Assembly: GCF_001463885.1 (NCBI RefSeq)
Contig: NZ_BBWQ01000020.1
Coordinates: 186,001-250,000 of the forward strand
From: Aureimonas altamirensis
GTDB lineage: Bacteria; Pseudomonadota; Alphaproteobacteria; Rhizobiales; Rhizobiaceae
Direction: 5' to 3'
Length of the DNA stretch: 64,000 nucleotides
Shown here one piece after another: positions 1-64,000 of this stretch (position 1 is its first letter; every line of letters begins with the position of its first letter). The position numbers and the translations under genes are program-made. The notes beneath the pieces are model-generated. The model was not told the DNA's origin. It made no database searches and was given only the letters and a program-made list of their open reading frames with translations.

Positions 1-1038
1 GTCCGGCGCGCCCGGCGCATCGGGCTTGCGGGGCTTCAGGTCCAGGATTTCGTAGATCATGCGCGCATTCACCAGCGCGCGCTCCATCTCCACCTGCAGC
101 CGAGCCAGCCGGCGGGCCGGGTCGTAGGCCAGGAGAAGCGCGGTGATGAAGGCGAACATCGCGCCCGGCGAATGACCGTAGACGATGGCCCGGTACCCGG
201 ACCAGCCGATGACGCCCGCGACGGCAAGGCCGGCGATGGTCTCCACGATGGGGCCGGAGCGTTCGGTGATGGCGGCGATGCGGTTGGCGCGCTCTTCCGC
301 CGCCTCGACCAGGCGGTCCGTGCGCTGGCGCAGCGGCGCTTCCATGGTGAAGGCCTTGACCACCTGTATTCCCTGCGCCGCTTCCTGCATGGAGCCGACC
401 ACCTGGGCATTGAGGTCGATGGACTGGCGCGTGGCGCGCCGCAGCTTGCGCGACAGGCGCCCGATCATGATGGCCACCGGCGGCCCCGCCAGAAGGGCGA
501 TCCCCGACAGGACCGGGTCCTGCCAGATCATCACCCCGATCAGGAAGACGAGGGTCAGAAGGTCGCGGGCCAGCGAGGTGACGGTAAGGTTCAGCGTATC
601 GCGGACACCCGTCACGTTCTGGCTGATGCGCGCCGCAAGCTGGGCCGAGCGCGTCTCGCCGAAAAAGTCCACCGACAGCTCGGTGAGGTGGGAGAACAGG
701 CGCTTCTGGTAGCGTGCGACGATGTCGTTGCCGATGCGGGCCAGGATCACGCCCTGGATATAGCTGGCGACGCCGCGGATCAGGAAGGCCGCGAAGACGG
801 CAAGCGGCAGCGTCAGCAACACGGCGCGGTTGCGGTCGACGAAGATCTCGTCGATCACGTCCCGCATGATCCACGCCAGGAAAGCCGTCGACAGCGCCAC
901 GAGGATCAGGCATGCGATGGCGATCGCATAGCCCCTGACATGCGAGCGCCCGTTTTCGGCCAGGATACGCCGCAGCAACTTGAATGCCTCGCCCCTTTCC
1001 TGCCCGTCGGCCAGCGAAAGGTTCTTCTGTCTACTCAC
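1..1038 (-). CDS. ABC exporter, MsbA-like, membrane domain (3' part off the window)
   Basis: The reading frame enters from the left edge and starts at a GTG (1036-1038), the first usable start after an in-frame stop; about 346 codons are visible. They encode a type IV exporter membrane domain: predicted helices near residues 35-58, 72-94, 150-185 and 270-320, with the long cytoplasmic loops typical of MsbA/LmrA half-transporters. The ATPase domain must lie beyond base 1. It lies 55 bp downstream of glk on the same strand, a pairing that recurs in rhizobial genomes. The family exports lipids or drugs as homodimers; the substrate cannot be read from this part. Family confidence is high, specificity unknown. 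Confidence 0.85.
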   Translation of the reverse strand, partial: MSRQKNLSLADGQERGEAFKLLRRILAENGRSHVRGYAIAIACLILVALSTAFLAWIMRDVIDEIFVDRNRAVLLTLPLAVFAAFLIRGVASYIQGVILARIGNDIVARYQKRLFSHLTELSVDFFGETRSAQLAARISQNVTGVRDTLNLTVTSLARDLLTLVFLIGVMIWQDPVLSGIALLAGPPVAIMIGRLSRKLRRATRQSIDLNAQVVGSMQEAAQGIQVVKAFTMEAPLRQRTDRLVEAAEERANRIAAITERSGPIVETIAGLAVAGVIGWSGYRAIVYGHSPGAMFAFITALLLAYDPARRLARLQVEMERALVNARMIYEILDLKPRKPDAPGAPD

Positions 1039-1093
1039 GGTCGGCTCGTCCCGTTCATCGTGCCGCTCGCTTTAGAGCATTTTATCCGCCCTG

Positions 1094-2116
1094 TCAGGCA
1101 GCCCAGCGCCGTCCGCTGGTTTCGAGGCCGAAGAAGCGCGGATTGCGCGCATAGGCCGCCATGCCGACAAGCGCCGCCATCGTTTCCGTCACCGCAAACA
1201 GAGGCATCTCTCGCAACAGGGCGGAATGCGGCGCCTTGTCCTCGAAGGCGTCACGCACCAGCTCGGGCTCGATCAGGGGCACGATGCGCTGGAATATCCC
1301 GCCGGCGATGTAGACGCCGCCGCGCGCCATGAAGATAAGCGCCAGATCGCCGGCAACGCGCCCAAGGCACGTGGCGAACAGGCGTACGGCCTCCAGCGCC
1401 TCTGCGTCGCCGAGGCCGGCCGCCTCCGTGACGTCGGCGGGGTCGGCATGCCGGCGCTCCACGCCGTCGGCCGTGCAGATGGCATGATACAGGTTGACGA
1501 GCCCCCGGCCGCTCAGCACCTCTTCGGCCGATACGCGCCCCTCGATCCGGTCGAGATGGGGCCATATCTGAAGGTCGCGCCCGGTTCGCGGGCCAAGGTC
1601 GATGTGCCCGCCCTCCCCGGCAACGGGAATCCACATGCGCCGGGCGCGGACGAGGCCGGCGACGCCGAGCCCGGTTCCGGGGCCAAGCACGACACGGCTG
1701 GCGCCCTCGCGGGCCATGCCGCCGCCGATCTGCTCGCGGCCCGTTTCCGGAAGGGCCGAGACGGCCAGCGCCTGCGCCTCGAAATCGTTCATCACCACGA
1801 TTTCCTCAAATCCGAGATCGCGCATCAGCACCTTCGGACGCACGATCCACGGGCTGTTGGTCAGGTCGATCTCGTCGCCGTCGATAGGCCCGGCAATGGC
1901 CAGCACCGCCGAGTTGGGCTGGACGGAGGTCTTGTCCAGCACGGCGTCCTGGATGGCATGATCGATGTTGGGGTAGTCCACCGTCTTGACCACGGGGAAC
2001 AGCTTCGGCTCGGCATAGGCATCCACCAGAAGCGCAAAGCGCGCATTCGTGCCGCCGATGTCGGCCAGGAGGATCGGGAAGCGCAGTGCTTCGGCGCTTG
2101 TGTGGGTCGGGGTCAT
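1094..2116 (-). CDS. glk: Glucokinase
   Basis: Phosphorylates glucose to glucose-6-phosphate with ATP in the cytoplasm. The 340-residue protein is the length of the bacterial Glk family (PF02685), not the ROK family. It has the N-terminal phosphate-binding motif DIGGTNARFAL at about residues 19-29, the NDFEAQA segment near 110 that carries the catalytic Asp, a glycine-rich GPGTGLGVA segment near 145, and GEGGHIDL near 170. ATG is at 2114-2116. The gene precedes the ABC exporter and probably shares its transcript. No regulatory site was seen in the short gap to mepA. Confidence 0.95.
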   Translation of the reverse strand: MTPTHTSAEALRFPILLADIGGTNARFALLVDAYAEPKLFPVVKTVDYPNIDHAIQDAVLDKTSVQPNSAVLAIAGPIDGDEIDLTNSPWIVRPKVLMRDLGFEEIVVMNDFEAQALAVSALPETGREQIGGGMAREGASRVVLGPGTGLGVAGLVRARRMWIPVAGEGGHIDLGPRTGRDLQIWPHLDRIEGRVSAEEVLSGRGLVNLYHAICTADGVERRHADPADVTEAAGLGDAEALEAVRLFATCLGRVAGDLALIFMARGGVYIAGGIFQRIVPLIEPELVRDAFEDKAPHSALLREMPLFAVTETMAALVGMAAYARNPRFFGLETSGRRWAA

Positions 2117-2187
2117 ATGCGGTCGGGCCTAAATCGATTGAAGATCAGAAGGGTATGGCGGAAAAGGCGTGGCAGATATCTATCGCG

Positions 2188-3117
2188 TTATCGTGACGGG
2201 CGTTGCGTTGGTATGGCGACCGGACCGGACATGGCCGCAGCCGATGCGACGCCGGCGCCGGCATCCAGCACGGCGGCGCAGGCGCGCGGCAGATCGGCCA
2301 TCGTCAAGGGCGGCTTCGGCTTGTAGGGCGGGGCATCGGGCGGTGGCGGCTGCAGCGCGACATCGAACCACCAGTCGAGGTCGTCGCAACCGTCGTCCCG
2401 GCCCACGGCCGCCTGCTTTTCGCAGGCGCTTTCCCCCGCAGGGCAAAACATCCGGATATGGAAATGGTAATCGTGCCCATAGGTGGGGCGCACCTTGGCC
2501 AGCCAGGCGCGGTCACGTCCGGCCGTCTGGCAGAGTTTCTGCTTGATGCCCGGATGAACGAAGACCCGCTGCACCTCCGGCGCACTGGCAACGCGGCGCA
2601 GCAGCCTCAGATGTTCGGGCCGCCACAGGCTGTCATCCACATGCAGGGTCTTCGGATCGACAAGGCTTTGCGGATCGAGGCCATCGCGCTCGTCATCGCT
2701 CAGGCGGCGCTGCGGCATCGGCGTCAGGTAGACATCGGCATCAAGGCCGATCTGGTGCGATGCGTGGCCGGACGACATGGGCCCGCCGCGCGGCTGGGCG
2801 ATATCCCCGATCAGAAACCCGCGCCACCCATCCTTTTCGGCAGCCTCGGCCGACAGGCGCTCAAGCAGCGCAATCATGGCCGGATTGCCCCAGGCCCGGT
2901 TGCGTGACGGCCGCGTCATCTGCCAGGTCGGACCGTCCTTCGGCATCGCCACGGCACCGGCCAGACACCCCTTGGAGTAAAAGCCGATGCTGCGGCTGGC
3001 CATGGCTGCCGGCTGCGTCCGAGCGCCGAACAGGTCCTTGGCCGCCGGCGCGGCGACGGCCGGGCCCGCAAGGACAACCAGCAAAGCGACGCCGAGCGAC
3101 GCGAGGGAGCAGTTCAT
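2188..3117 (-). CDS. mepA: Penicillin-insensitive murein endopeptidase
   Basis: Periplasmic LAS-family zinc endopeptidase (M74) that cuts D-Ala-meso-DAP cross-links in peptidoglycan. I chose the ATG at 3115-3117 because a textbook ribosome binding site, GGAGGTGATC, lies directly before it and the protein then begins with a clean signal peptide (hydrophobic residues 5-20, AVAA cleavage region). The frame is open further upstream but that adds no conserved sequence. Metal ligands are visible in the segment SGHASHQIGLDADVY (about residues 117-131) and in HDYHFHIR further on. It is 309 residues, slightly longer than the E. coli enzyme, with a proline-rich stretch (QPPPPDAPPYKPKP) late in the protein. 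Confidence 0.94.
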   Translation of the reverse strand: MNCSLASLGVALLVVLAGPAVAAPAAKDLFGARTQPAAMASRSIGFYSKGCLAGAVAMPKDGPTWQMTRPSRNRAWGNPAMIALLERLSAEAAEKDGWRGFLIGDIAQPRGGPMSSGHASHQIGLDADVYLTPMPQRRLSDDERDGLDPQSLVDPKTLHVDDSLWRPEHLRLLRRVASAPEVQRVFVHPGIKQKLCQTAGRDRAWLAKVRPTYGHDYHFHIRMFCPAGESACEKQAAVGRDDGCDDLDWWFDVALQPPPPDAPPYKPKPPLTMADLPRACAAVLDAGAGVASAAAMSGPVAIPTQRPSR

Positions 3118-3196
3118 GATCACCTCCGCATCATGAGCCGCCGAGTGTGGCCCTGCAAGGATGCGCGGAGCTTGCTCGCGCAACCGTGCGATGTCG

Positions 3197-5614
3197 TCAG
3201 GCGCGCAGCGTGCCCCCGGTCGCCTTGGCCACCGCCGCCACGATCTTCTGCGAGACCGCGTCCAGATCCTCGTCGGTCAGGGTGCGCTCGGCCGGCTTCA
3301 GGGTGACTTCGATGGCGATGGATTTGCGCCCTTCGCCAAGCGACGCACCGGTAAAGACATCGAAGACGCTGACCGACGACACGAGCTTGCGGTCGGCGCC
3401 TTCGGCCGCCCGCACGAGTTTCAGCGCTTCCACTTCCGCATCCACCACGAAGGCGAAGTCGCGCCGCACCGGCTGGAACGGGGAAAGCTCCAGCACCGGT
3501 TTTGTCCGTGTGGCCTTGCGCTTGCCTTCCGGCAGCGCGTCGAGGAACACCTCGAACCCGCTATGGGCGCCGGACAGCCGCATCTTTTTCAGGACGCGCG
3601 GATGAAACTCGCCGAACTCGGCAAGCGTCACCTTCGGCCCAAGCTTCAACCGGCCGGAGCGACCGGGATGATACCAGGCGCTGGCGCCCGCCTCGACCTG
3701 CAGCCGGTCGGTGGGCACGCCTGCCGCCTCCAGCACGGCGATGGCGTCGGCCTTGGCGTCGAAAACCGAGACCGGGGCGGCGTTGCCGGCCCAGTTGCGC
3801 CCCGCGCCCGTCGGCGTGGCGGTGCCGCGCCGCAATCCCGCCGCAACGCGCAACTGCCCGGCGGGCGTGTCGTCGCGGTAGACATGGGAAACCTCGAACA
3901 GCGCCACGTCGCCGTAGCCCCGCGCCGCATTGCGCCCCGCCGCCGCCAGCAGGCTGGGCAGAAGCGAGGGGCGCATGTCGGTCAGTTCCGCGGCGATGGG
4001 GTTTTCCAGTTGCAGTTCCGGAGCGCCGCCGCCGAAGGCCACGGCCTCCTCATGCGGGATGAAGGCATAAGTGACCGTCTCCAGCATGCCGCGCGCGGCA
4101 AGAGCGCGCTTGGCCAGCCGATCGCGCACTTGCGCCGTGGTTAGAACGCGGCCCGCCACCGCCCCCTCGCGTGGCAGCGGCTGCGGGGTGATCGCATCCA
4201 CGCCCGTAAGCCGCATCACCTCTTCCACGAGGTCGGCCTTGCCCTCGACATCCGGGCGCCAGCTCGGCGCGGTCACGTCGGCGCCGTCCGCGTCGTGGGC
4301 CGTAACGGCAAAACCCAGCCGCTGCAGCAACTCGACCTGGCGGTCGGGCGCGATATCCAGGCTGGTCAATCGCTTCACTTCGGTGAAAGGCAGGCGAATC
4401 CTGGCGGGTGCGTCGTCCTGGTGCGGCACGACGACCCGTTCGCTGGCTTCGCCGCCGCACAGATCGAGGATCATGCGGGTGGCAAGGTCCAGTCCCGGCT
4501 CCATGAAGGCCGGGTCGACACCGCGTTCGAAGCGGTAGCGCGCGTCCGTCACGATGCCGAGCGTGCGGCCGGTGCGTGCAATGTCCAGCGGTCGCCAGAG
4601 GGCGGATTCCACCAGCACGTCCACGGTGCCCTCGTCGCAGCCGGAATGCTCGCCCCCCATGATGCCGCCGATGGATTCCGGACCCTTGTCGTCGGCGATC
4701 ACGCAGACATCCTCGTCCAGCGCATAGGTCCGGCCGTCGAGCGCCAGGATTTCCTCGCCCGCCCGGGCCTGCCGCACGGTCAGCGCACCGGAAACCTTGG
4801 CCGCGTCGAAGACGTGCAGCGGGCGCCCGCGATCGAAGGTCAGGTAGTTGGTGATGTCCACCAAGGCGTTGATCGGGCGCAGGCCGATGGCGCGCAACCG
4901 CTTCTGCATCCATTCGGGCGAAGGACCGTTGGTCACGCCGCGCACCAGCCGCAGGGCGAAGCCCGTGCAGGTGGGGCTTTGCACGTCGACCGAAACCGGG
5001 CACGGGCCAGTGCCCTCGATGCGGTCGACGGCAGCCTCCTTCAACCGGCCAAGGCCGGAGGCGGCAAGGTCGCGCGCGATGCCGTGGATGCTGGTGGCAT
5101 CCGGCCGGTTGGGCGTCAGGTTGATCTCGATGACCGGGTCGGAAAGGCCGGCATAATCGGCGAAGGCCATGCCGACGGGCGTGTCGGACGGCAGGCTGAT
5201 GATGCCATTATGCTCGTCCGAAAGTTCCAGCTCGCGCTCCGAGCACATCATGCCGAAGCTTTCGACACCGCGGATCTTGCCGACGCCCAGGGTGGTGTCG
5301 ATGCCCGGAACATAGGTGCCCGGCAGCGCCAGCACGCCGACCAGGCCGGCCGCCGCATTGGGCGCCCCGCAGACGATCTGCAGCGGCTTGCCGCCGTTGA
5401 CGTCCGGTCCTGCGTCGACGCTGAGCACGCGCAGCTTGTCGGCATCCGGATGCGGCTGTGCCGTCAGGACACGCGCGATGGTGAAGGGGCGGAACGCGGC
5501 CCGGTCGTCGACATGCTCGACCTCGAGGCCGATGGCGGTGAGGCGTTCCGTGATTTCGCCAAGGCCCGCCTCGGTATCGAGATGGTCCTTCAGCCAGGAC
5601 AGGGTGAACTTCAT
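3197..5614 (-). CDS. pheT: Phenylalanine--tRNA ligase beta subunit
   Basis: Beta subunit of the alpha2-beta2 phenylalanyl-tRNA synthetase; it carries the editing site and tRNA-binding modules. At 805 residues it has full family length: N-terminal tRNA-binding OB fold (about residues 39-150), B3/4 editing domain (about 210-390), B5 domain, catalytic-like core, and the C-terminal FDX-ACB domain (about 710-805, [15 protein letters not shown]). It starts at ATG 5612-5614; no strong ribosome binding site precedes it, so translation may be coupled to the upstream membrane-protein gene, which ends 39 bp before. Confidence 0.98.
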
Positions 5615-5653
5615 ATCGGGATCGCGATCGTATCGGAAAAGAAAGGATGGGGT

Positions 5654-6049
5654 TCAGTCGAGCCGGCGGGCCACGCCGCGCGCCGCCTGCCGGCTTGCGG
5701 CATTGGCATGCACGAAGCGGTAGATCGACAGCGCCAGCACGGCGAAGACGAGGTTGAGCAGGATGATCGTCGTCCAGCCCAGCGTATCGCCCAGCACGAA
5801 GCGGTCGACCAGCGTCGGCAGGACGACGCCCACGGCAAGGCTGGCCAGCGCCGCAGGCGTACGATCGAGTTGATGGTACAGGAAAGCGAACAGCGCGACG
5901 GTGACGAGGCCGAGCACATAGGCACCCAGCGATGCGACGGCCACCACGAAGGGCGTGCCGGCAAACAGCCAGGCCAGGAGGCCCGTCAGCACCGTGCCGA
6001 GCACGGCTCCGGCCAGAACCGCGATGCATTCCAGGATCATCATCTTCAT
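5654..6049 (-). CDS. Unknown small membrane protein between pheS and pheT
   Basis: I do not recognise a family. The 131-residue product is strongly hydrophobic, with four likely membrane helices near residues 6-29, 34-58, 66-86 and 92-113, and a basic C-terminal tail rich in Arg and Ala. ATG 6047-6049 is preceded by AAGGGG at good spacing, so it looks translated. It sits in the gap of the pheST operon, on the same strand, 19 bp after pheS and 39 bp before pheT, so it is almost certainly co-transcribed with the tRNA synthetase. No catalytic motif, no signal peptide distinct from helix 1. Role unknown. Confidence 0.75.
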   Translation of the reverse strand: MKMMILECIAVLAGAVLGTVLTGLLAWLFAGTPFVVAVASLGAYVLGLVTVALFAFLYHQLDRTPAALASLAVGVVLPTLVDRFVLGDTLGWTTIILLNLVFAVLALSIYRFVHANAASRQAARGVARRLD

Positions 6050-6068
6050 CGCAATCGCCCCTTCGGTG

Positions 6069-7175
6069 TCAGTTGCTGCTCAGCCCGCCGAACAGTGTCG
6101 GAATATCCAGCGGCCGGAAGCCGTAATGCTCGAGCCACCGGACGTCCGCGTCGAAGAAGGCGCGCAGATCGGGCATGCCGTATTTCAGCATGGCGATCCG
6201 GTCGATGCCCATGCCCCAGGCGAAGCCCTGGAACTCATCCGGATCGAGCCCGCTGAGGCGCAGCACGTTGGGATGCACCATGCCGCAGCCGAGAATCTCC
6301 ATCCAGTCCGTGCCCTCGCCGAAACGGACCTCGCCGGGACGCGAGCGGTCGCACTGGATATCCACTTCCATCGACGGTTCGGTGAAGGGAAAGAAGCTCG
6401 GCCGGAAGCGCATCTTGACCGTCGGCACCTCGAAGAAGGCGCGGCAGAACTCTTCCAGAACCCACATCATGTTGGCGATGTTGGCCTTGCGGTCGACGAC
6501 CAGCCCTTCGAGCTGGTGGAACATCGGCGAGTGCGTCGCGTCCGAATCCTGCCGGTAGGTCTTGCCCGGAATGACGATGCGGATGGGCGGCTTCTGGCTT
6601 TCCATCGTGCGCACCTGCACCGGCGAGGTATGGGTGCGCAGCACCTTGCGCGTCCCGTCCGCGCCCGGGCGGAAGAAGAACGTGTCGTGCATCTCGCGCG
6701 CGGGGTGCCCCTCGGGGAAGTTCAGCGCGGTGAAGTTGTAATAGTCGGTCTCGACATCCGGACCTTCGGCGATGGCGAAGCCCATGTCGGAGAAGATCGC
6801 GGTGATCTCGTCCACGACCTGGCTCAGCGGATGCAGCCGCCCGGCCGCCAGAGACGATGGCCGCAGCGGCAGCGTGACGTCTACCGCCTCCGCCGCCAGC
6901 CGCGCCTCGATCGCCGCATCGGCAAGCGCTTCCTTGCGCTGCGTCAGGGCGTGCTGCACGCGGTCCCGCAGGCCGTTGAGGGCCGGCCCGGCCTCGCGCC
7001 GCTCGTCCGGCGTCATCCGGCCAAGGCCCTTCAGGAGCTCGGAGATCTCGCCCTTCTTGCCCAGCGCGGCCAGCCGCACGTCTTCCAGCGCGGCTTCGCT
7101 TGTCGCCGCCTCGATCTGCGAGAGGGTGCGCGCCTCGATGGCCGCAAGATCGCTCGCCATGGTCATGTCCTGCAT
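6069..7175 (-). CDS. pheS: Phenylalanine--tRNA ligase alpha subunit
   Basis: Catalytic alpha subunit of phenylalanyl-tRNA synthetase, class II, charging tRNA-Phe in the cytoplasm. The 368-residue protein has an N-terminal coiled-coil region that binds tRNA (about 1-100) and the class II core: [10 protein letters not shown] (about 215), [12 protein letters not shown] (about 258) and [13 protein letters not shown] (about 333-345) for phenylalanine and ATP binding. The ATG at 7173-7175 has CAGGGGAATC directly upstream. A strong hairpin lies 95 bp upstream, between this gene and rplT. Confidence 0.98.
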
Positions 7176-7270
7176 GATTCCCCTGCCGGGTCCGTCGCGC
7201 CGCCTTGATGCCGCGCGCTACCCGCCTGTTTCTTCGATGTCATGAGCTTCAAGCACAAAGCATGCGAACG

Positions 7271-7315
7271 CGACAAGGCCCGCACGCGGCATGCGCGGCG
7301 GGCCTTGTCGTTTTT
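7271..7315 (+). terminator. Strong hairpin with T-run, oriented against the flanking genes
   Basis: A perfect 13-bp stem (7271-7283 with 7298-7310, arm CGACAAGGCCCGC) encloses a 14-base loop and is followed on the plus strand by five T (7311-7315). That is an intrinsic terminator shape for plus-strand RNA, but rplT and pheS on either side are both on the minus strand. Read on the minus strand the stem is preceded by A and followed by CGCGTTCG, with no U-run. It may still end rplT messages inefficiently or block antisense transcription. Confidence 0.6.
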
Positions 7316-7368
7316 AACGGTTCGGGCTGCCCCGATACTGCCGGGCCGGGCCCGGCAGGACGCCTTCG

Positions 7369-7785
7369 TCAGGCGGCGCGCTTTTCGCCGACAGCGCGCT
7401 CATAGGCGTTGTCGTTGCCGTCCTTGAGGTAGGCGAGAGCCGCCTTCGCCTGCTCGACCAGGACCGCGAAGGCCTCCGGCTCGTGGATGGCGATGTCGGA
7501 CAGAACCTTGCGGTCGACCTCGATGCCGGCCTTGGTGAGGCCGTCCATGAAGCGGGCATAGGTCAGCCCATGCTCGCGGACACCGGCGTTGATGCGCTGG
7601 ATCCACAGGGCGCGGAAGTTGCGCTTCTTAACGCGGCGGTCGCGCGTCGCATACTGCTTGGCGCGGTCGACGGCGGCCTTGGCGGCGCGGATGGTGTTCT
7701 TGCGGCGTCCGTAAAAGCCCTTGGCGGCCTTCAGAACCTTCTTGTGCTTGGCGTGCGAGGTGACGCCTCTTTTGACACGTGCCAT
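7369..7785 (-). CDS. rplT: 50S ribosomal protein L20
   Basis: Large-subunit protein that binds 23S rRNA early in assembly. The 138 residues match L20 throughout: the basic N-terminal extension [16 protein letters not shown], the RNA-binding helix region with [20 protein letters not shown] (about residues 45-64) and the globular end. It follows rpmI by 44 bp in the conserved infC-rpmI-rplT order. In several bacteria L20 represses its own operon by binding the leader; whether that happens here cannot be read directly, though the rpmI leader is structured. Confidence 0.98.
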
Positions 7786-7829
7786 GATATCGCTCCTGAA
7801 TCTCTAAACCTTGAGGTGTCCCGACCCGC

Positions 7830-8030
7830 TCAGCGGTCGTAGGGCATGTAGGTCTTGACGATGCGCTCGTCCGGCTTGGACAGGATCATCGTTCCGCGCG
7901 CATCGCGGATGAAGTCGTTGGAGCGTTTGATCATGCCGTGGCGCTTGCCGGCGGGCTGGGCCTTGACCTTGCCGGTCGCCGTCATGCGGAAGCGCTTCTT
8001 GGCGCTCGATTTGGTCTTCATCTTGGGCAT
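7830..8030 (-). CDS. rpmI: 50S ribosomal protein L35
   Basis: Small basic large-subunit protein, 66 residues, beginning [14 protein letters not shown] as in the family. The start at 8028-8030 is set by AAGGAG seven bases upstream; an open frame continues 26 codons further up without any conserved residue. It contains the [10 protein letters not shown]-type core. It has its own promoter (8165-8193) in addition to any read-through from infC. Confidence 0.97.
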
Positions 8031-8115
8031 TTTGCTCTCCTTGATGGATGTGGCGACGGCGGCGGACCTTGCAGGACCGCCGTTCGGCCTTACCGAACGT
8101 GTCGCCAAGCATTTG

Positions 8116-8147
8116 GAGCCGCCACGGCATGCCCTGCCGGACGGCTC
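8116..8147 (-). promoter_or_regulatory. Two-tier hairpin in the rpmI leader
   Basis: GAGCCG (8116-8121) pairs with CGGCTC (8142-8147), and within it GGCA (8126-8129) pairs with TGCC (8135-8138). It lies in the predicted 5' leader of the rpmI-rplT message, just after the promoter. Position fits a ribosomal-protein leader element, but no L20 mimic was demonstrated. Confidence 0.35.
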
Positions 8148-8164
8148 TCAATTGAACGCTGGGG

Positions 8165-8193
8165 CTTATAGTCTGTCGCTCCCGGCATGGCAA
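8165..8193 (-). promoter_or_regulatory. Sigma-70 type promoter for rpmI-rplT
   Basis: On the minus strand a -35 box TTGCCA (8188-8193) and a -10 box TATAAG (8165-8170) are separated by exactly 17 bp. Transcription would start near 8158 and leave a leader of about 128 bases before rpmI. It lies in the 208-bp gap after infC, so rpmI-rplT can be transcribed apart from infC. Confidence 0.7.
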
Positions 8194-8238
8194 GCCCGCA
8201 TTCGCGAAGGCTCACCCAGGCCGGTGTGGGCGCGCGCG

Positions 8239-8778
8239 TCAGCCGCGCGGCGCCAGAACCATCATCATCTGACGGCCTTCGAGCTTGGGCTCGGCTTCGA
8301 CCTTGGAAATTTCGGCGGTTTCCTCGCGGACGCGGTTCAATAGCTGCATGCCGAGTTCCTGGTGGGCCATCTCGCGGCCACGGAAGCGCAGCGTCACCTT
8401 GACCTTGTCGCCTTCGTCGAAGAAGCGGCGAACGGCCTTCATCTTGGTCTCGTAGTCATGATCGTCGATGTTCGGCCGCATCTTGATCTCTTTGACCTCG
8501 ATGACCTTCTGGCGCTTGCGCGCTTCGGCGGCCTTCTTCTGATTCTCGTATTTGAGCTTGCCCAGATCGAGGATCTTGCACACCGGCGGATTGGCGGTCG
8601 GAACGATCTCGACGAGATCCAGCCCGGCCTCTTCCGCCATGGCAAGGGCATCGGCGGTCGGCGTCGGACCACGGTTCTGGCCGTCAGCGTCGATCAGCTG
8701 AATCTGCGGAACACGAATGTCCCGGTTGGAGCGCGGTCCTTCCTTTTGGGCGGGCGGGGCACGAAACGGTCTGCGAAT
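8239..8778 (-). CDS. infC: Translation initiation factor IF-3, probable AUU start
   Basis: IF-3 binds the 30S subunit and proofreads start codons. The first ATG in frame (8638-8640) would remove about 46 N-terminal residues that match the family ([20 protein letters not shown], then [15 protein letters not shown]). Going upstream there is no ATG, GTG or TTG; an in-frame TGA sits at 8785-8787, and the codon that aligns with the usual rhizobial start is ATT at 8776-8778. AGGAG (8788-8792) lies nine bases before it. From ATT the protein is 179 residues, the normal length. In E. coli the AUU start of infC mediates IF-3 autoregulation; the same is inferred here. Confidence 0.93.
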
Positions 8779-8970
8779 GGTCGTTCACTCCTGTTGTTGA
8801 CGACAGATGCGAAGTTGCGCGACAACGCACGCAACCCGGCCCCGGCTGGCGAACTCCCCTTTGGCAGCGCGCCGGCCCCGGGCCGATCACCTTTCCGATA
8901 TAGCACGTCGCCCGGCGAGTTTCACCCATCTAGCGTACAAATTGCTTGAAGACCGACACGGAGCAGCCGG

Positions 8971-9747
8971 ATGCAGTCACAGCCGAACGCCGAATTCTTT
9001 TCGCCCTCCGGGCCCGACGGCAAACGGCTCGCCTGGCTCGGCCACACCGGCGCGGCGCCGACAATCGTCTTCCTCGGCGGCTACCGCTCCGACATGCGCG
9101 GCACCAAGGCCGAGCGCCTGTCGGCCACCTGCGCCGAAGCGGGCCTTGGCTTCCTGCGCTTCGACTATCGCGGCCATGGCGAATCGTCCGGGCAGTTTGC
9201 GGACCTGACCATCTCGGACTGGCTGGAGGACGCCGCCGACATCGTGTCGGCCATGACGGAAGGGCCGTTGCTGCTGGTCGGGTCGTCCATGGGCGGCTGG
9301 ATCGCGCTGCTTCTGGCGCAGCGGATGCGCGCACGCATGGCCGGGATGCTTCTTCTGGCGCCCGCGCCGGACTTCACCAAGCGGCTCGTGGAGCCATCCC
9401 TTACAGCCGCCGAATGCCGGGACCTTGCCCGCCAGGGCTATATCGAGCGCGCCTCGGCCTATGCGCCCGAACCGACGGTCTACACCAAGCGGCTGCTGGA
9501 CGACGGACTGTCGCAATGCGTCCTCGATGGCCCGGTTGAAACCGGATGTCCGGTGCACATCATCCAGGGCATGCGCGATCCGGACGTGCCCTATACCCAC
9601 GCGCTGGAGCTGGTCTCGCATCTGCCCGGAGACGGCGTCACGCTGACGCTCGTCGCCGACGGAGATCATCGCCTGTCTCGTGAGGAAGACCTCCACCGGA
9701 TGGATGCCGCTGTCCTGGATCTGGCAGCCGGCAAGGCGCGCGGATAA
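8971..9747 (+). CDS. Alpha/beta hydrolase
   Basis: A 258-residue cytoplasmic serine hydrolase of the alpha/beta fold, similar in outline to ABHD10-type thioesterases. The nucleophile elbow is GSSMGG with Ser106; the oxyanion strand is FLGGYRSDM near residue 35; the likely acid is in MRDPDVP (about 201-207) and the catalytic His is His233 in GDHRLSR. FDYRGHGES near 64-72 is typical. It is divergent from infC, an arrangement seen in other members of this order. Substrate unknown. Confidence 0.85.
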   Translation: MQSQPNAEFFSPSGPDGKRLAWLGHTGAAPTIVFLGGYRSDMRGTKAERLSATCAEAGLGFLRFDYRGHGESSGQFADLTISDWLEDAADIVSAMTEGPLLLVGSSMGGWIALLLAQRMRARMAGMLLLAPAPDFTKRLVEPSLTAAECRDLARQGYIERASAYAPEPTVYTKRLLDDGLSQCVLDGPVETGCPVHIIQGMRDPDVPYTHALELVSHLPGDGVTLTLVADGDHRLSREEDLHRMDAAVLDLAAGKARG

Positions 9748-9761
9748 GATTTCATTCCCGC

Positions 9762-9782
9762 GTGACGTTAATGTCACATTAA
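9762..9782. promoter_or_regulatory. Overlapping palindromes downstream of the hydrolase
   Basis: GTGACGTTAATGTCAC (9762-9777) is a palindrome with two mismatched bases, and the shifted TTAATGT-C-ACATTAA (9768-9782) is a perfect one. They lie 15 bp after the hydrolase stop and about 235 bp before the transglutaminase-like gene. The AT-rich core in GC-rich surroundings suggests a protein-binding site, but no regulator is assigned. The remaining gap to 10017 shows no gene. Confidence 0.35.
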
Positions 9783-10017
9783 GGACATTCGCTTCGTCAA
9801 ACTCGTGGCAATTGCGCGCCGGACCGCCTGGATCGCCGCACTTTGCACCGCAACGACGGAGCGCGGATTATTGCACCTGCTCATTCGGAAATACTCCGAT
9901 CGTGTGTCCGATCTACCTCCAAATCGGACTCCTTCCACCAGCGATGATGTTGACCTTCGTCGCCCCCGGTCCGACCATTCCACACAGGGTTCGGGGACGA
10001 CGAGGGGATCGGCTTCC

Positions 10018-10656
10018 ATGGGCAGGCTGCGTGCGCTACTTGCGATTGCGATCGCATCGACCTTGTGTGCAGGTGCGATATTGCCCGCACAGGCGCGGCA
10101 ACTGTTCATGCCGTTGGCCGGTCCCACCTCGCAGCCCATAGGCCATTTCGACTATTGCCGGCGCGAGCCGCAGGAATGCCGGCCGCATGCACGTCCGGTG
10201 CCGGGCCCGCCGGCGCTTTCGCCCGGCCTTCTGCACCTCGTTGCCGGCATAAACCGGCAGGTCAATGCCGACATCGAACCGGCGTCCGACTGGGCCATGC
10301 ACGGACAGGAAGAATACTGGAGCATTCCGGTGAACCGCGGAGACTGCGAGGATTACGCCTTGCTGAAGCGGGACCGTCTGGTCGAGGCCGGCCTGCCGGC
10401 GAGCAGCCTTCTGATGACCGTCGTGCGCAAGCCCAACGGCGAAGGCCATGCCGTCCTGACGCTGACGACACGCGCCGGCGATTTCGTCCTGGACAATCTG
10501 GACGCGCGGGTGCGGAGCTGGGGAGATACGCCCTACACCTACCTCAAGCGGCAGGACGCAGCCGATCCGGGCCGATGGGTTCGTGTGGAGGGTGATTCGC
10601 CTGTCCGGCTAGCATCCGGGCGCGATGCCCGTGTCGTGCCGGCGGCACTGCGCTGA
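10018..10656 (+). CDS. Transglutaminase-like cysteine peptidase (DUF920/BTLCP)
   Basis: Predicted exported protease-like protein of the bacterial transglutaminase-like cysteine proteinase family. From the ATG at 10018 it has a signal peptide (hydrophobic residues 5-22, cleavage near AQA-R) and a mature domain with Cys110 in NRGDCEDYA, His144 in GEGHAVLT and Asp159 in LDNLD as the triad. I chose this start because the longer open frame upstream would place the signal peptide internally. In other bacteria relatives (LapG) process surface adhesins; no adhesin gene is nearby, so the substrate is unknown. Length 212 is normal. Confidence 0.87.
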   Translation: MGRLRALLAIAIASTLCAGAILPAQARQLFMPLAGPTSQPIGHFDYCRREPQECRPHARPVPGPPALSPGLLHLVAGINRQVNADIEPASDWAMHGQEEYWSIPVNRGDCEDYALLKRDRLVEAGLPASSLLMTVVRKPNGEGHAVLTLTTRAGDFVLDNLDARVRSWGDTPYTYLKRQDAADPGRWVRVEGDSPVRLASGRDARVVPAALR

Positions 10657-10668
10657 CGGGCAAGGCCC

Positions 10669-10857
10669 TCAGGCCTCGTCTTCCCTGTCGGGCACTTCTT
10701 CCTCGACGCCCGGTATGACATAGGCGCCGGACAGCCAGCGGTTGAGATCTACCGATTTGCAGCGGGGCGAGCAGAACGGATAAGTGGCACGGTCCGAAGG
10801 CCGCCCGCATTCCGGGCAGGCGCGCCTGGGCCGCAGCGGTGTAACCGCGCCGGTCAT
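10669..10857 (-). CDS. yacG: DNA gyrase inhibitor YacG, zinc protein
   Basis: A 62-residue protein with the four zinc-binding cysteines of YacG: CPECG at the start and FCSPRCK about 15 residues later, followed by DLNRWLSG. In E. coli YacG binds GyrB and inhibits gyrase. The ATG at 10855-10857 overlaps the maf stop codon as ATGA, so the two genes are translationally coupled. The C-terminus is acidic. It is too short for many gene finders and the frame is open upstream inside maf, which explains possible mis-calls. Confidence 0.92.
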
Positions 10858-11471
10858 TGCGCCGCCGCCGTGCCCTGCCGGAAGCCTTCGCCCTGCAGCA
10901 GCGCCAGCGTCTCGTAGAGCGGCAGGCCCACCACATTGCTGTAGCTTCCCACGAGGCGCACGACAAAACCGCCCGCCAGCCCCTGGATGGCGTAGCCGCC
11001 CGCCTTGCCGCGCCACTCGCCGCTGGCCAGATACTGGTCCATGTCTTCGCGGGTCAGACGCTTGAAGCGGACCCGCGTCTCCACCAGCCGCTGGCGAAGC
11101 CGCCCGGAAGGCCCGATGACGCAGACGCCGGTGTATACGCGGTGCGTGCGGCCGGACAGAATCCGCAGATTGGCGTGCGCATCCTCGATCAGTTCGGCCT
11201 TGGGCATCACCTGCCGCCCGACGCAGACGACCGTATCGGCAGCCAGTACGAAGCGGCCGGCCCGCTCCTGCAAGCGCTCCAGCACGGCCACGGCGGCCTC
11301 GGCCTTGCCCTGGCTCAAGCGCTTGGCCAGCGAGCGCGGATGCTCGGACCCGTGTTGCGCCTCGTCGATGTCGGCAGGCAACAGCCGCTCGGGCTCCAGG
11401 CCGACCTGCTGCAGCAGTTCGAGCCGGCGCGGCGACGCCGAAGCGAGAATCAGATGCTGCGACTGGGCCAT
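10854..11471 (-). CDS. maf: Maf family nucleotide pyrophosphatase
   Basis: Hydrolyses non-canonical or pyrimidine nucleoside triphosphates to monophosphates. The 205 residues show the family motifs [12 protein letters not shown] (about 9-20), AADTVV (about 79) and [12 protein letters not shown] (about 156-167). It lies 16 bp after infA and overlaps yacG by four bases, the common infA-maf-yacG order of this group. Which of the Maf subfamilies (dTTP/UTP or m7GTP) applies was not resolved. Confidence 0.94.
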
Positions 11472-11487
11472 GCGAAGCGTGCTCGGC

Positions 11488-11706
11488 TTACTTGAAGCGA
11501 TAGGTGATGCGGCCCTTGGTCAGGTCGTAGGGGGTCATCTCGACGAGCACCTTGTCGCCCGTCAGAACACGGATGCGATTCTTGCGCATGCGCCCCGCCG
11601 TGTGTGCGATGATTTCGTGATCGTTCTCGAGCTTGATGCGGAATGTCGCGTTCGGCAGCAGCTCGGTAACGACCCCGGGAAACTCGAGAACTTCTTCTTT
11701 CGCCAT
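11488..11706 (-). CDS. infA: Translation initiation factor IF-1
   Basis: A 72-residue OB-fold protein that occupies the A site during initiation; sequence [20 protein letters not shown] onward is typical, with [15 protein letters not shown] and the ending GRITYRFK. The start at 11704-11706 gives the exact family length; 33 further codons are open upstream but not conserved. The 180-bp gap to murA has no gene. Confidence 0.97.
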
Positions 11707-11888
11707 GCGTGGTCCTGACCTTGGATCGGAGTTCGGCCGAAGGCCCGATGCGGGCCGGCCATTGGAACGAGTCGAGGCCGGCAGCGCACGGCGCGACCGG
11801 CCCATTATGGAAATTCACGCGCCCTAAATCGTGCGGAACGAAGAAAAATGCAAGGCGGGAATGGATTTGCCCGGACGATAGACCAGGC

Positions 11889-13178
11889 TCAGCCCGAAAT
11901 CCTTTCCACGTCCGCGCCGCAGGCGACAAGCTTCTCTTCCAGCCGTTCGAACCCGCGATCCAGATGATAGACCCGGTTTACGGTCGTCTCGCCTTCCGCC
12001 ACCAGACCGGCGATCACCAGCGACACGGAGGCACGCAGATCGGTGGCCATGACCGGCGCACCGGCAAGCCGCGGCACGCCTTCGACGCGGGCGACCTGGC
12101 CTGAAAGCGAAATCTTCGCCCCCAGCCTGGCCAGTTCCTGGACATGCATGAAGCGATTCTCGAAAATCGTCTCGGTGATGTTGGAAACGCCGCCGGACCG
12201 GGTCATCAGCGCCATGAACTGGGCTTGCAGATCGGTCGGGAAACCGGGGAAAGGATCGGTCGTCACATCGACCGGCGAAATGCCCGCGCCGTTGCGCCGC
12301 ACCCGGATGCCATCGTTCAGCTCGGTGATCTCGGCACCGGCCTGGCGCAGGGCGTCCAGTGCGGAATCCAGCAGCGAGGCGCGCGTACCGGCCAGGGTGA
12401 CGTCGCCGCCGGCCATGGCGGCGGCAATGGCGTAGGTGCCCGTCTCGATCCGGTCCGGCAGCACGCGGTGGCGCGCGCCCGACAGGGCCGGGACACCCTC
12501 TATGGTAATGGTGGACGTTCCGGCGCCCGAAATGCGCGCGCCCATGGCGTTGAGGCAGGTGGCGAGGTCGGCAACCTCCGGCTCGCGCGCGGCGTTCTCG
12601 ATGACGGTTTCGCCCTTGGCCAGCGACGCCGCCATCATCAGCACATGGGTTGCCCCCACGGACACCTTGGGAAAGCGATACCGCGCACCGACGAGCCCGC
12701 CCTTCGCCTCGGCGACGACGTAGCCCTGGTCGATGTCGATGTCGGCGCCAAGCGCCCGAAGCCCGTCGATGAACAGGTCGACCGGCCGGGTGCCGATGGC
12801 ACAACCGCCGGGCAGCGACACGCGGGCCTTGTGCATGCGGGCCAGCAGCGGACCGATCACCCAGAAGCTTGCCCGCATCTTGGAGACGAGTTCGTAAGGG
12901 GCGGTCGTATCGACGATGGTGCGCGCGGTGAAGTGGATCGTGCGTCCCTGCGAAGGGTCTTGCACCAGCCGCTTGCCCGATACCGCATAGTCGACGCCGT
13001 GATTGCCGAGAATGCGGATCAACTGCTCCACATCGGCGAGATGAGGGACGTTCTCCAGCGTCAGCGTATCGTCCGTCAGGAGCGAGGCGATCATCAACGG
13101 CAGGGCGGCGTTCTTGGCCCCGGAGATCGGAATCGTGCCGTTGAGCGCGTTACCGCCCCGAATGCGAATGCGATCCAT
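11889..13178 (-). CDS. murA: UDP-N-acetylglucosamine 1-carboxyvinyltransferase
   Basis: First committed step of peptidoglycan synthesis: transfers enolpyruvate from PEP to UDP-GlcNAc. The 429-residue protein has the N-terminal SGAKNAALP (about residues 19-27) and the active-site loop with Cys126 in [10 protein letters not shown], the residue alkylated by fosfomycin, so this is the sensitive form. Full length with no anomalies. It starts the run toward infA on the minus strand; DUF2948 and hisD, which often sit here in related genomes, are absent. Confidence 0.97.
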
Positions 13179-13276
13179 TCTTCGATGTCACCCCTGCGTT
13201 GCGGAACAGCCAGCCTCAGTACACGAGTGCGCCATGCCGTTCAAATGCCCCCGAAATCGGGACAAAAGCTGCGCCC

Positions 13277-13435
13277 CTATTGTGGCCGAATGAGTACCGT
13301 TGCGCCGAAGACGAACAGCGCCGCCAGCGCGATCTTCCAGAAATCGCCCCGTTTGCGCAGGCCCGGCAGGCCCAGAGGTCGAATCACCTGCACCACCATC
13401 GCCACGATCATCAGCGCCGAAACAATCTTCGTCAT
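13277..13435 (-). CDS. Small two-helix membrane protein
   Basis: A 52-residue product starting MTKIVSALMIVAMVV. It has a hydrophobic helix at residues 3-17, a short basic loop (GLRKRGDFW) and a second helix at about 32-47. I start it at the ATG 13433-13435 behind GGTGATC; a TTG nine codons earlier overlaps the gene upstream. It begins only 7 bp after the SelW-like gene, so the two are probably one transcript. Function unknown. Confidence 0.65.
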   Translation of the reverse strand: MTKIVSALMIVAMVVQVIRPLGLPGLRKRGDFWKIALAALFVFGATVLIRPQ

Positions 13436-13442
13436 GGCGCGA

Positions 13443-13721
13443 TCACCGGTCGCTATGTCCAAGGCTGCGCTCCGGGTCCAGAATATCGCGCACCCGCTGC
13501 TTCAGCACCTTCGCCTCCGGGAAGCCGCCATCCGCCTTGCGCTCCCAGACTGGCGCGCCGTCGCAGGCGATCTCGAATATTCCGCCGGTGCCGGGCACCA
13601 GAGCTACCTCGCCGATGTCGGTGCCGAAGGTCGACAACAGCTCCTGCGCCAGCCATGCGGCGCGCAGCAGCCATTGGCACTGGGTGCAGTAGGTGATCGT
13701 GATGCGCGGCGTGTTCGCCAT
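13443..13721 (-). CDS. SelT/SelW/SelH-like thioredoxin-fold protein
   Basis: A 92-residue protein of the Rdx family (SelW-like). Redox motif CTQC sits in the first loop (ITITYCTQCQWLLRAAW), where eukaryotic homologues carry CxxU; here both positions are Cys, so no selenocysteine is involved. The start at 13719-13721 gives the family N-terminus; the open frame upstream runs into the MarR promoter region. It is divergent from marR with 78 bp between. Role in redox is inferred; partners unknown. Confidence 0.85.
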   Translation of the reverse strand: MANTPRITITYCTQCQWLLRAAWLAQELLSTFGTDIGEVALVPGTGGIFEIACDGAPVWERKADGGFPEAKVLKQRVRDILDPERSLGHSDR

Positions 13722-13784
13722 GGGCTGGCCTCCGGTGGGACGATACCTTCTACCCTGCGACAGTTTGTAAGTCTTGTTTATTGT

Positions 13785-13794
13785 TAGTGCACTA
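13785..13794. promoter_or_regulatory. Palindrome just before marR, likely MarR operator
   Basis: TAGTGCACTA is a perfect 10-bp palindrome ending five bases before the ATG at 13800. MarR proteins typically repress their own operon from such sites. No ribosome binding site is seen between it and the start codon, so the message may be leaderless or start at a later ATG (13809). Confidence 0.5.
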
Positions 13795-13799
13795 GTTAT

Positions 13800-14279
13800 A
13801 TGCCCAACATGCAAAAAACGGACGATGCCTCGCGAGCCGAATTGACGGACCTCGTCATCAAGACGAGCCGCCGCATGCGCACCCTTTTCAATGCCCGCGT
13901 GAGCGAGCAGGGGCTAACCTATCCGCGCGCCCGCGCGCTTGCCGAACTGGCCCGCCACCCGATGCCGACGCAGACGGAACTGGCCTGCCAGTTGCAGTTG
14001 GAGAGTGCGACAGTGGTTCGCCTTCTGGACGGCATGGAGCGGCTGGACCTCATCGAGCGCCTGCCCTCGCCCGGCGACCGCCGGGCCAAGATCGTTCGAC
14101 TCACGCCGGAGGGCCGCAAGGCCGCGGCCGTCGTCTCGGCGGCGTCCGACGACATCCGCGACGCCGTGTTGTCCGATATCGACGACCGGGAGATCGTGGC
14201 TGCCCTGGCCGTCATGCGGCGCATGGCGCGGGCCCTCGAAGCCGTTTCCCACCCGGGAGCGTCCGACGATGACGAATGA
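13800..14279 (+). CDS. MarR family transcriptional regulator
   Basis: A 159-residue winged-helix repressor. The recognition region is QTELACQLQLESATVVRLLDG (about residues 60-80) followed by the wing ERLPSPGDRRAKIVRLT. The gene leads an efflux operon and its stop (14277-14279) lies inside the start of the MFS gene, so they are co-translated. By family behaviour it should sense a small aromatic or lipophilic compound and release the operator upstream. The first codon is uncertain (13800 or 13809). Confidence 0.9.
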   Translation: MPNMQKTDDASRAELTDLVIKTSRRMRTLFNARVSEQGLTYPRARALAELARHPMPTQTELACQLQLESATVVRLLDGMERLDLIERLPSPGDRRAKIVRLTPEGRKAAAVVSAASDDIRDAVLSDIDDREIVAALAVMRRMARALEAVSHPGASDDDE

Positions 14280-15894
14280 AACCGCCGCCCCGGCCCGTCC
14301 CATCCGCACGCTTCCGCCGCCCGCGCCGTACATGGCGCGGCATCCGGCCCATGCGGCGCTGTATATCGGCGCGGCCACGCTGATCTCGCTGACGCAGGGC
14401 CTCGGCCTCAACCTGATCTCGTCCAACCTGTCCAACGTGCAGGGCAGCCTCTCGCTGACGACCACCGAGACCGTCTGGCTGATGGCCGCCTATCTGGCGC
14501 CCAATGTCAGCCTGACGCTGATGATGACGAAGATCCGCGCCCAGTTCGGGCTGCGGCGCTTTGCCGAATGCGCCATCGTCGCCTTCGTGGCGATCAGCGC
14601 CATGCACCTCTTCGTCACCGACTTCCGGTCGGCACTTCTGGTGCGCTTCTTTGCCGGCGTCGCGGCCTCGCCGCTGTCGACGCTCGCCTTCCTGTACATG
14701 CTGGAGACCTTCCCGCCCGAGAAGAAGATGACGATGGGCGTTACCTTCGCCGTCATCAACATCTCGGTCGCGATGCCCGTCGCGCGGCTCGTTTCGCCGC
14801 TGCTGACGGACATGGGAGATTTCGCCAGCCTGTTCAGCCTCGAAATGGCCATGGCCATGCTGTCGCTGGCCGCCATCTTTTTCCTGCCGCTCAATCCGCC
14901 GGCCCGCGCGCAGGTGTTCGAGCCGCTCGACTTCGTCAGCTATGTCCTGATCGCCATCGGGCTCGGCTCCATCGCCGTCACAGCCACGGTCGGCCCTTAC
15001 GATTGGTGGCTGGAAGCCCGCTGGATCGGCTGGACGCTGGCCGTCGGCATCGCCGCCCTGTCGGCTGCGGGAATAATCGAGCTGAACCGTTCCAACCCGC
15101 TGGTGGACCTGCGCTGGATCCTGTCGCCGCAGATCCTGCATTTTGCCGGCATCCTCCTGCTGTTCCGCCTGATCCTGTCAGAGCAGACAAGCGGCGCGTC
15201 CGGCTTCTTCCAGGCCATCGGCCTGCGCAACGAGCAGATGACGCTTCTGTATTTCGTGATGCTGGCCAGCACCGTACTGGCAGGGCTGGTCACGGCGGCC
15301 GTCATGAAGCCGGGGCGCGCCCCGGCCATCCATGCCGCTGCATTGGCTCTCCTGTCCGTCGGCGCATTCATGGACGCGCACGCCACCAACCTGACCCGGC
15401 CGGAAAACATGCTGGTCAGCCAGTCGATGATCGCCATGGCAGGCGTCATGTTCCTGCCGCCGGCGCTGGCGATGGGGTTCATGGCGGCGATGAAGAAGGG
15501 CATGAACTATCTGCTCTCCTTCCTGATCGTCTTCCTGACCACGCAAAGCCTGGGAGGGGCTGTCGGCTCGGCCATCTTCCGCACCATCGTCACCCTGCGC
15601 GAGAAATTCCACTCGCAGACCCTGGTCGAAGACGTCGTCATGAGCGATCCGACGGTTGCGGCCCGCGTGGCGCGCATGGCGGCCGCCTACGCGCCGACGA
15701 CGCCCGACCCGGCCATCCAGCAGGCCAGGGCGCTTGCCGCCCTGTCTGCCCAGGCGACCCGCGAGGCCACGATCCTTGCCTATAATGACGCATTCCTGCT
15801 GGTCAGCGGGGTTTCCGCCTTCGGCCTCGGCTGCCTCTTGCTGCATGTCCTGTTCCGGCACATCTTCCCGCCGACAGAGCCGGCGGCAAGCTGA
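14269..15894 (+). CDS. MFS efflux transporter, DHA2 type
   Basis: Proton-driven multidrug exporter with about 14 predicted helices over 541 residues, the size of the EmrB/DHA2 group. The ATG at 14269 overlaps the last 11 bases of marR. The first transmembrane part has NLSNVQGSLSLTTTETVWL, comparable to the EmrB helix-1 region. A periplasmic adaptor (HlyD/EmrA type) follows after 51 bp, so the pair should form an EmrAB-like pump reaching the outer membrane. Substrate unknown. Confidence 0.88.
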   Translation: MTNETAAPARPIRTLPPPAPYMARHPAHAALYIGAATLISLTQGLGLNLISSNLSNVQGSLSLTTTETVWLMAAYLAPNVSLTLMMTKIRAQFGLRRFAECAIVAFVAISAMHLFVTDFRSALLVRFFAGVAASPLSTLAFLYMLETFPPEKKMTMGVTFAVINISVAMPVARLVSPLLTDMGDFASLFSLEMAMAMLSLAAIFFLPLNPPARAQVFEPLDFVSYVLIAIGLGSIAVTATVGPYDWWLEARWIGWTLAVGIAALSAAGIIELNRSNPLVDLRWILSPQILHFAGILLLFRLILSEQTSGASGFFQAIGLRNEQMTLLYFVMLASTVLAGLVTAAVMKPGRAPAIHAAALALLSVGAFMDAHATNLTRPENMLVSQSMIAMAGVMFLPPALAMGFMAAMKKGMNYLLSFLIVFLTTQSLGGAVGSAIFRTIVTLREKFHSQTLVEDVVMSDPTVAARVARMAAAYAPTTPDPAIQQARALAALSAQATREATILAYNDAFLLVSGVSAFGLGCLLLHVLFRHIFPPTEPAAS

Positions 15895-15945
15895 TCCAAC
15901 CGAAGCAACCCCATTCCCGATACCGTCTCTTTGAAAGGCTGGAAC

Positions 15946-17043
15946 ATGCCCCGCATCTTCCGCTCCTTCGCCACCTATGTCGCCGCGCTTATCGGCATCG
16001 CCGGCGTGCTCACCGTCCTCTATGCCTGGAACCTGCCGCCCTTCGCGTCGAGCGTCCAGACGACCAACGACGCCTATGTCCGGGGCCGCGTCACCATGAT
16101 GAGCCCGCAACTGTCGGGCATCGTCGCGGAAGTGCCCGTCCAGGACTTCCAGCATGTGACCGCCGGTACGCTGATCGCCCGCATCGACGACGGCACCTAC
16201 CGCCAGAAGCTGGAGCAGGCCCGCGCCAATCTTTCCGGACAGGAAGCCGCACTGTCGCGCTTCGAGCAGCAGCGCCTTTCCGCCGAGGCCAAGGTGACGG
16301 CGGCTGAGGCGGCACAGAAGAGTGCCGAGGCCTCCTTCGACACGGCGGACGCCAACTGGAACCGCATCGCCCCCCTTGCCGCAAAGGGCTTCGCCCCCGG
16401 CAGCGACCTCGACCTTGCCCGCAAGTCCCGCGCCGAGGCCGACGCCGCCCTCAACCAGGCGCGGGCGCAGGTGGAAGTTGCGCGACAGGACCTCGCATCG
16501 GTCATCACCTCGCGCCAGTCGCTGGAAGCGGCGGTCGACAGTGCGAAGGCCGCCGTATTGCTGGCCGAACTCGACATGACGCATACCCGCATCATTGCTC
16601 CGGCCGATGGGACGCTCGGCGAAGTCGGGGTCCGGGTCGGCCAGTATGTCCAGCCGGGCACCGGGCTGGCCAGCCTGGTGCCGGACGACCGGTGGATCGT
16701 CGCCAATTTCAAGGAAACGCAGGTTCGCGGGATGGAACCCGGACAGCGCGTCGACTTTACCGTGGATGCCTATCCGGGCCGCGTCTTCCACGGACAGGTC
16801 GAGCGATTCTCGCCGGCCACCGGCTCGGAATTCGCGGTCCTGAAATCGGACAACGCAACCGGCAACTTCACCAAGATCGCCCAGCGCATGCCCGTGCGCA
16901 TCCGGATCGACGGGCAGGACACGCAATCCGGGCGGCTGGTGCCGGGCATGTCGGTGATCGTATCCATCGATACGGCGCAGCCGATGGACAGCCTCGCGGC
17001 CGATGCCGACGGGGGAGGCGACAGCGCGGGCAGGATCGAGTAG
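15946..17043 (+). CDS. HlyD/EmrA-type membrane fusion protein
   Basis: Periplasmic adaptor of 365 residues: one N-terminal membrane helix (about 8-27), a biotinyl-lipoyl-like half (QLSGIVAEVPVQDFQHVTAG), a long alpha-helical hairpin rich in Ala, Gln and Glu (about 80-200), the second lipoyl half and a beta-barrel domain. ATG 15946 is preceded by GAAAGGCTGG; a TTG five codons earlier is also possible. It pairs with the MFS transporter just upstream. Confidence 0.9.
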   Translation: MPRIFRSFATYVAALIGIAGVLTVLYAWNLPPFASSVQTTNDAYVRGRVTMMSPQLSGIVAEVPVQDFQHVTAGTLIARIDDGTYRQKLEQARANLSGQEAALSRFEQQRLSAEAKVTAAEAAQKSAEASFDTADANWNRIAPLAAKGFAPGSDLDLARKSRAEADAALNQARAQVEVARQDLASVITSRQSLEAAVDSAKAAVLLAELDMTHTRIIAPADGTLGEVGVRVGQYVQPGTGLASLVPDDRWIVANFKETQVRGMEPGQRVDFTVDAYPGRVFHGQVERFSPATGSEFAVLKSDNATGNFTKIAQRMPVRIRIDGQDTQSGRLVPGMSVIVSIDTAQPMDSLAADADGGGDSAGRIE

Positions 17044-17055
17044 AAGACGCCGCTC

Positions 17056-18000
17056 ATGATGAAGGCTTCGATGATGGAACCGATCCTATCGGTCGAGAAT
17101 GTCGGCAAGACCTATGCCAACGGCTTCACGGCGCTGAAACCGGTGGACCTGACCATCAGGCAGGGCGAGATCTTTGCGCTTCTGGGCCCCAACGGCGCCG
17201 GCAAGACCACGCTGATCAGCATCATCTGCGGCCTGACGAACCGCAGCCAGGGCACGGTGCGCATCGGCGGCCACGATATCGGGTCCGACTATCGCGCCGC
17301 GCGTGCGATGATCGGCCTTGTGCCGCAGGAGCTGACGGCCGATGCCTTCGAAACGGTCTGGGCGACGGTCAGCTTCACGCGCGGCCTGTTCGGCCTCAAA
17401 CGCAACGACGCCTATGTCGAGAAGGTTCTGAAGGACCTGTCCCTGTGGGACAAGCGCGACTCCAAGATCATGACCCTGTCCGGCGGCATGAAGCGTCGGG
17501 TGCTGATCGCCAAGGCGCTGGCGCACGAGCCGCGGCTTCTGTTCCTCGACGAGCCGACCGCCGGCGTCGACGTGGAATTGCGCCGCGACATGTGGCGCGT
17601 CGTCAGCACCCTGCGTGATTCCGGCGTCACCATCTTCCTGACCACGCATTACATCGAGGAAGCGCAGGAGATGGCGGACCGCATCGGCGTCATCCGAGGC
17701 GGCGAGCTGATCCTGGTGGAAGAGAAGTCCCGCCTGATGGAAAAGCTCGGGCGCAAGGAACTCATCATCGAGTTGCAGGACAAGATCGCCTCCGTACCCG
17801 CCGCCCTGTCCGGTTTCGACCTGGTCTTGTCGGACGATGGCAAGGCGCTCACCTATGCCTACGCCACGGGTGGCGAAAGAACGGGCATCACGGCGCTGCT
17901 GGCCGCACTCGACGGGGCTGGCATCCGCCTGCACGACATCCGCACCCACCAGAGCACGCTGGAAGACATCTTCATCGATCTCGTCAGGAGCAGGGCATGA
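17056..18000 (+). CDS. ABC exporter ATPase (ABC-2 type, YadG-like)
   Basis: ATP-binding subunit, 314 residues. Walker A is GPNGAGKTT (about residues 44-52), the signature is LSGGMKRR, and Walker B is [12 protein letters not shown]; the H-loop is TTHYIEEA. The C-terminal extension resembles that of drug or polysaccharide exporters of the YadG/CcmA-like group. It follows the adaptor by 12 bp and overlaps the permease start by four bases (ATGA at 17997-18000). Confidence 0.92.
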
Positions 18001-18758
18001 ACTGGCGCGGCGTCCTTGCGATCTACCGCTTCGAGATGGCGCGCATGTGGCGCACCATCTTCCAGAGCATCCTGTCGCCCGTCATCTCGACGTCGCTGTA
18101 CTTCGTCGTCTTCGGCGCGGCCATAGGGCGCAGCATCGGCGCGGTCGACGGCATCGACTACGGGGCCTTCATCGTGCCCGGGCTCATCATGCTGTCCTTG
18201 CTGACGCAAAGCCTGTCCAACGCCGCCTTTGGCATCTATTTCCCGAAATTCACGGGCACGATCTACGAAATCATGTCGGCTCCCGTATCGACCCTCGAGA
18301 TCGTCGCCGGCTATGTCGGGGCAGCGGCCACCAAATCGGTGATCCTCGGCCTTATCATCCTTGCCACGGCCTTCCTGTTCGTGCCGCTCCGGATAGACCA
18401 TCCCTTGCTGATGTTCTTCTTTCTAGTGCTGACGGCCGTCACCTTCAGCCTGTTCGGCTTCATCATCGGCATATGGGCCGACGGGTTCGAAAAGCTGCAG
18501 CTTGTGCCGCTGCTCATCGTCACTCCCCTCGCCTTCCTTGGCGGCAGCTTCTACTCCATCCGCATGCTGCCGCCCTTCTGGCAGGACGTGTCGATGATCA
18601 ATCCGGTCGTCTACCTCATCAACGGCTTCCGCTGGAGCTTCTTCGGCCAGTCCGACGTGAACATCTTCGTCAGCCTCGGCATGACCTTCGCCTTCATGCT
18701 GGCCTGCATTCTCGTCATCCACCGCATGTTCGCCACCGGCTACCGCCTGCGCCCCTGA
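17997..18758 (+). CDS. ABC-2 type permease (YadH-like)
   Basis: Membrane subunit of 253 residues with six predicted helices and the ABC-2 membrane domain; segments such as [17 protein letters not shown] and [16 protein letters not shown] are typical. It is coupled to the ATPase by the ATGA overlap and ends the MarR operon; pccA is convergent six bases beyond. The transporter probably works as a homodimer with two ATPases and exports the same class of compounds as the MFS pump, which is inference from operon sharing. Confidence 0.9.
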
Positions 18759-18764
18759 ACCGGC

Positions 18765-20753
18765 CTACGCCTCGAACTCGAGGATAAGCTCGTCCACCGC
18801 CAGGCTGGCGCCGGGTTCGGCGGCGATGCGCTTGACGACGGCGCGCCGCTCGGCCCGCAGCACGTTTTCCATCTTCATCGCCTCGACCGTGGCAAGAACC
18901 TGCCCCGCCTCGACGGCGTCGCCCTCACGGACCGCGATGGCGGTTACGACTCCTGGCATCGGGCACAGCAGCAGGCGCGAGGTATCGGGCGCCGGCTTGT
19001 GCGGCATAAGCTTTGCCAGCTCGGCGACGCGCGGCCGGCGGGCATGCGCCCTGATGTCCACGCCGCGCCAGCGCAGGCGGATGGCACCGCCCTCAAGGCT
19101 GGTCTTGACCCGCATCTCCACGCCGTCGACCACGAAGGTCGATAGCGTATCCCCCGGCTGCCAGTCGCTGGCGATGGCGATGTCCGGCCCCTCTTCGAAC
19201 CGGATGGTCTCCCCTATGGAAAGGTGAAAGCGCCAGTCGCCGAAGGTGACGACGAGGTCGGTTTCGGCGGTCGCGGCATGATGGGCGATCGTTCCGGTGA
19301 TGCGGGCCGCACGCGCCGTTTCGCGGCTGCGGACAAGGCCGGCAATCGCGGCAAGGCGGCGCGCTTCCGCCTGTGTCGGCTCGACGCCGGTGAAGCCCTC
19401 CGGAAACTCTTCTGCGATGAACCCGGTGGTCAGTGCGCCGGTGCGGAACCGTTCCCGCCGTGTCACGGCCGACAGGAAGGGCAGGTTGTGGCCGATACCC
19501 TCCAGCTCGAACCCGTCGAGCGCCTCGGCAAGGCCGTCGATGGCCGCTGCGCGCGTTGCCGCATGGGTGCAGAGCTTGGCGATCATCGGGTCGTAATACA
19601 TCGAGATTTCGCTGCCTTCGGTGACGCCGGTGTCGTTGCGCACCGTGACGCCGCCGGTCACCCCTTCACGCGGCGGGCGATAGCGCGTCAGCCGGCCGAT
19701 CGACGGCAGGAAATTGCGGTACGGGTCTTCCGCGTAGATGCGGGCCTCCATGGCCCAGCCCTCGGCTGTGATGTCGCTTTGGCCATGGCGCAGCGGCTCG
19801 CCGGCGGCGATGCGGATCATCTCTTCCACGAGGTCGAGGCCGGTGACGAGTTCGGTCACCGGATGCTCGACCTGCAGGCGGGTGTTCATCTCCAGGAAGT
19901 AGAAGTTGCGCGCACCATCGACGATGAACTCGACCGTGCCGGCCGAGTGGTAGCCGACGGCGGCCGCAAGCGCCACGGCCTGCGCCCCCATGGCGGCGCG
20001 CGTTTCGTCGTCCAGAAAGGGCGACGGTGCCTCTTCCAGAACCTTCTGGTTGCGCCGTTGGATGGAGCATTCGCGTTCGCCCAGATGGATGATCGTTCCG
20101 TGCCGATCACCGAGAACCTGGATCTCGATATGGCGGGGCTGCTCCACGAATTTCTCGATGAAGATGCGCTCGTCTCCGAAGGCGCCGCGCGCCTCGCTGC
20201 GCGAGGATGCAAAGCCCTGCCGTGCTTCCTCGGCGTTCCAGGCGATGCGCATGCCCTTGCCGCCCCCGCCGGCCGAGGCCTTGATCATCACCGGATAGCC
20301 GATCTGGTCGGCGATGGAGACCGCCTCCTCGGCAGTCTCGATCAGGCCCATATGCCCGGGAACGGTCGAAACGCCGGCCTCTGCGGCCAGCTTCTTGGAG
20401 GTGATCTTGTCGCCCATCGCGTCGATGGCGGCTGCCGGTGGGCCGACGAACGCAACGCCGGCGGCATCGAGCGCACGGGCAAAGGCGGCGTTTTCGGACA
20501 GGAAGCCATAGCCGGGATGCACCGCATCCGCGCCCGTCGCGGCTATGGCGGACAGGATGGCGTCGATCGACAGATAGGACTGCGCCGAGGGCGCCGGCCC
20601 GATCGCCACGGCCTCGTCGGCCATGCGGACATGCACGGCATCGCGATCCGCGTCCGAATGGACGGCCACGGTGGCGATCCCCATGCGCTTCGCCGTGCGG
20701 ATGACCCGGCAGGCGATCTCCCCGCGATTGGCGATCAGGATCTTCTTGAACAT
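18765..20753 (-). CDS. pccA: Propionyl-CoA carboxylase, biotin-carrying alpha subunit
   Basis: Carboxylates the biotin that the beta subunit uses to turn propionyl-CoA into methylmalonyl-CoA. The 662 residues carry, in order, biotin carboxylase (KASAGGGGKGMRI near 165, EMNTRLQVEHPVTE near 290), a BT linker region and a C-terminal biotinyl domain with Lys627 in EAMKMEN. It is closest in my memory to rhizobial PccA, including the MFKKILIANRGEIACRVI start. I start it at 20751-20753 behind GGGGAG, dropping eight unconserved codons. The beta subunit (pccB) is not in this window. Acetyl- or methylcrotonyl-CoA as substrate is less likely. Confidence 0.9.
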   Translation of the reverse strand: MFKKILIANRGEIACRVIRTAKRMGIATVAVHSDADRDAVHVRMADEAVAIGPAPSAQSYLSIDAILSAIAATGADAVHPGYGFLSENAAFARALDAAGVAFVGPPAAAIDAMGDKITSKKLAAEAGVSTVPGHMGLIETAEEAVSIADQIGYPVMIKASAGGGGKGMRIAWNAEEARQGFASSRSEARGAFGDERIFIEKFVEQPRHIEIQVLGDRHGTIIHLGERECSIQRRNQKVLEEAPSPFLDDETRAAMGAQAVALAAAVGYHSAGTVEFIVDGARNFYFLEMNTRLQVEHPVTELVTGLDLVEEMIRIAAGEPLRHGQSDITAEGWAMEARIYAEDPYRNFLPSIGRLTRYRPPREGVTGGVTVRNDTGVTEGSEISMYYDPMIAKLCTHAATRAAAIDGLAEALDGFELEGIGHNLPFLSAVTRRERFRTGALTTGFIAEEFPEGFTGVEPTQAEARRLAAIAGLVRSRETARAARITGTIAHHAATAETDLVVTFGDWRFHLSIGETIRFEEGPDIAIASDWQPGDTLSTFVVDGVEMRVKTSLEGGAIRLRWRGVDIRAHARRPRVAELAKLMPHKPAPDTSRLLLCPMPGVVTAIAVREGDAVEAGQVLATVEAMKMENVLRAERRAVVKRIAAEPGASLAVDELILEFEA

Positions 20754-20865
20754 CGGCGCTCCCCCCATCCATGCCACCCTTCCATAGAGCGATTTCCCCT
20801 CGCAGGTAAACGCTGGTGACAGGCACGCTCAAATATGCGATCCGGCCCGCACAAGGAGATGGAAC

Positions 20866-21474
20866 ATGCGTTGGAGCCACATCGCCCTTCTGGCCGGCGC
20901 GGGCCTTGTCGTCGGCACGACGCTGGCCGCCTTTACGGCCATGGTCGGCGGGCAGGACCGGCAGCCGGCGCAGAGCGCGCCCATCTCCGTCGCCGATATC
21001 GGCGGACCGTTCACGCTGACCGACACTGCCGGAAACCCCTTCACCGAGAAGAACCTGTCGGGTCGCCCCGCCGCCATCTTCTTCGGCTTCACCTTCTGCC
21101 CGGATATCTGCCCGACGACATTGTACGAGCTGGCCGGCCTGATGGAGGCGCTCGGCCCGCAGGCCGACGCCATCGATTTCGTTTTCGTGTCGGTCGATTG
21201 GGAAAGGGACGGGCCGCAACAGGTCTCGCGCTATCTTCAGGCCTTCGACGGCCGCATGATCGGCCTGTCGGGCACGCGGGCCGAAATCGAGGCTGCTGCC
21301 GACGCCTTCAAGATCCACGTCCAGCGCGTGCCGCTGGAGGATGGCGGCTACACGATGGACCATACCGCCTCGGTACTGCTGATGGGCCCGGACGGGCGTT
21401 TCACCGGCACGCTCGATTACGATGAGCCGATGGAAACCAAGCTGGGGAAGCTGCGCCGCCTTGCCGGCGCCTGA
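20866..21474 (+). CDS. SCO1/SenC-type copper chaperone
   Basis: Periplasm-facing thioredoxin-fold protein, anchored by an N-terminal helix (about residues 5-25), that delivers copper to the CuA site of cytochrome oxidase. Copper ligands are visible: Cys78 and Cys82 in FCPDICP and His166 in MDHTASV. AAGGAGATGGAAC precedes the ATG. It stands alone here: no cytochrome oxidase subunit gene is adjacent. It is 202 residues, normal length. Confidence 0.92.
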   Translation: MRWSHIALLAGAGLVVGTTLAAFTAMVGGQDRQPAQSAPISVADIGGPFTLTDTAGNPFTEKNLSGRPAAIFFGFTFCPDICPTTLYELAGLMEALGPQADAIDFVFVSVDWERDGPQQVSRYLQAFDGRMIGLSGTRAEIEAAADAFKIHVQRVPLEDGGYTMDHTASVLLMGPDGRFTGTLDYDEPMETKLGKLRRLAGA

Positions 21475-21490
21475 TCGCTCGAAGCATATG

Positions 21491-21507
21491 TGCCTATATC
21501 TTAGGCA
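21491..21507. promoter_or_regulatory. Inverted repeat after the SCO1-type gene
   Basis: TGCCTA (21491-21496) and TAGGCA (21502-21507) form a perfect 6-bp inverted repeat with a five-base spacer. It is in the 260-bp gap upstream of the binding-protein gene and could be an operator for the importer operon; no T-run makes it a terminator. The rest of the gap holds no gene. Confidence 0.3.
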
Positions 21508-21734
21508 ATGAATTTAACTGTTGAGCAAACGCGCATTTGATCGCAATCGGTGGTTGACCGCACCTGTCGTGATGGGCTTACTTGCCATCATTCGAAGCGT
21601 TCTACGGAATTTGCGTAGGCGCGTTTCACGCAAAGAACACACAAGATCAAAGCGACGGTCACGGCCCATGCCGTGAGCGAGCGATGTTTCACGCCCATCG
21701 CCTGCGCGATGAACAACAGGGACTTCGACTGTCG

Positions 21735-23372
21735 ATGATGAAATCTCTTCTTTCCGGTACGGCGTTTCTGGTGCTGTCTGCATCGCTTGCGCAGGCTCAG
21801 GACACCGAAAGCGTGCTGCGGATCGGTATGACGGCGGCTGACATACCGCGCACGCTGGGCCAGCCGGATCAGGGTTTCGAAGGCAACCGCTTCACCGGCC
21901 TCACCATGTACGACGCCCTCACCATGTGGGACCTGTCCAAGGCCGAGGAGCCCTCTGCGCTCATTCCCGGCCTTGCCACCGAATGGGCCGTCAATGACGG
22001 CGACACCACCAAATGGACGTTCACGCTGCGGCAGGGCGTGACGTTCCATGACGGCTCGCCCTTCAATGCCGACGCCGTGGTGTGGAACGTCGACAAGGTG
22101 CTCAACGAAGACGCACCGCAATTCGACGCCAGCCAGGTGGGCGTGACGGCATCGCGCATGCCGACCTTGCGCTCGGCCCGCGCCATCGACGAATACACGG
22201 TCGAGCTGACCACGTCGGAGCCGGATTCCTTCCTGCCCATCAACCTGTCGAACCTGTTCATGGCCAGCCCTGCGCATTGGCAATCGCTCTACGATGCCCT
22301 TCCGGAGGGCGACAACCGCGCCGCGCAGGCATGGGAGCGGTTCGCCGCCGGCGCCTCCGGCACCGGGCCTTGGAAGATGGACAATTTCGTGCCGCGCGAG
22401 CGGCTGGAACTCGTCCGCAACGAAGACTACTGGAACGAAGCGCGCGTGCCGAAGACGCAGCGCATGATCCTGTTGCCCATGCCGGAGGCCAACGCGCGCA
22501 CGGCGGCTCTTCTGGCCGACCAGGTGGACTGGATCGAGGCGCCCGCCCCCGACGCAATCCCCGAAATCCAGGGTCGTGGCTTCACCATCGAGGCAAACGA
22601 GCAGCCGCATGTCTGGCCGTGGCAGTTTTCCAGGCTCGAAGGCTCGCCGTGGAACAACATAGACGTCCGCAAGGCGGCCAACCTGTGCATCGACCGCGAG
22701 GGCATGCGCGATGGGCTGCTGGGCGGGCTGATGGCCCCGGCCACCGGCACCGTCGAGGAAGGGCATCCCTGGCGCGGCAACCCGGAATTCCAGATCCGGT
22801 TCGATCCGGAGGAAGGCCGCCGGCTGATGGAGGCGGCCGGCTACTCGGCCGAAAACCCCCTTGCCGTGAAGACGCAGACGTCGGCCTCGGGCTCCGGGCA
22901 GATGCAGCCTTTGCCGATGAACGAATATATCCAGCAGGCATTGGGCGAATGCCACTTCGCCGTCGAACTCGACGTGATCGAATGGAATACGCTCTTCACC
23001 AACTGGCGCCGCGGAGCCAACGATCCGTCCGCCAACGGCGCCAACGCCATCAACGTCACCTACGCGGCCATGGACCCCTTCTTCGCCATGGTCCGCTTCC
23101 TGCAGTCGGAGATGGCGCCGCCGACATCCAACAATTGGGGCTTCATCGACAATCCCGACTTCGACGCGCTGGTGGACAAGGCACGCACGACCTTCGACGC
23201 CGAGGGGCGTGACGCAGCCCTTGCCGAACTGCATGCGGCCTCGGTCGATGATGCGGCTTTCCTGTGGGTGGCGCACGATGTCGGCCCCCGCGCCATGAGC
23301 CCGCGCGTACAGAACTTCGTTCAGCCGCGCTCGTGGTTCGTCGATTTCTCGCCCGTGACGATAGGCGAGTAA
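21735..23372 (+). CDS. Peptide/nickel-type ABC transporter substrate-binding protein
   Basis: Periplasmic solute-binding protein of the DppA/OppA family (SBP_bac_5), 545 residues. I place the start at the tandem ATG (21735), which gives a good signal peptide (KSLLSGTAFLVLSASLAQAQ, cleaved about residue 22). Family features include YDALTMWD, GVTFHDGSPFNADAVVWN and WNNIDVRKAANLCIDREGM. It is the first gene of the importer/amidase operon. The ligand is not deducible; family members bind peptides, opines, nickel or heme. Confidence 0.9.
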   Translation: MMKSLLSGTAFLVLSASLAQAQDTESVLRIGMTAADIPRTLGQPDQGFEGNRFTGLTMYDALTMWDLSKAEEPSALIPGLATEWAVNDGDTTKWTFTLRQGVTFHDGSPFNADAVVWNVDKVLNEDAPQFDASQVGVTASRMPTLRSARAIDEYTVELTTSEPDSFLPINLSNLFMASPAHWQSLYDALPEGDNRAAQAWERFAAGASGTGPWKMDNFVPRERLELVRNEDYWNEARVPKTQRMILLPMPEANARTAALLADQVDWIEAPAPDAIPEIQGRGFTIEANEQPHVWPWQFSRLEGSPWNNIDVRKAANLCIDREGMRDGLLGGLMAPATGTVEEGHPWRGNPEFQIRFDPEEGRRLMEAAGYSAENPLAVKTQTSASGSGQMQPLPMNEYIQQALGECHFAVELDVIEWNTLFTNWRRGANDPSANGANAINVTYAAMDPFFAMVRFLQSEMAPPTSNNWGFIDNPDFDALVDKARTTFDAEGRDAALAELHAASVDDAAFLWVAHDVGPRAMSPRVQNFVQPRSWFVDFSPVTIGE

Positions 23373-23379
23373 GCGTTCG

Positions 23380-23411
23380 GCGGAGGCGGCCCCCGCAGGG
23401 GCCCCTTCGCC
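23380..23411 (+). promoter_or_regulatory. GC-rich hairpin after the binding-protein gene
   Basis: The gap between the binding-protein and permease genes holds an imperfect GC hairpin with CCCC (23391-23394) pairing with GGGG (23398-23401) and GGCG/CGCC outer arms. Such intercistronic structures often stabilise the binding-protein message relative to the permeases. No T-run follows, so it is not a simple terminator. Confidence 0.35.
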
Positions 23412-23432
23412 AGATCAGGGAAGTCCGGCTCC

Positions 23433-24377
23433 ATGCTCGTCTATGCCGTCAAGCGCCTTGTCGCCGTCGTGCCCATCGTCTTCTTCGTGGCGCTCGTGTG
23501 CTTTCTGCTGGTGCACATCGCCCCAGGCGATCCGCTCGTATCCATCCTGCCGCCGGATGCCTCCGCCGCGCTTGAGGCGCAGTTGCGCGTCACCTACGGT
23601 TTCGACCGCCCCCTGCCGGTGCAATTCGGCCTGTGGATCATGAATGCGCTGGGCGGCGATCTCGGCACCTCCATCGCATCCGGTCGCCCGGTGCTGGCCG
23701 AAGTGCTGCGCGCCGTGGGCAACACATTGCTTCTGGCGGGCGTCGCCGCACTGATCGGGTTCTTTCTAGGGCTCGGGCTTGGCCTTCTGGCCGGGTATTT
23801 CCGCGACACGATCATCGACCGGGTGGCCACTGGTATCGCCATCGCCGGCGTGTCGGTGCCGCACTACTGGCTGGGCATGGTCCTCGTCATCGTCTTCTCG
23901 GTCCGGCTGGGATGGCTGCCGGCCGTCGGCGCCGGGTCCGGCGCGTGGAGCTGGAACTGGAGCCATATCCAGTTCCTCATCCTGCCGGCCGTCACCATGG
24001 CCGTCATTCCCATGGGCATCGTCACGCGCACCGTGCGGGCGCTTGTCGGCGACATCCTCAACCAGGATTTCGTCGAGGCGCTCCGCGCCAAGGGCCTCGG
24101 CGAAGGGCGCATCTTCGCCCATGTCATCAAGAACGCAGCCCCTACGGCCATTGCCGTCATGGGCCTGCAGCTCGGCTACCTCATGGGTGGATCGATCCTC
24201 ATCGAGACGGTCTTCTCCTGGCCGGGAACGGGCTTCCTGCTGAACTCGGCGATCTTCCAGCGCGACCTGCCGCTGCTGCAGGGCACGATCCTGGTGCTGG
24301 CGCTGTTCTTCGTCTTCCTCAACCTGATCGTCGATCTGGCACAGGCCGCGATCGATCCTCGCATCAAGCGGAGCTGA
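23433..24377 (+). CDS. ABC importer permease, DppB type
   Basis: Inner-membrane subunit of a dipeptide-type importer, 314 residues, six predicted helices. The N-terminal helix (MLVYAVKRLVAVVPIV) and loop with GDPLVSILPPDAS are typical of DppB/OppB, and the EAA loop is at DFVEALRAKGLGEGRIFAHVI (about residue 210). It ends three bases before the second permease gene. Confidence 0.92.
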   Translation: MLVYAVKRLVAVVPIVFFVALVCFLLVHIAPGDPLVSILPPDASAALEAQLRVTYGFDRPLPVQFGLWIMNALGGDLGTSIASGRPVLAEVLRAVGNTLLLAGVAALIGFFLGLGLGLLAGYFRDTIIDRVATGIAIAGVSVPHYWLGMVLVIVFSVRLGWLPAVGAGSGAWSWNWSHIQFLILPAVTMAVIPMGIVTRTVRALVGDILNQDFVEALRAKGLGEGRIFAHVIKNAAPTAIAVMGLQLGYLMGGSILIETVFSWPGTGFLLNSAIFQRDLPLLQGTILVLALFFVFLNLIVDLAQAAIDPRIKRS

Positions 24378-24380
24378 GCG

Positions 24381-25268
24381 ATGTCGGTCGCAACAGAGGC
24401 CCTGCCCGTCATGCCGCCCGTCGAAAAGACGCGCGGTTACTGGCGCACCGTCGGACGCCGGCTTGCCCGAGACCGTCTGTCGATGGCCTGCCTCGGCATT
24501 CTCCTGCTTATCCTGCTGTCGGCCGTCTTCGCGCCCTGGCTCGGCCTGGCCGACCCATATCAGGGCTCGATGCTGCGGCGCCTGCGCCCCATCGGCACGG
24601 AAGGATATCCGCTCGGCACGGACGAACTCGGCCGCGACATGCTCTCCCGGCTGGTCTACGGCGGCAGGCTGTCGCTGCTGATCGGCCTTCTGCCGGTGTT
24701 CAACGCCTTCGTCATCGGCTCGCTGCTCGGCATCCTGGCCGGCTATTCCGGCGGCTGGACCAATGCCGCCATCATGCGCACCATCGATGTCTTCTACGCC
24801 TTTCCGTCGGTGCTTCTGGCCATCGCCATTTCCGGCGCGCTCGGCGCCGGCATCCTCAATTCCATCGTGTCGCTGACCATCGTCTTCATTCCGCCCATCG
24901 CGCGCGTCGCCGAAAGCGTCACGACCAGCGTGCGCTCGCTCGATTTCATCGATGCCGCGCGTGCCTCCGGGGCCGGGGCGCTGACGATCATGCGCGTGCA
25001 TGTGCTGGGCAACGTTCTGGGGCCGATCTTCATCTACGCCACCAGCCTCGTTTCGGTGTCGATGATCCTGGCGGCCGGCCTGTCGTTCCTCGGCCTCGGC
25101 ACCCGCCCGCCCGAGCCCGAATGGGGGCTCATGCTCAACACGCTGCGGACGGCGATCTATAGCCAGCCGCTGATCGCGGCCCTGCCCGGCCTGATGATCT
25201 TCGCCGTCTCCATCTGCTTCAACATGCTGAGCGACGGGTTGCGCTCGGCCATGGACATCAGGAACTGA
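24381..25268 (+). CDS. ABC importer permease, DppC type
   Basis: Second membrane subunit, 295 residues. It has the N-terminal OppC-type extension with a helix (about 35-55), the [18 protein letters not shown] motif that marks DppC/OppC proteins (about residues 78-95), and the EAA loop [22 protein letters not shown]. Two bases separate its stop from the next ATPase start, so the subunits are made together. Confidence 0.93.
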
Positions 25269-25270
25269 CT

Positions 25271-26314
25271 ATGATCGCCTCCGCCCTAACCCCGGCCGGT
25301 GATGTCGGCGGCCGGTCGCAGCCGCTCCTGACCGTGCGCCGGCTGACCAAGCACTTCCGCGTCGGCGGCGGCCCATTCGAGAAGAAGCGCGTGGTGCGCG
25401 CCGTGGATGGCGTTTCCTTCGACGTGGCCAAGGGCGAGACAGTGGGCGTGGTCGGGGAATCCGGCTGTGGCAAGTCCACCACCGCCCGGCTGCTGATGCA
25501 CCTGATGCCGCCCGACCAGGGCGAACTGATCTATGACGGTCAAAGCATCGGACACGATCTGTCGCTGCGCGATCTGCGCCGGCGTATGCAGATGGTGTTT
25601 CAGGATTCCTACGCCTCGCTCAACCCGCGCCTGACGATCGAGGATTCCATTGCCTTCGGGCCGAAGGTGCACGGCGTTGCGGATATGCAGGCCCGGAACC
25701 TGGCACGCGACCTTCTGGGCAGGGTGGGCCTGAACCCGCAGACCTTCGCGGCGCGCTACCCGCATGAATTGTCCGGCGGCCAGCGTCAGCGCGTCAACAT
25801 CGCCCGGGCGCTGGCCCTGTCGCCGCGGCTCGTCATCCTGGACGAGGCGGTGTCGGCACTCGACAAATCGGTCGAGGCGCAGGTGCTGAACCTGCTGAAC
25901 GACCTGAAGGCCGAGTTCGACCTCACCTATCTGTTCATCAGCCACGATCTGAACGTCGTGCGCTATATCTCGGACAGGATTCTGGTGATGTATCTGGGCG
26001 AGGTCGTCGAGATCGGCCCGTCCGAAAGCCTCTGGAACGAACCGCGTCACCCGTATACGCGCGCCCTGTTTGCGGCCATGCCGACGCTGGATCCGGACAG
26101 GCGCACGACGCAGGCGCCGATTTCGGGCGATCCGCCCAATCCGATAGATCCGCCATCGGGCTGCCGCTTTCACACGCGCTGTCCCTTCGCCGAACCGGTA
26201 TGCTCGGCAACCGCCCCGGCGCTCGTCGACGTCGCGCCATTGCATCAGGCGGCGTGCCACATGGCCATATCCGGTTCGGGGCATTCGAAATCGGGAGAGG
26301 TAGCTTCAGCATGA
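25271..26314 (+). CDS. ABC importer ATPase, OppF/DppF type
   Basis: ATP-binding subunit of 347 residues with Walker [10 protein letters not shown] (about 62-70), signature [15 protein letters not shown], Walker [13 protein letters not shown] and H-loop FISHDL. The C-terminal oligopeptide/dipeptide extension with [14 protein letters not shown] and two further Cys may hold an iron-sulfur cluster, as suggested for this subfamily. Its stop overlaps the start of the AtzG-like gene (ATGA at 26311-26314). Confidence 0.93.
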
Positions 26315-26514
26315 CATCACCCCTGACCAGGGAAACGGTTGCCGGTTCGGCGGCGCTGGCCGGCCATCCTGTTTCACCGCAAGACGCAGACCGTATCGCA
26401 ACGGCAATCGGCCCGGCCCTTCTGGCGTTCTCCGCCGTCGAGGCGACCCTGCCCTTCGAGGCGGAGCCGGCCCGGTTCATGGCCGTGCAGATGCAAGGTG
26501 GGCAGGACGCATGA
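26311..26514 (+). CDS. AtzG-like small subunit (DUF4089)
   Basis: A 67-residue protein starting [10 protein letters not shown]. The helical core with AGHPVSPQDADRIATAIGP and LPFEAEPARF matches my knowledge of the AtzG-like family, the small partner that AtzE amidases need in 1-carboxybiuret hydrolysis. It overlaps the ATPase gene by four bases upstream and the amidase gene by four bases downstream (26511-26514), so all three are translationally coupled. No other cyanuric-acid pathway gene (atzD, atzF) is present. The family call is from pattern recognition, not a search. Confidence 0.75.
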   Translation: MTSPLTRETVAGSAALAGHPVSPQDADRIATAIGPALLAFSAVEATLPFEAEPARFMAVQMQGGQDA

Positions 26515-27941
26515 GCCATTCGAACGACCCTGCCCTGATGACACTGGCCGAGCTTGTCGCCGCCATCGCCGGCCGCCTTCTATCCTCGCGGGAGGCGACG
26601 CAGGCCTGCCTCGGCCGTATCGCCGAGTGGCAGCCGGTTCTGAACGCCTTTATCGCCATCGAGCCCGAGGAGGCCCTTCAAGCCGCCGACGCTGCCGATG
26701 CCCGCATTGCCGAAGGCAGGTCCATCGGCCCGTTCGACGGCGTGCCCTTTGCGCATAAGGACATGTTCTACGCACGCGGCAAGATCTCCACCTGCGGCTC
26801 CAGGATCCGGCGGGACTGGATCGCCGATACGGATTCCACCGCGTTGAAACGCCTGACCGATCAGGGGTCCGTTCGCCTCGGTACGTTGCACATGGCCGAA
26901 TTCGCCTATGGGCCGACCGGCCATAACGCCCATTTCGGCGCCGCCGGAAATCCGTGGAACCCGCTGCATGTGACGGGCGGATCGTCGTCCGGCTCGGGCG
27001 CCGCCGTCGCCGCGCGGTTGACGCCGGCCGCGCTGGGCTCCGATACGGGCGGCTCCATCCGCATGCCGGCCAATTTCTGCGGCGTCACCGGGTTGAAGAC
27101 AAGCGTCGGACGGGTCAGCCGTTTCGGGGCGATGCCCTTGTCGCACTCGCTCGATACGATCGGTCCGCTGGCGCAGACCGCAGAGGATTGCGCCCTGGTC
27201 CTGCAGGCGATCGCCGGGCCCGACAGCAGCGACCCGACGGCGCTGCCCGTGCCGGTGCCCGATTACGCCGCTGCCTGTCGGTTGGGCGTGCGCGGCATGC
27301 GCCTTGGCGTGCCGGACGCCTTCTATCTCGATGGGCTGGAACCGGCGACGGCGCGGGCTTTCGAAGCAGCGCTGGACGCCTTCCGCGGCGAAGGCGTGGA
27401 GATCGTTTCCATTTCCCTTCCCGATCAGATGCGCCTTTCGGCGGCCGGGCAGATTCTGCTGGCCTGCGAAGCAGCCGCCTTCCACCGGCGCTGGCTGGCC
27501 GAACGGCCGGAAGACTACGGCGCGCAGGTTCGCGCGCGGCTGGAAAACGGGCTGGCCATCCCGGCCGTCACCTATCTGGAAGCCCTGCGCTGGCGGGCGA
27601 TCGCGCTGACGGAGCATCTGCAAGCGGTGGCCGGTGTGGATGCCTTCCTGGCGCCCGTCAGCGCCAGCGCCTCTCCCAGCATCGCGGAAAGCGATGTCGG
27701 CGGGGGGCCCAGCGCGGAGGCCGTGATCCAGAGGATCACCCGGTTGATGCGCCCGGTCAATTATCTGGGCCTGCCCGCCCTCGTGGTGCCGGCGGGCTTT
27801 AGCGATACGGGCCTTCCCATCGGCTTGCAGATCGTGGGTCGCCCCTTCGAGGAAGACCGTATCCTGCGGCTGGGCGCCGGCTTCCAGCGGGCAACAGACT
27901 TTCACCGCGCCGTGCCGCAACTGCCGGGAGACCCGCAATGA
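26511..27941 (+). CDS. AtzE-like amidase (amidase signature family)
   Basis: A 476-residue amidase signature enzyme hydrolysing a carbon-nitrogen amide or carbamoyl bond. The Ser-cisSer-Lys triad is visible: Lys83 in FAHKDMF, Ser158 in TGGSSSGSG and Ser182 in GSDTGGSIR. Presence of the small AtzG-like gene directly upstream and the general sequence place it with AtzE-type hydrolases rather than GatA, which needs GatB/GatC. It sits between two ATPase genes of the same importer, so its substrate is probably what the importer brings in. No signal peptide: it is cytoplasmic. Confidence 0.85.
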   Translation: MSHSNDPALMTLAELVAAIAGRLLSSREATQACLGRIAEWQPVLNAFIAIEPEEALQAADAADARIAEGRSIGPFDGVPFAHKDMFYARGKISTCGSRIRRDWIADTDSTALKRLTDQGSVRLGTLHMAEFAYGPTGHNAHFGAAGNPWNPLHVTGGSSSGSGAAVAARLTPAALGSDTGGSIRMPANFCGVTGLKTSVGRVSRFGAMPLSHSLDTIGPLAQTAEDCALVLQAIAGPDSSDPTALPVPVPDYAAACRLGVRGMRLGVPDAFYLDGLEPATARAFEAALDAFRGEGVEIVSISLPDQMRLSAAGQILLACEAAAFHRRWLAERPEDYGAQVRARLENGLAIPAVTYLEALRWRAIALTEHLQAVAGVDAFLAPVSASASPSIAESDVGGGPSAEAVIQRITRLMRPVNYLGLPALVVPAGFSDTGLPIGLQIVGRPFEEDRILRLGAGFQRATDFHRAVPQLPGDPQ

Positions 27942-28915
27942 CGAATGCCGTGGACGTCCGCAACCTCAGCGTCCGGTTTTCCGGCGAGCGCACCGTCCAT
28001 GCCGTCAACGATGTCTCGCTGACCGTGAAGCAGGGGGAAGTGCTCGGCCTTCTCGGGGAGTCCGGCTCGGGCAAGAGCGTCACGCTGCGGGCGCTGATGC
28101 GTCTTCTGCCGAAGCGGCGCACCACCATCGGCGGTCGCATCGAGGTGTCCGGGCAGGACGTGATCCAGATGGGGGACAAGGCCCTGTCGGCCTTTCGCGG
28201 CAAGACCGTTTCGATGATCTTCCAGGAGCCGATGCTGGCGCTGGACCCCGTCTACACGATCGGCGACCAGATAGCGGAATCGGTGGTGCGGCATGAGGGT
28301 GTTTCGCGCAGGGACGGCCGCGCGCGCGCCCTGGAAATGCTGGAACGCGTCAGGATTCCGTCCGCCGCCAGCCGGCTCGACGCCTATCCGCACGAGATGT
28401 CGGGCGGCATGCGCCAACGTGCGATGATCGCGCTGGCACTGGCCTGCCGGCCCAAGATTCTCCTGGCCGACGAGCCGACGACGGCGCTCGACGCGACGGT
28501 GCAGATCCAGATTCTGTTGCTGCTGCGCGAGTTGCAGGCCGAGTTCGGCATGTCGATGATTTTCGTGACGCACGATATCGGCGTCGCGGTAGAGATCTGC
28601 GACAGGATCGCAGTCATGTACGCCGGCCAGATCGTGGAAAGCGGCGCGTTGCGCGATGTCGTCCGCGATGCCCGCCACCCCTATGCGCAGGGGCTATTGG
28701 CGTCCACCGTGCACGGCAATCCCGGCGGGTCGCGCCTGGAGACGATCCCCGGTGCGCCGCCCTCCTTGTCGGAGCCGCCCACCGCCTGCCAGTTTGCGCC
28801 GCGCTGCCGCCATGTCCGGCAAACCTGCCAGCAGATGCCACCCCCGGCCGTGGAGCTGGGGGCGCGGCGCATGGTGCGTTGTGTCCTTGCCGAGCCGCAG
28901 GGCGTGCCGGCGTGA
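27938..28915 (+). CDS. ABC importer ATPase, OppD/DppD type
   Basis: Second ATP-binding subunit, 325 residues: Walker A GESGSGKSV (about 38-46), signature MSGGMRQRAMIALAL, Walker B ILLADEPTTALD, H-loop FVTHDI and the OppD C-terminal region with CQFAPRCRHVRQTC. The start overlaps the amidase stop (ATGA 27938-27941) and the stop overlaps the racemase GTG (28912-28915). Splitting of the two ATPase genes by the AtzG/AtzE pair is unusual and fixes the enzyme as part of the uptake operon. Confidence 0.93.
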   Translation: MTNAVDVRNLSVRFSGERTVHAVNDVSLTVKQGEVLGLLGESGSGKSVTLRALMRLLPKRRTTIGGRIEVSGQDVIQMGDKALSAFRGKTVSMIFQEPMLALDPVYTIGDQIAESVVRHEGVSRRDGRARALEMLERVRIPSAASRLDAYPHEMSGGMRQRAMIALALACRPKILLADEPTTALDATVQIQILLLLRELQAEFGMSMIFVTHDIGVAVEICDRIAVMYAGQIVESGALRDVVRDARHPYAQGLLASTVHGNPGGSRLETIPGAPPSLSEPPTACQFAPRCRHVRQTCQQMPPPAVELGARRMVRCVLAEPQGVPA

Positions 28916-29670
28916 TCCTGTCCATCGTCAATCCCAACGCCACCCATGCCATGACGGAAAGCGTTGTACAGACCGCGCGCATGGTCGCCGCACCCGGCAC
29001 CCGCATCGACGCTCGCACCAACACCTCCGGCCCCCTCTCCATCGAAGGGTCGGTCGACGGCGCGATGGCCGTACCGGGCATGCTGGAACTGATGCGCGCC
29101 GCCGAGGCCGAGGGCGCGGACGCGCATGTGATCGCCTGTTTCGACGATACCGGGCTGGATGCCGCCCGCTCGCTGCTGTCGGCGCCGGTCATCGGCATCG
29201 GCGAGGCCGGCGCCAGGGCGGCCGGCTTCATCGCACGCCGCTTCACGATCGTCACGACACTGTCCGTGTCGGTACCCATCCTTGAAGACAACCTCATACG
29301 CTACGGCCTTGCCGGCCACGCCACGGTACGCGCCAGTGAGATTCCCGTGCTGGAGCTGGAGGCGAACCCCGATCGCACGATGGCGCGCCTGTCGGCGGAG
29401 ATCGCCGCCGCCATCGCCCATGACCGGGCAGAGGCCATAGTGCTTGGCTGCGCCGGCATGACGTCGCTGGCCACCCAGCTATCCAAGCGGCACGACGTAC
29501 CGGTGGTGGACGGCGTCGCGGCCGCCATAACCTTCGCAGAGGCGCTGGTGGCGCTGGGGCTGCGCACCACCGCGCACGGGCTTTACGCCCCACCGCGTGG
29601 CAAGGCCGAAAAGGATGGGGACGCGGCGCTGGCAAACCAAAATTCCGTGTCCGAAAACACAGTTCTGTGA
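28912..29670 (+). CDS. Asp/Glu/hydantoin racemase family protein
   Basis: A cytoplasmic cofactor-independent racemase or related enzyme (maleate isomerase/hydantoin racemase superfamily), 252 residues. It starts at a GTG whose last two bases begin the stop of the ATPase gene. The two cysteines that swap protons are visible: Cys76 in IACFDDTG and Cys180 in VLGCAGM. The N-terminus ILSIVNPNAT fits the hydantoin racemase branch. With the amidase it suggests breakdown of a chiral carbamoyl or hydantoin-like compound, which is inference. Confidence 0.85.
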   Translation: MILSIVNPNATHAMTESVVQTARMVAAPGTRIDARTNTSGPLSIEGSVDGAMAVPGMLELMRAAEAEGADAHVIACFDDTGLDAARSLLSAPVIGIGEAGARAAGFIARRFTIVTTLSVSVPILEDNLIRYGLAGHATVRASEIPVLELEANPDRTMARLSAEIAAAIAHDRAEAIVLGCAGMTSLATQLSKRHDVPVVDGVAAAITFAEALVALGLRTTAHGLYAPPRGKAEKDGDAALANQNSVSENTVL

Positions 29671-29685
29671 TTAACTGACAGTTAA
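29671..29685. promoter_or_regulatory. Inverted repeat between racemase and PBP genes
   Basis: TTAACTG-A-CAGTTAA is a perfect 15-base palindrome directly after the racemase stop and 61 bp before the PBP start. It may be an operator for the PBP gene; it lacks the GC stem and T-run of a terminator. Confidence 0.35.
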
Positions 29686-29746
29686 CAGTGGCACCCTACG
29701 GTCCGGACGAGCCTTCATTACCAGTATAGTCCGACCGCCGGGTAAC

Positions 29747-31435
29747 ATGAACCAAGTTGCGACGTCTTTCAGAACCTACGTCCTGCTGGCCGTCTTCTCG
29801 GCGGCATTTCTTGCGATCTTCGGTCGACTTGTCCACCTGACCACGCTGGAGCCCGCCGAGCCGGTTCTTGCACGCGCGGCCCCGTCGCATTCAAGGCCAG
29901 ACATCCTGGATCGGAACGGCGAAATCCTGGCACGCGACATCGTGATGTTCTCCGTCTATGCCGAGCCCCGCCGCGTGATCGATCCGGACGAAACGGTCGA
30001 ACAGCTCCTGACCATCCTGCCCGAGCTGAATGCGGCATCGCTGTATCGACGGCTCAGCGGCAAGTCCGGCTTCACCTGGGTCAGCCGCTCGATCACCCCG
30101 GCCAAGCAGCAGGCGATCCACAATCTCGGTCTGCCCGGCATCGGCTTTCGGCCCGAGGTGCGCCGCCTCTATCCCAATGGCGGGGCCGCGGCGCAGGTGC
30201 TGGGTGCCGTCAATATCGACAATCTCGGGATCGCCGGCATCGAAAGCTGGATCGACGAGAGTGGCCTCAACGTCCTGCGGTCCGCCGGCATGGATTACCG
30301 CCGCGAGGACCTCGACCCCGTCAACCTGTCCATCGACCTCTATGTCCAGCACGCCTTCGCCGACGAACTACGCAAGGCGATCGACCATTACGACGCCATC
30401 GGCGGTGCGGGCCTGGTGCTCGACGTCAACAGCGGCGAAGTCGTTTCCCTGGTGTCCCTGCCGGATTTCGATCCGAACAATCCAACGGAGGCGCACAAGA
30501 AGGAGAACATCAACCGCATCAATGTCGGCGTCTATGAAATGGGCTCCACCTTCAAGGCCCTCACCATGGCGATGGGCCTCGACAGCACGGCCTTCAACAT
30601 TCATTCCGTCGTGGATGCGACCAATCCCCTGCGCTTCGGCCGGTTTTCAATCAGCGATTATCGCGGGGAAAAGCGCCCGCTGAACATGCCGGAGGCCTTT
30701 CTCGTTTCGTCCAACATCGTGTTCGCCAAGATGGCGATGCAGGTTGGCGTCGACAGGCACAAGGAGTTCCTGCGCGCGCTTGGCCAGCTCACCCGCCTGA
30801 CCACCGAGCTGCCCGAAAGCGCCGCTCCGATCGTTCCGCGCAACTGGGGCGCGGTCAACACCGCCACCATCGCATTCGGGCACGGTTTGGCCGTGACGCC
30901 GCTGCAGGCCTCCATGGGTGTTGCGGCGCTGGTCAATGGCGGCCGGCTGATCCGCCCGACCTTCGTCAAGGATACGCCGGTAGAAGACCGCATCATCGCC
31001 GAAGACGTCATATCGCCGTCCACAGGCGAGGCACTGCGCTACCTCATGCGGCTCAACGGCATCGACGGCTCCGCCCGCCGCGCCACGATTGCCGGCTACC
31101 ATGTCGGCGGCAAGACCGGCACCGCCGAAAAAGTAATCGACGGACGCTACGCCAAGGGCAAGGTGATGACCTCCTTCATGGGGCTCGTTCCGGCGCACGA
31201 GCCGAAATACCTGATCCTCGTCATGCTCGACGAGCCGAAGCCCGTCGAAGGCACGCACGGCTTCCGGACGGCGGGCTGGAACGCGGTGCCGACCGCCAAG
31301 GCCATTTTGAACCGCATTCTGCCGATGATGCGCATGCCCCCGCAGTTCACCCAGCCGCAGGACCCGTTCCCCAACATCGTGCGCGCCCGGGCACATGGCC
31401 ATCAGCACTTTCTGGCCGGCGCGCTGACGCAATAG
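29747..31435 (+). CDS. Class B penicillin-binding protein, FtsI-like
   Basis: Peptidoglycan transpeptidase anchored by one N-terminal helix (about residues 9-28), 562 residues. It has the PBP dimerisation domain and a transpeptidase domain with Ser267-Thr-Phe-Lys270, the Ser321-Ser-Asn323 motif and Lys456-Thr-Gly458. It reads as PBP3/FtsI type, but it is outside any division and cell wall (dcw) cluster and has a short N-terminus, so it is probably a second FtsI-like paralogue. It stands alone downstream of the importer operon. Whether it acts in division or polar growth is unknown. Confidence 0.9.
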   Translation: MNQVATSFRTYVLLAVFSAAFLAIFGRLVHLTTLEPAEPVLARAAPSHSRPDILDRNGEILARDIVMFSVYAEPRRVIDPDETVEQLLTILPELNAASLYRRLSGKSGFTWVSRSITPAKQQAIHNLGLPGIGFRPEVRRLYPNGGAAAQVLGAVNIDNLGIAGIESWIDESGLNVLRSAGMDYRREDLDPVNLSIDLYVQHAFADELRKAIDHYDAIGGAGLVLDVNSGEVVSLVSLPDFDPNNPTEAHKKENINRINVGVYEMGSTFKALTMAMGLDSTAFNIHSVVDATNPLRFGRFSISDYRGEKRPLNMPEAFLVSSNIVFAKMAMQVGVDRHKEFLRALGQLTRLTTELPESAAPIVPRNWGAVNTATIAFGHGLAVTPLQASMGVAALVNGGRLIRPTFVKDTPVEDRIIAEDVISPSTGEALRYLMRLNGIDGSARRATIAGYHVGGKTGTAEKVIDGRYAKGKVMTSFMGLVPAHEPKYLILVMLDEPKPVEGTHGFRTAGWNAVPTAKAILNRILPMMRMPPQFTQPQDPFPNIVRARAHGHQHFLAGALTQ

Positions 31436-31541
31436 GGAAAAGGGCGACACTGCGTTTCCGATCTGCAAATTGCCGATCTTGCCGATCGCGCCTATCTCGA
31501 AATCTTGAAAGCCCGAACAGGGGCGGAAAAGGACATTCGAG

Positions 31542-32561
31542 ATGAAGAAGATCGGCTTTCTCTCCTTCGGGCACTGGTCGCCCGCGCCGGGTTCGCAGAC
31601 GCGCACGGCGGGCGATGCCCTGCTGCAGTCCATCGATCTCGCCGTCGCGGCCGAGGAACTGGGCGCCGATGGCGCCTATTTCCGCGTCCATCATTTCGCC
31701 CGCCAGCTCGCCTCGCCCTTTCCGCTGCTGGCTGCCGTCGGCGCGCGGACCAAGCGGATCGAAACCGGCACCGCCGTCATCGACATGCGCTACGAGAACC
31801 CGTTCTACATGGCGGAGGATGCCGGCGCGGCCGACCTGATCGCAGGCGGGCGCCTGCAGCTCGGCCTCAGCCGCGGCTCGCCCGAGCAGGTCATCGATGG
31901 CTGGCGCTACTTCGGCTACCGGCCCGCCGAGGGGAAGACCGAGTCGGACATGGCGCGGGAGCGCACCCAAACCCTTCTCAAGCTGCTCGAAGGGCAGGGC
32001 TTTGCCGAGCCGAACCCGCAACCCATGTTTCCCAACCCGCCCGGCCTCTTGCGGCTGGAGCCGCATTCGGAGGGCCTCCGCGACCGCATCTGGTGGGGCG
32101 CGGCGTCCGATTCCACCGCCGTCTGGGCCGCCGTGCTGGGCATGAACCTGCAAAGCTCGACGTTGAAGACCGATGAAAGCGGTGAGCCGTTCCATGTGCA
32201 GCAGGCACGGCAGATCCGGGCCTATCGCGATGCGTGGAAAGAAGCCGGCCACACCCGCACGCCGCGCGTATCGGTCAGCCGCAGCATCTTCGCGCTGACC
32301 AGCGACGAAGACCGCGCCTATTTCGGACGCGGCGGCGACGCCCGCGACCAGGTCGGCGTCATCGACAGGACGCGCTCCATCTTCGGGCGCAACTACGCCG
32401 CCGAACCGGACGAGCTTGTCCGGCTTCTGGCCGAGGATGAGGCCATCGCGGAGGCGGATACGCTGCTGCTCACCGTGCCCAACCAGCTCGGTGTCGACTA
32501 CAATGTGCATGTGATCGAGAACATCCTGAAGCATGTCGCCCCCGGCCTCGGCTGGCGCTGA
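31542..32561 (+). CDS. Luciferase-like flavin-dependent monooxygenase
   Basis: A 339-residue TIM-barrel protein of the bacterial luciferase family (LLM class). Features are IGFLSFGHW at the start, AEELGADGAYFRVHHFA (about 38-54), and GGRLQLGLSRGSPEQVIDGW (about 102-121). Such enzymes use reduced FMN or F420 to oxidise many organic substrates; no flavin reductase gene is adjacent and the substrate cannot be given. It is monocistronic. Confidence 0.87.
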   Translation: MKKIGFLSFGHWSPAPGSQTRTAGDALLQSIDLAVAAEELGADGAYFRVHHFARQLASPFPLLAAVGARTKRIETGTAVIDMRYENPFYMAEDAGAADLIAGGRLQLGLSRGSPEQVIDGWRYFGYRPAEGKTESDMARERTQTLLKLLEGQGFAEPNPQPMFPNPPGLLRLEPHSEGLRDRIWWGAASDSTAVWAAVLGMNLQSSTLKTDESGEPFHVQQARQIRAYRDAWKEAGHTRTPRVSVSRSIFALTSDEDRAYFGRGGDARDQVGVIDRTRSIFGRNYAAEPDELVRLLAEDEAIAEADTLLLTVPNQLGVDYNVHVIENILKHVAPGLGWR

Positions 32562-32691
32562 GGTGGACGCCGTCTGATATCGAATGCGGGGTCGGCGATT
32601 ATCCGGATGGAGGACCCCGGCGATATGGCTCCCGTGGCCCGGTCCGTCTATCCTGATGCAAACCGCCGCCCCGCAGACAGCGAGAACGACG

Positions 32692-33918
32692 ATGACATGC
32701 ACGGACAATTCCCTGATGCTGGGCTTCAGCGCCCCGCTCTATCGCCATGACGGGCGGCTTTACGCCGAACGGCAGACGATTTCCGGGCTTCATGCATGGA
32801 AGGAAAACTTCTCGCGTCTCGTCGCATTCGCCATCTGCCATGACGGCCCCCCGCCGGCGGGCTGGGAAGATGCCGCCGCGGGCGGATTGACCGAGCCCGG
32901 CATCAAGCTCGTGCCGATTCCCAACACATACGATCTCAAGATCCTCCTCAGCCAGCGCAAGGCGCTGTCCGAAACCATGCTGCAACTGATGCGGGATACC
33001 CACTACCACAGCTTCGCCTATGGCGGCTGGCTGGGCGATCCGGGCGAGGTTGCGGCCGCCGTCGCCAGGCGGCACGGCATCGCCCACGCGGTCTGGTTCG
33101 ACAGGGTTGAGTCGCAGGTGATGAAGGCCGAAGGCGGCTCATCCCTGAAAGACCGGCTCAAGACGGCGGTCAAGATGGCCATCATGGAGCGCAACGAAAA
33201 GCGCGCGGTGCGCGGTGCGCAACTGAGCCTGCTGCATGGGGCCACGGTTTTCAATCATTTCAAGCCCATCGCCCGCAATCCGCATCAGGTGGAGGATATC
33301 CACTTCAACGCGGACGACAGGCTGACACCAGGCGAAGTCGCAGCGAAGGTGCAGGGCGCGGCCAGCGGGCCGTTGCGCATCGTGTACTGCGGCCGTGCCG
33401 CACCGATGAAGGGGCCGCTGGAATGGGTCGCCGCCCTGGCGGGACTGAAGGCGCGCGGGGTTTCCTTCAACGCCCGGTGGCTGGGTGACGGCGAACTGCT
33501 CGGCGCCATGCAGGCTGCAGCGGAAAAGGCGGGTCTGACGCAAGAAGACCTTGTCTTCGAAGGCTTCGTATCCGACCCGGACCGTGTCCGGGCCGCCTAT
33601 CGCGACGCCCATCTGCTGATGTTCTGCCATTTGAGCGACGAGTCGCCCCGCAATCTCATCGAGAGCCTGCATTCGGCAACGCCGCTGATTGGCTACAAGG
33701 ACCCCTATTCCGCGGGGTTGATCGACGAAAAAGGCGCCGGCCTGCTGGTGCCCCGCGGCAACCCCGAGGCCCTTGCCGACACGATCGCCGGCCTGGATGC
33801 GAACCGCGGCGTGCTGGCGACGCTGATCCGCGCCGCCGGCGCCTCGGCGGAACACCTGACCCGCGACAGCGTCTTCCGCCATCGCAGCGACGTCATCCGC
33901 AGCCAGCTCGCGGCCTGA
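32692..33918 (+). CDS. Glycosyltransferase, GT4/GT1-like
   Basis: A 408-residue sugar transferase with the GT-B C-terminal half: PLRIVYCGRAAPMKGPLEWV (about 225-244) and the nucleotide-sugar part AHLLMFCHLSDESPRNLIESL with the family Glu-x7-Glu spacing. The start at 32692 is a best guess; an ATG 12 codons earlier (32656) is also in frame and neither has a strong ribosome binding site. No polysaccharide cluster surrounds it, so the acceptor is unknown. It converges on gyrB. Confidence 0.83.
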   Translation: MTCTDNSLMLGFSAPLYRHDGRLYAERQTISGLHAWKENFSRLVAFAICHDGPPPAGWEDAAAGGLTEPGIKLVPIPNTYDLKILLSQRKALSETMLQLMRDTHYHSFAYGGWLGDPGEVAAAVARRHGIAHAVWFDRVESQVMKAEGGSSLKDRLKTAVKMAIMERNEKRAVRGAQLSLLHGATVFNHFKPIARNPHQVEDIHFNADDRLTPGEVAAKVQGAASGPLRIVYCGRAAPMKGPLEWVAALAGLKARGVSFNARWLGDGELLGAMQAAAEKAGLTQEDLVFEGFVSDPDRVRAAYRDAHLLMFCHLSDESPRNLIESLHSATPLIGYKDPYSAGLIDEKGAGLLVPRGNPEALADTIAGLDANRGVLATLIRAAGASAEHLTRDSVFRHRSDVIRSQLAA

Positions 33919-33920
33919 GG

Positions 33921-33945
33921 CCGAGGCGCCCTTTCGGCGCCTCGG
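33921..33945. terminator. Hairpin between convergent glycosyltransferase and gyrB
   Basis: CCGAGGCGCC (33921-33930) pairs perfectly with GGCGCCTCGG (33936-33945) around a five-base loop, in the 36-bp gap between the two stop codons. There is no T-run on either side, but position suggests it ends transcription in both directions. Confidence 0.6.
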
Positions 33946-33954
33946 GCCGGACGA

Positions 33955-36399
<2,445 letters not shown>

Positions 36400-36481
36400 T
36401 CATTGGCGCGGCTGCGGCACTGGCGACGAATCGCCGCTGGCCCTGCCGCGACTGCGGCTTTTCAAGCTTCCCGAATATAAG

Positions 36482-36499
36482 CATTTTCGGGCGAAAATG
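36482..36499. promoter_or_regulatory. 18-base palindrome between gyrB and the P450 gene
   Basis: CATTTTCG-GG-CGAAAATG has perfect 8-bp arms. It lies 54 bp before the P450 start and 92 bp before the gyrB start, next to a TATATT (minus strand, about 36474-36479) that could be the gyrB -10 box. It could bind a repressor of either promoter. It does not match the alphaproteobacterial LexA box (GTTC-N7-GTTC). Confidence 0.45.
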
Positions 36500-36552
36500 A
36501 AAGCATGGGCCAAAGCTCGACCTGGGGTTCAGGCCTTCCCATATGAGGGGGC

Positions 36553-37914
36553 ATGGACACAATCGCAGAGCCATTCCTTGCCCCGGCCCCGACGCCCCAT
36601 ACCAAGCCGCTCGGGATGCTCGGTTTCGTACTGACGGCATCGCGCAATCCCATCGAGATCTGGGGGTCGCGCGCCTTCAAGGAGCCGTATCTCAAGGCCA
36701 ACTGGCTGCGCGTGCCGACCGTCATCGTCAACGATCCGGCGGGCATCCGCCACTGCCTCGTTGACAATGCCCGCAACTACGCCATGCAGCCGCTGCGCCA
36801 GCGGGTGCTGCGCCCCATGCTGCGCGACGGCCTCCTGACGGCCGAGGGGGAGCTGTGGAAGCGCACCCGCAAGGCGCTGGCGCCGGTGTTCACGCCGCGC
36901 AATATCGACGGGCTGACGCCCGTCATGGCAGCCCGCAGCTCACGCTTTGCCGAAGGGCTCGCCAAGGGCGGCGAGACGGTGGACGTCGCCTTCCAGATGA
37001 CGCTGCTGACCTACGACATCCTGCAGGCGACCCTGTTCTCGGACGACATCACGGGCGAGCCGAAGGAATTTGCCCGGTCCATGGAAACATTCCTGGCGCG
37101 TATGGGCCGCGTGGACCCGCTGGACATCCTCGATGCGCCCGCCTTCCTGCCGCGCATCAACCGGCTGATCGGCATGCGGAGCACCAATTACTTCCGCAAG
37201 CTGATCGCCGACACGATGGAGCGGCGCATCGCGATGCTGAAGCACGCCCCGGATGCGGCGCCTAACGATTTCCTGACGATGCTGCTGAAGGCGGACGGCC
37301 TGTCGCGATCCGAGATCGAGGACAACATCATCACCTTCATCGGCGCCGGCCACGAGACGACCGCGCGTGCGCTGGGCTGGACGCTGTATCTGCTGGCCGA
37401 GGCGCCGGACGAGCGCCGCAAGGTCGAGGAAGAGCTGGACGCCACGCTGGACGGCCTGCCCGATCCGGCGCAGTGGCTGGACAGGCTGCCGCGCACACGG
37501 GCCGCCCTGGAAGAGGCGATGCGCCTCTATCCGCCGGCCCCCTCGTTGAACCGGACGGCGCTTGCAGACGATTCGGTCGGGGGCATCGACATTCCCGCCG
37601 GGGCATCCCTGCTGGTGATGCCGTGGCTCGTCCACCGCAACGAACTCTACTGGGACAGGCCCGGCCATTTCATACCGGACCGCTTCATGCCGGGCGAACG
37701 CGAAAAGCTGGATCGCTTCCAGTACCTGCCTTTCGGCGTCGGCCCCAGGGTCTGCATCGGTTCGAGCTTCGCCATGCACGAGGGCGTCATCGCCCTCGCC
37801 AGCCTCATGCGACATCTGCGCTTCGACTATATCGGCACCGAGCAGCCCTACCCGGTGCAGAAGATCACCGTGCAACCGCGCGGCGGCCTGCCCATGCGGG
37901 TCAGCCGCCGCTGA
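36553..37914 (+). CDS. Cytochrome P450
   Basis: Heme-thiolate monooxygenase of 453 residues. It shows the I-helix oxygen-binding AGHETT (about residues 261-266), the K-helix ExxR in EEAMR, and the heme loop FGVGPRVCIG with the cysteine ligand Cys401. No membrane anchor: it is soluble like other bacterial P450s. No ferredoxin or reductase gene is adjacent, so redox partners must be encoded elsewhere. The general sequence resembles P450 families with fatty acid or terpenoid substrates, but this cannot be fixed. Convergent with cysK, six bases apart. Confidence 0.93.
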   Translation: MDTIAEPFLAPAPTPHTKPLGMLGFVLTASRNPIEIWGSRAFKEPYLKANWLRVPTVIVNDPAGIRHCLVDNARNYAMQPLRQRVLRPMLRDGLLTAEGELWKRTRKALAPVFTPRNIDGLTPVMAARSSRFAEGLAKGGETVDVAFQMTLLTYDILQATLFSDDITGEPKEFARSMETFLARMGRVDPLDILDAPAFLPRINRLIGMRSTNYFRKLIADTMERRIAMLKHAPDAAPNDFLTMLLKADGLSRSEIEDNIITFIGAGHETTARALGWTLYLLAEAPDERRKVEEELDATLDGLPDPAQWLDRLPRTRAALEEAMRLYPPAPSLNRTALADDSVGGIDIPAGASLLVMPWLVHRNELYWDRPGHFIPDRFMPGEREKLDRFQYLPFGVGPRVCIGSSFAMHEGVIALASLMRHLRFDYIGTEQPYPVQKITVQPRGGLPMRVSRR

Positions 37915-37920
37915 GGCTCC

Positions 37921-38952
<1,032 letters not shown>

Positions 38953-39081
38953 GGTGCTCTCCCGTATGCTCATGGCCCAATCTAGCCGCCGCAACGGTTT
39001 CGGCGCGAGGTTGCAGCACCACGCAACGGCGGCGAGTTGGAGAAAATTCTGCCTGACAAACGCCTCCGGACAACAATTTGT

Positions 39082-39843
39082 TCAGGCGGCACGCGCCTCG
39101 ACCATCATGACGTCCAGCATGAACGACCCATCGTCCTCGATGGCGAAATGCCGGCGCACGGCCTGCGAGGCCCCATCCTGCAGGGCACGGATGACGCGCG
39201 CGTTCTCGTCCGGAGTGCGCATCCGCGCGATCCACACCTTGAAATCCATGCGGACACGGAACATGCGCGTACTTTCAACGATAAAGCCCGTGCGCGCCAG
39301 CATCGCCATCCACTCTGCCGGGCTGTAGTCGCGGACATGGGACGTGTCACGCAGAAGCTCCACCGCCTGCAGGTGGGTATCGGCCAGCGCCGAACCGGCC
39401 GCGACCGCATCGATGAAGACGGCCGGCGAGCCATTTTTCAAAACGCGCCGTGCCTGGCGGATGCCGCCTTCGAGATCGCCCCAGTGATGGGCGGAATAGC
39501 GGCAGGCGAGAAAGTCGAATGCGCCGTCGTCGAATGGCAGCGTTTCCGCAGCGCTTTCGACCGTCTGAAGATTGCCGAGCCCCCTGTCCGACGCCGTTGC
39601 CGCAACGGCGGCCAGCATGTCGGCGGACAGATCCACGGCCGTTACCTGCGCGGCACGGGCCGCGAGAAGATAGGCGACGTGCCCGCCGCCCGTGCCGAGG
39701 TCCAGTGCGTTTTGGGGGCCGTATGCCGCGACGATGGCCTCCAGGGCCTCCAGATCGGGCCCCGACGCGTGAACCGCGCTTGCCACGTAAGCTGCCGCCT
39801 GCGGCCCGAACTGCGATACAACATGCGTTTCATGCGCTTTCAT
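39082..39843 (-). CDS. Class I SAM-dependent methyltransferase
   Basis: A 253-residue UbiE/BioC-like methyltransferase. The SAM-binding motif LDLGTGGGHVAYLLA is at residues 48-62 and VTAVDLSADML follows; the post-I acidic residue and ETLPFDDGAFDFLACRYS fit the fold. It is the last gene of the ubiE-ubiB-coaBC-dut run, 10 bp after dut. Substrate unknown; location next to ubiquinone genes is suggestive only. Confidence 0.87.
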   Translation of the reverse strand: MKAHETHVVSQFGPQAAAYVASAVHASGPDLEALEAIVAAYGPQNALDLGTGGGHVAYLLAARAAQVTAVDLSADMLAAVAATASDRGLGNLQTVESAAETLPFDDGAFDFLACRYSAHHWGDLEGGIRQARRVLKNGSPAVFIDAVAAGSALADTHLQAVELLRDTSHVRDYSPAEWMAMLARTGFIVESTRMFRVRMDFKVWIARMRTPDENARVIRALQDGASQAVRRHFAIEDDGSFMLDVMMVEARAA

Positions 39844-39853
39844 GGCACCGCCC

Positions 39854-40300
39854 TCACTGTCCCGTCGAGCCGAAACCGCCGGCCCCTCGCCCGGTTTGCG
39901 TCAGATCGTCGGCCTCGGCATAACGCGCCTGCGTGACCGGCGCCACGACGGCCTGCGCGATCCGTTCGCCGCGCCGCACTTCAAATGGCGTGTCGCCCAG
40001 GTTGATAAGAATCACCTTCACCTCGCCGCGATAGTCGCTATCGACCGTGCCGGGCGTATTGAGAAGGGTAATACCGTGGCGGGCTGCCAGGCCCGAACGC
40101 GGCCGGACCTGCATCTCGTAACCGTCCGGTATCTCGAAGCACAGACCCGTCGGCACCAGCGCGCGGCCCATCGGCGGTATCTCCAGCACGTCCGTAACGG
40201 CGGCGCGCAGGTCGGCGCCCGCCGCCCCGGCACTCTCGTAAGCCGGCAGCGGCAAGTCCACGCCGTGCGGCAGGCGCTTCACCTTGACGTCGATGCTCAT
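39854..40300 (-). CDS. dut: dUTP diphosphatase
   Basis: Hydrolyses dUTP to dUMP, keeping uracil out of DNA and feeding thymidylate synthesis. The 148-residue trimer-type enzyme has all five motifs: AGADLRA (about 30), [10 protein letters not shown] (about 70), [11 protein letters not shown] (about 85), [10 protein letters not shown] (about 111) and the C-terminal [11 protein letters not shown]. Its ATG overlaps the coaBC stop by four bases. Confidence 0.97.
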
Positions 40301-41514
40301 TCCATATCCCCCAGCATGTCGGCGAACCGGCGCGCCAGCCGCCGGGCGACCTCCGCCTTCGACAGTTCCGGCCAGTCTTCGGCACCCGCCTCCGTCAGAA
40401 GATGGACACGGTTTTGCGCACCACCCATCACATCGCCCGACACGTCGTTTGCAACGATCATGTCGGCGCCCTTGCGTTGCAGCTTGGCCTGCGCGTTGCC
40501 CATCAGGGCCGATGTCTCGGCCGCAAAGCCCACCACCAGGCGCGGCCGGCCCGGGCCGTGGGCGATCGTCGCGAGAATGTCCGGGTTCTCGGCAAGCGCC
40601 AGGGGCAACGGCCCCTCTCCGGCGCGTTTCTTGATCTTGTCGCTCGCCTGTTCCGCAGCCCGCCAGTCGGCGACGGCGGCGACGAAAACGCCGATATCGG
40701 CCGGAAGCGCCGCCTCTACCGCTGCCAGCATCTGGAGGGCCGTCTCCACCCGCACGACATGCACGCCCGCAGGGTCGGGGATGGAGACCGGGCCGGAAAC
40801 CAGCGTTACCTGCGCGCCCAGTTCCGCGAGGGCCTCGGCCAGGGCGTGGCCCTGCCGCCCCGACGAGCGGTTGGCGATGTAGCGGACAGGGTCGATCGGC
40901 TCATGCGTCGGGCCGGACGTCACCACGGCGCGGCGGCCGGACAGCGGCTTGCCCCCCGGCGCAGCCAGACGGGCCTCGACGGCGGCAAGGATGGCCTGCG
41001 GCTCGCTCATGCGGCCAAGGCCGCTTTCGCCCGCTTCGGCCATTTCGCCGTGCTCGGGGCCGACGAAGCCGACACCGTCCTGTTCGAGCAGGGCCAAGCT
41101 GCGCCGGGTGGCCGGGTGGGCCCACATGGCCGGGTTCATGGCCGGCGCAAGCAGGATGGGGCATCGCGCCGCCAGCAGCACGGCGCCGGCCAGGTCGCCG
41201 GCCAGGCCGGCAGCCATCTGCGCCATGCGATCGGCAGTCGCGGGCGCAACGAGGATCAGGTCTGCCCCCCGCGCCAACCGTATATGGCCGACATCCTGCT
41301 CGTCGTCGCGCGAGAAAAGATCGTCGTAGACGCGCGTTGCCGACAGCGCCCCCACGGCCAGCGGCGTTACGAACTGGGCCCCGGCGGCAGTGAGGATGGG
41401 CGTCACCGCGGCGCCGCGCTCCCGAAGGCGGCGGATGAGGTCGAGCGCCTTGTAGGCGGCGATGCCGCCGCCGACGACCAGGAGAATGCGTTTTCCCGCG
41501 AGCGTGCTCTCCAT
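40297..41514 (-). CDS. coaBC: Bifunctional PPC decarboxylase / phosphopantothenate-cysteine ligase
   Basis: Performs two steps of coenzyme A synthesis: joining 4'-phosphopantothenate to cysteine (CoaB, C-terminal half) and decarboxylating the product with FMN (CoaC, N-terminal half). The 405 residues show the flavoprotein start [20 protein letters not shown], the active-site APAMNPAMW (about 128-136) and the CoaB part [23 protein letters not shown]. It starts four bases after ubiB ends and overlaps dut. Confidence 0.97.
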
Positions 41515-41518
41515 CGCC

Positions 41519-43102
41519 CTACCTCAGAAGCAGGCTGGCGGCGATCACCGCCACGCCGATTGCCGTTATCCATTGCGCGATATGCCCGAACAGGATGCCG
41601 GCCTTGGTATCCTGCGCCAGTTCCTGCAGGGAATCGTCGTTGATGCGGATGCCGTTGTCGACCAGATCGGGCAGGTGCTTGCCGAGCACCTCCAGCCCGA
41701 CCGCATAGTCGGGCAGCCTGCGGCCGATCTTCACGATGGCCTCCAGCACGTCGCGCACTTCCGCCAGCTTGGCCGCAGGGCCGAGTTCGCCGCGGATATA
41801 GTCCGACACGACGGGCTCGGCGGCTTCCCACATGTTGAACTTGGGATCGTAGCTTCGGGCAACGCCTTCCACCACCACCATCGTCTTCTGCAGCAGCACC
41901 AGTTCGGGCCGGGCGCGCATGTCGAAGAGTTCCGTCACCTCGAAGAGCAGGGTCAGCAGGTGACCCATGGATATGGTCTCCGCCGGCTGGCCGTGGATCG
42001 GCTCGCCGATGGCGCGCAGTGCCTGCGCGAAGGACAGCACATCCTGGTTGCGTGGCACATAGCCCGCCTCGAAATGCACCTCGGCGACGCGTCGGTAATC
42101 CCGGCGGATGAAGCCGTAGAGGATCTCCGCCAGAAAACGCCGGCTGTCGGACGACAGGCGACCGACGATGCCGAGGTCGACCGCCACGATGGCGCCGTCC
42201 GGTGCCACGAAGAGATTGCCCTGGTGCATGTCGGCATGGAAGAAGCCGTCCCGCATCGACTGGCGCAGGAAGTTCTGCACGACATTGACGCCGAGCGCCT
42301 TCAGGTCGTGCCCGGCCGCCGCGACGCCCGCGACATCGCTCATCTTGATGCCGTCGATCCACTCCATCGTCAGCACGTCGCGGCCGGTCCGCTCCCAGTC
42401 GACGGCCGGAACGCGAAAACCAGGGTCGTTGCGGATATTCTCGGCCATCTCGGACGAGGCGGCGGCCTCGAGCCGCAGGTCCATCTCGATCCGCGTGCTT
42501 TGCGCCAGCGTCTCGACGACGGCCACGGGCCGCAGGCGGCGCGACGACCGCACGAAGCGCTCCATGACCCGGGCGATGAAGGAGAAGGCATTCAACTCGC
42601 GGCGGAAGCGGGCGCGCACGCCGGGGCGGATGACCTTCACGGCCACGTCCCGCTCTCCATCCGGCGTCCGGACGCGCGCCTTGTGCACCTGCGCGATGGA
42701 CGCCGCCCCGACCGGCTCGCCGAAGGTCAGGAAAAGGTCGTCTATGGTGCGGCCAAGCGATGCCTCGACCGTCGCGATGGCCTCCGCCGTCGGGAAGGGC
42801 GGCACGCTGTCCTGCAGGTGGCCGAGCTCCAGCGCCAGGCTCTGGCCCACGATATCGGGCCGTGTCGACAGGAATTGCCCGAGCTTCACATAGGATGGGC
42901 CCAGCCGGTTCAAGGCTTGCGACAGCCGCTCGGAACGCGCCTTGCGCCGCGCCGAGCGCCGCGCCACCAGGCCGGCCAACCGGTGGGCCAGCCGCGGCCC
43001 GGGCGGCAGCCCCTCGGCCGGCAGGGCCGAGATGACGCCTTCGCGCATCAGCACCCAGCCGGCGCGCAGCAGCGCCAAGATACCATAGAGCGAACCCAGC
43101 AA
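41519..43102 (-). CDS. ubiB: Ubiquinone biosynthesis kinase-like protein UbiB
   Basis: Atypical kinase (ABC1/ADCK family) needed for ubiquinone synthesis, 527 residues. It has the KxGQ motif in PSYVKLGQFLSTRP (about residues 70-83), the AAAS nucleotide loop variant in GAASIAQVH, the catalytic HADMHQGNL and the VDLG motif. Two hydrophobic helices at the C-terminus (ITAIGVAVIAASLLL) anchor it in the membrane. It begins two bases after ubiE ends, so the two ubiquinone genes are coupled. Confidence 0.96.
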   Translation of the reverse strand: MLGSLYGILALLRAGWVLMREGVISALPAEGLPPGPRLAHRLAGLVARRSARRKARSERLSQALNRLGPSYVKLGQFLSTRPDIVGQSLALELGHLQDSVPPFPTAEAIATVEASLGRTIDDLFLTFGEPVGAASIAQVHKARVRTPDGERDVAVKVIRPGVRARFRRELNAFSFIARVMERFVRSSRRLRPVAVVETLAQSTRIEMDLRLEAAASSEMAENIRNDPGFRVPAVDWERTGRDVLTMEWIDGIKMSDVAGVAAAGHDLKALGVNVVQNFLRQSMRDGFFHADMHQGNLFVAPDGAIVAVDLGIVGRLSSDSRRFLAEILYGFIRRDYRRVAEVHFEAGYVPRNQDVLSFAQALRAIGEPIHGQPAETISMGHLLTLLFEVTELFDMRARPELVLLQKTMVVVEGVARSYDPKFNMWEAAEPVVSDYIRGELGPAAKLAEVRDVLEAIVKIGRRLPDYAVGLEVLGKHLPDLVDNGIRINDDSLQELAQDTKAGILFGHIAQWITAIGVAVIAASLLLR

Positions 43103-43104
43103 GG

Positions 43105-43884
43105 TCAGATCTTCCAGCCGGAATGGATGGCGGCGATACCACCCGAAAGGTTGCGCCAGGATACGCGCTCGAAGCCCGCGCTGCGGATCATCGACGCGAA
43201 ATTCTCCTGGTTCGGGAACTTGCGGATCGATTCCACGAGATACGCATAGGAAGCCCGGTCCTTGGCCACCGCCTCGCCGATGGCGGGAATGGCGCGGAAG
43301 GACCAGGCATCATAGACCTTGTCCAGCACCGGCAGATCGACCTCGGAAAATTCCAGGCACAGGAAGCGTCCGCCCGGCTTGAGCACGCGATACGCCTCGG
43401 CCAGCGCCAGGTCGATTCGCGGCACGTTGCGGATGCCGAAGGCGATGGTGTAGGCGTCGAAATCGCCGTCCGCCAACGACAGGGTTTCGGCGTTTCCTTC
43501 CACGAAGGTCAGATTGTCCTGCAGGCCGCGCTTGGCGGCGCGTTCCGCGCCGACGCCGAGCATCGAGGCGTTGATATCCAGCACCGTGCCCTGCGCATTG
43601 CGCCGCGACGCCTCCACGATGCGGAAGGCGACGTCGCCGGTTCCGCCGGCCACGTCGACGAAACGCCAGCCCGGCCGGCGCGACGGCGCCAGCCAGTTGA
43701 CCAGCGCGTCCTTCCACAGGCGGTGCATTCCTCCGGACATCAGGTCGTTCATCAGGTCGTAGCGGCTGGCGACACGGTGGAACACCTCGTCCACGCGGGC
43801 CTGCTTCTCTGCCTTGCCGGATACGGTCTCGAAGCCGTAGGAGGTTTCCATGCCATCGGCGTCGGTGATGCGGTTGCGCGACAT
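43105..43884 (-). CDS. ubiE: Ubiquinone/menaquinone C-methyltransferase UbiE
   Basis: SAM-dependent C-methylation in ubiquinone synthesis. From the ATG at 43882-43884 the protein is 259 residues, with [15 protein letters not shown] (SAM motif, about 74-88), the family signature region [17 protein letters not shown] (about 42-58) and the second signature [16 protein letters not shown] rejected the longer frame because it reads through the mutM promoter region. AAGG precedes the start. Divergent from mutM with 131 bp between. Confidence 0.95.
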
Positions 43885-44015
43885 AAGCGAAAGCCTTCTG
43901 GTTCGGGATCGGCCCCTCGATTCGAGACCGGCCGATCGCGCGGAAAGCTGTAAAGCGTTTCCCGCGCCAAGGGAAACGCGTAAACAGCCGCGTCGGCACC
44001 AACTCAGATAGGGCC

Positions 44016-44912
44016 ATGCCTGAACTACCGGAAGTCGAAACCGTACGACGCGGGCTCGCCCCTGCCATGGAAGGCGCAACCATAGCTTCGGTTGCTCTCA
44101 ACCGGGGCAACCTGCGTTTCCCCTTCGATGACGATTTCGCGCAAAGGCTTGCCGGCCAGCGCATCCTGTCATTGTCGCGCCGCGCCAAATACCTCCTGTG
44201 CGAGCTGGAATCCAACGATATCCTTGCCATGCATCTCGGCATGTCGGGATCTTTCCGCATCGAAAGGCCGCACGCCGAGGCGGACAGGCCAGGCCTTTTC
44301 CACCACCCAAAGGCGCAGGGGCGCCTGCACGATCATGTGGCCATCCACCTCCGGCGGCCGGACGGCTCTACGCCTGACATCGTCTATAACGATCCACGCC
44401 GCTTCGGCTTCATGCGTATTCTGACGCGTCCGCAGATGGCCGAGGATCCGATGTTCCGCAACCTCGGCGTCGAGCCGACGGGCAACGCGCTGTCGCCCGA
44501 CTATCTGGCTTTGCGTTTCGCCGGCCGGGCCGCGCCCCTGAAGGCTGCCCTGCTGGACCAGACGATCATCGCCGGGCTCGGCAACATTTATGTGTGCGAG
44601 GCCCTGTGGCGGGCGCGCCTGTCGCCACGCCGCAGCGCTGGCTCCCTGGTGCGCGCGTCCGGGCGGCCCACGGAGCGGCTGGAACGGCTGACCGTCCACA
44701 TCCGCGACACGATCGCCGACGCCATAGCGGCCGGCGGATCTTCGCTGCGGGACTATCGACAGGCCGATGGCAGCCTCGGCTATTTCCAGCACAGCTTCGC
44801 GGCCTACGACCGCGAGGGGCAGCCCTGCCGGCACGACGGCTGCGGGGGCACCATCGCGCGGATCGTGCAGTCGGGCCGCTCCACCTTCTTCTGCCCGGTC
44901 TGCCAGCGCTGA
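44016..44912 (+). CDS. mutM: Formamidopyrimidine-DNA glycosylase
   Basis: Base-excision repair enzyme removing 8-oxoguanine and cleaving the abasic site. It begins [14 protein letters not shown], with the catalytic Pro and Glu directly after Met, and carries the helix-two-turn-helix ([19 protein letters not shown]) and a C-terminal zinc finger with four Cys (CRHDGCGG and FFCPVCQ). At 298 residues it is slightly longer than E. coli Fpg. rpsT follows. Confidence 0.97.
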
Positions 44913-44927
44913 AACGCTGAATCTCGG

Positions 44928-44956
44928 TTGACGCTCAACGCCATATTCCCTATAAG
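44928..44956 (+). promoter_or_regulatory. Sigma-70 type promoter for rpsT
   Basis: TTGACG (44928-44933) and TATAAG (44951-44956) with exactly 17 bp between. It lies in the gap after mutM. The start near 44963 would give a leader of about 145 bases before the rpsT ATG, long enough for leader regulation. Confidence 0.75.
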
Positions 44957-45107
44957 GCGCGCCATGTTCAGCCGCTACGAGAGTCGCGGCTCCGTCCCTC
45001 TTTGTCGACCTTCGGGCTGCAATGCGGGATCACCGACATCCAGACATGCGCGCCAGCATGGCCCTTCGGGCACTGCCGGGGCGCGGCAACAGAAGAGAGA
45101 CTTCGAC

Positions 45108-45377
45108 ATGGCCAATACCCCTTCGGCCAAGAAGGCTACGCGGAAGATCGCGCGCCGGACGGCTACCAACAAGGCGCGCCGCTCGCGCGTTCGCACCTTC
45201 CTGCGCAAGGTCGAGGAAGCCATCCTCGCCGGCGACAAGGCCGCCGCCACCGCAGCTCTGAAGGCATGCGAGCCCGAAATGGCCCGCGCCGCTTCGAAGG
45301 GCGTGTTCCACAAGAACATGGTTTCCCGCAAGATTTCGCGCCTGTCGAACCGCGTCAAGGCCGTCGCCGCCGCCTGA
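45108..45377 (+). CDS. rpsT: 30S ribosomal protein S20
   Basis: Small-subunit protein that binds 16S rRNA, 89 residues, beginning [20 protein letters not shown] and rich in Lys, Arg and Ala. I start at 45108; the frame is open upstream across the leader but without conserved sequence. An intrinsic terminator follows by 28 bp, so the gene is monocistronic. In related genomes dnaA follows here; in this window it does not. Confidence 0.97.
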
Positions 45378-45405
45378 TTCCTACAGGCGGAACGCTCCAA
45401 TACGG

Positions 45406-45438
45406 AAAGCCGGGTGCAGCCTCTGCGCCCGGCTTTTT
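45406..45438 (+). terminator. Intrinsic terminator of rpsT
   Basis: AAAGCCGGG (45406-45414) pairs with CCCGGCTTT (45428-45436), with an inner GCAG/CTGC pairing in the loop, followed by a T-run (45434-45438). Confidence 0.9.
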
Positions 45439-45546
45439 GACGTGCGTGCGTCAAACACGGGCTCTGCGTCCCTGACGCCGTATTACGCGCCCGCCATGCC
45501 CACCCGTCCAATGAACTGCTGATACCGTGCCGCCGTGCCCACTGAG

Positions 45547-45660
45547 CATGAACAAGGGCTCCTGGTTTCCCGGGAGCCCTTGTTCATGTCCTGGGGCTGC
45601 CTGGAAGCCGCTCCACGTTTCAGGTGAGGCGGAACGAGGCCTCTATAGCCCCACATTGGG
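45547..45660 (-). pseudogene. Decayed 3' end of an Omp25-like gene with its terminator hairpin
   Basis: On the minus strand the last codons read Glu-Ala-Ser-Phe-Arg-Leu-Thr-stop (45620-45643), matching Lys-Ala-Ser-Phe-Arg-Phe-Asn-stop of the intact gene at 45835. The bases after the stop also align, through a shared AGCGGCT/AACGGCT stretch to a 19-bp hairpin (45547-45565 with 45570-45588) whose GAAA loop equals that of the intact gene's terminator. The hairpin lacks a T-run. Upstream of about 45660 the coding similarity is lost. The remaining bases between 45439 and 45834 hold no other gene I can see. Confidence 0.65.
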
Positions 45661-45766
45661 CGGAGCCGGTCTGGCGGCCTGCGCAAGCCATGCGGCGCGT
45701 GGCCCGCCCTGCCCTTGCCTGTCAGATGGTTCGCTGCATGGATCCGGCATCCGGCATCGGAGCACG

Positions 45767-45802
45767 AAAAAAGGGGCTCCCGGTTTCCCGGGAACCCCTT
45801 TT
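45767..45802 (-). terminator. Intrinsic terminator of the Omp25-like gene
   Basis: A 15-bp stem with one U-G wobble (45788-45802 pairing with 45769-45783) closed by a GAAA tetraloop (read on the minus strand) and ending in six T on the minus strand. It lies 33 bp after the stop codon. Confidence 0.88.
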
Positions 45803-45834
45803 CGTTACCTGGCTGCTTGCAGCCGTTCCGCGTC

Positions 45835-46602
45835 TTAGTTGAAGCGGAACGAAGCCTTGGCCCACACGGTGTGGAAGTCGAGGTCCGACGAGGAGTCCGT
45901 CGAAACGAAACCACCAGGACCCGAGCCGGCAACCGGCGTGTAGTCGACGCGCAGCTTGGAGTCGCCGAGGTCGGTGTAGAGGTACTCGACGCCGAGCGAG
46001 AAGTTCTGCGTCACGAGGTACTCGACACCGGCGCCGACGGCGTAACCGACATCGTCCGTGTCTTCGGAAACCGACACGTTGTAGGTGGTGCCGCCGATCG
46101 ACGTGATCGCGTCGCCGAGGTAGTTGTTGCTGGTGTCGCCGTAAGCGAGACCACCCGTGGCGTACACGGCGAAGCGGTCAGCCGCATAGCCGAGCTTGGC
46201 GCGGACGGTACCGACATAGTCGATGTCCTGCTGGGCGCCGAACACGGTCGTCGAACCCGGCAGCGTGTAGGCCGAAGCCGTCGAGGCATCGATGTAGTTC
46301 AGGTCGGCGACAGCACCGATGAGGAAGTTGCCCATCTGGTAGTCGTAACCGACGTGACCACCGCCGATGAACGACGCATCGCCATCATCGCTGGAACCGA
46401 TGAAGGACGAGTCCGTGGAGAACAGGCCCGAGTCACGGTTGAAGGCGACGCCGGCCTGGCCACCGACGTAGAAGCCGGTCCAGGTGAAGGCAGGCTCGTA
46501 AGCGACGATCGGAGCCGGAGCCGGCTCTTCGTAGATGACGTCCGCAGCCACGGCGGGCGTAACGAATGCGGCCGAAGCCAGAAGAAGTGCGAAACGGTTC
46601 AT
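45835..46602 (-). CDS. Outer membrane beta-barrel protein, Omp25/Omp31 family
   Basis: A 255-residue outer-membrane protein. From ATG 46600-46602 there is a signal peptide (NRFALLLASAAFVTPAVAA, cleaved before Asp), a short proline-rich linker (YEEPAPAPIVAYEP), then FTWTGFYVGGQAGVAFN and repeated amphipathic strands typical of the 8-stranded Omp25 type, ending KASFRFN with the terminal aromatic-x pattern needed for insertion. GGGGGG lies just upstream of the start. Such proteins are abundant structural or immunogenic surface proteins in rhizobia and Brucella. It has its own terminator and is divergent from the FNR gene. Confidence 0.9.
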   Translation of the reverse strand: MNRFALLLASAAFVTPAVAADVIYEEPAPAPIVAYEPAFTWTGFYVGGQAGVAFNRDSGLFSTDSSFIGSSDDGDASFIGGGHVGYDYQMGNFLIGAVADLNYIDASTASAYTLPGSTTVFGAQQDIDYVGTVRAKLGYAADRFAVYATGGLAYGDTSNNYLGDAITSIGGTTYNVSVSEDTDDVGYAVGAGVEYLVTQNFSLGVEYLYTDLGDSKLRVDYTPVAGSGPGGFVSTDSSSDLDFHTVWAKASFRFN

Positions 46603-46878
46603 TGTAGAACCCCCCATGTCTGTGGCCGGATGCTGTCGGTGTGTCCGAAGGCTGGGCCGTTGCTCTTGAGTGTTGCGTACCGACTAAATGGGGTAACCGC
46701 CAGTTGAAAATAGTGGGGTTTCAGAGATCGGTACTCGGTGTTGCATATCAAACACAAGTTGTTGTTCGGCCTGCGAAACAGTAATTAACGTTGCGTTACC
46801 AGCAGGGTCCGAATATGCGTCAGAATGACGCAGATCCGACAAGTTGATGCGGTACTTTGCGTGGATGGTTAAGGGTTG

Positions 46879-47616
46879 ATGAACACGAGATCCGGCGTTG
46901 CATCCTACACTCCCGTGCCGTGCGAGACGGCATGTGCATCCTGCGACGTCCGCGCCCTGTCGCTATGCGCGGCGTTGCGCCAGGACGACCTATCGGTGAT
47001 GGAACGGGTTTCGACGGTGCGTAACCTCTTGCCGGATGAAATCCTGATCCACGAAGGCGATCCGGCCCGGCGCGTCTATACGGTGACCAAAGGCATGATG
47101 CGCCTGTCCACCATTCTTGCGGACGGACGCCGTCAGATTACCGGCTTCCTGATGCCCGGCGATTTTCTTGGCCTCGCCGACGAGGAAACGACATCCGCCA
47201 CGGTGGAGGCCGTAACGCATTCGACCTTGTGCGCCTTCGCCCGTGCCGACATGAACCGGCTCCTGCATGACCATCCTCCCCTGCAGGCCAGGCTTATGCA
47301 GTTCACACGGGCGGCGCTTCGCGAGGCTCGGGACGGTCAGATCATGCTGGGGCGGCTGGCGCCGGTGGAGAAGTTATCGAGCTTCCTTCTGATGATGTCG
47401 ACGCGGATGGAGGCGCGTGGCCTGCCCGCAAATCCGGTCCCCATACCGATGTCGCGGACGGATATCGCCGATTTTCTTGGTCTTACCGTCGAGACGGTCA
47501 GCCGCAGTTTCACCAAGCTGCGCAACCAGCAATTGATCCGCCTTCCCGATGCCCATCACGTGGACATCGTGGATCGGCGCGCTTTGGCGGCCGTGGCCGG
47601 CATCGACCAGGCTTAA
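46879..47616 (+). CDS. FNR-type oxygen-sensing regulator (FnrN/FixK-like)
   Basis: A CRP/FNR-family activator, 245 residues. The N-terminus has cysteines Cys15, Cys19, Cys22 and Cys30 and a further Cys118 in the beta-roll, the pattern of FNR proteins that hold an oxygen-labile [4Fe-4S] cluster. The recognition helix in DIADFLGLTVETVSRSFTKL contains ExxSR, which reads TTGAT half-sites. I start at ATG 46879 behind TTAAGGG. It lies beside cydDC/cydABX/hemN, and an ideal FNR box is present at 51084-51097. The 276-bp upstream gap shows no FNR box. Confidence 0.93.
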   Translation: MNTRSGVASYTPVPCETACASCDVRALSLCAALRQDDLSVMERVSTVRNLLPDEILIHEGDPARRVYTVTKGMMRLSTILADGRRQITGFLMPGDFLGLADEETTSATVEAVTHSTLCAFARADMNRLLHDHPPLQARLMQFTRAALREARDGQIMLGRLAPVEKLSSFLLMMSTRMEARGLPANPVPIPMSRTDIADFLGLTVETVSRSFTKLRNQQLIRLPDAHHVDIVDRRALAAVAGIDQA

Positions 47617-47626
47617 GACCCGGCGC

Positions 47627-49276
47627 TCATCCGGATATACCGTCATTGATCGTCAGCACCGTGTCGATAGTACCGGCCGGCAACTCGGCATGGGTAGCGA
47701 TGACGACGGTCCGGCCGCGGCATGCCCGGCGAATATCCGCGAAGAAGGCCGCTTCCGTTTCCGCGTCCAGCCCGGAGGTCGGCTCGTCCAGCAGCAGGAT
47801 CGTCGCCTTCGTCAACAGAATGCGCGCCAGAGCAAGCCGCCGCCGCTCGCCTGCGGACAAACCATGTCCGGCCTCGCCCACCTCGGTGTCGAGCCCGGCC
47901 GGCAGTGCACGCACCGTGGCCTCCAGCCGCGCATCGGCGAGCGCGCGCCACAGGGCGTGTTCGTCCGCATCGGGGTCGGCGAGCAGCAAATTGTCGCGCA
48001 CGGTGCCCAGAAAGATCGGCGCTTCCTGCTCCAGCAGAGCGACCCGGGCATACAAGGATGCCTGTGCGGCATCCTCTATCGATACCGCGCCGATCGAGAT
48101 CGTCCCCGCGCGCAGCGGCGCCAGTTGCAGCACCGAGGCAAGCAGGGTGGACTTGCCGCTGCCGCTCGGCCCCCTGATGGCAACCACCGTGCCCTGCGGC
48201 ACGACAAGGTCGAGCGGGCCGACGGGCGAAGCGCCGTTGTAGCCCGCGACCGCTGCGTCGAAACGCAACTCGCCGTCGGGCACATCCTGCACGGCCGCGT
48301 GGCGCGGAATTGGCACGCCCGATGGTCTTGAGATCTCCTGCAGGCGCTCGGCTGCGGTTGCAGCAGCGCCAAGCCGCGCGACGCTGCGCGTCAGAATAGA
48401 AGTCGTCTCGAAGCTTGCCAGAACGGCCAGCAGCAGGCCGGCCATTGCCGGGGCCGAAAGGTATCCCTGCGACACCGCCTCCATCCCCGGAACCAGCACC
48501 AGAATGAGCGCGGCGCCTGTCAACGCCTGAATGGATCCTTGAGCAAAGGCCGCCCGGCTCGCAATGCCGATCCGGGCCTTGCCGAGCGCGGCTGCCGCCG
48601 CATCGAACCCTTCAAGGAAACGGTCCTGGCAACCGAAAACGAGGATCTCGGATCGGCCATCGACGCCGTCCAGCGCCATCATGCGCAAGGCGGTCATCGC
48701 CTCCACCGCATTGCGGCCGGCGCGGCGGGTGGCCAGCGTCAGCAGCAGCGGCACACCGATGGCGGCCGCCGTGAAGGCGCCAAGATAGCCAATGGCGGCG
48801 GCCGGCAGCACGAACCAGAAGACGGCGGAAAGCACCGAGCCGGCCAGAAGCGCCGTGACCATCGGCCCGATCGCCAGAAGAAAGACGACATCCAGAGTGT
48901 CCACGTCGGCCGTCAGGCGCTGGATCAGATCTCCGCGTCGCAGCCCCTTGCCCAGCGGCCCGGCATTCGGAATGAGCCGGATGAACAGCCAGTGCCGCAA
49001 TTGCGTCAGCGCCTTCAGCGTCGCGTCGTGACCGCTCATCCGTTCGCCATAGCGGGACAGGATGCGCAGCAGCGACAGGCCCCGCACCGCGGAAGACGGG
49101 CCGAACAGGTTGAACGCGGCCCCGGCGCCCGCCAGGAACGCCGCCGTCAGGAACCAGCCGGATACTGCCAAGAGTCCGACGCCGGCCGCGACTGTCACCG
49201 CTGCCATCAGCAGCGCTACTGCGAAGGCGCGATAGTGCCGCACGAACAGCGGCGCGAATGAAAGCAGCGCCCTCAT
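47627..49276 (-). CDS. cydC: Cysteine/glutathione ABC exporter subunit CydC
   Basis: Half-transporter of 549 residues with six N-terminal helices and an ATPase domain: Walker A GPSGSGKST (about 365), signature LSAGERRRLALAR, Walker B ILLLDEPTSGLD. With CydD it exports thiols to the periplasm, needed for assembly of cytochrome bd. The start overlaps the cydD stop by four bases (49273-49276). It converges on the FNR gene with 10 bp between. Confidence 0.95.
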   Translation of the reverse strand: MRALLSFAPLFVRHYRAFAVALLMAAVTVAAGVGLLAVSGWFLTAAFLAGAGAAFNLFGPSSAVRGLSLLRILSRYGERMSGHDATLKALTQLRHWLFIRLIPNAGPLGKGLRRGDLIQRLTADVDTLDVVFLLAIGPMVTALLAGSVLSAVFWFVLPAAAIGYLGAFTAAAIGVPLLLTLATRRAGRNAVEAMTALRMMALDGVDGRSEILVFGCQDRFLEGFDAAAAALGKARIGIASRAAFAQGSIQALTGAALILVLVPGMEAVSQGYLSAPAMAGLLLAVLASFETTSILTRSVARLGAAATAAERLQEISRPSGVPIPRHAAVQDVPDGELRFDAAVAGYNGASPVGPLDLVVPQGTVVAIRGPSGSGKSTLLASVLQLAPLRAGTISIGAVSIEDAAQASLYARVALLEQEAPIFLGTVRDNLLLADPDADEHALWRALADARLEATVRALPAGLDTEVGEAGHGLSAGERRRLALARILLTKATILLLDEPTSGLDAETEAAFFADIRRACRGRTVVIATHAELPAGTIDTVLTINDGISG

Positions 49277-51027
49277 GCCGCGTCCTTTCCGACCAGGCGC
49301 ATCCGGGTGCCCCGCCCGGCACAGGGGATAAGCAGGCCGTCCGCGATGCGAAGGACCGTCGTCATCCGCGCGGCGGCCCCGGCGGAATGCGTCGCCATGA
49401 TCAGCATCCGCCCTTTGGCGAAAGTCAGGATGTTGGCCATCAGCTCATCCTCGGTCGCGGTATCCAGATGCGCCGTAGGCTCGTCCAGCAGGATCAGCGC
49501 GGGATCGCGCAGGAAAAGGCGCGCCAGGCCGACGCGGTGCGCCTGCCCGCCGGACAGGCCGTAGCCGCCTTCGCCGATCCGCGTTTCCAGCCCGTCCGGC
49601 AGGCGCGAGGCAAACCGCTGCACCAGCGCCGCATCGGCTGCCTGCCGAATATCGGCATCCGTCGCATCGGGCCGGGCAAAGCGGATATTGTCGGCGATGG
49701 TGCCGTGGAACAGTCGCGGCGACTGGCCGATATGGCAGATTGTTTCGGCACGCCAGTCGCAGGGTGATTTCTGTACATCGGTGCCGCCGAGATGGATCGT
49801 TCCGGCCGTCGGCAGCCGCAGGCCGGCGATGGATTCGATCAATGTGGACTTGCCGCATCCGCTGGCACCGACAATGCCAAGATGGCGGTCCGCTTCGACG
49901 TCGAGGCTGAAAGCGTGCAGCAGAGGCCGCCCTCCCGGAGCTTCAAGCACAAGGCCGCGCAAGGCCAGATCGACCGGGCGCCCGGTGGCGGGCAGGCGCA
50001 CCGACCCGGCATCCGGCACCCGGATATCCTCGGCATAGTGGGCTTCGATCATGGCGACGGCGGCCATGGCCCCCGCGCGGTCATGATAATGCGCCGCCAG
50101 CAAGCGGAGCGGCTGATACACTTCGGGGGCGATCAGCAGGCAGAAAAGACCGGCCGCCAGCGTAGCGCCGGCACCGGCGGAGCCGATCATGCCCAGATAG
50201 GAGAGCCCGATATAGAGTGCGACACCGGCGACGCCGAGGGCCGCGAACAGTTCCAGAACCGCCGAAGACAGGAAAGCGATGCGCAGCACCCGGAACGTAC
50301 GCCGGCGCAGGGCGTCGCCGCGCGCCGTCAGCAGGCGCGCCTCGTCATCCGCCCGCCCCAGCAGGCGAATGGTCAGAAGGCCGCGCAGCCGGTCGGCGAA
50401 GAAGCCGGACAGGCCGGCCATCGCATCGGCCTGGGCGTCGCTTGCCGCCTGGGCACCCCAACCGACCAGCGCCATGAACAGCGGAATCAGCGGCGCCGTC
50501 ACGAGGAAAAGCAGCGCGACGACGATATCCACCGGCAGGACGATGGCCGCGAAGGCGATAGGCAGGATCGCCGCCTGCACCATGGCCGGCAGGAAGCGGG
50601 CATAGAAGCCGTCCAGCGCGTCGACCTGCTCGACGATCGTCGATGCCACGGTGCCGCTTTCGGGCCGGATCGGTGCGAGGGGGCCCTGCAGATAACCGGC
50701 CATGATTCGCCGCCGCACCTGCCGCTTGATCGCTTCCGCGCCGCGCGCCGCCGCACGCTCGCCGAGGGCGGACAAAAGGGCCCGCGCCAGAATCAGCCCG
50801 GCCAGGCCGGCAAGTTGCGCTTGAAGGACCGCCAATGTCGCACCGCGCACCGCGACGGCGTCGACGATGCCGGCCAGAAGCCACGCCTGCCCGACAAGCA
50901 GCAGGCCGGAGGCCAGCGGCAGCACGAGGCCTGCCTTCAGCGCGGCGCCGCCATCGCCGCGGCGCGCCCGCAGCCATTGCCCGTGGCGCCGTGCCGTTGC
51001 GCGGTCGTGTCTGGAGGTCGTCGTCAT
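49273..51027 (-). CDS. cydD: Cysteine/glutathione ABC exporter subunit CydD
   Basis: Partner half-transporter, 584 residues: membrane domain (helices between about 30 and 300), Walker A GASGCGKST, signature LSGGQAHRVGLARL with an unusual Ala-His after the Gln, Walker B LILLDEPTAHLD. Divergent from cydA across 174 bp that contain a perfect FNR box 57 bp upstream of this start. A TATCGG on the minus strand at 51056-51061 is placed as a -10 box for FNR class II activation. Confidence 0.95.
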   Translation of the reverse strand: MTTTSRHDRATARRHGQWLRARRGDGGAALKAGLVLPLASGLLLVGQAWLLAGIVDAVAVRGATLAVLQAQLAGLAGLILARALLSALGERAAARGAEAIKRQVRRRIMAGYLQGPLAPIRPESGTVASTIVEQVDALDGFYARFLPAMVQAAILPIAFAAIVLPVDIVVALLFLVTAPLIPLFMALVGWGAQAASDAQADAMAGLSGFFADRLRGLLTIRLLGRADDEARLLTARGDALRRRTFRVLRIAFLSSAVLELFAALGVAGVALYIGLSYLGMIGSAGAGATLAAGLFCLLIAPEVYQPLRLLAAHYHDRAGAMAAVAMIEAHYAEDIRVPDAGSVRLPATGRPVDLALRGLVLEAPGGRPLLHAFSLDVEADRHLGIVGASGCGKSTLIESIAGLRLPTAGTIHLGGTDVQKSPCDWRAETICHIGQSPRLFHGTIADNIRFARPDATDADIRQAADAALVQRFASRLPDGLETRIGEGGYGLSGGQAHRVGLARLFLRDPALILLDEPTAHLDTATEDELMANILTFAKGRMLIMATHSAGAAARMTTVLRIADGLLIPCAGRGTRMRLVGKDAA

Positions 51028-51083
51028 GCGCGGTCATCCCGGTTCATCCGGCATACCGATAGTGCGCGCGCCCGTTACGGGCA

Positions 51084-51097
51084 TTGATTTGGATCAA
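51084..51097. promoter_or_regulatory. FNR box between cydD and cydA
   Basis: TTGAT-TTGG-ATCAA is a perfect FNR/FixK consensus palindrome. Placing its centre at -41.5 puts a -10 at TACACC (51120-51125) for cydA and TATCGG (51056-51061) for cydD, so one site could activate both. Confidence 0.88.
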
Positions 51098-51201
51098 TGC
51101 GGGGGCCGGGCGCCGCTCCTACACCTTCTCCCGACACCGCAACCTGCCCCGCCCGTATCGAGACCCGATCGACGGTCCGGCCAAGAAAAGCGAATGAAAC
51201 C

Positions 51202-52788
51202 ATGATCGATCTGACGGTCGTCGACCTGTCGCGGCTGCAATTTGCGGCCACGGCGATGTACCACTTCATCTTCGTGCCGCTGACGCTCGGCCTGTCCTTC
51301 CTGATGGCCATCATGGAAAGCGTCTACGTCATGACCGGGCGCGAGATCTGGCGCCGTATGACGCTGTTCTGGGGCACGCTCTTCGGCATCAACTTCGCCA
51401 TGGGGGTGGCCACCGGCATCGTCATGGAATTCCAGTTCGGCATGAACTGGGCCTATTACAGCCACTATGTCGGCGACGTCTTCGGCGCGCCTTTGGCCAT
51501 CGAAGGCCTGATGGCCTTCTTTCTCGAAGCCACCTTCGTCGGCCTGTTCTTCTTCGGATGGGACAGGCTTTCCAGGGTCCAGCACCTGTGCGTCACGTGG
51601 CTCGTCGCGCTGGGAGCCAACTTCTCGGCCCTGTGGATCCTGATCGCCAATGGCTGGATGCAGAACCCCGTCGGATCGACCTTCAATCCGGATACGATGC
51701 GGATGGAGATCACCGATTTCATGGCGGTTATCTTCAATCCGGTCGCACAGGCCAAGTTCGTTCATACGGTCAGCGCAGGCTACGTCACCGGCGCCATGTT
51801 CGTCATCGCGATCAGCGCCTACTTCATCCTGCGCGGCCGGCACCTGGAGTTGGCGAAACGCTCCATCGCGGTGGCCGCCAGCTTCGGCCTCGCGGCATCG
51901 CTGTCGGTGGTCGTCCTCGGCGATGAAAGCGGCTACGCGGCCACCCAGCACCAGAAGATGAAGCTGGCGGCCATGGAAGCCATGTGGCACACCGAGCCCG
52001 CCCCGGCCGGCTTCAACCTCTTCGCCATCCCGGGCGACGGGCAGAACCGCTTCGAGATCCAGGTTCCCTTCGCTCTCGGCCTGATCGCGACGCGCTCGCT
52101 GACGGGCGAAATCCCCGGCATTCTCGATCTCGTCGAGACATCCGGCCAACGCATCGCCAATGGCCTGGAAGCGTATCGTGCCCTGCAGGCCATCCGCGCC
52201 GACGGCACCGATGCCTCCGCCCGGGCGCAGTTCGCGCAGACATGGCCCGACCTTGGCTATGCACTGCTGCTCAAGCGCTACCGCGAGGACATCCTCAACG
52301 CCACGCCGGAAGAGATCACGGCCGCCGCACTCGACACCGTCCCCGGCGTCGCGCCCATGTTCTGGTCGTTCCGCATCATGGTGGCGCTGGGCTTCTACTT
52401 CATCGCCTTCTTCGCCTTCGCCTTCTGGCAGACGAGCCGGCACCGCATCGTCGAAAGCCGACGCTTCCTGAAGCTGGCGATGTTCAGCCTGCCGCTGCCC
52501 TGGGTCGCAATCGAGGCCGGCTGGTTCATCGCGGAATACGGGCGTCAGCCCTGGGCGGTCGAAGGCGTGCTGCCGACCTTCTATGCCGCCTCCGACCTGT
52601 CGGCGACCGACCTTGCGATCAGCCTCGGCTTCTTCATCACGCTCTATACCGTGCTGGCGGTCATCATGGTTCTCCTGATGCTCAAGGTCATCAAGGCCGG
52701 CCCCAGCGGGCACAACCTCGTCATGGACGCCGTCTCCGGCGCACCCGTTACGCCGAAAGGCGCGACAGCCACCCCGGACCGGCACTGA
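51202..52788 (+). CDS. cydA: Cytochrome bd ubiquinol oxidase subunit I
   Basis: Main subunit of the high-affinity oxidase, binding hemes b558, b595 and d and the quinol. At 528 residues it has the long Q-loop (L-type): the region LAAMEAMWHTEPAPAGFNL and the following insertion match E. coli CydA rather than the short CIO type. His21 in AMYHFIF is a heme ligand and GRQPWAVEGVLPT marks the family. ATG 51202 is chosen because MIDLTVVDLSRLQFA is the conserved start. cydB follows by 27 bp. Confidence 0.96.
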   Translation: MIDLTVVDLSRLQFAATAMYHFIFVPLTLGLSFLMAIMESVYVMTGREIWRRMTLFWGTLFGINFAMGVATGIVMEFQFGMNWAYYSHYVGDVFGAPLAIEGLMAFFLEATFVGLFFFGWDRLSRVQHLCVTWLVALGANFSALWILIANGWMQNPVGSTFNPDTMRMEITDFMAVIFNPVAQAKFVHTVSAGYVTGAMFVIAISAYFILRGRHLELAKRSIAVAASFGLAASLSVVVLGDESGYAATQHQKMKLAAMEAMWHTEPAPAGFNLFAIPGDGQNRFEIQVPFALGLIATRSLTGEIPGILDLVETSGQRIANGLEAYRALQAIRADGTDASARAQFAQTWPDLGYALLLKRYREDILNATPEEITAAALDTVPGVAPMFWSFRIMVALGFYFIAFFAFAFWQTSRHRIVESRRFLKLAMFSLPLPWVAIEAGWFIAEYGRQPWAVEGVLPTFYAASDLSATDLAISLGFFITLYTVLAVIMVLLMLKVIKAGPSGHNLVMDAVSGAPVTPKGATATPDRH

Positions 52789-52815
52789 ACGACGCCGCAA
52801 ACAGGATATCCGAAG

Positions 52816-53964
52816 ATGACCGATATTCCCCTCGACTATGAAACCATGCGGCTGATCTGGTGGGCGCTGCTCGGCATCCTGCTGATCGCCTTCGCGGTAA
52901 CCGACGGCTACGACCTCGGCGTCGGCACGCTCCTGCCCTTCGCCGCCCGCAGCGACGAAGAGCGCCGCATCCTCCTCAACCTCATCGGCCCCACCTGGGA
53001 AGGAAACCAGGTCTGGCTGGTCCTTGGCGGCGGCGCCATCTTCGCGGCCTGGCCGGCGCTGTATGCCGTGTCGTTCTCGGGCTTCTACCTTGCCATGATC
53101 ACCGTGCTGCTTGCGCTGATCCTGAGGCCCGTCGGCTTCAAGTTCCGTGGCAAGATCGCCGACCCCCGCTGGCGGGCGATCTGGGATTGGGCCCTGTTCA
53201 TCGGCGGGTTCGTTCCGGCGCTGATCTTCGGGGTTGCCGTGGGCAACGTCCTCCTGGGGGTGCCCTTCGGTCTCGACGCGGCCATGCGCCCCAGCTTCGA
53301 GGGAAGTTTCTTCGGCCTTCTGCGCCCCTTCCCGCTTCTGTGCGGCGTGCTCAGCGTCGCCATGCTGACAATGCACGGCGCCGGCGTGATCGCCACCCGG
53401 ACGCGTGGTGCGGTTGCGGATCGCAGCCGAACCTATGGGCGGATCGCAGCCCTTTTGACGCTTATCCTCTTCGCGCTCGGCGGATTGTGGATCGCCTACG
53501 GCATCGATGGCTACCGCGTGACCAACGCGATCGTCACGACGCTGCCCTCCAACCCGCTTGCCAAGACGGTTGCGCTTGCGCAGGGCGGCTGGCTGTCCAA
53601 TTTCGCCGCCCATCCGTGGATGATGGCTGCCCCGGCACTTGGCCTTCTCGGTGCGCTTGTGGCCCTTGCCGGCCTGTCTGCCAGAAACGGCTGGCTGGCG
53701 ATCGGCGGTTCGAGCCTTTCCGTCACAGGCATCGTGGCCACGGCGGGGCTGTCGATGTTCCCCTTCCTGCTGCCCTCGTCGCTGAACCCCGGCGTCAGCC
53801 TGACGGTCTGGGATGCATCGTCCAGCCACCTGACCCTGTTCATCATGCTGGTGGCGACGCTGATCTTCCTGCCGCTCATCCTGGCCTACACGACCTGGGT
53901 CTACAGCGTCATGCGCGGGCCGGTGACTGCCCAGAGCATCGAGCGCAACCCCAACGCCTACTAA
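52816..53964 (+). CDS. cydB: Cytochrome bd ubiquinol oxidase subunit II
   Basis: Second large subunit, 382 residues, about eight to nine helices, beginning near YETMRLIWWALLGILLIAFAVTDGYDLGVG, a hallmark of CydB. It carries LNLIGPTWEGNQVWLVLGGG (about 53-72). AAACAGGATATCCGAAG precedes the ATG. It lies between cydA and cydX. Confidence 0.96.
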   Translation: MTDIPLDYETMRLIWWALLGILLIAFAVTDGYDLGVGTLLPFAARSDEERRILLNLIGPTWEGNQVWLVLGGGAIFAAWPALYAVSFSGFYLAMITVLLALILRPVGFKFRGKIADPRWRAIWDWALFIGGFVPALIFGVAVGNVLLGVPFGLDAAMRPSFEGSFFGLLRPFPLLCGVLSVAMLTMHGAGVIATRTRGAVADRSRTYGRIAALLTLILFALGGLWIAYGIDGYRVTNAIVTTLPSNPLAKTVALAQGGWLSNFAAHPWMMAAPALGLLGALVALAGLSARNGWLAIGGSSLSVTGIVATAGLSMFPFLLPSSLNPGVSLTVWDASSSHLTLFIMLVATLIFLPLILAYTTWVYSVMRGPVTAQSIERNPNAY

Positions 53965-53982
53965 CAGAAAGAGCAAGTCGGC

Positions 53983-54135
53983 ATGTGGTATTTTTCATGG
54001 ATTCTCGGCGTCGGCCTGGCCTGCGCCTTCGCCATACTCAACGCGATGTGGTTCGAAATGCGCGAGGACCGGCTTCTGGCGCTGCCGGCCGATGGCCCGG
54101 CACAAGGAACGCCGGCAGCCCGGCGGAACGGCTAG
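53983..54135 (+). CDS. cydX: Cytochrome bd accessory subunit CydX
   Basis: A 50-residue single-helix protein below many gene-finder limits. It begins MWYFSWILGVGLACAFAILN and continues with AMWFE, the clear YbgT/CydX signature, with a helix at about residues 4-22 and a short polar tail. It starts 18 bp after cydB and ends one base before hemN. CydX stabilises heme binding in cytochrome bd of E. coli. Confidence 0.93.
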   Translation: MWYFSWILGVGLACAFAILNAMWFEMREDRLLALPADGPAQGTPAARRNG

Positions 54136-54136
54136 T

Positions 54137-55462
54137 ATGACCGCCGTGGAGCGTTACGCGGCCGTCTCCGTGCCGCGCTATACGTCCTATCCGACGGCGG
54201 CGGATTTCGACGCCGCCGTCGGCCCGCGCGACCATGCGCGGTGGCTGCGCGACCTCGACCCGCAGGAGCCGGTCTCCGCCTATATCCATGTGCCGTACTG
54301 CTGGCGCCTCTGCCATTACTGCGGATGCCACGCCAAGATGGCGCGCCGCGACGATGTCATAGACGCCTATCGCGACAGGCTGGTGGAGGAGATCGCGCTC
54401 GTCTCAAGCCTGTGCGGCGGCCGCATTCCGATCGACCGCCTGGCCTGGGGTGGCGGCACGCCGTCCATACTGGGCACCGAGGGGCTTGTCCGCGTCGTCG
54501 ATGCGCTGGCCCGGCATTTCGACACATCGGCCATCCGGGAACACTCCATCGAGCTGGACCCGCGCCATGTGTCGCCGGAACTGTGCCGACGCCTGGCCGA
54601 TATCGGTGTCGACAGGGCAAGCCTTGGCGTTCAGGACGCGGATCCGGCCGTGCAGCGGGCCATCGGCCGCGAGCAGCCCATGGATGTCGTCAGCGCGGCC
54701 ATGGATAGGCTGCGCGATGCGGGCATCGCACGCATCAACATCGACCTGATCTACGGCCTGCCCGAGCAGACGGAGCGCAGCATCGTCGCGACCTGCCATG
54801 CGGTCGCCGCGCTGCGGCCGGACAGGATCGCCTGCTACGGCTATGCCCACCTTCCCCATCGACGCGCCAACCAGCGGCTTATCGATACGCAGCGGCTGCC
54901 CGGACCGGTCCTGCGCATCGCACTGGCGGAGGCCGTGTGCGGCACGCTGATCGGCCATGGTTATGGGCGCATCGGCATCGACCATTACGCCCTGGCCGAC
55001 GATCCGCTGGCGCAGGCCACGCGGGCAGGCCGGCTCCACCGCAATTTCCAGGGTTATACGGACGACGAAAGACGCAGCCTGATCGGCTTTGGCGCATCGG
55101 CGATCTCGCAACTGCCCGGAGGCTTCGTCCAGAACGAACCCGCGATCGGCGCTTATGCGCGAATGGTGACGGAAGGGCGGCTCGCGACGCGACGCGGACA
55201 TGCGCTTTCCGAAGACGACAGATGCCGCGCCGCCATCATCGAGGCGCTGATGTGCAACCTGCAGATCGACCTTGGCTCCGATGGAGGCCGCTTCGCCGAC
55301 GAGATCGCCCTGCTGCGGCCCTATGTGGCGGACGGGCTCGTGCGCGTTGCCGGAACGCGAATCGAGATGACGGAAGCCGGCCGCCCCTTCGTGCGCCTGG
55401 CCGCCGCGGTCTTCGACCGTTATCGAACCGAGAGCGCCATGCGCTTCAGCGGAGCCGTGTGA
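54137..55462 (+). CDS. hemN: Oxygen-independent coproporphyrinogen III dehydrogenase
   Basis: Radical SAM enzyme that makes protoporphyrinogen IX for heme when oxygen is scarce. The cluster-binding cysteines are Cys55, Cys59, Cys62 and the following Cys64 in PYCWRLCHYCGC, the true HemN pattern (not the HemW pattern, which lacks the last Cys). It is 441 residues. It begins one base after cydX, so it should be on the cyd message. Its last 17 bases overlap the convergent membrane-protein gene. Confidence 0.94.
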   Translation: MTAVERYAAVSVPRYTSYPTAADFDAAVGPRDHARWLRDLDPQEPVSAYIHVPYCWRLCHYCGCHAKMARRDDVIDAYRDRLVEEIALVSSLCGGRIPIDRLAWGGGTPSILGTEGLVRVVDALARHFDTSAIREHSIELDPRHVSPELCRRLADIGVDRASLGVQDADPAVQRAIGREQPMDVVSAAMDRLRDAGIARINIDLIYGLPEQTERSIVATCHAVAALRPDRIACYGYAHLPHRRANQRLIDTQRLPGPVLRIALAEAVCGTLIGHGYGRIGIDHYALADDPLAQATRAGRLHRNFQGYTDDERRSLIGFGASAISQLPGGFVQNEPAIGAYARMVTEGRLATRRGHALSEDDRCRAAIIEALMCNLQIDLGSDGGRFADEIALLRPYVADGLVRVAGTRIEMTEAGRPFVRLAAAVFDRYRTESAMRFSGAV

Positions 55463-56096
55463 CCGGCTGCGTCATCGTACCGGCCGCCTGGGCCTGGTAC
55501 TGCTGGAAGGCCGCCACCATCACATGCACGGCCAGACAGGCAAGCACGACATAGGCCATCGTTTCGAAGGTCTCTTCGAAGAAGACGCCCATCGACCATA
55601 CGGGAAAGTGCGGCACCATGGCTTCGGCTGCGGCGCCAAGGCCAACCAGGGCGGCGGACAGGACGAAGGGCCAGCCGCGCAGCGACACGGCATAGGCCCA
55701 GAACTGCGGGATGAGCCGCCAGCGCAGGGCCAGATACGGCAGGCCCAGCGCCAGGAGCGCGATCGTTTCGTGCAGCCGGAACGTGTCCGTATGGAGGTAT
55801 GCCGTAACCGGTCCGCTGACCGGCAGTTCCAGCTCGCGCAGGAAGAACACGATGCACAGCAGCACCATGCCGAAGCTTGCCATCCGGCCGGCGCCGCGCT
55901 GGTAGATCGCAGCACCGATGAACAGGAAGATCGACAGCGCCAGCACAACTTCCTGTGCGCGCTCGAGCGGCCCCTCCTCGATGGAGGCAGCCTCGAAACC
56001 CAGGAGGGCCGCAGCAGCGAATGCCAGCGCAAGCGTTGCCGCCAGCACAATGAACGTCCAGCCGGCAAAGCGACGCCCAACGGAGAAGGTGTTCAT
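55446..56096 (-). CDS. Unknown six-helix membrane protein
   Basis: A 216-residue hydrophobic protein with about six helices (near residues 12-33, 48-66, 74-90, 110-127, 141-158 and 185-205). No family recognised. GGAGG five bases before ATG 56094-56096 supports expression. The gene converges on hemN and their ends overlap by 17 bases. Conserved-looking His residues in LHTDTFRLHET and VPHFPVW could bind a metal or heme, which is speculation. Its place beside cyd/hemN hints at respiration. Confidence 0.75.
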   Translation of the reverse strand: MNTFSVGRRFAGWTFIVLAATLALAFAAAALLGFEAASIEEGPLERAQEVVLALSIFLFIGAAIYQRGAGRMASFGMVLLCIVFFLRELELPVSGPVTAYLHTDTFRLHETIALLALGLPYLALRWRLIPQFWAYAVSLRGWPFVLSAALVGLGAAAEAMVPHFPVWSMGVFFEETFETMAYVVLACLAVHVMVAAFQQYQAQAAGTMTQPVTRLR

Positions 56097-56199
56097 AAGT
56101 CCTCCATACGATGACAGCCTTATGAACGCTCATCCTTCTGTCACGCAAGGTTAAATGTTCGCCAACGGCTCACATTTCGATCGACCGGTGAATTACGAT

Positions 56200-56230
56200 T
56201 TGACCTTCCCATGGTTGGAAGGATTACGCG
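56200..56230 (+). promoter_or_regulatory. CueR-type copper promoter
   Basis: -35 TTGACC (56200-56205) is followed by the dyad CCTTCC (56204-56209), seven bases, GGAAGG (56217-56222). With the 19-bp spacer typical of MerR-family promoters the -10 falls at 56225-56230 (TACGCG). From memory this is nearly the E. coli copA CueR site. It is 60 bp upstream of the DUF305 gene. No cueR gene is in the window. Confidence 0.8.
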
Positions 56231-56290
56231 TATCGCCGTAACTGGCGCCGGCCGCGCGCATGGCACGGCAGTAACGGAGTTCGACAAACC

Positions 56291-56689
56291 ATGAAGCGAT
56301 TTTTTCTTGCAGCGGCCCTCGCGGCCATGGCGGCGGGCAGCGCATCGGCACAGGACGCCGGCTCCCATGCCGGGCACGACATGTCGGCCATGACGTCGAC
56401 CGATACCGAATCTCCCGCCACCAAAGCCTATATGGACGCGATGGACAGGATGCACGGTCCGATGATGGACGGTGTCGCCAATGCCGATCCGGACGTCGCC
56501 TTCGTGCTGGGAATGATCCCGCATCATCAAGGTGCGATCGACATGGCGAAGATCGTGCTCGAATACGGCAAGGATGATTTCACCCGAAAGCTGGCGCAAG
56601 AGGTGATCGCCGCCCAGGAAACCGAAATTACCGCCATGCGGGACTGGTTGAAGCAGCGCGGCATAGCGGAACCCGCTCCGCATCGATGA
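56291..56689 (+). CDS. DUF305 family periplasmic protein (copper-binding type)
   Basis: A 132-residue exported protein: signal peptide to about residue 20 (SASA-Q), then a His/Met-rich linker (GSHAGHDMSAMTS) and the DUF305 helical domain with His78-His79 in MIPHHQGAIDMAK. In cyanobacteria the related CopM binds copper in the periplasm. The CueR-type promoter directly upstream supports a copper role. Metal ligands are the methionines and histidines noted. Confidence 0.88.
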   Translation: MKRFFLAAALAAMAAGSASAQDAGSHAGHDMSAMTSTDTESPATKAYMDAMDRMHGPMMDGVANADPDVAFVLGMIPHHQGAIDMAKIVLEYGKDDFTRKLAQEVIAAQETEITAMRDWLKQRGIAEPAPHR

Positions 56690-56787
56690 TGTTTTCCATG
56701 ACTGAAATGAAACATCCGCCGTGAATTGGTCGGAACAATGTGTCGCACGTGGCGTTGAATGCCCGAACTCAACAGGAGAGAGACGCC

Positions 56788-56859
56788 GTGAACATCTTTT
56801 ACATTATCGGGGTTGTTGTCGTTATCATCGCAATCCTCAGCTTCCTCGGCCTTGCTTAA
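56788..56859 (+). CDS. 23-residue membrane peptide
   Basis: GTG start (56788-56790) with AGGAGAG directly upstream at good spacing; the 23 codons spell one hydrophobic helix beginning MNIFYIIGVVVV and ending LSFLGLA. A perfect 36-base inverted repeat terminator follows by 33 bp, so it forms its own short unit. Similar tiny single-helix peptides are common and unannotated in this order. Function unknown. Confidence 0.7.
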   Translation: MNIFYIIGVVVVIIAILSFLGLA

Positions 56860-56892
56860 GATCTGCCGGAGGGGGCTCTCCAGATAATCCTC

Positions 56893-56928
56893 GCAAAAGG
56901 GCTCCGGACATGTCCGGAGCCCTTTTGC
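56893..56928. terminator. Perfect inverted repeat terminator
   Basis: An uninterrupted 36-base palindrome centred at 56910/56911, with arm GCAAAAGGGCTCCGGACA. The A-rich and T-rich ends give a T-run on both strands, so it can end the 23-residue peptide gene (plus) and the Glyoxalase_8-type gene (minus). Confidence 0.88.
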
Positions 56929-56949
56929 ATTTCGCCTCTGGCGCCTCGG

Positions 56950-57390
56950 CTAAAGATGCGCCAACCGCATGATGGGCTGGCCGTTTCCGCGCAGCTCGGG
57001 CGATACGCCATCGCCGTTCACCGTTGCGGTTACGCGCTGGCGCAGGGTCTTGAACGACAGGTTCGGGGTGACGTCGACCGGCATGTCGAAATGGATCGTC
57101 ACCGACAGCAGCGGACGGCTGCCGAGCAGCCTGACGCCGATGACCATGCCCTCGAAGGGGCGCTCGAGATACTGGCCGCCAACCCGCATGCCCACCTGAA
57201 ACGGTGCAGCCGCATGCTCCGGCAAAGTGGCCCGCGCCGTATTCCAGTCACGGAAGCCATGCGCTTTGGCGACCTCTTCGAGGGCCGCCCCATGCGTCAT
57301 GGCCAGGCCGGCCCGCGTGCGGTTCTCACGCAGGGATTTCGCCTCGGACTTGAGGGTCCGGGCGCTGATCGTGTCGAATGTAATGCTCAT
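56950..57390 (-). CDS. Glyoxalase superfamily protein (Glyoxalase_8 type)
   Basis: A 146-residue protein starting MSITFDTISARTLKSEAKSL. The N-terminal helical part with LAMTHGAALEEVAKAHGFRDWNTARA resembles a family commonly named glyoxalase superfamily in rhizobia, followed by a small beta domain (PFQVGMRVGGQYLERPFEG). GGAGAG lies upstream of ATG 57388-57390. No glyoxalase metal ligands are obvious, so activity is doubtful and function unknown. Confidence 0.7.
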   Translation of the reverse strand: MSITFDTISARTLKSEAKSLRENRTRAGLAMTHGAALEEVAKAHGFRDWNTARATLPEHAAAPFQVGMRVGGQYLERPFEGMVIGVRLLGSRPLLSVTIHFDMPVDVTPNLSFKTLRQRVTATVNGDGVSPELRGNGQPIMRLAHL

Positions 57391-57594
57391 GTCGGGTCTC
57401 TCCGAACGTAGAGAGGCGGCTTCCTGCATGGGGCCCGCATTGCCACGATGCGCCCCGGAGATGACACCGATGGATCGCAAGTGAGGCTGGACTTCACCTG
57501 AGGCCCGATTTCGGGCCCGCGGGCGGCGGGTGCCAGCAACCGGAACCGAAGATGGCCAGTTCCGGCCGCTTTTTCAAGCCCCGCAGGCCCGGCC

Positions 57595-57957
57595 CTAGAA
57601 GCGCAGCGGACCCTTGAAGATGAAGAAGGCTCCGAGCGCGATGAAACCGAAGCCGACCAGATGGTTCAGCGTCAGGCGCTCGCCGAGATAGGTGACCGAG
57701 AATATCGCGAAGACGGCGAGGGTTATCACCTCCTGCATCGTCTTCAGCTCCGCCGCCGAATAGACGTGCGAACCGTAGCGGTTTGCGGGAACGGCGAGGC
57801 AATACTCGAAGAAGGCGATGCCCCAGCTGACCAGGATGACGGCCAGCAGCGGCTTGTTCTCGAATTTCAGATGGCCGTACCACGCGAAGGTCATGAAGAC
57901 GTTGGAACAGACCAGAAGCAGGATCGGCAGGAGGCCGGGCGAGACGAGTTGCGTCAT
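57595..57957 (-). CDS. DUF486/DMT family membrane protein
   Basis: A 120-residue protein with four predicted helices (near 8-26, 36-54, 74-90, 96-115) and the DUF486 pattern: FAWYGHLKF, SWGIAFFEYCLAVPANRYG and LKTMQEVITLAVFAIFS. Relatives belong to the drug/metabolite transporter superfamily and probably dimerise. The start overlaps the MFS stop by four bases (57954-57957), so the two are coupled. Confidence 0.88.
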   Translation of the reverse strand: MTQLVSPGLLPILLLVCSNVFMTFAWYGHLKFENKPLLAVILVSWGIAFFEYCLAVPANRYGSHVYSAAELKTMQEVITLAVFAIFSVTYLGERLTLNHLVGFGFIALGAFFIFKGPLRF

Positions 57958-59324
57958 CGGACTTCAGAATTTCCCGAACAGGCGGCGGAAACGCGCGATG
58001 CGCAGACGATCCACAGGACGAGACCGCAGACGGCAAATCCGGCCAGGGTTAGATAGGCAGCCGAGAATCCGTAGGCGGAAACGATCGCGCCTGCAATGGC
58101 GGGGCTGAGGGAGGCTCCGATTCCCTGGACCGTCATCACCGCTCCCAGGCCGGCGTTGATATGGCCGGTGCCGCGCAGGATGCGCGCCACGAGGCCGGGA
58201 ACGGCGACACCCAAAAGGCCGGCCCCCACCCCATCCAGTATCTGCACCGGCACGAGCGCGAAGGGGCTGGGCCACAGGCCGGCGATCAGCCCGCGTATCG
58301 GCAGGGCGATAAGCGCCGCCACCAGAAGCAGGTAATACCCGCGCCGTCCGGCCACCGCGGCAGCCAGCAACGCGATGGGGATCATCGTCAGCTGCGCGAT
58401 GATGACGGTGGCCGCCGTATAGGAGACGGGATCGGCCAGCAGCGCATCCAGGGTCGAATGCTGCCTGACGGGTTCGGCGGCGGGGCGGCCGGCCGTGGCC
58501 TGGCCCGGCGGGACGGCAACCGTGCTTTCGCCTTCCGGGGTGCTCTCGCCTGCGATGGCCTGTGCGGCAACCTGCTGGCCCAGCAGCGGAAGCATGGCGC
58601 CATTGCCGAAGTGGAAGAGCATCAGCGTCGCAGCCAGAATCAGCAGCGGAGTGGACTTCCACAGGACGCCGAAGCCGGACGGCTTCTCTTCGTCGCCATC
58701 CTGGCGCTTTTCCAGCCCGCGGGCGACGTCATGGTCGATATCGGCCGGCCGAATGGTCGCAACCGCGATGATCGAGCCCACCGCCATCACCGTCATCAGA
58801 ATGAATACGGCAGTGACGCCGAACTCGTAGCCAAAGAAGCCGGCGCCGGCGGCTGCGGCGACGTTGCCGGCATGGTTCCACGCCTCGTTCCGGCCAAGCT
58901 GCGCGGCCAGCCCGTCCTGCCGCACGATGCCGAGCGTCAGCCCTGCAATGGCCGGGCCTATGGCGGCGCCGGCTATGCCGGTTGCGATCTGCGATGCGGT
59001 GACGAAGGCGAAGCCGGGTGCGATCAGGATGGCGAGCGAGGCGAAGATCACCAGGGCGGCGCAGAACCCGATCATGAACCGCTTGGCCTTCGTGGCGTCC
59101 GCAAGTGCGCCGAGAGGCGTGGTCGCCAGCATTCCGGCGATGCCGCCGACCGTCATGACGAGGCCGATCGTGGCCGTGTCCCAGCCGCGCCCGATCAGGA
59201 ATATGCCGAGGAAAGGCCCAAGCCCGTCACGCACGTCGGCCAGAAAGAAGTTGACGGCCCCCAGGGCCCGAACGGACCGCGAGCGGGGGCGCTGCGCCGG
59301 CATGGATGCTGCAAGCTCGGTCAT
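57954..59324 (-). CDS. MFS transporter
   Basis: A 456-residue major facilitator with about 12 helices and an unusually long polar loop of roughly 60 residues in the middle (about 255-320, rich in Gly, Pro, Glu). The first half has FFLADVRDGLGPFLGIFL and the loop 2-3 motif GALADATKAKR. I place the start at ATG 59322-59324 behind GGAG; an ATG three codons earlier is too near that site. Substrate unknown; possibly a drug efflux protein. Confidence 0.85.
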   Translation of the reverse strand: MTELAASMPAQRPRSRSVRALGAVNFFLADVRDGLGPFLGIFLIGRGWDTATIGLVMTVGGIAGMLATTPLGALADATKAKRFMIGFCAALVIFASLAILIAPGFAFVTASQIATGIAGAAIGPAIAGLTLGIVRQDGLAAQLGRNEAWNHAGNVAAAAGAGFFGYEFGVTAVFILMTVMAVGSIIAVATIRPADIDHDVARGLEKRQDGDEEKPSGFGVLWKSTPLLILAATLMLFHFGNGAMLPLLGQQVAAQAIAGESTPEGESTVAVPPGQATAGRPAAEPVRQHSTLDALLADPVSYTAATVIIAQLTMIPIALLAAAVAGRRGYYLLLVAALIALPIRGLIAGLWPSPFALVPVQILDGVGAGLLGVAVPGLVARILRGTGHINAGLGAVMTVQGIGASLSPAIAGAIVSAYGFSAAYLTLAGFAVCGLVLWIVCASRVSAACSGNSEVR

Positions 59325-59433
59325 CGATCGCATCTCCGAAAGGCGGCCATCGCCCGTCGTCGATGGTAGCGCCGACCGTCAATGCGCAATGGATGCAAAG
59401 GTTGCTCTCATCGGCGTGATCGCGCCGTGATCG

Positions 59434-60447
59434 TCAGGCAGTTGCCCCCGGAACGATGGTGAAGGACACTTCCAGACGCTGCGAGGGCTCGCTGGAAAAC
59501 ACCTTCTGCGCCGCGATCTCGCCGACCTCGACACGCGGCGTCAGCACGGTGGCCAATGGCAGCGGCGCCGCCCGGCCGATGTCGAGCCCGTTGTAGCCCA
59601 TGATCGCCAATTGCCCCGGCACGTCGATACCGTACGCCATGCAGTGGAACAGCGCACCGACCGCATAATCGTCGTTCGAGCAGAACACCGCGTCCATGGG
59701 CACGCGCTCCGCAAGAAGCGACGCCAGGGCCGTGCGGCCGAGTTCGGTGGACGATTCTCCCACCACTTCACGGATGGCGACAAGATCCAGTCCCGCCTCG
59801 CGAAGGATCTCGCGGAAGCCGGCACAGCGCTTGGCGCTGCGCCGGTCGCTGGCGAAATCGCGGCCGATATAGGCGATCTTCCGGTAACCGCGCTCCAGAA
59901 GGTGCCGTGCGCAGGCGCGCCCCGCCTCCCGGTGCGAGAATCCGACGACGATGTCCACGCCCTCTCCGTCGAGATCCAGCAGTTCCGCCACGCGGATATG
60001 GGCGGCATCCAGCATCTGGCGCGTGCGATCCGTGTGCTCCAGCCCCACCAGCAGCAGCGCCGAGGGCCGCCACGCCAGCATGGAGGCCACCAGCGCCTCT
60101 TCCCTTTCGATCGAATACTCGCTCACGCCGATCACGGCCTGCTGGCCCGTGCGGTCGAGCTGGCGCGTGACCCCGCGCAGAAGATCGGGGAAGACGACAT
60201 TGTGCAGCGACGGAATGACGATCCCAACAAGGTTCGACCCGGCCGATGCGAGTGCGCCCGCCAACCGGTTCGGCACATAGCCGAGCTTCTCCACGGCCTG
60301 CAGCACGCGGTCCCGCGTCCTGGCCGAAAAGGACCCCTGATTGCGCAGGACGCGTGATACCGTGCTGGCGCCGACGCCCGCTTCGCGGCTCACTTCCCGA
60401 AGCGTCACGGCGGACAGGTCCGCCGGTTGCCCGCGACGATCCTTCAT
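59434..60447 (-). CDS. LacI family transcriptional regulator
   Basis: A 337-residue repressor with an N-terminal helix-turn-helix (VTLREVSREAGVGASTVSRV, about residues 15-34), hinge and periplasmic-binding-protein-like effector domain. It starts at ATG 60445-60447 behind GGGAGGGG. It is divergent from the DenD-like operon, and two matching LacI-style operators lie in the 406-bp gap, so it probably controls that operon and itself. It is nearest in flavour to GntR-type (gluconate) LacI members, effector unknown. Confidence 0.9.
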   Translation of the reverse strand: MKDRRGQPADLSAVTLREVSREAGVGASTVSRVLRNQGSFSARTRDRVLQAVEKLGYVPNRLAGALASAGSNLVGIVIPSLHNVVFPDLLRGVTRQLDRTGQQAVIGVSEYSIEREEALVASMLAWRPSALLLVGLEHTDRTRQMLDAAHIRVAELLDLDGEGVDIVVGFSHREAGRACARHLLERGYRKIAYIGRDFASDRRSAKRCAGFREILREAGLDLVAIREVVGESSTELGRTALASLLAERVPMDAVFCSNDDYAVGALFHCMAYGIDVPGQLAIMGYNGLDIGRAAPLPLATVLTPRVEVGEIAAQKVFSSEPSQRLEVSFTIVPGATA

Positions 60448-60541
60448 GTCGGAACCCCTCCCCCCGGGGTGGGATGCACCGGCCCTGCATCCCATGCGAC
60501 GAGCGTCCGGTTCGGGCCGCACGAAATCGTCATACTTTTTT

Positions 60542-60555
60542 TGGCAGCGCTGCCA
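60542..60555. promoter_or_regulatory. LacI-type operator 1
   Basis: TGGCAGCGCTGCCA, a perfect palindrome with the central CG of LacI-family sites. Its centre is about 55 bp from that of operator 2, a spacing that allows looping. A half-site TTGGCAG lies at 60564-60570. The remainder of this 406-bp gap (60448-60853) contains no further gene that I can see. Confidence 0.8.
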
Positions 60556-60596
60556 GAATGCGCTTGGCAGAGTGATCGCAATTCGGTAGGCGTAAC

Positions 60597-60610
60597 GCAA
60601 GCGCTGCCAA
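60597..60610. promoter_or_regulatory. LacI-type operator 2
   Basis: GCAAGCGCTGCCAA matches operator 1 on one arm and differs by one inserted-type change on the other. Together the two sites flank the likely divergent promoters of the regulator and the DenD-like operon. Confidence 0.7.
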
Positions 60611-60853
60611 AAAGATGGCGCAGGAAACGGAAGCCGGACGCCGGCTCCCATACGAAATTCTGGTTCTGCGGCCGCTCCGGAAACCCGGAATGGCCGATCG
60701 GGGGAGGCTTTCATGAGCGTCATGCGCATGCCGGCGGACTGCGGGGTTTCGGCCTGAGGGCCGTTCAACGTCACACGTCGTAGCTTTTCCCCTTCCTACT
60801 GTCTTGAGGTTCCGGGCAATCGGCGTCCCGGGTCATGAATGGAAGCAGGCGCA

Positions 60854-61843
60854 ATGCATGTACTGATGATCGGGGCGGCCGGAATGGTCGGTCGCAAGAT
60901 ACTGGACAAGGTGGCCGCAGAGCCCGAGGCGCTGGGCGCCGCCATCGACAAGCTGACGCTGGTCGACGTGGTGAAGCCTGCGGCGCCCGCGCAGCTTGCC
61001 GGCGTCGCAACCGGCGAGGCCGTGGATCTTTCCGAGGCGGGCGTGGCGGAACGGCTCATCGCCGGCCGGCCGGACCTCATCATCCATCTGGCCGCCGTCG
61101 TGTCGGGCGAGGCGGAAGCCGATTTCGACAAGGGCTACCGCGTCAACCAGACCGGCACGCACGCCTTGCTGGAGGCGATCCGCCACGAGGGCATGAAGCA
61201 GCCCTACAAGCCGCGTGTCGTGTATGCCTCGTCCATCGCGGTCTACGGCGCGCCTTTCGCCGAGACGATCGCAGAGGATTTCGCACTCTATCCGCTCACC
61301 AGCTACGGCACGCAAAAGGCCATCGGCGAGCTTCTCCTGGCGGATTATTCCCGCAAGGGGTTCCTGTCGGGCATCGGCATCCGCCTGCCCACGATCTGCA
61401 TCCGCCCCGGCACGCCCAATAAGGCGGCCTCGGGCTTCTTCTCCAACATCCTGCGCGAGCCGCTTGCCGGGCAGGAAGCCGTCCTGCCGGTGGACGAAAG
61501 CGTCCGGCACTGGTTTGCCAGCCCGCGCTCGGCCGTCGGCTTCTTCATCCATGCCGCCACGATGGATCTTGCGCCGGTCGGCCCCCGCATCAACCTGACG
61601 ATGCCCGGCCTGTCGGCGACCGTCGGCGAAGAGATCGAGGCGCTGCGCCGCGTCGCCGGCGACAAGGCCGTGCGGCTGATCCGCCACGAGCCGGACGAGA
61701 CGATCCAGCGTATCGTTGCCGGCTGGGCCACCAATTTCGAGGCGCGCCGCGCGCGCGAACTCGGCTTCACCGCCGAAACCGATTTCGACGCGATCATCCG
61801 GGCGCATATCGATGACGAGCTCGGCGGGCGCATCGCGGCCTGA
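60854..61843 (+). CDS. NAD-dependent epimerase/dehydrogenase, DenD-like (D-erythronate dehydrogenase type)
   Basis: A 329-residue extended short-chain dehydrogenase. The NAD site is GAAGMVG (residues 8-14); the catalytic Tyr-x3-Lys is in SYGTQKA, and SSIAVYG precedes it. The sequence resembles DenD, which oxidises D-erythronate at C2 in four-carbon sugar-acid breakdown. I start at ATG 60854, giving [10 protein letters not shown]; an ATG five codons earlier is possible. It opens an operon with an SDR and a sugar-type importer under the LacI regulator. Partners otnC/otnK are not in the window. Confidence 0.8.
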
Positions 61844-61893
61844 ATCGGCAGGCGGAACGAGACGACAAGGCAAGACACGACAAGGGCATCGCA

Positions 61894-62661
61894 ATGAGCA
61901 ATGACAGGACCGGCGAAGGCAAGGTCGCCATCGTCACCGGCGGCGGAACGGGCATCGGCAAGGCCATCAGCCGCGAACTCGCGGAAGCGGGCTTCACCGT
62001 GGTCATCACCGGACGCCGCAAGGACGTCCTGGAGGCGGCCGCCGCGGAGCTGTCCGCCAGCGGCGCGGTCACCGCCGTGGCGGCGGACATTTCCCGGCCT
62101 GCCGACGTGAAGGCCCTGTTCGACACCGTCGTCGAGCGGTTCGGGCGTCTCGACCTGCTGGTCAACAATGCCGGGGTCAACGCCCCTTCGAAAGTGTTGG
62201 AGGATGTCGCCTTCGACGAGTGGAACACCGTGGTTGCGGCCAATCTGACGGGCGCCTTCCTGTGCACGCAGGCCGCCGTAAGGCAGTTCAAGGCGCAGTC
62301 GCCGCAAGGCGGACGCATCGTCAACAACGGCTCCATCTCGGCCACGACGCCGCGCCCGAATTCGGCGCCCTATGCGGCCACCAAGCACGCGATCACCGGG
62401 CTTACCAAGGCGACTTCGCTGGAGGGCCGGGCTTTCGACATCGCCTGCGGGCAGATCGATGTCGGCAATGCCGCCAGCGAGATGACGACTACCATTTCCA
62501 AGGGCGTGCTGCAGGCGGACGGCAGCACGGCAGCGGAAGCAACCATCGACCCGAAACTGGTGGGCGAGGCCGTCCGCTACATGGCCAGCCTGCCTTTGAG
62601 CGCCAACGTGCTGACCATGACCGTCATGGCCAACAGGATGCCCTTCGTCGGCCGCGGCTGA
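61894..62661 (+). CDS. Short-chain dehydrogenase/reductase
   Basis: A classical SDR of 255 residues: cofactor motif TGGGTGIG (residues 15-22), NNAG near 90-93, and catalytic Ser, Tyr and Lys in GSISATT and [13 protein letters not shown] after the second strand suggests NADP preference. It follows the DenD-like gene by 50 bp and should oxidise or reduce another sugar or sugar acid in the same pathway. Confidence 0.9.
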
Positions 62662-62728
62662 CGGGAGCCCGAATTAAAGGCAAACCGCGCCGCGGGAGAG
62701 AGGCGGCGCGCTTGCGGGAGGAGCAAGA

Positions 62729-63796
<1,068 letters not shown>

Positions 63797-63873
63797 TCCG
63801 TTCGCCGCGCAGGATCCGGGATGGGCGCGGCACGAGGATAAGTCCCGGGGAAACGCAGGGAGGAACAAAACCC

Positions 63874-64000
63874 ATGAAGCTCACGCGCAGAAACGTCCTT
63901 GCCGGCACCGCCGGCATCGCCGCCGGCGCGGCCCTCGGCGGTCGCTTTGGTATCAACAACGCCTTCGCACAGGCCGCGGAACCCACCTACACGCCGGAAG
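63874..64000 (+). CDS. ABC transporter substrate-binding protein, Tat signal (cut by window end)
   Basis: Only 42 codons are visible. They begin MKLTRRNVLAGTAGIAAGA, a twin-arginine signal with a hydrophobic Ala/Gly core and AFAQA cleavage area, placing the protein in the periplasm in folded form. GGGAGGAAC lies before the ATG. By position directly after a UgpC-type ATPase it should be the sugar-binding protein of the importer. Confidence 0.7.
   Translation, partial: MKLTRRNVLAGTAGIAAGAALGGRFGINNAFAQAAEPTYTPE

Follow-up and report, generated by a model that had tools for sequence, protein, structure and literature searches.

What is a gene for a 67-aa protein, paired with an amidase gene, doing between the two ATPase genes of a peptide-type importer, and why does a racemase gene follow? 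This arrangement occurs in Aureimonas altamirensis, on a 64,000 nucleotide stretch of contig NZ_BBWQ01000020.1 (here called the window). We suggest, at slightly better than even odds (about 0.52), that the operon imports a chiral nitrogen compound of the ureide or hydantoin-like kind and starts breaking it down with an amidase assisted by a GatC/AtzG-type protein, as part of a split pathway.

Organization of the operon

Eight genes on the + strand, from binding protein to racemase, occupy positions 21735..29670, and the widest intergenic gap among them is 60 bases. The initial annotation described one operon of seven genes; the tight run holds, the count does not. The genes are:

21735..23372, +, periplasmic solute-binding protein, family 5 (Dpp/Opp/Nik type), 545 aa (PF00496, 231.8 bits)
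23433..24377, +, inner-membrane permease, DppB type (PF00528, PF19300)
24381..25268, +, inner-membrane permease, DppC type (PF00528, PF12911)
25271..26314, +, importer ATPase 1, DppF type (PF00005 and PF08352 oligo_HPY); ATGA overlap with the small gene
26311..26514, +, 67-aa protein, putative diverged partner of the GatC/AtzG type (nothing over cut-off in Pfam or NCBIfam)
26511..27941, +, amidase, amidase-signature family, 476 aa (PF01425, 356.2 bits)
27938..28915, +, importer ATPase 2, DppD type (PF00005 and PF08352)
28912..29670, +, allantoin/hydantoin-type racemase, GTG start, 252 aa (PF01177, 184.6 bits; C76/C180)

As first described, the small gene and the amidase gene are nested between the two ATPase genes, and the four 4-base start/stop overlaps are present: ATGA at 26311-26314, 26511-26514 and 27938-27941, and GTGA at 28912-28915. 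In brief, a family 5 binding protein, two BPD permeases and two oligo_HPY ATPases make up an importer of the Dpp/Opp type. The top NCBIfam models for the DppB-type permease are Opp2B, NikB, Opp1B and GsiC, every score being below cut-off. The binding protein fell below the NCBIfam cut-off for the dipeptide DppA equivalog (64 vs 1005 bits); it shares 71-82% identity with its relatives in operons of the same order and 50% with the one at locus L179. A promoter scan gave 1 match against a chance mean of 1.2, i.e. chance level.

The small protein is probably a remote homolog of AtzG and GatC

A homolog of the small gene is located directly 5' of an amidase gene at 75 of 82 related loci. The two genes overlap in 70 of 74 pairs, by exactly 4 bases in 61 of the 74, when the start codon closest to the overlap is chosen. 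These counts support the close pairing noticed in the window. Among 16 Bradyrhizobium-like copies, pN was lower than pS in 120/120 pairs (median dN/dS 0.27); in the two alternative frames of the same copies this was so in 24/120 and 1/120 pairs. Between the window gene and three nearer relatives, pS was 0.61-0.65 and pN 0.34-0.36. Judged by these substitution patterns, the small gene is under purifying selection in the relatives. A spurious reading frame is ruled out by the codon pattern together with the pairing.

The initial annotation called the protein AtzG-like and named failure of the DUF4089 profile (PF13318) as a refuting result. The profile does fail: PF13318 did not match the 67-aa protein even with E allowed up to 1, and at E 0.1 the 73 distinct family members between them hit 9 families, PF13318 not being one. 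Pfam and NCBIfam gave no meaningful match for any of these 73, and the single Pfam match of the window protein, SpoVIF at E 0.2, is at chance level. Searching 121 genomes of the bacterial family and 14 controls with PF13318 gave zero matches; as a positive control, the same profile matched in 24/299 genomes across the phylum. On the profile results, we reject a DUF4089 assignment for the small protein.

Profile comparison nevertheless supports a remote relationship. Using hhalign, the small family scored 26.7 against AtzG (best of 100 column shuffles 13.35) and 21.3 against GatC (best of 100 shuffles 13.48); reversed controls reached 9.9, and two sub-profiles scored 21.1-26.6. It should be noted that the probabilities are moderate, 74% for AtzG and 26% for GatC (61% and 15% with the clade of the window alone), and that the AtzG-GatC positive control scored 14.18, not above its own null (best 14.25). 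In a Foldseek search with the structure model of the small protein, in which residues 51-67 are poorly predicted, GatC chains were the first 4 of 10 matches, with weak E-values of 0.7-2.3; three of these chains come from the same protein, and the remaining one belongs to an integrative model. Taken with this modest structural agreement, the profile comparison indicates that the small protein is distantly related to AtzG and GatC, from which it has diverged, and is built on a homologous helical hairpin. Of the earlier label, remote homology to AtzG and GatC stands and membership of the AtzG family falls. The small family has a C-terminal motif of its own, approximately L-x-F-x-x-E-P-x-x-F, and we found no description of it in the open-access literature (one library) or in Pfam/NCBIfam, which is not proof that none exists.

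The amidase belongs to a separate clade

The amidase is an amidase-signature protein, with Lys83, Ser158 and Ser182 in addition to the PF01425 match. These three residues, which we take to have the catalytic triad roles of the family, are invariant in 129 aligned rows from three clades. The enzyme had been typed as AtzE, which the scores contradict: it reached 331.5 with the AtzE model TIGR02715 (cut-off 425.75) and 346.8 with NF006631 (cut-off 461). Distant allophanate-hydrolase matches were likewise below cut-off. In a tree of 140 amidases, built by a quick method to which the following values belong, the window amidase falls in an 81-row clade (99) of partners of the small family. The GatA clade (31 rows, 99) and the AtzE/HpxY clade (25 rows, 98; defined as amidases adjoining a DUF4089 protein) are both apart from it. 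At sites typical of the AtzE/HpxY clade, the window amidase has, for example, H138, S160 and R414 instead of E, G and Q. Its best solved relatives are a GatA (4wj3) and, second, 6c62, which the PDB lists as biuret hydrolase and which we take to be AtzE. Other members of the clade are found in other contexts, with TRAP or tripartite transporters or 5-oxoprolinase-type genes.

Based on sequence comparison, the small protein and the amidase look like a third GatC-type helper/amidase couple and not like an AtzG/AtzE pair.

The racemase and the neighbours of related operons

The racemase has exactly two cysteines, 76 and 180, the proton-swapping pair predicted for it. They align with the catalytic Cys79 and Cys184 of KpAllR, and N9, M14, T115 and T116 correspond to the KpAllR signature Asn12, Met17, Thr118 and Thr119 (taking the KpAllR numbering to be shifted by 2, as the cysteines indicate). 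Three of these four residues hydrogen-bond the substrate in KpAllR, according to PMC12661438. The best solved relatives are 3qvj and 5lfd, both allantoin racemases. By signature residues and solved relatives, the enzyme is indeed of the hydantoin-racemase-like, or allantoin/hydantoin, type. What sets it apart from KpAllR (3qvj) and the P. fluorescens enzyme (5lfd) is the setting of its gene, an importer operon that also encodes a helper/amidase couple. It is the sole match of its kind in the genome; in a distant relative at locus L181, no cysteine aligns with the second one.

A search for the gene order in other genomes showed that the nested order recurs: ATPase-small-amidase-ATPase is found at 21/81 loci. 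We read 13 nested loci, the window included, with wide flanks, and 12 of them have the full order of binding protein, two permeases (DppB and DppC type), ATPase, small gene, amidase and ATPase. At L172 the neighbours encode a D-hydantoinase, a racemase (59%) and a ureidoglycolate-lyase family protein (PF04115, a low-copy family with 11 matches in 12 genomes), at L179 HyuA/HyuB (hydantoinase A/B), and at L028 a protein of the allantoate-amidohydrolase subfamily (AllC-like) and a ureidoglycolate-lyase family protein. These neighbours in some relatives lend support to the earlier proposal of a chiral ureido or hydantoin-like substrate.

The neighbours are by no means universal. An identified ureide or hydantoin gene lies nearby in only 5/13 operons, counting the window with its own racemase, and those with an adjoining racemase gene are limited to the window, L014 and L172 (3/13). 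No such gene was identified beside the operon at five Bradyrhizobium-like, two Aurantimonas and the Elioraea loci (8/13); the search for them combined BLAST with chosen queries, visual inspection and family scans of selected ORFs, and may have missed some. At the five Bradyrhizobium-like loci the only related-looking neighbour is a second binding protein (46-48%).

These 8/13 operons, the scarcity of adjoining racemases and the Dpp/Opp type of the transporter would fit an ordinary peptide or amide importer, in which peptide-like or amidated compounds lose their amide nitrogen to the amidase and the racemase joined late, without a functional connection. We consider this unlikely, though it is the alternative to be taken most seriously: the D-hydantoinase, HyuA/HyuB, AllC-like and ureidoglycolate-lyase family genes accompany relatives of separate families, the racemase carries the signature of allantoin/hydantoin racemases, and its gene in the window shares a 4-base overlap with an ATPase gene.

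Other loci of the genome

Contig C11 of the same genome encodes a GntR regulator, a SnoaL/NTF2-like protein and a cytosine-deaminase-like (CodA-like) amidohydrolase. In a related genome (G220), the counterparts of these three genes sit directly upstream of the homologous operon (GntR 88% and CodA-like 74% identical; the NTF2-like protein is 75% identical to an Aurantimonas copy). In another (G159), a racemase (63%), CodA-like (48%), NTF2-like (75%) and a partial GntR gene (72%) lie beside a different importer. The NTF2-like protein showed no homology signal to HpxZ/AtzH, in shallow alignments of five sequences vs two. Contig C11 also carries a gamma-glutamyltransferase-family gene.

Contig C18 holds a seemingly whole purine cluster, recognised by eye, and the only PF04115 gene of the genome. 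The window operon is thus not a canonical allantoin operon, and ordinary allantoin breakdown should not need it, because of the cluster on C18. The racemase might still serve that pathway by racemising allantoin from the separate urate cluster, with the importer and the amidase handling imported allantoin-derived ureides. Its being the only racemase of its kind in the genome, with allantoin racemases as closest solved relatives, would agree with this, as would the AllC-like and ureidoglycolate-lyase family genes of related operons. The location of the purine cluster on another contig, the overlap of the racemase gene with an importer gene instead, and the company of the L172 racemase, a D-hydantoinase and not an allantoinase, make this quite improbable.

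Proposed function

We therefore return to import and first breakdown of a chiral ureide or hydantoin-like compound. The Dpp-type ABC importer (binding protein, two permeases and two ATPases) would bring the compound in, and the racemase would swap its enantiomers through a two-cysteine proton exchange that makes both mirror forms usable. The amidase would then cut an amide or ureido bond by its Ser-cisSer-Lys triad, while the 67-aa GatC/AtzG-type partner binds and stabilises it. The ATGA overlaps may couple translation of the small protein to that of the amidase, both being placed between the ATPase genes. Later steps would be encoded elsewhere, with the GntR, SnoaL/NTF2-like and CodA-like genes on C11, whose G220 counterparts lie directly upstream of the homologous operon. 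From these data we infer that helper and amidase form a complex and that the amidase depends on its helper, and a single pathway probably links the operon and the C11 locus. The ureide/hydantoin class is our best guess at the substrate, from the racemase signature and the neighbours in relatives.

We further propose, tentatively and at somewhat less than even odds, that the couple represents a third GatC-type helper/amidase lineage, frequent among Alphaproteobacteria and not picked up by the family databases that were searched, in which the helper is obligate. Here its gene would have been coupled by 4-base overlaps into the middle of an ABC importer operon, the enzyme complex and the transporter motor thereby being produced jointly for chiral ureide use. 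Of the initial interpretation as a whole, racemase type, pairing, remote homology and ureido/hydantoin class are retained, and AtzG/AtzE membership is abandoned.

Relation to known systems

AtzG/AtzE (1-carboxybiuret hydrolase of Pseudomonas sp. ADP) and the DUF4089/AtzE pairs share with the window couple a small non-catalytic protein gene directly upstream of an amidase-signature gene, and the small proteins are linked by remote profile homology. PMC6219798 reports that AtzE is insoluble without AtzG, and that AtzG-AtzE-AtzH clusters are often near ABC transporters and rarely with atzD or atzF. The window pair differs in lacking PF13318, in its amidase clade and in its own C-terminal motif. 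No AtzD-, AtzH- or AtzF-type match was found among the eight genes; this agrees with the earlier remark that atzD and atzF are missing, and rules out the cyanuric acid pathway. A plain AtzG/AtzE or HpxX/HpxY pair, as used to break down cyanuric acid or oxalurate, that has merely been relocated to a transporter operon is very improbable and largely refuted by the amidase tree. In its favour, no NCBIfam model scores higher with the amidase than those for AtzE, 6c62 is its second-best solved relative and AtzG-AtzE-AtzH clusters near ABC transporters are already described (PMC6219798). Against it, both model scores are below cut-off, PF13318 is unmatched in the window protein and its 73 relatives, the amidase lies outside the AtzE/HpxY clade with other residues at H138, S160 and R414, and no AtzH/HpxZ match occurs among the eight genes.

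GatC/GatA of the tRNA amidotransferase, which the genome encodes elsewhere (L002/L145), is likewise a helper/amidase couple with the same three catalytic residues, and the small-protein model matches GatC chains first, if weakly. The window amidase, however, is in a separate clade and there is no GatB among the eight genes.

The ggt-atzG-atzE-atzH cluster of enteric bacteria we take to be HpxW-HpxX-HpxY-HpxZ of oxalurate/allantoin breakdown, where only HpxZ is backed by an NCBIfam model. A ureide theme is common to both, and ggt-family, NTF2-like and CodA-like genes occur here on C11; in contrast, the genes are split over two loci and the amidase is outside the HpxY/AtzE clade.

AguY, which hydrolyses N-carbamoylputrescine and may have arisen from GatA, would by its description be a precedent for the proposed chemistry, a GatA-like amidase fold acting on a carbamoyl (ureido) group; the part of PMC12283126 drawn on describes no helper protein for it.

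Should the helper be needed, single-gene expression of these amidases would fail or mislead, a warning we give because of the insolubility of AtzE without AtzG. A third couple, if true, suggests that GatC-like dependence is a wider and older trait of part of the amidase family and not the vestige of one enzyme. The gene contexts yield a short list of candidate ureides and hydantoins. In the plasmid records examined, amidases of the window clade are annotated as 'amidase' only and the helper as 'hypothetical protein'.

Operon structure

The frames of the eight genes at 21735-29670 and their four 4-base overlaps agree with the coordinates of the initial annotation, although the recount gives eight genes where seven were reported. 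In brief, a Pfam scan shows the following families:

21735-29670, plus strand: operon with SBP_bac_5 (one gene), BPD_transp_1 (two), ABC_tran with oligo_HPY (two), Amidase (one) and Asp/Glu/hydantoin racemase (one)
26311-26514, plus strand: small protein of 67 aa (the helper), no family above a cut-off
26511-27941, plus strand: amidase
28912-29670, plus strand: racemase
29747-31435, plus strand: next gene, 76 bases past the racemase, resembling a penicillin-binding protein (recognised by eye)

Between the racemase and the gene at 29747-31435, a separate signal scan gives no terminator-like site on the plus strand.

The small protein

The small protein had been proposed to be AtzG-like, but it matches neither PF13318 (DUF4089) nor any NCBIfam model, which rules out AtzG in the databases' definition. 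What stands out in the finding is less the AtzG label than a family of helpers that has gone unrecognised. A scan of its 73 distinct members gave single-member matches to nine Pfam families (best E 0.0049), and NCBIfam contributed three families with one or two members each (best E 0.05); PF13318 and GatC are not among these matches. The C-terminal region carries a motif of approximately L-x-F-x-x-E-P-x-x-F, and the small-gene frame is under purifying selection in 16 Bradyrhizobium-like copies.

Searches for relatives of the amidase gave 10 positive genomes among 297 in the family (E <= 1e-110), 40 among 397 in the order and 45 among 385 in the class (both E <= 1e-105), the window genome counted in each; 14 named contigs and 52 plasmid records supplemented them. 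The loci studied were the better-scoring 10 of 10 family, 30 of 42 order and 30 of 57 class matches, the contigs except L036 (39%, partial), and two plasmid records. A homolog of the small protein lies directly upstream of the amidase at 75 of these 82 loci, which include one duplicate record (L025 = L015). At three of the other seven (L126, L132, L136), an unmatched frame of 63-73 aa overlaps the amidase start. The two genes overlap at 70 of 74 loci, and at 61 the shared stretch is exactly 4 bases long; the start closest to the overlap was chosen, which favours overlap.

We suggest, with a probability of roughly 85%, that the helper is homologous to GatC/AtzG. The comparison sets were AtzG-type proteins of at least 50 aa from 21 of 24 loci plus AtzG of pADP-1, and nine GatC sequences, 21 of 30 loci having been removed by a length and frame filter. 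In hhalign, the family profile scored 26.7 against AtzG (probability 74%; 13.35 for the highest of 100 column shuffles) and 21.3 against GatC (26%; 13.48), and reversed-profile controls scored 9.9. The window's clade alone gave 26.6 and 21.1, and the rest of the family 23.6 and 21.8, respectively. AtzG against GatC scored 14.18, lower than the new family against either and within its own null, and profile comparison is therefore insensitive here. A structure model of the small protein (71 rows, mean pLDDT 82.5, pTM 0.58) gave GatC chains as the first four of ten Foldseek matches (E 0.7-2.3; three chains are one protein); these matches, weak singly, agree with the profile comparison. Helper and amidase probably form a complex.

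The amidase clade

A tree of 140 amidases was built with a quick method, comprising 74 preceded by the new small protein, seven from that collection that lack a match, 25 next to DUF4089, 30 next to GatC and four paralogs or others; the sample holds no amidase families that lack a partner. It separates a new clade (81 rows, support 99), a GatA clade including the window genome's own GatA (31 rows, support 99) and an AtzE/HpxY clade (25 rows, support 98), with three long-branched rows (L003, L004, L050) between them. The catalytic triad is invariant across 129 aligned rows, and H82, H138, S160 and R414 are marker residues of the new clade. Judged from sequence, an acidic substrate would fit its conserved arginine.

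At L050:6833-9798, a cytosine-deaminase-like amidohydrolase, an amidase and an HpxZ/AtzH gene (213.5 bits, cut-off 135) lie in a row and adjoin what looks like a Liv-type importer. L174 and L175 encode amidases of the same clade approximately 3 kb from urease-like structural genes (recognised by eye only), with a tripartite-transporter receptor in between in L174.

Nesting in importer operons

The small gene and amidase are nested between two ATPase genes at 21 of 81 loci. This arrangement occurs in the window genome and in G220 of the same genus, in two Aurantimonas, in Bradyrhizobium and Bradyrhizobium-like genomes, in Azorhizobium and Elioraea, and in two further families (G734, G949). The whole importer is found in the same order at 12 of the 13 nested loci read with wide flanks, Elioraea being the exception. 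Elsewhere in the amidase clade, many loci lack this nesting. Next to the operon in the Bradyrhizobium-like L026, L168, L170, L171 and L187, the opposite strand carries another binding-protein gene, whose product is 46-48% identical to the window's.

Substrate and neighboring genes

A ureide or hydantoin is the favored substrate class, by a modest degree; assignment to any single compound is unlikely to be right. L172 encodes a D-hydantoinase (TIGR02033 536.5, cut-off 393.25; NF009941 766.8, cut-off 647), a racemase 59% identical to the window's and a ureidoglycolate-lyase-family gene, and L179 has HyuA and HyuB near the couple. L028 encodes an allantoate amidohydrolase subfamily member (649.7, cut-off 452) and a ureidoglycolate-lyase-family gene above the Pfam cut-off and under the NCBIfam cut-offs. 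At L181 (5090-11378) the couple adjoins an importer, not nested, with a diaminopropionate ammonia-lyase (NF006058 466.6, cut-off 276; TIGR03528 under cut-off), an AllC-like gene (474.8, cut-off 452), CN_hydrolase, a ureidoglycolate-lyase-family gene and a distant racemase relative lacking the second cysteine. This set resembles the closing steps of reductive urate degradation, where PMC12507026 places albizziin and diaminopropionate. PF04115 occurs in few copies (11 matches in 12 genomes); the single copy in G734 and G1209 is the one beside the couple. No ureide or hydantoin gene was identified at 8 of the 13 wide-flank nested loci, using BLAST with chosen queries, inspection by eye and family scans of chosen ORFs only.

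Directly upstream of its operon, G220 has genes for a GntR regulator, an NTF2-like protein (encoded on the other strand) and a cytosine-deaminase-like amidohydrolase; racemase and CnbZ-like genes lie downstream. The window genome has this trio on contig C11 (L049:3327-10353), with gamma-glutamyltransferase-family and SsuA-type binding protein genes; GntR and the CodA-like protein are 88% and 74% identical to those of G220, and the NTF2-like protein 75% to an Aurantimonas copy. In G159 the trio, with GntR only partly inside the stretch covered there, is accompanied by the racemase and by what is, judged by eye, a Pot-type importer. Based on these placements, the trio and the racemase seem to make up a single module that different importers may serve, and in the window genome one pathway may be split between two loci.

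A paralogous GntR, 63% identical to that of the G220 cluster, is encoded near a D-hydantoinase on C11 (L218:6795-11906), with an apparent importer of the amino-acid type also close by. The CnbZ-like protein ends the cluster in Aurantimonas (L015:11291-12046; 376 bits, cut-off 220, for the 2-amino-5-chloromuconate deaminase model) and G220 (L014:11985-12731, 65% identical), and has no match in the window genome.

The racemase

The window racemase has only two cysteines, at positions 76 and 180 as first described. Among solved structures, its best relatives are 3qvj, which was deposited as a putative hydantoin racemase, and 5lfd, both from allantoin racemases according to PMC12661438. C76 and C180 correspond to Cys79 and Cys184 of the allantoin racemase KpAllR, and N9, M14, T115 and T116 to Asn12, Met17, Thr118 and Thr119. 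All six residues are kept in five of six relatives compared, that of L181 differing. The window racemase is the only such match in its genome.
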